Assembly: GCA_034096865.1 (NCBI GenBank)
Contig: JAWQFJ010001209.1
Coordinates: 94,741 to 158,740 of the forward strand
Source of the DNA: Theodoxus fluviatilis
Taxonomy: Eukaryota; Mollusca; Gastropoda; Cycloneritida; Neritidae
DNA: 64,000 nucleotides
Direction of reading: 5' to 3'
Shown here one piece after another: positions 1-64,000 of this stretch (position 1 is the first letter of the stretch; each line of letters opens with the position of its first letter). Both the position numbers and the translations under genes were made by a program. The notes below the pieces were generated by a model, which did no database searches, was not told the origin of the DNA, and was given only the letters and a program-made list of their open reading frames with translations.

Positions 1-1887
1 CACATCGTTCCTTGTGGAACACAATATACCCATCAGTGCAGCAGATCACGCGGGGCCACTTTTTCGGAAAATGTTTCCTGGGAATGCGACTGCACAGGAG
101 TACAGATGTGGTCGAACAAAAACCACTGCGATTGTGAAGTGCCTTGCCCATTCGACAGGCCAAACATTGGCATTTTCCTTCTTTTGCGTGTGTGCTACGC
201 CTATTTCTTAAATGCTACTCTAAAAAGCTCTGGATGCTACTCTTTGGCATGATGATGGGTTGGCAGCTCTGCATATAGCATCAGACCTGTGCACCCTAGA
301 TTTTCAAAATCAGAAGATTCTGGGTGAAAAATCAGAAGATTTTTTCTCGAACTCCAAACGACACAAAAACACAAGACACACACTGGAACACCAACAGGAA
401 AAAAATCGTGAGATCGTGAAAACCAGTCATACAATGCTTCAAAAATCGTACATTGTACGATTTTTTCGTACAAGTGCACAGGTCTGTAGCATGAACATTC
501 TGGTCATTCACAGCTGAACTTACTTGTAAATGTCAACCCTCTTTTAATTATATTTTTAGAGACATTATTTCTGATTGATCCTATGTGAGTGGAAAGGATG
601 ATGAGATACACTCCATTACAGAAATTTTGCAAACAATGAAATATTTATTACCACAGTAGGATAACTGCAGCTTTCGGAGCCACACAGTGTATCTGCTGAA
701 TAGTTGCGTACTTCCCAGGGAGCTGAGACGTGTTGGAGTGATAAAAAGAGGTAGCCCAATGACCAGGGGGTAAATGTGTGTGGTTTGAGCATCCATCAAT
801 GAAGGGAAAAGTCTCAATATAAAAAGAGCACCTTTATCTTGACCTATATGGTGGTGAAGTGGAAATGAGAGTGTCCATAGAACAGTAAGGTATCTGCAAA
901 GTAGTTGAGATGGTGTTGGAATGGGAGATAGGGTGACCATGTAAACAGTAGTGCATCAGCAAGGGAACTGAGATGGTGTTGGAATGGAAAATAGGATGGC
1001 CACAGGTGCTGCAACTGTAAACATCATGCCATGACAGGAGTCTGCAATGGGAAAGTATTATCCTTTTCTTCTTCTATTCCTGAACCTGCTGATATCTTGT
1101 CTGTTGGCACCTGATACTTCTTTTTCATGTGATAAGGGACCCATCAGCCTAGATTAGGTGGAAGCATGCCACCATATGGACAGTATTCAAGTCTAAGTCC
1201 TTCTTTAAACTATGTGTGTGTATGTGTACAACGCTTGCTTGCAGTCACTTGAGGCTCGCCAGCTGCATTCAGAAGCTATGCGCATCCTAGAGTCGCATCC
1301 TTGGGCACAGTGCCTGTCTCACATTGTTCCTCTCCACCCAGGAGTACACCTGGGTACCTGTATGGCACACTGTAGTGCCATTATCCTTTGATGTGGTCAT
1401 GAGCCAGCATTGGGTCAGAACACTCACCAGGGTGTGGAGATGATGCTGGTACCTCTTTTTTCCTACTGCTCTGTCATTATGTTTGCTGCCAGATACCAGG
1501 GCAGGATTGATCCAGTGATCAGGGGGAAATGTGTAGAGTGGTTTGAGATCCAGGTAGGGTTAATGAGTCACTATATAAAACTGTTGCCTTTACCTTACAT
1601 CTGGTCTTGTGGGGAAAGGTGACAGTGGAAAGTTTATGACCAGGTGACAGTCTTTCACTTCATCTTGTTAACAGATGACAGCAAATTTGTATACTATACC
1701 TTGATAGTAGAAGCAAACCCTTGGGATGACATTTTTAAGCTTTGGATTTTCATGTAACCTTGCTGTAAATAAATTACCCTTTGGGATTTGGGGCTGAAAT
1801 CATGCAAGTATTTGCTATAGCGGGCTGGTGGCAGTTTATTGTTGGGAGAGACACGAGAAGAAAAGATAGACTAATGTTGAAATTGCA
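1..1887. other. Left flank without a recognised gene
   Basis: Apart from the short inverted-repeat element at 276-492, I see no coding exon, RNA gene or long repeat here. The stretch lies beyond the 3' end of Pcf11. Open frames are short and of no recognised family. Confidence 0.5.
276..492. mobile_element. MITE with 13-bp terminal inverted repeats
   Basis: The element itself spans 282-486 (about 205 bp). Its ends are perfect inverted repeats, CAGACCTGTGCAC at 282-294 and GTGCACAGGTCTG at 474-486. The six bases TAGCAT occur directly on both sides (276-281 and 487-492) and look like a target-site duplication. Inside, 441-465 forms a perfect 11-bp hairpin (AAAAATCGTAC with its complement, loop ATT). 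It has no coding capacity. Ends beginning CAG would suit the hAT superfamily, but the duplication is 6 rather than 8 bp, so the family is open. Confidence 0.72.
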
Positions 1888-2756
1888 TTTTTTGACTCAC
1901 ATGCGAAGCAAAAGTGAGTCTATGTACTGAGCCGTGTCGTCCGTCCGTCCGTCCGGGCGTCCGTCCGTCCGGGCGTCCGGGCGTAAAAAACTTAAACGTT
2001 GGATTTTTCTCGGAGACTATTACGTCTATCAACACCAAATGTGGCATGATGGTGTATGATGACAAGGCCTCAAAAAATATACACAGTGACTTGACCTTGC
2101 TTCAAGGTCAAGGTCACAGGAGCCATAAATGTGGTCTCAAAAACAGTCATTTTTCACATTTTCCCAATTTTCTCCCACGTTATTGAGAATGGCGACCTTA
2201 GCTACAAGTGGTATATAGGTCAAAGCAAGCCCTATCTTTTGATACCAGTTTGGTTGACCTTGCTTCAAGGTCAAGGTCACAGGAGCTCTTCAAAGTTGGA
2301 TTGTATACATATTTTGAAGTGACCTTGACCCTGAACTATGGAAGATAACTGTTTCAAACTTAATAATTATGTGGGGCACATGTTATACTTTCATCATGAG
2401 ACACATTTGGTCACATATCATCAAGGTCAAGGTCACTTTGACCCTTATGAAATGTGACCAAAATGGGGTAGTGAACCACTAAAAGTGACTATATCTCATG
2501 GTAGAAAGAGCCAATAAGCACCATTGTGCTTCCTATGTCTTGAATTAACAGCTTTGTGTTGCATGACCTTGGATGACCTTGACCTTGGGTCAAGGTCACA
2601 TGTATTTTGGTAGGAAAAATGTGTAAAGCATTTCTTTGTGTATGGTGTCATTGGTAGGTTTAGTTGTTTGACCTTGACCTTGAAGGTCACCTGAAGGTCA
2701 AGGTCATGTAAAGGTCAAGGTCAAGCATGTGAGTCGTATGGGCTTTGCCCTTCTTG
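1888..2756 (+). mobile_element. AGGTCA-rich dispersed repeat, copy 1
   Basis: First of three copies in the window (others at 12731-13550 and 21534-22349, both inverted). One end begins with a T run, GACTCACATGCGAAGC and a GTCC-rich tract. The other end has GAGTCGTATGGGC followed by a small GGGC/GCCC hairpin and CTTG. The body carries about twenty AGGTCA or TGACCT half-sites, many as TCAAGGTCA and many as pairs with no spacer. There is no long open frame, so it is non-autonomous. The terminal hairpin followed by CTTG or CTAG and then T in the flank resembles Helitron 3' ends; this is a suggestion only. Confidence 0.75.
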
Positions 2757-3776
2757 TTATTCCTATGTAACAGACACTTCAAAATTTCTCTGTCAAGCTA
2801 GTTTTTGTGAGGTTTGAGAAAATGCACAATGATCATGTGCCTAGTTTCAATTTAGAAGTTTCTGTTTTCTCATAAATCATTAGGAAAAAAGTGTTGTCAT
2901 CAAATATATTCCTTTCCTGAAGTAGACTGAATACCAGCTGTGTAAAGAAAAAAGCTGTCTGTGAATGAACAAATTCAAAATACGCATCTGTCTCATTCAT
3001 GTCTTGGATTTATTGAACAGATCGGTGATATAGATTATCATATATTTCATTTATTTATAATGTTTGTGTCTACGTTTTTTCCCATAAAAATCACTTCTTG
3101 TCACTCAGTAGTCATGATCTTTGGAATGAAATTCAGCTTTCCTCTTGGATGTAATGGAATTTTCTTTAACACACTCACCAATATTTCTCAAGATTTTTGG
3201 GAAGTATCACTTCTGTGTATTATTTCAGATGCCTCTTTTTTCTCTCTCCATATTTTGAATTATTTATTTTACTGTTGTGATTCATCAGTGGCACCTGTAA
3301 AATGAAGGATGACCACTTGAAAATTGGGCATGAAAACCCTTCTTTCATGCAGTGTTGTGCAATAAATGACTATAGAAGGTGGATGTGAATTTGTTGGGCC
3401 GTTTTCTAATACATGTAGATGCTCATGTACACACAGTCACCTGTAACACAAGTCTTGGTCACAATCACTGTGAACTCATGTTGTCCTCATGTCCCCCAGG
3501 AGATTCTGTGGCTGGCTGACATCAACTATGACTGAGGTGAGCTACCAGTGTGGGCCCTGAAAGCTCAGAAGCCTAATGTCTGATGAGGGGGGGGGGGGGG
3601 GGGGGGGGGGGGTGGTCATCAAGAATCTCAAGTAGGCTGTTGTACTCCACCTTACACTCTCCTCTCTCATTCCCTTTAAATTCATTCATTCCATATGGAA
3701 TGATGAAAAAATCACTTTGGGTTAAGGTTTTTTGTCAGTTGTGCCTAGAAAATTGTCAGGCATGTTTAAAAATAAC
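2757..3776. other. Gene-free stretch
   Basis: No exon or element recognised. It contains a run of 26 G residues at 3587-3612, the only notable simple repeat. Confidence 0.5.
3587..3612 (+). repeat. Poly-G run
   Basis: Twenty-six consecutive G residues. Shorter G runs occur near 4400, 6037, 53980 and 58740, so long homopolymeric G is a habit of this genome or of its assembly. Confidence 0.9.
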
Positions 3777-4190
3777 TACAGTGGACTCCACTTAGCACAT
3801 AGGATAACACGACATTCCGGATAACTCGACCATTTTATTCTGTCCTGACCAACATTTTTCTTTGTCTCATTAGAAAAAGATTGGTGAAGACAATGGCATT
3901 TGCCACCCTGACTCCACTTAACTCGACCAAATAATGACTGCATACACAAGATTTTCCTGACCACTCAGTCACACAACACCATCCAGATTGAGTCAATTAA
4001 TTGTGAGGCTTTTCTTGTGGCAAAGGGAGAGAGGGTAGAGGGTGGGGGTGGGAGAGAAAAGCAGTGAAGATGGATGAAAGTGGAACTTCTATAGTGCCGC
4101 TTTTCTCTGCTTGACGCCGCCAGGACTGTCAAGATGGCCTGGGATAAAGTGTCACAAGACGCCATCAACAACTGCTTCAGAAATGCAAGC
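3777..4190 (+). mobile_element. pogo/Tigger-type transposon relic
   Basis: The left end, CAGTGGACTCCACTTA preceded by TA, and the nearby text GGATAACTCGACC look like terminal repeats of pogo/Tigger (Tc1/mariner) elements. Further on, 4112-4186 encodes DAARTVK followed by AWDKVSQDAINNCFRNASF. This matches the end of the DDE region of Tigger/Jerky transposases, which typically has a segment of the form AW..V...TI.NCFR.AGF. Most of the transposase is missing between the two parts and no right terminal repeat is evident, so this is a dead, internally deleted copy. Confidence 0.6.
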
Positions 4191-6771
4191 TTTTTAGCAG
4201 TTTTCTTATCGCTCTTTTCTTCTCACAAGTCCGGTGTCATTTCAATCAACGTCATAGTTTCATGTGGACGTTTCCATTGATATCTCACTTGTGTATTATT
4301 TGAAAATTCATGCACCCAACGTGCTTCGCCTTATTTATCTTCACTAAGGTTGTGATGTAAATAAAGTTACAAAACAAGCAAAACGAAAACAAAAACAAGG
4401 GGGGGGGGGGGGGAAATCAAACACACGCATTATGTGCCTTGCGCACACCAGTAATGCACGGCGGTTGTGATGAGAAGGGATGTAATTCCACATGGCACAT
4501 TGGAGGTGGAGAAAATTACCTCTGCTTAACACTACCTTTTTTTCCGTCCCCCTGTATTTTTTACAAGGGGTTTATATCAGAAATCTGTATGCTCTGTAAG
4601 AAATTGGGAAAGATAACAACACAGGCAACATATGATAAACAAATACATCATTTTAAATATTTTATTTTCTCATAATAAATTTCCAAGGAAATTTAATTTC
4701 ATTCCGGTGAAGCACACACTTTCATCATCAAAATCATGGAACATGTCACTGTAGGTCTCACAAACACAGCATACAGTGCAGTCACTTCTTTTAGAACACT
4801 TTTTATAAAACTACCGAAACATATCACAGACAGGTACCTGAGAAGCTAGCATCACACTCTCCAAACTATTGCAGCTCACTTTACTTCCTGCATCAATTCT
4901 CATCCATAAATGAACACATGCACTCACTCAAGCAACACAACACATGCTCTCTTGTGAATACTAGTGGTACTTCAGTCTGTGTAATATAAAAAATATAATT
5001 CTTCCCAATTAAAAAAGAAATTCTATTCTCATCTCAAGAACACTGTGACATGATCACGTCGGCAAAAAAATCTTACTATATCTCTATAGCAGGGCAAACT
5101 AGTAATATCTTTGTCATCTACCAAATTATGAAAAATTCAATCCAAGTGCACAATTCATTACTTTCAATAGGAAAAACCAAGTGCCGAAGTATTCTAGGAT
5201 CCTTCAACAGACTCGCATTGACATGCCACTCAGTCAAGGATGGGCACACCGGTGGAACCGAGTCCACTCAGCATTTGAGAACAAAAGATGCCAGCATTCA
5301 TCCCCTACGACACCTTCCATGTAAGTGCCCACTTCTGAACTCAACTTTGTCGTGTGTGCATGTTCCCACACAAAAAACATTTGCTGGGCAGTACCCAAAG
5401 TGGGCTGAAATTACCGTCATAACCACCACATTCCTGTCACTTCAACATCTCTACTCCCCATTGCACGCAGTGACTAGTGAGGCAGCACTTCTCACTCACT
5501 CAGTTGCCGCCTTCATCTGCAATTGGGTCAACACTGCACACAAATCATTACACAACCATAACCCAATTGCTTTGTGGAACTTTCCTGAGTCTGTTACCAT
5601 CTGCTTGTGTAAGTCTTGAAAGAATGCACTCATGTAATCTGTCCCTGTGACAAATGGATTTTGAAACAGAAACAGGAATAACAGATTCTGCATACAACTT
5701 TACAAGCACAAATGACAGTCATTACACTTGCCAGACGAACATCTTCATCCAACACAGCAGAGGAGGGGAAAAAAGGCTGCTAGAATTGGAGCAAGCAGCC
5801 CATATTCTGTCATGTCCAGTAGGATGCACAGGCACTTGTTGTGACAGGTTTGCAACATAGGAAAGCTCTGAACTCATCTTATACATCCCTTTGAACTTTT
5901 GTTACATACTCATTCTTAGTGACATGCTGTACCTGGTATTATGCATGACTGAGAAAACTAAGGGGGGAAAAGTATGCATTTCTATAACATGGGCATAATG
6001 GTAATAGAGAATACAGGCAGTGAAAAGTGATTTGGGGGGGGGGGGGGGGGTTTGGGGGAGGAAGGGAGGGAAAGGAAGAGCTATGGTAACAACTCACAGC
6101 AGCCTTTGCTCCCTTACTGCACCACAGAAAAATCTGGCTTAGTCTCCTTATACCTTGTAATGTTTTATCACTTCTCAAGAGCATGTAGCTGTCTTCAATG
6201 CATCACTAGTCAGAGAAAGCTTTGACAAAATGCAAATGTTATTTTGTGACTCTTGAAAAAAATGTGTGTGTGTGTGTGTGTGTTCAACAGAAACTACTCC
6301 TAGATATTCAACTTACACAGATTCTGGTCAATGAACACACACATGCAGAATATTATTCAATTCTCAACCATAACTACTTCAGTCATGCCTTCAAAACCAC
6401 ATCACCACATTCTACAGACTGAAGGCAGACTAACTCCTCCTACCAGTTGGCAAAGGAAAGTACAACTGTTTCCTCCACACAGCACAGCCTTAGGAGGATC
6501 TTCTCACAATACTTGCATAGCACTACTCAGAGACACAACTAGGCTTTTGTTGTATGCCATTGAGATCCATCAGAGTTGGTTGTCACCGTCATTTCTACAG
6601 TGTCCTTGCATTCTCGCAAGTCTTATATCACTGTCAATCATGAAGTCCCGAGTCCACTGAGCAGGGAACCTCCACTCCAAGCCGCCAAATGAGTCTCTTC
6701 CATTACTGCCACCAGCAGCAGAAACCTGAGCACCAGCATCAAAGTACCAGCAACACAGCGCAGCACCAGAA
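4191..6771 (-). other. Probable Pcf11 3' untranslated region and flank
   Basis: This follows the Pcf11 stop codon on the minus strand. It lacks recognisable repeats except a G run near 6040 and a short TG tract near 6263. On the minus strand an AATAAA lies near 4655, a possible polyadenylation signal about 2.1 kb past the stop. The length of the 3' UTR is an inference; no transcript evidence is available. Confidence 0.35.
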
Positions 6772-32915
<26,144 letters not shown>

Positions 32916-34728
32916 TGCTGTCTTCTAAAGTACTTTAACGATGCGTAGAAAAATTAAATCAAGGCAGCAGGTGAATTTTTCAATCACCATGGCCGAATTA
33001 GGCAAAAATTCTCAGACGCTAAATGACTCGTGGCTGTCTCAGTCGATGGGCGAGAATAATGGTCACGTGGTTACAGGGAACCAATGATGGCTGAGAGCGC
33101 ATGAGCAGTGCAACCTGCGTGATGCGCACTTCCGTTGTGCGCAGTTCTGTCTGAATATCTATATTTAGATTTCATGAATGTGGAAGAAAGACTATCACGT
33201 TATAATGTGGTAAACTCTCTCCGAAATACCCCCAAGATAACAACCGAGTCATGTATTGCGCCATGTTGACTTGTGATATACAGCCATACACACAGACAGG
33301 CTCGCTATCTCAGTTTTCATCTGTCTGCGTTAGCTGAGTGACAGTGATATAACTATAGACTGATGTCAGTGTTTGTGAATGCAAGGAGTCGGACTACAGT
33401 ACAAAAGTACTACAAGGAACCTGTTTCGCCTGCCGTTGTGAATTTCGCCTGACACAGTCAAGTTTAACTCGGATGAGTTAATTATTTAATTGCACCACCG
33501 GCTTTCAAGCTCCACTAAATTTACCACTTTGGATCTAATCTTTTAAACAGTGAGTGACACTTGTTACACGATCTTTCTTTTTCTGCCACGCCCCCACACG
33601 GTGTGAATTCGAAGCAGTTCCTTGTTTTTGTTTTTGATTAGACTATTTGTCCCATAGAAGTTGTGACATTATCTCACACGCGCCCCTGACAACGGTTCTT
33701 GTTAATGTATTTGTCATTGTTGCCGCTATTATTGTTCAGTTGCTGGTGGTGGTGCTTGATTTTGCATATTCATCTGTTATTACGTGTTAAACTAAAGTCC
33801 CCCAAGTTGTATGCTGTATCATGTAGGCCTATGTAGCGTCCCAAATACAAAAGATTTATGTGATTGATTGATTCCAAGTATTAGGTGGGGGCACGGTCTG
33901 AAATTATCCAAATTATTTTTTAGTGGCAACGTGAGTGAAGTCCAAACCTATGAGACAGAGAGTGTCAGAAAACTTAACGATACATACCAGACACAAAATC
34001 GATCAACAATCTTTGAAGTTTGTCTGTGGTTCAACTGTAGTATAAATTGAGAGCACATCTTTTTCTGAACAATGGCTGGATTATGAACAAATATAAAAAT
34101 CGAATGAATGGGAAAAGATATGCTTTTTTATTTCTAAGCTAGAGTATTGTTAATCCACAATGAAAGCAGACAAGGCAATTATGATATTGTTTCAACAAAA
34201 GCAACAACAAAACAGAAAACATTTGTCTTTGTGATGGCTTAAAAGCATATCCAAGAGTGCATTGGGCATTCATGTAGGAGTAAGGTTGGATTCACAAATA
34301 TGCTGTCATATTCATTTCACAATTTGAAATGCACGGCTACACTCCAACAATGAATCTCTGGATTGTTTGTTTATGGTGTAGGTCTGCAAGAATGTCAGTC
34401 ATTTGTCCAGCTATTGGTGAAATATAATGACGAAGAAAATCACAGTCACATACCGCTGCAGGACTTAACAGTCTGCAGAAGTAAGCACATAACTCAAGCT
34501 GAGATTAGTTGGCATTAGTGTAAAAACTACCTTGACTGACATGATCAGGAATCTACAGGTAGCACAGAACTGGTGATGCATTTTATGCTATGACTGTTAT
34601 TGACAGTGATAGGATTCCTTCAACAAACTGTACAAATTGTTACTGTTCTAAGCAGGATAACTTGAACTAGGAAAACAGTGTAACATATGGAAAATACCTT
34701 GTCTTAAATGATGATGCTTGTTTTTCAG
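32916..34728. promoter_or_regulatory. Divergent Pcf11 / Rab30 intergenic region
   Basis: The Pcf11 ATG (minus, 32915) and the first Rab30 coding exon (plus, 34729) face away from each other across 1.8 kb, so the two promoters must lie here. A plausible Rab30 5' UTR exon ends at a GTGAGT donor at 33550, but its start cannot be placed. No TATA box is obvious near either gene. Confidence 0.5.
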
Positions 34729-34730
34729 CG

Positions 34731-34817
34731 ATGGAGGACTACAAGTATCTCTTCAAAGTGGTGATGATTGGCAATGCTGGTGTGGGAAAGACATGTCTTG
34801 TGAGGAGGTTTACCCAG
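34731..34817 (+). CDS. Rab30: Rab30 exon 1 (P-loop)
   Basis: Twenty-nine residues from [10 protein letters not shown] to CLVRRFTQ, including GNAGVGKT. The ATG lies two bases after a CAG acceptor, so at least one 5' UTR exon precedes it. Donor GTAAGT. Confidence 0.95.
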
Positions 34818-37800
34818 GTAAGTAAGAATAAGTTGTGAAATTCTTTCACCAAAAGTGGTTCCTTGTTAACAAGATTCCCCCATCCTATTATTATGATCTC
34901 CATGTTTATAAAGTTAAAGAAAACAGTTAATATGAAATATTGAATTTAGTTGTTGCCTCTATTTTATGAATATAGAGGAGAAAGAGTATCATTGAGCAGT
35001 GCTGTCTGTGTGTTACACTTATACTGTGGTCCTGTCTGACGGTAGTTCCTAACACTAACAGTGGTGACAATGATAAAACTGACTGAATTTGACTAGAAAT
35101 TGTGAACAGTTGTGAAATAGAGAAAAATGAATGTGTAATGATTATGATATGACTTGAAAATACTACTTGTGATATAGAAAAAAATGTATGTGTAATGGTA
35201 ATGTTTGTACTTGTAGTACATGAAATTATGGTGGGAGGGGCAGTAGTAAGTAAAAGCCACATCATCAATGACTTTATTTATAGTTATATGTGTAGAGTTG
35301 CATTTAGGTAGACAAAATTCATACACGAATTGAGCAATAAACCCACGTTCAACATGTTCTAATACTTTTGACACTTGCACTAGATGCTTCCTTTTAGTTT
35401 TACGTTAATTTTTAGCTTGCTGCTGATGTGAATTATACTTCCCATATCTTCCTCCTCTACTCAGTGAGATGTTGATATTGGCTATCAAAATAGTGTGTAT
35501 GAAGCAGTTGGCTTAAGTTTAAGATATAAGAAGGATAATGATAATCTTGAACAGTTGGTAAGAGATGATAGTAAACCAAATGTTCAATTAATCTCAGACA
35601 ACTGCATACACACTGTATTAAGGCTTAATAGATATTATCCCATGTCACCCATCTCTGCCCCTTGCTGCCATTTCCATACTGCCCCTAGTTGCCATTTCCA
35701 TACTGCCCCTTGCTGCCATTTTCATACTGCCCCTAGCTGCCATTTCCATACTGCCCCTAGTTGCCATTTCCATACTGCCCCTAGCTGCCATTTCCATACT
35801 GCCCCTTGTTGCCATTTCCATACTGCCCCTAGTTGCCATTTCCATACTCATGATACTGCCCCTAGTTGCCATTTCCATACTGCCCCTAGTTGCCATTTCC
35901 ATACTGCCCCTAGTTGCCATTTCCATACTGCCCCTAGTTGCCATTTCCATACTGCCCCTAGCTGCCATTTCCATACTGCCCCTAGCTGCCATTTTTCCAT
36001 ACTACCCCTTGCTGCCATTTCCATACTGCCCCTAGCTGTCATTTCCATACTGCCCCTTGTAGGCATTTCCATACTGCCCCTTGCTGCCATTTCCATACTG
36101 CCCCTAGTTGTCATTTCCATACTACCCCTAGCTGCCATTTTCATGCTGCCCCTAGCTGCCATTTCCATGCTGCCCCTAGCTGCCATTTCCATACTGCCCC
36201 TAGTTGTCATTTCCATACTACCCCTAGCTGCCATTTCCATGCTGCCCCTAGCTGCCATTTCCATACTGCCCCTAGCTGTCATTTCCATACTGCCCCTTGT
36301 AGGCATTTCCATACTGCCCCTTGCTGCCATTTCCATACTGCCCCTAGTTGTCATTTCCATACTACCCCTAGCTGCCATTTTCATGCTGCCCCTAGCTGCC
36401 ATTTCCATACTGCCCCTAGCTGCCATTTCTATACTGCCCCTTGTAGGCATTTCCATACTGCCCCTTGCTGCCATTTCTATACTGCCCCTTGTAGGCATTT
36501 CCATACTGCCCCTAGCTGCCATTTCCATACTGCCCCTAGTTGTCATTTCCATACTACCCCTAGCTGCCATTTTCATGCTGCCCCTAGCTGCCATTTCCAT
36601 ACTGCCCCTAGCTGCCATTTCTATACTGCCCCTTGTAGGCATTTCCATACTGCCCCTTGCTGCCATTTCTATACTGCCCCTTGTAGGCATTTCCATACTG
36701 CCCCTTGCTGCCATTTCTATACTGCCCCTTGTAGGCATTTCCATACTGCCCCTTGCTGCCATTTCCATACTGCCCCTAGCTGTCATTTCCATACTGCCCC
36801 TTGTAGGCATTTCCATACTGCCCCTTGCTGCCATTTCCATACTGCCCCTAGTTGTCATTTCCATACTACCCCTAGCTGCCATTTCCATGCTGCCCCTAGC
36901 TGCCATTTCCATGCTGCCCCTAGCTGCCATTTCTATACTGCCCCTTGTAGGCATTTCCATACTGCCCCTTGCTGCCATTTCTATACTGCCCCTTGTAGGC
37001 ATTTCCATACTGCCCCTAGCTGCCATTTCCATACTTCCCCTAGCTGCCATTTCTATACTGCCCCTAGCTGCCATTTCCATACTGCCCCTAGCTGCCATTT
37101 CTATACTGCCCCTAGCTGCCATTTCCATGCTGCCCCTAGCTGCCATTTCCGTACTTCCCCTAGCTGCCATTTCCATACTTCCCCTAGCTGCCATTTCCAT
37201 GCTGCCCCTAGCTGCCATTTCCGTACTTCCCCTAGCTGCCATTTCCATACTGCCCCTAGCTGCCATTTCCATACTGCCCCTTGCTGCCATTTCCATACTG
37301 CCCCTTGTAGGCATTTCCATACTGCCCCTTGTAGGCATTTCCATACTGCCCCTAGCTGCCATTTCCATACTTCCCCTAGCTGCCATTTCCATACTGCCGC
37401 TAGCTGCCAGTACTGCCCCTTGCTGCCATTTCTATTAGGGTCTGCAACGAAGCTGGTAAGCAGGAGTATTTGCCGCTGGTGCTCTTTCGCGTGGAGAAAC
37501 CAAAAAGTGGTCTCTGGTCAGTACAAAGTGGCTTCAGAACGCAGTGAGAGAGTACCAAGAGGTGTTCATTTTTGTTGTGTTTGCCAGTGCTACCGTGGCA
37601 AAGTGATCGTTTATTGTCACAGTATGCAGGCATGAAGTGACGAAGCTAGGTTCGAGCTTGCACACAGATGTATCTAAATAACGGCGTGGATCGGTGTAGT
37701 GTAGTGCTGTTGAATACTAGGTCTCTCTCGTTCTCAGCATTTCTGCTGCAGGAATGCAGTGCATGATTATTGAACAGAGCTCGCGCAAACTACATTGACT

Positions 37801-40800
37801 CGTTAAAAATATCATTAAATGCACTCGCATATTCATTGTTGTTGTTGCTGTCCTCCTCATGTTTCCGTGTTCGTCTTTGTTTATCCTTTTTGTTGATGTT
37901 ACGAATAGACCCATCGTGTCTCCTTACGCGAAACGTGAAAAAATTTAAACTATGGGCATCAAGGCTTGACTCGCTCTTAGTCTCATTTGCTCCAGTTATG
38001 CTCTTGTTATTGGTCTTAACTAGCCGTCATAGGCTAATAAGCAGTAAAGCTCCATTCATTTATTCGTTCCGTCGGTCATTATGTATTAATGCATTCGTTT
38101 GTTCGTTCATCCCCATTGTCTGCATGTACAGGTCGATGCATCTGATATCACTCATTAAGACAGTTCTTAACCGGGCATATCTTTGACTGGGCGAACACTT
38201 AGCTCAGGAACTTATCCTGAGAGTAGGTAAAGCATATGCGAACAGTTTTCTGTCCGAACTACACAGTTACACGAGAAGCTGTCTAGTAGTGAGTACTCTG
38301 TAGCCCAACTTTTGACTTGATTCGATTTCGACGCACAACTCAATATGAATAATGTAGCAATATTCATTAACTATTGATGTACTCTACTTTGTGCTTTGAG
38401 ACATTAATACCGTTATTTAGGTACGGTGCCTATGTTTGTGTGTCAGTAATCCTGAAAATGAGCGTTTTGTGTTCGAGCTGAGGACAATATGGCGGTTGGT
38501 GCGCCCTGCCAGAGCAAGCCCTGGGAATACTATGTACACGTCAAACCTTGTTTCAAAGGAAAGTGTTAGTCCGGTTAAAAACGGCCTGTTTAGCGCATAT
38601 TCCCTTGTACATGCTTGTGTTGTAGTGGCCACACACAGGTTCAACCGTGAGTCCGTTATGCAAGGGGGAGGGACTTTGTGAGGAGATTGACACCCCACAG
38701 GCTGCCACAAGCTCGGGAGGGGAGTTCACGACTACTCTTATTCTCAAAACAAAATAGTTGTACAGGTCTGCATCCCGAAAATCTGCAGGAAAATCCACTG
38801 CCGAACACCATCCTGTCTTGAGGCTGACTGGATCAGGAAGTTTTTGGCCCGATGGTGTTGTTAGTTTTGGAAACTTTGGGGCCAAAGCGTCGGCACAGTC
38901 TATGTCGGATTCCCCGCCGATTGCTTTGTTTACCTTCAAAGCAATACAGCCCTTGACCCTTTGAATTAGGTCTGCTTTCGTCCCCGACAATGGCTGTTGC
39001 ATTTCCCGTATGAACTGCTTTAATTCCGGCACACGCCATCGTTCGAAATTTGCAGCGTCCATTGCCACCATATTTACAATAATGCAGTGTACTGACCAAG
39101 CAGGCGCGATAACTCTTGCGCTTAGCTTGTCAGGGGAAGCAATAACCCCCGTTGCAGACCCTAATACTGCCCCTTGTAGGGATTTCCATACTGCCGCTAG
39201 CTGCCATTTCCATACTTCCCCAAGCTGCCATTTCCGTACTGCCCCTTGCTGCCATTTCCATACTGCCCCTTGCTGCCATTTCCATACTGCCCCTTGCTGC
39301 CATTTCCATACTGCCCCTAGCTGCCATTTCCATACTGCCCCTTGCTGCCATTTCTATACTGCCCCTAGCTGCCATTTCCATACTGCCCCTAGCTGCCCCC
39401 TAGCTGCCATTTCTATACTGCCCGTTGTAGGCATTTCCATACTGCCCCTTGTAGGCATTTCCATACTGCCCCTAGCTGCCATTTCCATACTGCCCCTTGC
39501 TGCCATTTCCATACTGCCCCTAGTTGCCATTTCCATACTGCCCCTAGTTGCCATTTCCATACTGCCCGTAGCTGCCATTTCCATACTGCCCCTAGCTGCC
39601 ATTTCTATACTGCCCGTTGTAGGCATTTCCATACTTCCCCTTGTAGGCATTTCCATACTGCCCCTTGCTGCCATTTCCATACTGCCCCTTGCTGCCATTT
39701 CCATACTGCCCCTAGCTGCCATTTCCATACTGCCCCTAGCTGCCATTTCCATACTGCCCCTAGCTGCCATTTCCATACTGCCCCTTGCTGCCATTTCCAT
39801 ACTGCCCCTAGCTGCCATTTCCATACTGCCCCTAGCTGCCATTTCCATACTGCCCCTAGCTGCCATTTCCATACTGCCCCTAGCTGCCATTTCCATACTG
39901 CCCCTAGCTGCCATTTCCATACTGCCCCTTGTAGCATTTCCATACTGCCCCTTGCTGCCATTTCCATACTGCCCCTTGCTACCATTTCCATACTGCCCCT
40001 AGCTGCCATTTCCATACTGCCCCTTGCTGCCATTTCCATACTGCCCCTTGCTGCCATTTCCATACTGCCCCTAGCTGCCATTTCCATACTGCCCCTTGCT
40101 GCCATTTCCATACTGCCCCTAGCTGCCATTTCCATACTGCCCCTAGCTGCCATTTCCATACTGCCCCTAGCTGCCATTTCCATACTGCCCCTTGTAAGCA
40201 TTTCCATACTGCCCCTTGCTGCCATTTCCATACTGCCCCTAGCTGCCATTTCCATACTGCCCCTTGCTGCCATTTCCATACTGCCCCTAGCTGCCATTTC
40301 CATACTGCCCTTAGCTGCCATTTCCATACTGCCCCTTGCTGCCATTTCCATACTGCCCCTAGCTGCCATTTCCATACTACCCCTATCTGCAATTAAGCTC
40401 TAGCAACTCCCTCTGTTTTTCATTTTCAAACATTGTTCTTGATTGAAGCAGTGGCAATACAATCTTACAACAGAGCTGCCTGTTGTTCTTCGCATGACTG
40501 TAAATGTTTCAATAATGAGTCCAAGTAGAAACACTTGAGAGCTAGAGCACATCTTTGCAGTAGTCCAGGGCAGCTTGGAATGGTGGCAAGGGCAAAGTGT
40601 AATAGGATATTACAAATTAAATTTGTTTGCAGATGGGCTTGATAAGGCGATGCATGCATTGGCATTGAATGACATTGTGCCACACACAAGCCAAACAACT
40701 GCAGTGACTTTGCTGCATGCAATGCTGTCTATTGATGCCAGATTGTGTGTGTGTCTGTGCAGGGCTTGTTCCCACCAGGTCAGGGTGCCACCATTGGTGT

Positions 40801-43800
40801 GGACTTCATGATCAAGTCTGTGGAGATCAACGGGGAAAAGGTCAAAGTAAGTGTTCTAGTCCCGTGATTGATGATCAGAATTTTCTTAATGTCTCAGGGA
40901 GTTTTCATGAGTAATGCAAGGCCAACTCAATCATTTCAAATGCAGAACTTGGTAGGACTTGACAAAGAAATTATACAAATTGGTGCATGAGCATGAATGA
41001 CACTATGTAACATCATCTGTTGCTTTAATCTCTGATGAATATATTTTGTATAATTTCTGTATTTCTTGCTGCTTTCTTGTGCATTTATCAGTTTTATACC
41101 TTGCTGTGTGTCCAAGTGCTAATTTGCTTTTGATCTGCCCTGCACATAGTGTGTGTGTTCCTTTGATAGGGATGCAGTTTTCAGATGCATCTTTTTGGGG
41201 TTACAAAATGAAGTGAAATTGGAATTTGTGTCATGAAGAAAATATTTCTGGGATGCACTGAGTTTCTAGCTACAGAGAGAATATATAAAGTATTAATTCA
41301 TCTTAGAACTTAACTCTGTAATTGAGACAGTATGTTAAGTTACAGAGGCAATAATTTCATAGTGAACGTTGTGTTCTGTGAATGGGATTATAACAGATGC
41401 AAGTGAAGTTGGCAAGAGGTGGCTTGGGATTTGAGAACTAAACAGCAGGGCCACTTGCATAGCTGCAAAGTCTTGCGAGGCATGGGCCAGTGTCAGCATG
41501 CGTCAAAATTTGATTGCTTTTACATCTTCTTTCATTATGTTGACACATGTTGACACTGAGCTATATCTTGCAAGTCCTTGTAAGATACTACTGTAAGCAA
41601 TGCACTCTAGGCTTTACCTGACTAACATGTGTAGACGTATATTGCTTCCTTGCAGCTGCAGATCTGGGACACGGCAGGTCAGGAGAGATTCAGATCCATC
41701 ACACAGAGTTACTATCGCTCTGCCAATGCCCTCATCCTGGTGTATGATGTCTGCTGCCAGACGTCCTTTGACAACCTTCCCCACTGGGTCAACGAGATAG
41801 AGAGCTATGCTGGCTCAAAAGTGCTTGCCTATCTTGTTGGTGAGTTGCTGTACTAGATAGGTCTGTTTGGGATGAGCTACTAGACGTGAATGGGATGATA
41901 GCCTATCTTGTTGGTGAGTTGCTGTACTAGATAGGTCTGTTTGGGATGAGCTACTAGACGTGAATGGGATGATAGCCTATCTTGTTGGTGAGTTGCTGTA
42001 CTAGATAGGTCTGTTTGGGATGAGCTACTAGACGGGAATGGGATGATAGCCTATCTTGTTGGTGAGTTGCTGTACTAGATAGGTCTGTTTGGGATGAGCT
42101 ACTAGACGTGAATGGGATGATAGCCTATCTTGTTGGTGAGTTGCTGTACTAGATAGGTCTGTTTGGGATGAGCTACTAGACGTGAATGGGATGATAGCCT
42201 ATCTTGTTGGTGAGTTGCTGTACTAGATAGGTCTGTTTGGGATGAGCTACTAGACGTGAATGGGATGATAGCCTATCTTGTTGGTGAGTTGCTGTACTAG
42301 ATAGGTCTGTTTGGGATGAGCTACTAGACGGGAATGGGATGATAGCCTATCTTGTTGGTGAGTTGCTGTACTAGATAGGTCTGTTTGGGATGAGCTACTA
42401 GACGGGAATGGGATGATAGCCTATCTTGTTGGTGAGTTGCTGTACTAGATAGGTCTGTTTGGGATGAGCTACTAGACGTGAATGGGATGATAGCCTATCT
42501 TGTTGGTGAGTTGCTGTACTAGATAGGTCTGTTTGGGATGAGCTACTAGACGTGAATGGGATGATAGCCTATCTTGTTGGTGAGTTGCTGTACTAGATAG
42601 GTCTGTTTGGGATGAGCTACTAGACGGGAATGGGATGATAGCCTATCTTGTTGGTGAGTTGCTGTACTAGATAGGTCTGTTTGGGATGAGCTACTAGACG
42701 TGAATGGGATGATAGCCTATCTTGTTGGTGAGTTGCTGTACTAGATAGGTCTGTTTGGGATGAGCTACTAGACGTGAATGGGATGATAGCCTATCTTGTT
42801 GGTGAGTTGCTGTACTAGATAGGTCTGTTTGGGATGAGCTACTAGACGTGAATGGGATGATAGCCTATCTTGTTGGTGAGTTGCTGTACTAGATAGGTCT
42901 GTTTGGGATGAGCTACTAGACGGGAATGGGATGATAGCCTATCTTGTTGGTGAGTTGCTGTACTAGATAGGTCTGTTTGGGATGAGCTTCTAGACGTGAA
43001 TGGGATGATAGCCTATCTTGTTGGTGAGTTACTAGAAGGGTCTGGAATGCCTATGTTGTTAGTAAGATACTAAATGAGTCTGAGATTATGGACTATGTTG
43101 TTGATGAGTTACTAGATGAGTTTGAGATGGTGGCCTACTTTGTTGAGTGAGTTACTAGATAGGCCTGTTTGGGATGTTGGCCCATCTTCTTTGAAGATCT
43201 ATATTAGGATTGTGGCCTATGCTGTTGTTGAGTTACTAGATGAGTCTGTTTGGTATGATGGCCTGTTTTTGTATGGCATGACCCCACAAGGTACACCCCC
43301 CACTCCACCCCCCTTTTTTAAAAACTACAAGGACAAGAGTTACTTCCCTTTTATTGTTTAATTGCTGTGTTATTTCCCTTAAGGCCAGACACGGGGGTGC
43401 AATAGGACAAAAAATTAAACCAATACTATGATCAATTGTTACTATATGGTTTTGAAGTATATAACTTGGCAAACAAAAAACTATGTTCAATTACTAAATA
43501 CTGCTCACGGTTGCTATGGAAACAATCCAAGATGGCCGCCAAACATATGTTTTTAAAAAGCTTATAACTTTCAAACTACTACTTATAAACATGCTCTGTT
43601 TTCACAAAAATGCACAGACACACTCAAACTAAACATGTATCAGAAGGATTTTTTGAAATAGTGAATATTTATTTTTCTACAGAATTTTAAAGAAAATAAA
43701 TGCATCCGTTAGCAATTTTTAGACCATTTTCATATTTTCTCTGGCAAAAAATACCATTAAAAACTGGTTTATTTAGAAATCCTTCTGTCAAAATCTAGCA

Positions 43801-45722
43801 ATACATGTCATAAATGAAACTGCCAATATTCAAGGTGATGGCTTTATTCCTTCCAGAGTAGTAGTAGGTCAAATACACTGACCATAATGACGGAGAGAGA
43901 AATGCGGGAAACAGCACTTTAAAAATAACACATGCAACTCACCTGAAAAGAAGCTACACCAGGTCAGCCTAGGGGTTCCATGAATGAAAACATGAGTACA
44001 GCTATATCCAGGAGGCACACAATATCACCACAAGTCCCACAATATGAGAAAAGTGTAAATATTGACTGTTATTTGTCACCAATACACAGTAAAGTTGGTC
44101 CACCGAACTTGGTGTAGTCTCATATTTACACTGCCACCACCACTGTTGTGTGAGTGCCCACGTGATTGAGGTCTGACTGTATTCTACTGTTGTGTCCAGC
44201 AAAGCCGCACGAGCACTCATAAGCTGTTGTTTCCTTTTCACGTTCTTGGAGCGAGGCATCTTGATCACAAATGCAGAAAACACACACTGAAATTCTCAAC
44301 TTTTTCAGTCAGCCATTACAAACTGAAAGCGTCCGTGGAAGTGACGTCATGGCTTGTCAACACAAAATACGAACATTCTGATTGGCCGGATTCAAGTCAG
44401 TCACACGAAAGCGAGTACTCGGGTTGGTCAGAACGGTCCATCGATGCCGGCGTAGTACGCGAATGCCTTATATGGTGATTTCCGACAGTTTAGTGCCTTC
44501 GGAAAACTTCGCCAATGAGCTGTTTAGAACACGAAGAGCAACGAGTGAGTGTCTTGGCGGGAAAGATGACGTCGGCAGCTTTCCAGTGATTTCTCACACG
44601 ATACATTTCGAGTTTGGTTTCACGCAGTTGTCAAGGCTGAAAAGTCGCCATTTTCAGGGTATTTTGGCAAACCGCGTGAGCGTCTCGCAATTCGGGTTGT
44701 AGTAATTAGCAAAATAAAGTATGAAACAATATGTTTTTTTGACAAATCAAGTTACGTACTGATTAATATATCATAATAGAGTGAGAAAATGACATTATCT
44801 TAAAATCATGAAAAATCATGATTTTGGACGAAATCACACCCCCGTGTCTCACCTTAACTGTCAATATACCAGTTGGGTGGTGGGTGGTGGGGTGAAAGTT
44901 GAGGTGAAGAGGGGGGTGGGGTGGGAGGTGGTAAGTGGGAGTTGATGGGATAGTTTTTAAATGTGTGTAGTGTTAGTATTTTTCAGGCATCTAACATATT
45001 TCTTTTTGACTGTGAAAGGGAGAGATTTTTAACCAGAGATGGTGCATGAAAGTAAAATTGTAACAAGTTTATTTTCTTTATGTATCTGGTATTGTTTCCT
45101 GTGTCAATGGCAGTTTGTTTTGATTTGTTAATTAAATGTTGCCAGTGTTTTTCCATACAACTTAGTTAAGTGCTCATTGGTGCATTACTTGATGAACACA
45201 AATGGAAGTGCAGTTAAAATCATTGAACCATACATTCTCAAAGAAGTATTACATAACAGCATAACTTGGAACTGTTGTTCTTCTTACATGTCATGTTGAT
45301 CCCAAATTTTGGTAGTTGTTTGGAATGTTTAGTATCAATTTCATATGTAAAATCCAATCTACTTTGAACAGTAGTGAAAGTGAGAACATCTTGGATATGA
45401 ACTTCATTTTCACACAAGATCTTTACAACAGTGATAGTTTTTTAAAATTTAAATCAAACATCTCTCATCTTCAGGAAACAAGACTGATCAGATCAGTCGT
45501 CGGGAAATCCCAACCTACATTGGGGAACAGTTTGCTGCCAGGTATGAAATGAGGTTCCTGGAGACGTCTGCCAAGGAGGCAGACAATGTGGAAAAGCTCT
45601 TCATGGACATCGCCAGGGAGCTAACGCAGCAGGCTCGACGCCAGGACCTCTCATCTGATGCCAACAACTTTGCGGGCCTTGGATCCACCTCCCCTGTCAG
45701 TGCTCTCAGCTGCTGCAAATAG
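34731..45722 (+). CDS. Rab30: Rab30 small GTPase (4 coding exons)
   Basis: A Ras-superfamily GTPase of the Golgi and secretory route. Coding exons are 34731-34817, 40763-40846, 41656-41839 and 45475-45722, all with AG/GT borders and matching phases, giving 200 residues (human RAB30 203). Nucleotide-binding motifs are all present: GNAGVGKT (P-loop), TIGVDF (switch I), WDTAGQERF (switch II), GNKTD and ETSAK. It is nearly identical to human RAB30 from [16 protein letters not shown] through [18 protein letters not shown] to [11 protein letters not shown]. The C terminus is SCCK, a twin-Cys site for geranylgeranylation. Introns are large and rich in tandem repeats and transposons. It is divergent from Pcf11. 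Confidence 0.96.
35654..37435 (+). repeat. 24-bp minisatellite, left part
   Basis: About 74 tandem copies of a 24-bp unit of the form CATACTGCCCCTAGCTGCCATTTC, in Rab30 intron 1. Variants (CTTGTAGG, AGTTGTC, ATGCTG) recur in a fixed order at spacings that are multiples of 24: the AGCTGTC variant appears at 36034, 240 bp later, and 744 bp later. This shows higher-order duplication. The unit is a multiple of three and lacks stops, so several frames are open on both strands; I do not read these as genes. Confidence 0.97.
37895..38062 (+). mobile_element. SINE-like repeat, copy 2 (degraded)
   Basis: Blocks GAATAGACCCATCGTGTCTCC, GCTCCATTCATT and the GTCATAGGCTAATAAGC region match, in order, the better-preserved copy at 57662-57846. 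It is nested inside the 1.7-kb element. Confidence 0.5.
38553..39071 (-). CDS. SAP-domain protein fragment carried by the element
   Basis: The ATG at 39071, about 90 bp inside the right terminal repeat, opens a frame with a good SAP motif (residues 8-45: [19 protein letters not shown], then [13 protein letters not shown]). A region ending [11 protein letters not shown] follows. In many invertebrate SWIM/YqaJ-type proteins an N-terminal SAP motif precedes a segment of this sort (recalled, not searched). After YNYF the frame loses any resemblance and stops at 38553. It may be a first exon or a truncated capture. SAP motifs usually bind DNA. Confidence 0.6.
   Translation of the reverse strand: MVAMDAANFERWRVPELKQFIREMQQPLSGTKADLIQRVKGCIALKVNKAIGGESDIDCADALAPKFPKLTTPSGQKLPDPVSLKTGWCSAVDFPADFRDADLYNYFVLRIRVVVNSPPELVAACGVSISSQSPSPLHNGLTVEPVCGHYNTSMYKGICAKQAVFNRTNTFL
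39164..40390 (+). repeat. 24-bp minisatellite, right part
   Basis: About 51 further units of the same 24-bp repeat, continuing the array after the inserted element 37436-39163. Units here are more uniform than in the left part. Confidence 0.97.
40763..40846 (+). CDS. Rab30: Rab30 exon 2 (switch I)
   Basis: Twenty-eight residues, [15 protein letters not shown] to NGEKVK, phase 0 at both ends. It follows a GT-rich acceptor tract ending GTGCAG. Confidence 0.95.
41656..41839 (+). CDS. Rab30: Rab30 exon 3 (switch II)
   Basis: Encodes [12 protein letters not shown] to VLAYLV, ending in phase 1 at a GTGAGT donor. The last 13 exon bases and this donor form the first unit of a 74-bp tandem array running into the intron. 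Confidence 0.95.
41827..43029 (+). repeat. 74-bp minisatellite containing the Rab30 exon 3 splice donor
   Basis: Units begin GCCTATCTTGTTGGTGAG at 41827, 41901, 41975, 42049 and every 74 bp to 43011: sixteen full units plus a partial one, differing by single bases (GACGTG/GACGGG). The first 13 bases of unit 1 are the end of Rab30 exon 3, so all seventeen copies carry the exon end and GTGAGT donor. Confidence 0.98.
43030..43270 (+). repeat. Degenerate extension of the 74-bp array
   Basis: Diverged pieces of the same unit (GAGTTACTAGATGAGT, CCTATGTTGTTAGTAAG, GGCCTACTTTGTTGAGTGAG) continue for about 240 bp after the homogeneous array. They are probably older copies. Confidence 0.75.
43379..44857 (-). 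mobile_element. TTAA-flanked inverted-repeat element in Rab30 intron 3
   Basis: TTAA at 43379-43382 and 44854-44857 border inverted repeats GGCCAGACACGGGGGTG and, inverted, GGTGAGACACGGGGGTG (17 bp, two mismatches). Length is about 1.48 kb. TTAA targets are used by piggyBac and Kolobok elements; the end sequence does not settle which. One short frame lies inside (44002-44259). Confidence 0.8.
44002..44259 (-). CDS. Short ORF within the TTAA element, function unknown
   Basis: The ATG at 44259 opens [20 protein letters not shown] and continues for 85 residues. The basic start resembles first exons of transposase-like proteins but no domain is recognised. It may be a remnant first exon. Confidence 0.35.
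   Translation of the reverse strand: MPRSKNVKRKQQLMSARAALLDTTVEYSQTSITWALTQQWWWQCKYETTPSSVDQLYCVLVTNNSQYLHFSHIVGLVVILCASWI
45475..45722 (+). CDS. Rab30: Rab30 exon 4 (NKxD, SAK and prenylation tail)
   Basis: Encodes [19 protein letters not shown], the [14 protein letters not shown] segment and the SCCK end, with TAG at 45720-45722. Confidence 0.95.
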
Positions 45723-48185
45723 TGAGGAGATGAAGCACCACTTCTGCTGCCTGGATTGATTTCTTGGACAGACTGGTGCTGCAGGAACAATTCCTGTCCA
45801 GTCTTGAAGGAATCTGTCTTGTGAGGAATACTTGGTTGCATGGAAAATGTGACCAATTCACTCTCAGATGTTGGATACCACCATGAGCTGTGTGGCAATC
45901 TACCAACAATTTCTTGGCAGTCTTGAAGGGGTTCCTTTTTCCAAGTGTTATATCAGCTGCTCAAAGATTAGAATAGAAGGGCATCCAGGCTGGTGTCCTG
46001 TTTTCATTGATGGACTGGTGATAAAGGAATGATCAATTCTGAAGAGAAATTTTCCTTGCGAGATATGTCAGATGCCGAAGGCTGTTATGAAGCTTGTCTG
46101 TAAGCTAGCCAATTCCTATGGACAGAGCTTGGATACAAGACTACTTCTAGTCTCAGCACTTTTTGTGTTACTGAAGTATCCAGTTGATACTAAATGTGGC
46201 ATGAGGACATAATCACACCATGTCTCATTCAACCTGACAAAGAGTGATTTGAGGGAAATTTCCATTTCAGCAGCAGTACTGAACCCCTTTTCTTGTCTTG
46301 GCTAAGTGCACTCAGCCAGTGCAGTCAAAGAGAAGCTGTTGCTGTCACTCAGTCAACATTTCATCATGGCCTTGGTGGCAGCTGATTGCCATGTATATTT
46401 CAACTGCAGCTTCTGTGCAGTACATGCAGACCTGCCAAAAGAGGTGACAATGATCTGAGACCTGGGTAGGTGAGCCTGTGCACAGAAACAGCATTGGAGA
46501 AGATGATTCTCTCTGCCCAAAGTCCCCCGCTCCTGCTTTGAGAAGTCCACTCCATGCTGCATATTGTGGCATGTCCAAGGTGTTGCTTTGTTCTTGCAAT
46601 GCAAGGGTGATATGACACAGAAGAACAATATTATTTTTATGGTGACAGCATTGAGAACTCTTTCCATGCTGAATGCATTTAGCTGGTGCCAGGCGTGGGG
46701 AGATTCATACTTCTGTCTCATGTCCTGCTCCCTCGTTTTACAAGAGTGCAGAATTGACTGCATGTATTCGGTGTCTTGGCACTGTGGAATGCTTCACTCT
46801 GCCTGCTCATGCTCATTTGTTTTGACCTTGAGAAGATTTGCTTTTAGTCTGTGTGAATACTTCCACTGAACTTGCATTTGTGAAAATTTGTTGCCCCCTA
46901 CACTCAGGGAAGTTCCTTCCAGGTGAACTTTTATCTTCAGATCGAGAGTCTTTTGGTGGAAATAATTGAGTCCAAGTTACTGTCTGCAACAGATTATAGT
47001 CTTCATGAAAGTGTTGCCTCTCAGCCACTGCTAATGTGATGTGCATGCCTGAGTTTCACTCTTGCCTCTGTGACTGGAGTGGAACTACATCTGGGGATCA
47101 AACTGACACACGGTGTTCCAAAACTGTCACTGCTGTTGTGAGAGGACAGTTTTATTGTATGACAGTCAACAAATTACTCTGTTTGGGTTTCATGAGACAA
47201 CAAGATTTTTGAACAATTGATGCACCTATTAGGATCCTTTAGATGGTGCTGTTGGTCTTGAATCAGTACGTGGGTGCTGTCTCAAATGTGGATAAGGGTC
47301 TATATAACTCAGCCAGAGGCATTTACATAATGTTTAGTAGTAGTGACCTCCCTTTATCAGAAGGCCAAGCACTTGATTTTTTAGGAGATGCCAGTAATGG
47401 CCTCCCAGTGGTTCCCTAGATTGGAATTTCAAGTCACTTTGAAGGAAATTTCCACAGTGCAATACATAGGTTGCTATATGAGGATCTTGTCTGATTTCAT
47501 GGGAATGAATAGTCTATATTGTTCATTGTATTTCGTCATGTAACACAGAACATGTCTCAAAACACTCAGCATGTGTTCTCAGCATTTACTTTGTTTTGAA
47601 ATATTTGATTTTCTTTTTACAACAGGAACATTTTGTTATGATTACAGGGTTGTTTTGAACAATATATGTAGTTTCTAAAGAGAGCTGCAGAAATGAACCT
47701 CTCTTGCTCAACACACAAGCCTAGTGACATGATTCAGTGGCCATGGAAGTCACATCTGATGCTCCGCATATGCTACAAGCCAGTATTGGTGCTCAAAGTA
47801 AAAGAAAACTAACTCGCAAGGGTGTTTTTTATATGAAGGATTTTTTTTACCAAACCAAAGAGAATATTGAAAGAAGTATTCATAGTGCCCAGAATTTTTC
47901 CCCTAGATGAATTTGCATTGCTGATTTCTTATGATTTAGATTAGTGCCCCATGATATTTGCAGAATGTTATCAGAGGGTTATGAACAAATGAAGGAACAT
48001 AAGGTTTGTTTTTTCTGCAACCACCTTATCCTTTCAACAAAAAGAGGAAAAGTACAATTTTTAGGCCCAGTGAAAAAGTTGAAAACTTGATATTAATTGC
48101 TCAGATATCAACCTTGGGTTGCATGACTGTGTTTTCATGTGTATTTCTGTGGCATTTTTCACTGCCTGCAGGTCTAACTATTGAA

Positions 48186-48301
<116 letters not shown>

Positions 48302-48915
48302 TAACAATTACCTTGTAAACTGTCTACCTACTGTCAGCCAAGATTTTTATACTTGCCAGATATGATTGATTATGAGTAGAAAAAAGAGAGTTCAGTGAGG
48401 GCTGATATAAGGATGGAATGAGATATCTGGCCATAGCAAGTCTCAATGAGCTGTGTGCAAATCATGTTCCATCCACTTTCCATATCTCCACTACATTCTT
48501 GTTATCCTGATTGTTGAAATCAACTTCCGTGAGTTAATTTCCCTCCTCAGAGAGTTTGTTACCTGTGATAATTCCGACATAAAAGTAAAGGTGTGGTTTT
48601 ATATAACAATTTATCACCCATGTCTGGGTCTCAGACCACTTAACACTTTACCCCTGATTGCTGGGCTGCTTGATCAATTCCTTCCGTAGCACCTGATGAC
48701 AAAGTGACAAATAAGACGCACACAGTCAGGCACCAGCACCCACTCTACTCTCTAGGGAATCTTCCAGCACAATGCTGGCTCATGGCCACATACAAGGGTT
48801 AATCGAACTACAGTAAGCCATTGGTGCCCTTGCATGTACCCAGTTCAACTCCAGGGTGGGGGAAAGCAATGTGATTCAACCACCATGTTCAAGGATGCAA
48901 CTCCAGAATCCACAC

Positions 48916-48992
48916 AGCTTCAAACTCTGAACCCTGAACCCATTATCCTCAAGCAGGTCAAACAAGCTTGCTACTGGGCCACAGAGCCCTCA
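48916..48992 (-). mobile_element. Weak tRNA-derived SINE head
   Basis: On the minus strand GTGGCCCAGTAGC resembles a Pol III A box and GGGTTCAGGGTTC, about 30 bp later, a B box. The cloverleaf is not convincing and no target duplication was found. Confidence 0.25.
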
Positions 48993-50835
48993 TGAATATG
49001 AAAGATCTTCAAAGCAGTCGTCATGAAACCCAAGGAGAGTTTGTAGCATAGAGAAAATGCTTATTTTTTGCTCCTGGTCAAGTAATTTTGTCCACTTAAC
49101 TGTTATTGGGTGTAAAGTTTGACCCCAAAATAATGTGAAGGAAAGGTTGCTTTACTTTTGATTTCAAAAGATGCAGGACACATATATGAAGTTACTAATC
49201 TCAAGAGTGTAATCTTGGCCAGTTAAATGTGTTGTAAATGGATGTTAGGCCACAACCCCCTATGTGCTTGTTGACTAGTCAAATGTTCTTATTCTTGCGT
49301 GTACTTTTAAGATATGTAGATAAGTCTTGTCAGTATTGCTTGAGATGAAATCCACGTTTTTACATGAGTTAATTGTAAGACTTTTTTTTACAGGCAATTT
49401 ACATTGCAATGTGAATCCTCTGACAGAAGTGACCCTTATTGAAATCCTTGCCTTACTTGTGTTCATATAAGGTGATTATACTTATTTGTTAGTCATGTGT
49501 TTCCTTGCATTAGCTGTTGAGTATCACACTCAATTTTGTTGTCATTTAGGAACAGTCGGATGATCTGCTGCATACAATGAAACCCAGTGACTTGCATTTA
49601 AAGTCATGCTTTTCAAAAGTTACTCTAAATCAAAAGATATGTTGTCTAGTACCAACTGTCTTTTGTTTGTACTGACATGCATAATAGTGGATTTTACCCA
49701 ACTTTGTTTTTCTTGCTATTTCTTGTTGTGGGTCTGTATTGTTGCTCTTCATTTTAGCTCTTTTGCATCATGAAGGCTGACAATGTACTAAACGACTCAG
49801 TTGTGTTTTTACTTACGATAGCTGTTGTCTGTTCCTATGCATCTTCTGGATGTACACTCAAAACAAAGTTTACTAGAGACACAGAAACAAAATGTTCTAT
49901 CAGTTATTGATTGTTGAGTTGTCATTTTCAAATCACCCAAATGGAAAAGTGGAGCTTGATCTTTGTCCTATTCAAGGGAAGTAACTCATTTGATTCTATG
50001 GTGGTGAGCTACTGATGTGCATAACGTTCTGCATGAATAGACCAGCAGATGGCCTACTCAAATGGCTGCAGTGTTAGCACCACCATACTGCACACTATAT
50101 TGTTACATTAAATGTTTTTTTAATGCGTGTTATTTGAATGAGAAGTTTGAGAATTCACAATTATTTTGCTTTTGCTAAAGTCATGGAGTACATGAAGGCT
50201 GCTTTTAAAAGACCATATTTTTGGAGTAATTTAGAAAACTTGCAGCCAATTTATTTTACCTTAGATCTCCTGGGAATAAAGATTTTGTTGCCCTTTTTAT
50301 TATATGCAGATGTTTGCAATCTGCTGTGCTAAAAGTTGCCAGTTAAAAAAGTTATGTTTTTACGACTCAAAAACTGTTAATGTTTCTGGAGGTTTGTATA
50401 TTTTTTGTGTTTAAAGATGCCTTGCACAATGCCACAGTAGCACTACATGTAGCTGATGTCTTCTTTTTTAGTTATCCATTTCTTTCACTCATGTGGGCAT
50501 CTAATGAGTTTGTCCTTTTAGTGGCAGTCTTGTAAATACTTGCTCTCTTTTTTTCAAACCCTTCTCGACAACTTCTGTATTGTTTACATTAACTGTAATT
50601 TCATCCAACTTGGAAGGTCAGAAAATGTCAGAACAATAGACTTGATGTGTTGTTTTTAATTGCTTATTGAATTCCAGTGTTATCTACAATGCAGATATAA
50701 AGTTATGCATGGAAAAATGAAGACATGGTTCAGTATATGTGGAGTAAGGAATGTGGGCTGTCAGTTATGGATTATCTGCAAGGTATGGTACTTTGCTATG
50801 TAAAAAATTAATCCAGAAGCATTTGGGTTCAGTGC

Positions 50836-50940
<105 letters not shown>

Positions 50941-51421
50941 TTCTCTCTCCTACCCACCCACCACCCACTCCCCACCCACCCCTTCTTAGTAAAGTGGGCA
51001 TGCTTTAGATGCTGATTGGATTGTTCATTTAGGTGTAGTAGTTTCAAGGAGGAATAAGTTCAAAGCTAGTAACCTTACATGTAAGTTTCATGGGACAACT
51101 GAAAAAAAAGCAAATTCTAGACTTGAAGATTATCTTGATCTAAAACATTCTTAGTGTCTTTTGCAGGATAGAAACCATTGTTCTTCCCATTGCACTCACT
51201 TGATTAAGGAAACCCAGCTCACCATACTGCTAACCCACATCATAGACTGGATCAGTTAGGTAGCAGAGATGTCTTGGAGAGATAGGGAAAGAGACTTAAG
51301 GGAACAAAGTTTGCTTTGGTGCTGAAAAGGGTAAATGCAAATTTACAAAAATATTTTTTAAACTATCGCAGTTTTGCCATGCTTGTAGTTAACAAGTAAC
51401 ATGATGTGTTCATGTGCATTG

Positions 51422-52380
51422 CTTCTGTTGTATACTATCCATGTATCCATGTTAAGCGTTCGTCCGTCGAGTCGACGAGGACCACTCTAGTCATCCGGGG
51501 GGTTGCTGGGACTGGTTCTGTCTGTGTGTGCGCAGATGGCTAACGAGGCCGATCCTGGCACGGAAGGTTCGGGAACAGAAGGGACATGGGACAAGTGGGA
51601 CGTCTCCAGGGGGGTTGACAGCATGGGCCTTGCGGGCTTGCCTCTTCTTTTCTGCGGCAGTGATCCTGTTTGCCTCGCATGTCTTGGCACCTTTGTGGAT
51701 GGAAGAGCGCCAGGTGGATCGGTCCATTGCAGCCCGTTCCCACGTGTCTGGATTGATGGCAAAAGCTTTCAGTGAAGCTTTCAGGGTGTCTTTGAAGCGC
51801 TTCTTTTGCCCACCGTGGGACCGCTGGCCATGCTGGAGCTCGCCATAGAAGAGTCTCTTTGGCAGTCTCTCGTCTGGCATCCGGACTACGTGTCCTGCCC
51901 AGCGAAGCTGTGACTGCATCAGGAGGGTGAAGATGCTGGGGAGACCTGCTTTGGTCAGTACCACTGTGTCTGGAATTTTGTCCTGCCATTTTATGCCGAG
52001 GATCTTCCTGAGGCTTGTTGTGTGAAAGTGGTTCAGTTTTCTAGCATGGCGTTGATAGACAGTCCACGTTTCACATGCATATAGCAGTGTGGGGAGCACC
52101 ACTGCCCTGTATACTTTCAGCTTGGTCTGAGTGGTAATGCCTCTTCTGTTCCAGACATTTGGATATAACCTGCCAAAAGTGGAGCTGGCTCTGGCAATTC
52201 TAATGTTTACTTCGTCATCGATGGTAGCATTCTGAGACAGTGTGCTGCCTAGGTATGTGAAACGGTTCACTGTGTTTAGTCTCTGGCCGTTGACAGTGAT
52301 GTTGGGCTCAACGTAGGGCTTTCCAGGCGCGGGCTGATGGAGGACTTCTGTTGTATACTATCCATGTATCCATGTTAAGC
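51422..52380 (-). mobile_element. 5'-truncated LINE with 36-bp target-site duplication
   Basis: The insert 51458-52344 is flanked by identical 36-bp direct repeats (51422-51457 and 52345-52380). The coding strand is minus; the 5' part of the element is missing, as expected from incomplete target-primed reverse transcription. The 3' UTR is only about 30 bp and there is no poly-A or simple-repeat tail. The perfect duplication implies a recent insertion. Confidence 0.92.
51491..52343 (-). CDS. LINE ORF2 C-terminal part (reverse transcriptase end and zinc finger)
   Basis: Open from the truncation point to the stop at 51491-51493, about 283 residues. NRFTYLGSTLSQ, DDEVNIRIARASSTFGRL and KLKVYRAVVLPTLLYACETW are the familiar region following the reverse-transcriptase core of non-LTR elements. 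RKILGIKWQDKIPD follows, and the C terminus has a C2H2 finger (CPFCSRTF...HLRTH: C-x2-C-x12-H-x3-H). The catalytic YADD box lies upstream and is lost, so this copy is dead although its frame is clean. The exact clade cannot be named from this part. Confidence 0.9.
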
Positions 52381-55300
52381 ACTCAACCTAACAAGTCTTG
52401 AATTGAAAGTATTATGTTTTATTTACATGGATTGCTTTTGAAATAATGTTTTAGGTATTGTCTTTTTCTTATTATTATGAAGTTCACCTTTACTTGAGCT
52501 GAACTCATTTGCAGTATCTTGACATTATATGCATGTTATATTTTATTCAAAAGTCCATGTAGAAGTTATTAACTTTGTTCGTAAAATAATAGTCTTTGTA
52601 CAGTTGATTTTGTGTGTGCATGCAGCATGGTCTAGTTCTTGTTCTTGCTACATATTTTGTGCAGAAAATTACACTCATTTTCTCCCTCCTTTTTTACAGG
52701 CAAATAAGTGACATTTTATAGTTTCTATTATACTTTTATCCATTATCTATAATTGATGTTGCAATCTCAGTTGCTGTCTCATTTTAGATCAAAATGTACT
52801 TGTATACATGCTCAAATGCTCACCTGTCATCAGGGATTGCAATGGAGTTTACCTGCAAGATTGCTTATTTTTTAACCAGTCATCTGTTGTGAATTTGATG
52901 CATCCATTATGCTTGAAGAACATAAAAGATTATAATGATCCCTAAAGTTCCAGAGCCCCAATAGTGCATGTGACGACTCCCACCACCACCCACCCCCACC
53001 ACCCCACTCCCACCCCCCCACCCCTTCTATTACTCTCATTGTCTAAGCTAGGCTAGGTCATAACTTCTATTTGTGGGTGGTGCTTCTTCCAGTGTATCTT
53101 ATGTTGACATTAACGGACAGGGTAGGAAGGAGAGTTACGTTAAATTTGATAATGTAGAAATGTTTTGTTTCCCCACCTCCCTTCATACCCCCAAACCCCG
53201 CCCTCTAGCTTCCCCCTCACCCCAACCCCACTTCTTATTTGTTGTTTTTGCTTTGTTTTGTTGATCCATGAACGTTGCTCAAGGGAATGTTTATTATTTG
53301 CATTTCACTGTGTAGTTTTTTGTTTGCATTTATGTACATGTAGCGAAATTCTTGTGCATGTTTTGTTCTTGAATTGTCATTTACCCATAAGTCCACATGA
53401 TCAGAAAGCTTTGTCATGTTGTAAGATGACAGTGGATGGTAAAGTTTGTGTGCTTGTTCCACACGCATTATTATTTGAAGATTGTGCCATCTCATCACTT
53501 TTAGCTCTTGCTGTTGCTGCGCTCTTTTCATATGAATAGAACGTCAGCAGAGCTGATTTCATCTCATCTTGTGTGCTATTGTAACTGCAAGAATGCTGCT
53601 TGAGCAATCATTAGAGGAAAGAGGACATGTTCAACATGTACATTGAAAAGAAAGCTAAACTAAGGAAACTTGTAACTGTGCAGTTTGCTTACCATACGAT
53701 CTCCTTCTTATGACAAAGCTTTGCCTTTTGTAATGCTTCATTTTCCATGAAAGTCACGAGGAAATTTCCGTTTCCTCTGTTTTGTTTGGGTTTTCATATT
53801 TTGTGCACATGCCTCGCATCCATGGGGTGTGGTGTTTACAGGCGCTCTTGTCTGACAGCTTTGCAAACGCTACTAAAATGAGAGTTGAAGACAATTTCGG
53901 TGTTGCAGGATGACTAAACGTTATGTGTGAACAAAAAGAGAGTCAAGTGTATATGATTTCCGTTGGAGGGAGGAAGATAGGGGGGGGGGGGGGGGGGGCA
54001 GTTATTGTAGTCTGCTGTTGAACACTGCAGATGGCCTTGCTGAGATTGCTGAGATCTGTCTTTTTTAATTTGCTTCCCTTTGTTTTTTGGTGCACACAGC
54101 GAATACGATGTGGAGTAACATTGTTAGAAGTGGTTGAAATTATGGAGAATTACTTTCCATTCGCAGTCTACATGAGTCCAATATTACTATTTCGTAATCC
54201 TTCCCATTTCCAATTCAAAAAACTTCAAAACGTGGGCAAGGGCAGAATTCTGTTAGGAACTAATGAGGAATAGACAATGGAAGCTGTGGTGCAAATCCAA
54301 GTATAGTCATATCCTCTATTTTCCTTGCTGTCGCCTCACCCAGAGTAACTTCAGACAGCTCCATCACGGCTGTTGTATGCGTCTGATGTTTACACCATAG
54401 GCGTCGCCGTGTATGCGCGGAAAATTCTAATTACTTATCGTAAAGACAGTACACAATTTTGTACCCAGACAAAAGTTCTCAGGAAGTTAAGTGCTCTACT
54501 TTTCCCACAAAGTCCTGCTAGGTGTTACTGTTAGCTTTTAAGATCGTCTAGTCGAGGCTACGATCCCATCCGGGTTAGAAGCGTCATGATTATTGAGGCT
54601 GCGTGGATTAGCATCATTAGGTCTCTGCGATTGTGAACGACTTTTCACAATCACAGTCCTGTTACCTTCGTCCAGTTCTGCAGTTTTGGCGCTTGTGTCT
54701 CCGGGTTGAAGGATTTTTTTAATGCGTCCAAGCTATAGCACATGCTTGAAGTGCTCTCTTTCCGCGGTGCAAGTTCCTCGAGATCTCGCCTTTCATCATT
54801 CCAGACTTTCATACAGATTTATGATCACGTTGTACGCGTGCCACTGCATCAAAGATTATATAGTTACATATATATTAACATATAATCTTTGACTGCACGG
54901 AGGGATTGGAGTGGGTGGGTGGGCTGTCGTTGTTTACAGCAAACACCGGGGGATTTATGCTCTTGTAATATGATGCAGGCAAGGTAAGATTGTATCTGGC
55001 CATTAACGGTTTATTTAGACAAGAGACGTTTTTTTAGTGCGGTACTGTAGGATTTTCCGTTGTATTGAGTTTTCGGTGTTCCCGCAGTAATTCGGTTATG
55101 ACTTCTAAGAGGTTATGTGCCGTGCTAAACTGTTCTTGAACGATGGGTGAGTAGAAGTGAGGGAAAGTAGATACATGTGTAATCTGATCTTAACAACACA
55201 AGGGAAACAAAATCTATGTTCCGTGCAGTTATCTTGCACGTAATTGACTACAGCTGGTGTATATATCCGAGTGTCTCATTCGAGCCGTTGCTTTCATGTG

Positions 55301-56088
55301 CTCAGCGAAGAAGATGCTGATTGTGTTATACAATTGCCTGCTGACAATCAGCGATGTTCTTGTATTGAATTCAATAATCAACAGAATAAAAACTGTTTCT
55401 AAATTCCCTTTGTTTTTGCTTTGATTATGTCCGCCTGTTGCAGAGATGAAAGAGGCTTACAACAGTTACATTGACGAGGGAAAATTAACAATTGAATGAT
55501 GATGTGTACCGCAAAATGAAAGGAGAAATCCAAACGAATTCGCGAACTAATTGCACATGCATTTATTCAAAACTCCGAACACATGTATGACAGGAAATGA
55601 CATTTCGGTACAATATTTTGATGGAACTTTGAAGCATTCATACAATATACACTTTGAATTTTAATAACCACCAAGTATGTACACATGGTCCCAAATCACA
55701 GGTGTACACGGATTGTACTTTGATACAGACATTTGAACACCGGCTGTTGAGACACTGAGAACGGGAGATCGGTAACAAAGGAGTAATCTTGTATCATTTT
55801 CATGGGTATAGTAACGGCTGTACAATTCTGTGTTCAGGAACCAACCCTTTAATATCTGTTCTTTCTTCCCCTCCTGCTTGTGGCTCACTGGTCGTATAAA
55901 ACTTTTTAAAAGGATCGGCCACATCGTCACTTATCTCCACTTGGCAACCATGCACCCGCTACAGTTTATCTGGCTTACTTGCATGTAAAGTAAGCACCGA
56001 AGTCAAGTCTGTACGTATAATAATTATGTGACCTGATCCAGCAAAAGGTACATAAAGTTCGATTCGAAGATTTTGAGTTATCAGTATA
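52381..56088. other. Intergenic stretch
   Basis: No gene recognised. It holds C-rich blocks near 52975 and 53190, a G run at 53980-53998 and an AT-rich inverted repeat at 54849-54892. The minus-strand frame 55661-55930 has no ATG start and no known family. Confidence 0.45.
54849..54892. repeat. AT-rich perfect hairpin
   Basis: TCAAAGATTATAT at 54849-54861 is the exact complement of ATATAATCTTTGA at 54880-54892, with an 18-base loop. With one unpaired G the stem extends to GCA/TGC. Confidence 0.8.
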
Positions 56089-56816
56089 ATGAAAAACTAC
56101 AAAACAACAGCTTTCAATCGGTGCAAGAATGATAGAAAGTTAACGTTACCTTACGACAGGATTAAATGTGAGTGGGCCGAGCAAGCATTAAAAAGACTGA
56201 CCATTTCAGAATTACGTATGCACCAGTTACGAAGTCGTGGGAGATTCAAAACTTCGATACAACCCACGCAGAATAGATGCTATTCAGGACACACGGAAAG
56301 GTGAGCACTTCTCTGAATTGTTAATTAAACACCTTTTTAAGGACGTAATTATCTTCAAGACTCTCGGAGGTGCTAGAAAAAATGGACTCAGAAGCTAGGA
56401 AAAACTCAAACTCAATTTCGACAAAAATCAGATCAGACACTTTACTTGTGTTTTCGCTGCGTATCTTTTGCCAGGCCACGTACGTGTGGTCTGCTGTCGC
56501 TTATTTTTCTCTGCTGGTGTAAACGGGGAAAGTTTGCAAAAGAATTCCCAGACTGCAACCACTTTCGGCGAGCAATGGATGTCTTTATATGCAGTTTTCC
56601 CATACTGTTCTCCTGATTTCGTTACACTTTCCCGAAGAAAAACTACGGCAGTCTGAAACTGCAGTGCTTCTCACTTACTTTTTTGGTGACTATTCGAGAG
56701 AAACAGATGTAGGCCTACGTATGCCCTGCTCAGGTCATTTCTGAGTAAATAAACATCGTTTTCGCAAGAAACCACAATTATGAGAACTTTCCTGTGTAGG
56801 TAGGAGAAGACAACAC

Positions 56817-56893
56817 GGATCATGGTAACTCAGCTGGTAGAGCATTTCGGGCGCTAATCGAAAGGTCGCGGGTTCAGTCCCCGCCTGTGGTCC
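56817..56893 (+). tRNA. tRNA-like sequence (SINE head or tRNA pseudogene)
   Basis: A near-complete cloverleaf: acceptor pairs ATCATGG with CTGTGGT (several G-U), D-arm ACTCAGCTGGTAGAGC, anticodon stem TTTCG/CGAAA, T-arm GCGGG/CCCGC with GGTTCAGTCCC. Against a real tRNA: the anticodon loop is nine bases, the base before the would-be anticodon is not T, and the D-stem has an A-C mismatch. A tRNA-derived SINE head is the better reading. Confidence 0.45.
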
Positions 56894-57644
56894 TACAATT
56901 TTCCTGTCTGTCCCATTCGGCCATTGCAGGGTTTCGGCTCTATATGTTAAACTATGAACTTCTGGTACGGGCAAAGACTATAAAAGAAATCTCACAGCAG
57001 CACTTTGCAATTTCAGTTCTGTGGCTTCATGATTCACCGATGGCCGGGGAAGAGTTCACCAGGGGTCATATGGTAATTAGCAGGACGATCGAGCTAGTGT
57101 GATATAATGTTTCATGTAAAGCTCGAATGTGTGGCAGCAGATAACTGTTTAGTTCTGGCTTGAATTGACAATTTCGTTTCCCTGGTCTGGCGAGGACAGA
57201 AAATTCACGATCATCGAGTCGATGAGTGCATGATCAACTTGCCCGCATTCGGCGTAATGTGACGTGTAAGATGATGACAAGAAAATGGCATTACAGCTCA
57301 AAACAAAGTTTCATGACAACTAAAATCACCTATTATATTAATAACTGACCATTTCTACACCTACAGCTAGTGCTCAAAGCAAACAAAACATACTGCGGGG
57401 AGTGTCCCGGACACGCATCAAAACTAAGTGCATGAGTGATCGTTTCGCTTTCCTTTCATTTGTTTCATCTGCTCCGACATGGTAAGCTGGCTGTGCCAAG
57501 AAACCAACATCTAAATCTGAGTTAGTTGGTACATTTTTCTTTCTAAGGTAATGTCCGTGAGGAAGAAAACGCGTTACGTTGACTTTCTCAAGCCCGATGC
57601 CCGTCGACGTTACCTCAACAAAATTGAGGCGATCGGCGGGCTCG

Positions 57645-57863
57645 ATCCATACCAGCTGACGCTCTCTGTGGGTTAGGGGGGGGTAAGAATTGACCCACCG
57701 CGTCTCCCTTCGCGATTCGTAAGAGGCGAATAACTAGGAACATCGTGACTTAATTTGCGCTGACTCGGAACTATTCTAGTGGTTTTTGTGCTCGGTAGCC
57801 TTACATAGCCTACAAAGGCTGATAAGCCGTAAAACTCCATCCATCCATCCATACCAGCTGACG
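57645..57863 (+). mobile_element. SINE-like repeat, copy 3, with 17-bp target duplication
   Basis: The insert 57662-57846 is flanked by the same 17 bases, ATCCATACCAGCTGACG (57645-57661 and 57847-57863). It starts CTCTCTGTGGGTTAGGGG and ends in CCAT repeats, a simple-repeat tail as in SINEs. It matches the copies at 24991-25150 and 37895-38062. No tRNA-type promoter is evident. It interrupts the coding exon of the pseudogene 56089-59458. Confidence 0.8.
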
Positions 57864-58319
57864 AAGGACCAACTTGATCCGGAATTGAGGAACATTCCGC
57901 CAACGAGTGCCGTGGACATATTTAGTTGTTGTACTCGGAACATCGGCGTACACGTTGGAAGAGTTCAAGAATTATAGGTCTTTGGAAGCCTATCGATTCT
58001 TCGTAGCAGGATTCGTGGGAGATGTCTGCTCATTCTCGCCGGGTGTTTGTCTCGAAGGTCAGATCTATTCTGTAAATCTTCTTTTTCCATCCTCTTCGTC
58101 TAGCTTCGGTCACCCTTTGCACAATCGGACCTTGATTGGTTTTCTCTGATGGTATAAAGTAGTAGGAGCGTTTGACTCCTCTTTATTTGTCTTTTTGTTG
58201 GTTGTTAAAACAATCTTTTACGCAGCAAGAAGTCGGCATGGTGGCACGTCTCCCGTAGCACAGCTTAGCAGACAGAGCTCGCCTCCTACCAACATGGCTG
58301 AAACTACGTGGCTTCTACA

Positions 58320-59366
58320 GCGCATCGTGGGACAGGGGCGGATCTGGGTTTTGAAAGGGGGGGGTGCAAAGTTTTTTTTTTTTTTTGTATCTTATCAGCG
58401 AAGGCGCGAAGCGCCGAACCGACGGCGCGAAGCGCCGAGCATGCTAGGGGGGTCCGGGGGCATGCCCCCCCGGAATTTTTTGTAAAAAAGGAAGCAAAAT
58501 GGTGGATTCTGGTGCAATCTGAGCGTGTAAAGTGCTATTTTCAGGCGATACATTTTGCCACTGATGTGGTGGGGGGTGGAGATAGGACCAACTGTCTCTC
58601 TCTTGGGAAGCACATGCTCGAAAATGTACAGTGCTAAATAAGTTCGATGTTAATAATAAAGAATCACAATTCACAAAAACAACATGAGGAAAAAGTCTTT
58701 GCAACAAGATCATACCTCGAATTTAATAATCTTTATATGGGGGGGGGGGGGGGGGTGCAATGACATTTTATTTTACTAGTGCATTCCTATATTTATCAGC
58801 ATCTCTCTCTCTGCACCCACCCACCCCTTTTTATTTTGGCTGGGGGGGGGGGTGCAATTACATCACTATATTTATCAACATAATTCTCTTTCCATTTTTT
58901 TATTTATGTATTATCATTGTTTATGTATTTTATTTCTTTAATTTATTTAGTTAGTTTTTTGGCTGGGGGTGGAATTACATTTACATTACTATATTTATCA
59001 GCATCTCTTTCTCTTTTTTGTTCTGCCGAGGGAGGGGGGGGGGGGGTGCAATTACATTTACATTACTATATTTATCAGCTTCTCTCTTCTTTTTTTTTAA
59101 GCCGAGGAGGGGGGGGGGGTGCAATTATATTTACATTCCAATATTTATCAACATCTCTTTCCCTGAGTCTCTCTCTCATTTTTTTGTCTTTTTGCTTGGG
59201 GTGGGGGGGTGCAATTACATTTACATTACTACATTATCAACATATCTCTTTTTTTTTTTTTTTTTTCTTTCTTTTTTTTCTTCTTTTTTTTTTTTTTTTT
59301 GGTCCCGCTGGGGGGGGGGTGCAATTGCACCCATTGCACCCCCCCCAGATCCGCGCATCGTGGGAC
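58320..59366 (+). mobile_element. G-rich element with internal tandem repeats
   Basis: The insert is flanked by GCGCATCGTGGGAC at 58320-58333 and 59353-59366. It begins AGGGGCGGATCTGGG and ends CCCAGATCCG, an inverted pair of at least 10 bp; the right end is shorter. Near the left end GCGCGAAGCGCC is repeated and a palindrome GGGGGCATGCCCCC lies at 58455-58470. The rest is about six units of 70-120 bp, each a G run followed by TGCAATTACATTTACATTAC and TTTATCA.CATCTCT. Confidence 0.72.
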
Positions 59367-59477
59367 GTCCCTATTGTGATGAAGCCTTCAGTAGAAAGAT
59401 CCAGAATGACCTCACTGAAATGGCTTGGATCCCCTCAAGGCACACATTCAATAGCTGAGTGGTAATTCACTAACCAT

Positions 59478-59481
<4 letters not shown>

Positions 59482-59553
<72 letters not shown>
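59482..59553 (+). repeat. (AG)n microsatellite
   Basis: About 70 bp of uninterrupted AG just after the end of the pseudogene. Confidence 0.95.
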
Positions 59554-59555
<2 letters not shown>

Positions 59556-60804
59556 CCACTATTGCTCTTTTGCGTTCTCACTCATCCTTCCTGTTCACTC
59601 ATCGATAACATATCTTTTCTGCATCAGTTTCCTTCCATGATCTCATCGTTTCTGTCATTAGTTGACGCTCTTTCATTCCCTCTGCCTTTCTTCGTTTTGC
59701 CCCAAATTCATCCCACGGTATCTCATCTCTCATGTACTCGATCGTTATCCCCTTACCTCTCAACGGCTATCCACCCAGGTGGAGGAGGTTCTTCGCTTCC
59801 CTCATATTGAGACATTACTCACTGAGAAGCTTCCTTTTTTGCAAATGTCACATATGATCGATGAGTTCAATTAATATTATTAAATATATTTCTTTTTGGC
59901 GCGCTCATTGTAACTCGTGTTCACAAGAGAATTGGAATGCAACAATTTTCACAAATGAATGCAAGCAAGACCTCTTTCCAGCTTCACTCCAGCAAGGTGA
60001 TGAGATGAATGATGAAATATAACATTTACAGTATGTTTAGCCTCGAGGGCTCTTTTGAACGAATAATACTAGTTTTCAGTGTGTATCTCTCTGAAATGTC
60101 TTGTACACTCACAGTCCTGTTTAGGCTTCATCTGAGCACATTACCTGATGTAAACAAACGGTGAATGCACTCGAAGATATAGGATGCACTGCCTGGTTTT
60201 CAGTGTACGATACATCTCTTATTGGATTGATCAATGGTGCGAAGTTCACAGTTCGGCGAAGTGAGGACAGGGCAGCCGCACCTCGGTGCAACAGGTATGA
60301 TTGTCACTTTTGTTTCGGCACAAGTCTTTAGACATAGGTCAACTGAAGTTCAATTATACATCGTGGAAAGTAGACGTAATGAGGTGTTTTTGTGAGATGC
60401 GGATGTTGCTCACTCACTGAACATATCCGTAAAGAATTATTCATCAGTCAACAACGCGCTTCCTTCCTCACCGTTTTTCTCCTCACTCGGTTGTGCAGTC
60501 TCAGGTACAGGCAACTGGTCAGCACTCAAACAACACCACGCGTGCAACCAACCACGAACTTCTTTTCTCACGCAAATATTGCGTTCTCATTGCCTACTGT
60601 AGTCTCGATGCTCCCTGGTAAACTCTTTCCGTGGTAGGGGCTGACCCAAGCTGAGCTACTGGATCAGGCCCCGAAAGCTCAGCAGCCACGGGTTCTCTCT
60701 GTTGAAAGCCTCGAACATAATAGGTTGTACGTCGCAGTTAAGTCTTTTTCTAAAGATTCCTCCGCGTTACGTCGGGGCCCTGGTTCAAACTGCCCATGGC
60801 GAAC
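59554..60804. other. Intergenic stretch / 3' flank of the membrane-protein gene
   Basis: No exon or element recognised. The part next to 60805 would be the 3' UTR of the minus-strand membrane-protein gene. Confidence 0.4.
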
Positions 60805-63584
60805 CTAGAAGACGGGGTTGGCACTGTGAGTGGGAGTCTCGTCGCTCTGGAAGTTGAGGTTCGAGGCTCCGCCCGAGGCCTGCTCTCCCTCCATCTCCAG
60901 CAGACGTTCTGTGGAGGGGCTTCGGGCGTTGCTCATGGAAACGCTGCTGGAAGACCCAGACCCGTGACGGCGGTGCTCGAGCAAGGCGGCCTCGCCGTTC
61001 TGCTGCTCGGGGTAGCCCGTGATGCCGATGACCAGGCCTTCATTGATGGGATGCATTCTCACCTGCACCTCGCCCGACCCCAGGTCCCCGCCGTTCCTGT
61101 AGCGGTTGTCCACCAGGACAGGGCTCTTGCGCAGCGTCTGCACCGTGGCGTTCTCCTCGTAGATTGTCTTGGGTCGCGGGATCCGCGTTAGCGTGAAGTC
61201 CTCCATCTTGAGGTTGACGTGGGGGATGTCCACCAGGTCGAAGGACTGGGCATACTTGCGGCGGTAGCACTCCCGGAATCCCATGATGGCGCAGAGGACG
61301 ATGAGGATGGCGCATACGCTGCAGGCGACGATGATGACGATGATGTCAACGTTGTCGATGGCAACGGAGGGCACGTCGATGGAACCAACGCCCGAGGACG
61401 GGAGGTCAACCTGCCGGATGTCGTTGGCTGTGAAGGTGGCCATGTGACCCTCAAGGACCACGGGAAGGACCAGGCGGCGGGACTGGATCATCTGACGTAT
61501 GTGGACGCCGGTGGAAGGACAGTGCATGTTCTCCATGGACACGTAGATCCTGGTCGGATTGCATTGCAGATCGTGCGGCTTGATCCGTGACCCCGGTATG
61601 TTGAGCTCTCGGGTTAGCTCGGTGAGCAGCGCACCGACAAACTCCGCCAGATGCATGGTGTTGTTCATCACCAGATGACAGTTGCCGTCGAAGGTGATCA
61701 GGTAGTGGCAGTAGTGCCGCCCTACTGGGTCATGTGTTGTGAGGGTCACGTGTGTAGTGGTGACGGGAGCTGGGGACGGGGCAGAAGAGGTCGATGTCTT
61801 GGGTTTTTCCACTTCGCCAGTCTCCGTTGCTGTCACTGTAGTCGTAGCTGTCTCGGTCAGAGTTGCAGAAGGAGCAATATAGGAAGACTTCACCTTTGGA
61901 TATGGTTTCGCAGAGCTCTCCACAGTGGATATTTGTGATGAGGTCAACTCTGGAACAATGGGGAAAGACGGGGACGTAGTGATTGAGGGGAACGGGACAC
62001 CTGACAAATAGGATTCAGTTTGGTAGTCAGTCGTTGTAGTGGTCTTTTCGGGTTGCGGTACTGGAGGCCACGTAGGCGTGGCCGAGGAGAAGTAATGTTC
62101 AGTTTGGGATGGAAAGATCGAGGCCGACACAAACGAGCTCGTCATATGGGGAAGAACAGGGCTTGCTCTCATCTCTGACGACATCCATTCTGAATGTCCT
62201 TTCTCACCACTAGTCTCTGTTGCAGAGATAACCGCAGTGACGTGGGACGTCTGAGAAACTGGGGCCCTTCCTGACCAATCCTCGGAGACCTTGCTGTCTG
62301 CCGAATGCACTGATGGCAAGTAAGGCGACGGCCGATGTGTACTGTGCAAACCCTCAATCTCGTGACTGGTCAGGGAGGAGCTCTCACCCACGCCAGTCGT
62401 TGTGAGGGGAGGAGGTCTATCTTTGCTGGACATGGTGGTCGAGGTCGCCAAGACGGCTGTTGGTTGATCAGACTGCTCAGCCGAAGTTACGTGCAGATGA
62501 CTGGCAGGGAGCGGGACAAACGGTCGGGCTTCCATCACGCTTGTTGACACCAGTGGTTCAGAGGACAGATGAACTCTGTGTCCTAATAAACCGTCAGTCA
62601 TCTCAGGCGTGGCAAACAGAGTGCTGGATTGCATCAGGACTGGAGTAGTCAGGGACGATGGAAGCAGCTCGGGATCAGGCGGACGCCTCGTGCGATAGGA
62701 GGACGTCGGTTGACTGGACTGGTAGAGCCAGGAGTAAATCTTAGCCTTTGATGAAGTGACTGCATCCATGGAATGCAGAGAGGACGTTTCTTCTGAGATA
62801 GACGAGGTTGGAGCAATCTGTGCTGACACCGACGGTAAGGCGTCTGTTTGTCTATACACATGCGTGGGAGATTCAAGAAGGGGATGGTGGTCGAGGACGG
62901 AAGTGTACATCAAATCGTGCATTCCTGAAGTGGCCGTAATGCCACGGGTTGAACGTGTCCCATCCGCTCCTGGCGCCTGAAAGGGAAAAGTACTTTGCAG
63001 ATGACTACCAGACGTTTGGTCAACGTGGGAGGATGTCCCTTGAAGTGGAGTATGATCGTATGTGTTGGGAACACCATTACGCCAGGCTGAACTGATCTGA
63101 AAGTGACCTGCTGGCGTGGTCAAGACTTGTCCACGTGGACTTAAATGTTCTGGCAATTCTTCTTCTTGACTTGAGTAATAGGCTGACTCATAAAAGCTTT
63201 CATCTTGCCCGCCATGCCCAGGAAGAGATGATGAGGGTTGTTCCCCTTGAGTAGATTTTCTTGAACTGCCATCGTAGGCAGTAGGAAAGGCAGGGGGCGT
63301 CACTCTGGTTGGATACACTGGGGGAATGACGTCATGAGAAAGGAGATCAGGGTTGTAACTGTTCATCTCACTGACGCTACGTTCTGGAGTTAAGTGTCCG
63401 GGGCCCGCAAGCCTGGTGGGAGGTTCCAAGCCGACTATCGTCGGTGTGGGCGCAATGCTGCCGAAGTGTGAAGGCGTGTGTATTTCATGGTGCCGGTAGT
63501 CCTCGTAGAAAGAGGCAGAAGAAGCTATGGAGCTGGATAGCCTCGTGGAGATCACGTCCGCGTCTGCAGCCTGCGTTGTCAGAT
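60805..63584 (-). CDS. Mucin-like single-pass membrane protein, last exon
   Basis: One large exon of about 925 residues with a TTGCAG acceptor at 63585-63587 and TAG at 60807-60805. About the first 600 residues are Ser/Thr/Pro/His-rich and of low complexity, suited to O-glycosylation and extracellular exposure. A compact domain with conserved-looking Cys follows (HYCHYLITFDGNCHLVMN, LQCNPTRIYVSMENMHCPS; 61440-61730), possibly SEA-like. Then comes a membrane segment VDIIVIIVACSVCAILIVLC (61275-61350), a basic stop-transfer FRECYRRKY, and a cytoplasmic tail of about 165 residues ending SANPVF. Type I orientation is inferred. I do not recognise the family; a KIAA1549-like or dystroglycan-like protein would be a guess. 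Signal peptide and upstream exons lie outside or at the window edge. Confidence 0.85.
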
Positions 63585-63837
63585 CTGCAAGTAGAAATAT
63601 AATTTTTCATTAGCATTGCTGTACGAATACGGCTCACTTGTATACTCTACACGGAGGTAAATATAAATGATTACATCCACCAAATATTTTTATCAGCTTG
63701 TCTTATTATAATGACAGGGCTTCCCGATGATTCAAACGCACGAAATTAAAGAACATACTCTCCTATTCATGGAACTGGAAGAGCTTTGAAAATGGCGAGA
63801 AAGAAGAAGAGGTTAGAATATAGGTCACGGGTGGATA

Positions 63838-63867
63838 TTTGTTGTTGTTGTTGTTGTTGTTGTTGTT
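63838..63867 (+). repeat. (TTG)n microsatellite
   Basis: About ten copies of GTT/TTG in the intron between the last two exons of the membrane-protein gene. Confidence 0.9.
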
Positions 63868-63957
63868 GAAGATCGGGTGAGGGATGAAGGGCAAGTAGGG
63901 ATATTTTGACAGTGAGAGAAATGAAGTGGCTGTCAGGAATCCCGATTTTAGACTTAC

Positions 63958-64000
63958 TCTTCGGCTCATTCGTTCTGCGTTCACTGGCAAGCTCGCGAGG
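63958..64000 (-). CDS. Probable preceding exon of the membrane-protein gene (partial)
   Basis: On the minus strand, 43 nt to a GTAAGT donor read PRELASERRTNEPK plus one base. That phase joins the next exon as N-LTTQAADADVIS. It is cut by the window edge, so only the phase and donor support it. Confidence 0.4.

Follow-up and report, generated by a model that had tools for sequence, protein, structure and literature searches.

The third coding exon of the Rab30 gene in a mollusc genome runs into a minisatellite that repeats the exon end together with its 5' splice site, so that seventeen identical donors follow one another in the same transcript. The question raised by this locus is which of these donors serves to splice Rab30, and whether the additional copies act on the output of the gene or are passengers of the repeat. 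The locus was analysed within a window of 64,000 nucleotides, the whole stretch of DNA examined, which is part of a 218 kb contig.

The gene that carries the array is complete. Its coding frame translates into 200 residues spread over four coding exons (Table 1). Joining position 41839 to position 45475 produces the sequence ...AYLVGNKTD..., and the frame continues open to ...SCCK and the stop codon. The GNKxD motif restored by this junction is present in 120 of 120 relatives (the best 120 of 272 proteins passing the threshold). The protein is identified as Rab30 by its top PDB match, 2ew1 (Ras-related protein Rab-30), with 154.8 bits against 118.7 for the runner-up. The nearest named proteins are a Rab-30-like protein of Haliotis rubra, with 79% identity over 100%, and one of Gigantopelta aegis, with 78%, which suggests that the window is molluscan and probably from a gastropod.

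Table 1. Features of the Rab30 locus (positions in the window; a slash marks an exon border)
Feature	Position	Strand	Remarks
Rab30 coding exon 1	34729..34817	+	ATG at 34731; donor CAG/GTAAGT; borders inferred from sequence
Rab30 coding exon 2	40763..40846	+	donor AAA/GTAAGT; borders inferred from sequence
Rab30 coding exon 3	41656..41839	+	184 nt; array unit 1 begins with its final 13 bases
Predicted exon-terminal hairpin	41790..41839	+	41790-41800 pairs with 41829-41839; from folding only
74-bp tandem array	41827..43030	+	16 full units and a 20-base partial unit; 17 donors TTGTTG/GTGAGTT
First donor GTGAGT	41840..41845	+	the one yielding full-length Rab30
TAG stop reached after splicing from any later donor	41854..41856	+	from translation
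Copies of the older ~42-bp unit	43011..43260	+	T1 (43011-43048) and five decayed copies, T2-T6
Rab30 last coding exon	45475..45722	+	acceptor ATCTTCAG/GAAACAAG; stop TAG at 45720-45722

The array is detected by TRF at 41827-43030 with a period of 74, 16.3 copies and 99% matches. The hexamer GTGAGT is found at 41840 and then every 74 bases up to 43024, 17 times in total, and the 13 bases around the donor, TTGTTGGTGAGTT, are invariant in all 17 copies. The identity of the donors ends one base beyond TTGTTGGTGAGTT, because the seventeenth copy belongs to a partial unit that matches for 20 bases only. The exact spacing of 74 bases across 1.2 kb is far beyond chance, since the array holds 17 of the 34 GTGAGT sites on the + strand of the window. 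These observations agree with the original prediction, which had placed the end of exon 3 at 41839 and the start of the next exon at 45475, had put the beginning of the array 13 bases inside exon 3, and had counted seventeen identical donors in series.

Variation among the 16 full units is confined to two positions. Relative to unit 1, position 61 is changed from T to G in units 3, 7, 8, 11 and 15, and position 53 from A to T in unit 16. Because variation is limited to these two positions, the 74-bp layer may be inferred to be young or recently homogenised. The T/G variant was also examined for a higher-order pattern of four units (units 3, 7, 11 and 15); lag 4 was the best, with a permutation p of 0.06, and no such pattern is claimed.

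An older layer of repeats adjoins the array. The copy T1 is a hybrid, the first 20 bases of which are the seventeenth partial unit. It is followed at 43049-43260 by five decayed copies, each about 42 bases long (35-47) and opening with a version of the exon-end sequence. In alignment, the 74-bp unit corresponds to one ~42-bp unit carrying a short insertion, joined to a second, truncated one, and therefore seems to be built from the older unit. Tidy copies adjoin the exon and decayed copies lie farther off, an arrangement suggesting growth of the array from the exon end.

The end of exon 3 is most likely the source of the repeated sequence, because the Rab30 proteins of Haliotis and Sinanodonta carry the same AYLVGNK. 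This heptapeptide is common to the present gene, Haliotis rubra and Sinanodonta woodiana. Gigantopelta, Lineus and Lingula have TYLVGNK instead, and TF, SY or GY is found at these positions in other named molluscs and lophotrochozoans. In the alignment column of the tyrosine of exon 3, 28 of 120 relatives have Y and four have F (best 120 of 272). The opposite course, in which a captured satellite overwrote the exon end, was considered and is thought unlikely, given AYLVGNK in the Haliotis and Sinanodonta orthologues and the one place matched in its own genome by a 1501-base query covering the array, a count that is a lower bound as the search skips very common words.

The consequences of using a later donor follow from translation. 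Transcripts spliced from donors 2, 3, 6 and 17 each end in ...LVGELLY and a stop, and the same ending applies to all 16 later donors because the stop codon precedes donor 2. The distance from this stop to the last exon junction is 57 nt for donor 2, at least 131 nt for the later donors and 1167 nt for donor 17. Since the stop lies 57 nt or more upstream of the junction, NMD is possible in principle. Use of an alternative donor would thus place a premature stop ahead of a junction, as in a poison switch. The locus could act as a copy-number-dependent switch or NMD trap, in which donors 2-17 would give the truncated product, the transcripts would be degraded and Rab30 output would fall with array length. 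The identity of the 17 donors over TTGTTGGTGAGTT, the stop ahead of all later ones, the spacing of at least 57 nt and the equal predicted U1 pairing (see below) are compatible with such a trap, which is nevertheless considered unlikely in view of a known precedent and of the decayed copies.

The precedent is intron 7 of the human coagulation factor VII gene (F7). The first repeat of that intron spans the exon border, each repeat copies the donor, and the number of donors is 5-8. Among the 37-bp repeats of F7, splicing normally uses the most upstream donor alone, and downstream cryptic donors are activated once the first is mutated, according to a review (PMC6627357).

The decayed copies point in the same direction. 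Preserved alternative sites, expected of a poison switch, are not seen: in the five decayed copies 22 of 30 donor bases match the unit, compared with 54 of 65 exon-derived bases and 87 of 106 of the rest. The GT of the donor is kept in two of the five (T2 and T4) and lost in three. With T1 included, the figures are 28 of 36, 67 of 78 and 103 of 125, and GT is kept in three of six. There is no sign of selection for extra donors in these copies of one locus, a small sample, whether or not T1 is counted.

The original prediction was therefore correct in part. Its anatomy and coordinates stand, as does the premature stop, GELLY followed by TAG, that it expected from the use of any donor but the first. 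Its reading of the array as a splice-choice switch or NMD trap is unsupported, given the precedent of F7, the lack of preservation of donors in the decayed copies, and the abundance of arrays in this genome described below.

The strength of the donors does not by itself select the first one, because all 17 tie and two other intronic sites score better. The pairing with U1 was scored for 284 GT sites in the intron after exon 3. Each of the 17 array donors has a predicted pairing energy of -9.2 kcal/mol, and the sites at 44931 (-10.2) and 44880 (-9.5), both outside the array, exceed this value. The donors of exons 1 and 2 are predicted to pair with -13.7 and -7.5 kcal/mol, respectively. According to a review (PMC8283771), U1 initially binds at multiple sites, and the relative positions of U1 and U2 contribute to commitment as well, which could favour later donors.

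Several donors in a row could also assist the first one. The extra donors would gather U1 snRNP downstream and raise the recognition of exon 3, so that a longer array would give more correct Rab30 mRNA. Engineered U1 snRNAs that pair near the exon border, not at it, can rescue exons (PMC8283771), and at least seven of the 37-bp repeats in F7 are a reported risk factor for ischaemic stroke in young adults (PMC4183524). The link to stroke has the direction that would be expected if more repeats gave more factor VII. However, the donor is not preserved in the decayed copies, and a helper function of the array appears improbable.

Predicted RNA structure offers a possible distinction between the first donor and its copies. 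The helix of the predicted exon-terminal hairpin stops on the last base of the exon and leaves GTGAGT outside. The exon end would thus pair with an upstream exonic segment present only before the first copy, and donor 1 would be left open. The intronic copies have no exonic partner and would be closed by pairing within one unit or across two; when two units are folded together, cross-unit pairing is predicted and not separate hairpins. Over positions +1 to +6, donor 1 has the highest openness of all 17 donors in four out of five windows tried, and donor 17 is above it in one. Depending on the window, openness is 0.026-0.138 for donor 1, 0.007-0.089 for donors 2-16 and 0.025-0.094 for donor 17, the last extending from roughly half the value of donor 1 to beyond it. 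In a 72-nt window the values are 0.13 for donor 1, 0.004 for donor 2 and 0.052 for donor 17.

The effect is sensitive to how it is measured. Donor 1 has no advantage when position -1 is included, and over -3 to +6 it does not stand out (0.007, others 0.003-0.012); over the same positions the exon 1 donor has 0.014 and the exon 2 donor 0.240. The exon hairpin is lost in one predicted fold (41741 to +74). The RNA fold z-scores are -2.59 for the 36-nt unit hairpin, -0.58 for the whole unit and -1.14 for the exon-plus-unit stretch, and the DNA fold z-scores are -3.43 for the 36-mer and -1.42 for the whole unit. Among 1000 synonymous recodings, a minimum free energy as low is reached by 0.7% (7) and a donor as open by 1.5% (15); with the last 12 bases fixed, the proportions are 1.9% and 2.3% (23 of 1000), respectively. 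The exon-terminal hairpin may open the first donor, a suggestive reading that is post hoc, window-dependent and preceded by trials of several windows. The broader proposal that RNA structure settles the seventeen-fold competition among donors, with the array either tolerated or acting as a U1-gathering enhancer that grows with copy number, is regarded as unlikely.

The units could also be included in the mRNA. An AG in one unit together with the donor of the same or the next unit would define in-frame pseudo-exons that lengthen Rab30. Four of six AGs tested would give open, in-frame pseudo-exons ending at 41987 (12, 30, 57 and 69 nt), which end in AYLV and keep VGNK. The segment 41919-41987 and its equivalents in other units could thus yield stop-free pseudo-exons. 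The pyrimidine content before three of the six AGs of unit 1 is 0.55-0.65, within the range of 0.55-0.70 of four real acceptors, whereas it is 0.35-0.45 before the remaining three. Openness in this phase is not special, being shared by 1349 of 5000 random intronic 57-mers, and the use of such pseudo-exons is extremely improbable.

It is very improbable that the array, or its length, is an artefact of the assembly. The assembly (965 Mb) consists of 19,668 contigs, and the locus was found in one place, so that a single allele was available. However, real arrays look like this one in having irregular variants, here at positions 61 and 53, and a decayed tail.

Tandem arrays are abundant in this genome. 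They were counted in a non-random sample of 20 stretches with 196,942 bases, 19 from chosen contigs, beyond position 30,000, and one adjacent to the window. The sample contains 23 arrays of at least 300 bases and a period of at least 10, which lie in 13 of the 20 stretches and cover 9.7% of the sampled bases; 20 of the 23 have a period of up to 100 and at least four copies. Extrapolation from the 20 stretches gives about 113,000 arrays in the genome. For an assumed 100,000-200,000 donors, roughly 860-1,700 arrays with a 74-bp unit would be seeded on donors by chance before selection. A donor-bearing array is not very surprising here, because long arrays are common and the estimate of chance seeding is high. 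Three of the 20 sampled stretches have four separate long tandem arrays apiece.

The window holds other repeats and reading frames. The first coding intron of Rab30 contains two arrays of closely similar 24-bp units (CTGCCCCTAGCTGCCATTTCCATA), at 35655-37409 and 39164-40394, with about 1.75 kb between them; the gene therefore carries three long minisatellites, these two and the 74-bp array. Of two adjacent open reading frames at 8581-10733 (+), one matches the first part and the other the second part of DDE_Tnp_1_7, a piggyBac-like transposase family, and TG/GA microsatellites lie between them at 9700-9803. Pfam gave no match at E 0.001 for three long open reading frames, at 60805-63606 (-) with 933 residues, at 17047-19497 (-) with 816 and at 19726-21516 (-) with 596; for the first of these, no relative was found at E 0.001 among 7996 candidates scored. 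Rfam gives no matches in the window at gathering scores.

The explanation considered likely is a neutral expansion of a minisatellite at an exon border, in which the first donor is used and the later ones are latent. The minisatellite was seeded by tandem duplication at the border of exon 3, as its sequence shows. Alignment suggests two layers, an older one of the ~42-bp unit that has decayed at 43049-43260 and a younger one of the 74-bp unit. Splicing would proceed from the first donor, because the site at 41840 closes the 184-nt exon and the similar later donors of F7 normally stay silent; it may do so because the predicted hairpin leaves this donor more open. The array would then be nearly neutral and donors 2-17 intronic pseudo-sites, relevant mainly if donor 1 is damaged. 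The locus is probably a natural experiment rather than a switch, since F7, with a similar layout, normally uses the first copy only.

Such an experiment has some value. Identical donors in series provide a clean test of 5' splice site choice, donor strength being equal, and a mollusc gene in which 17 copies are nearly perfect would take the test provided by F7 to another phylum and a longer array. The locus also indicates that an array-rich genome can carry an array into a coding exon with the protein frame intact, provided that the first donor keeps working. Among the literature matches listed, no second gene with a donor-copying repeat and no paper on Rab30 splicing in molluscs were recognised.

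Several known systems resemble the locus in part. Other arrays of this genome are likewise long; the Rab30 array begins within an exon, which brings the donor into it. Switches that use poison exons or NMD through alternative 5' splice sites share the premature stop that a later donor would bring in; in contrast, the extra donors of Rab30 are not preferentially kept in the five decayed copies. The variable-number repeat of MIR137HG, which alters splicing, is likewise a tandem repeat (PMC6692358), but is not known to copy a donor. In layout, the Rab30 array is an exon-border minisatellite most like intron 7 of F7. Both have the authentic donor in a first repeat that spans the border and a copy of the donor in every repeat, 17 of 17 in Rab30. 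The two differ in the unit, 74 bp in Rab30 and 37 bp in F7, in the number of donors, which is smaller in F7, and in the host gene, here a mollusc Rab30 whose units are nearly identical; the later donors are normally silent in F7 and probably so in Rab30.
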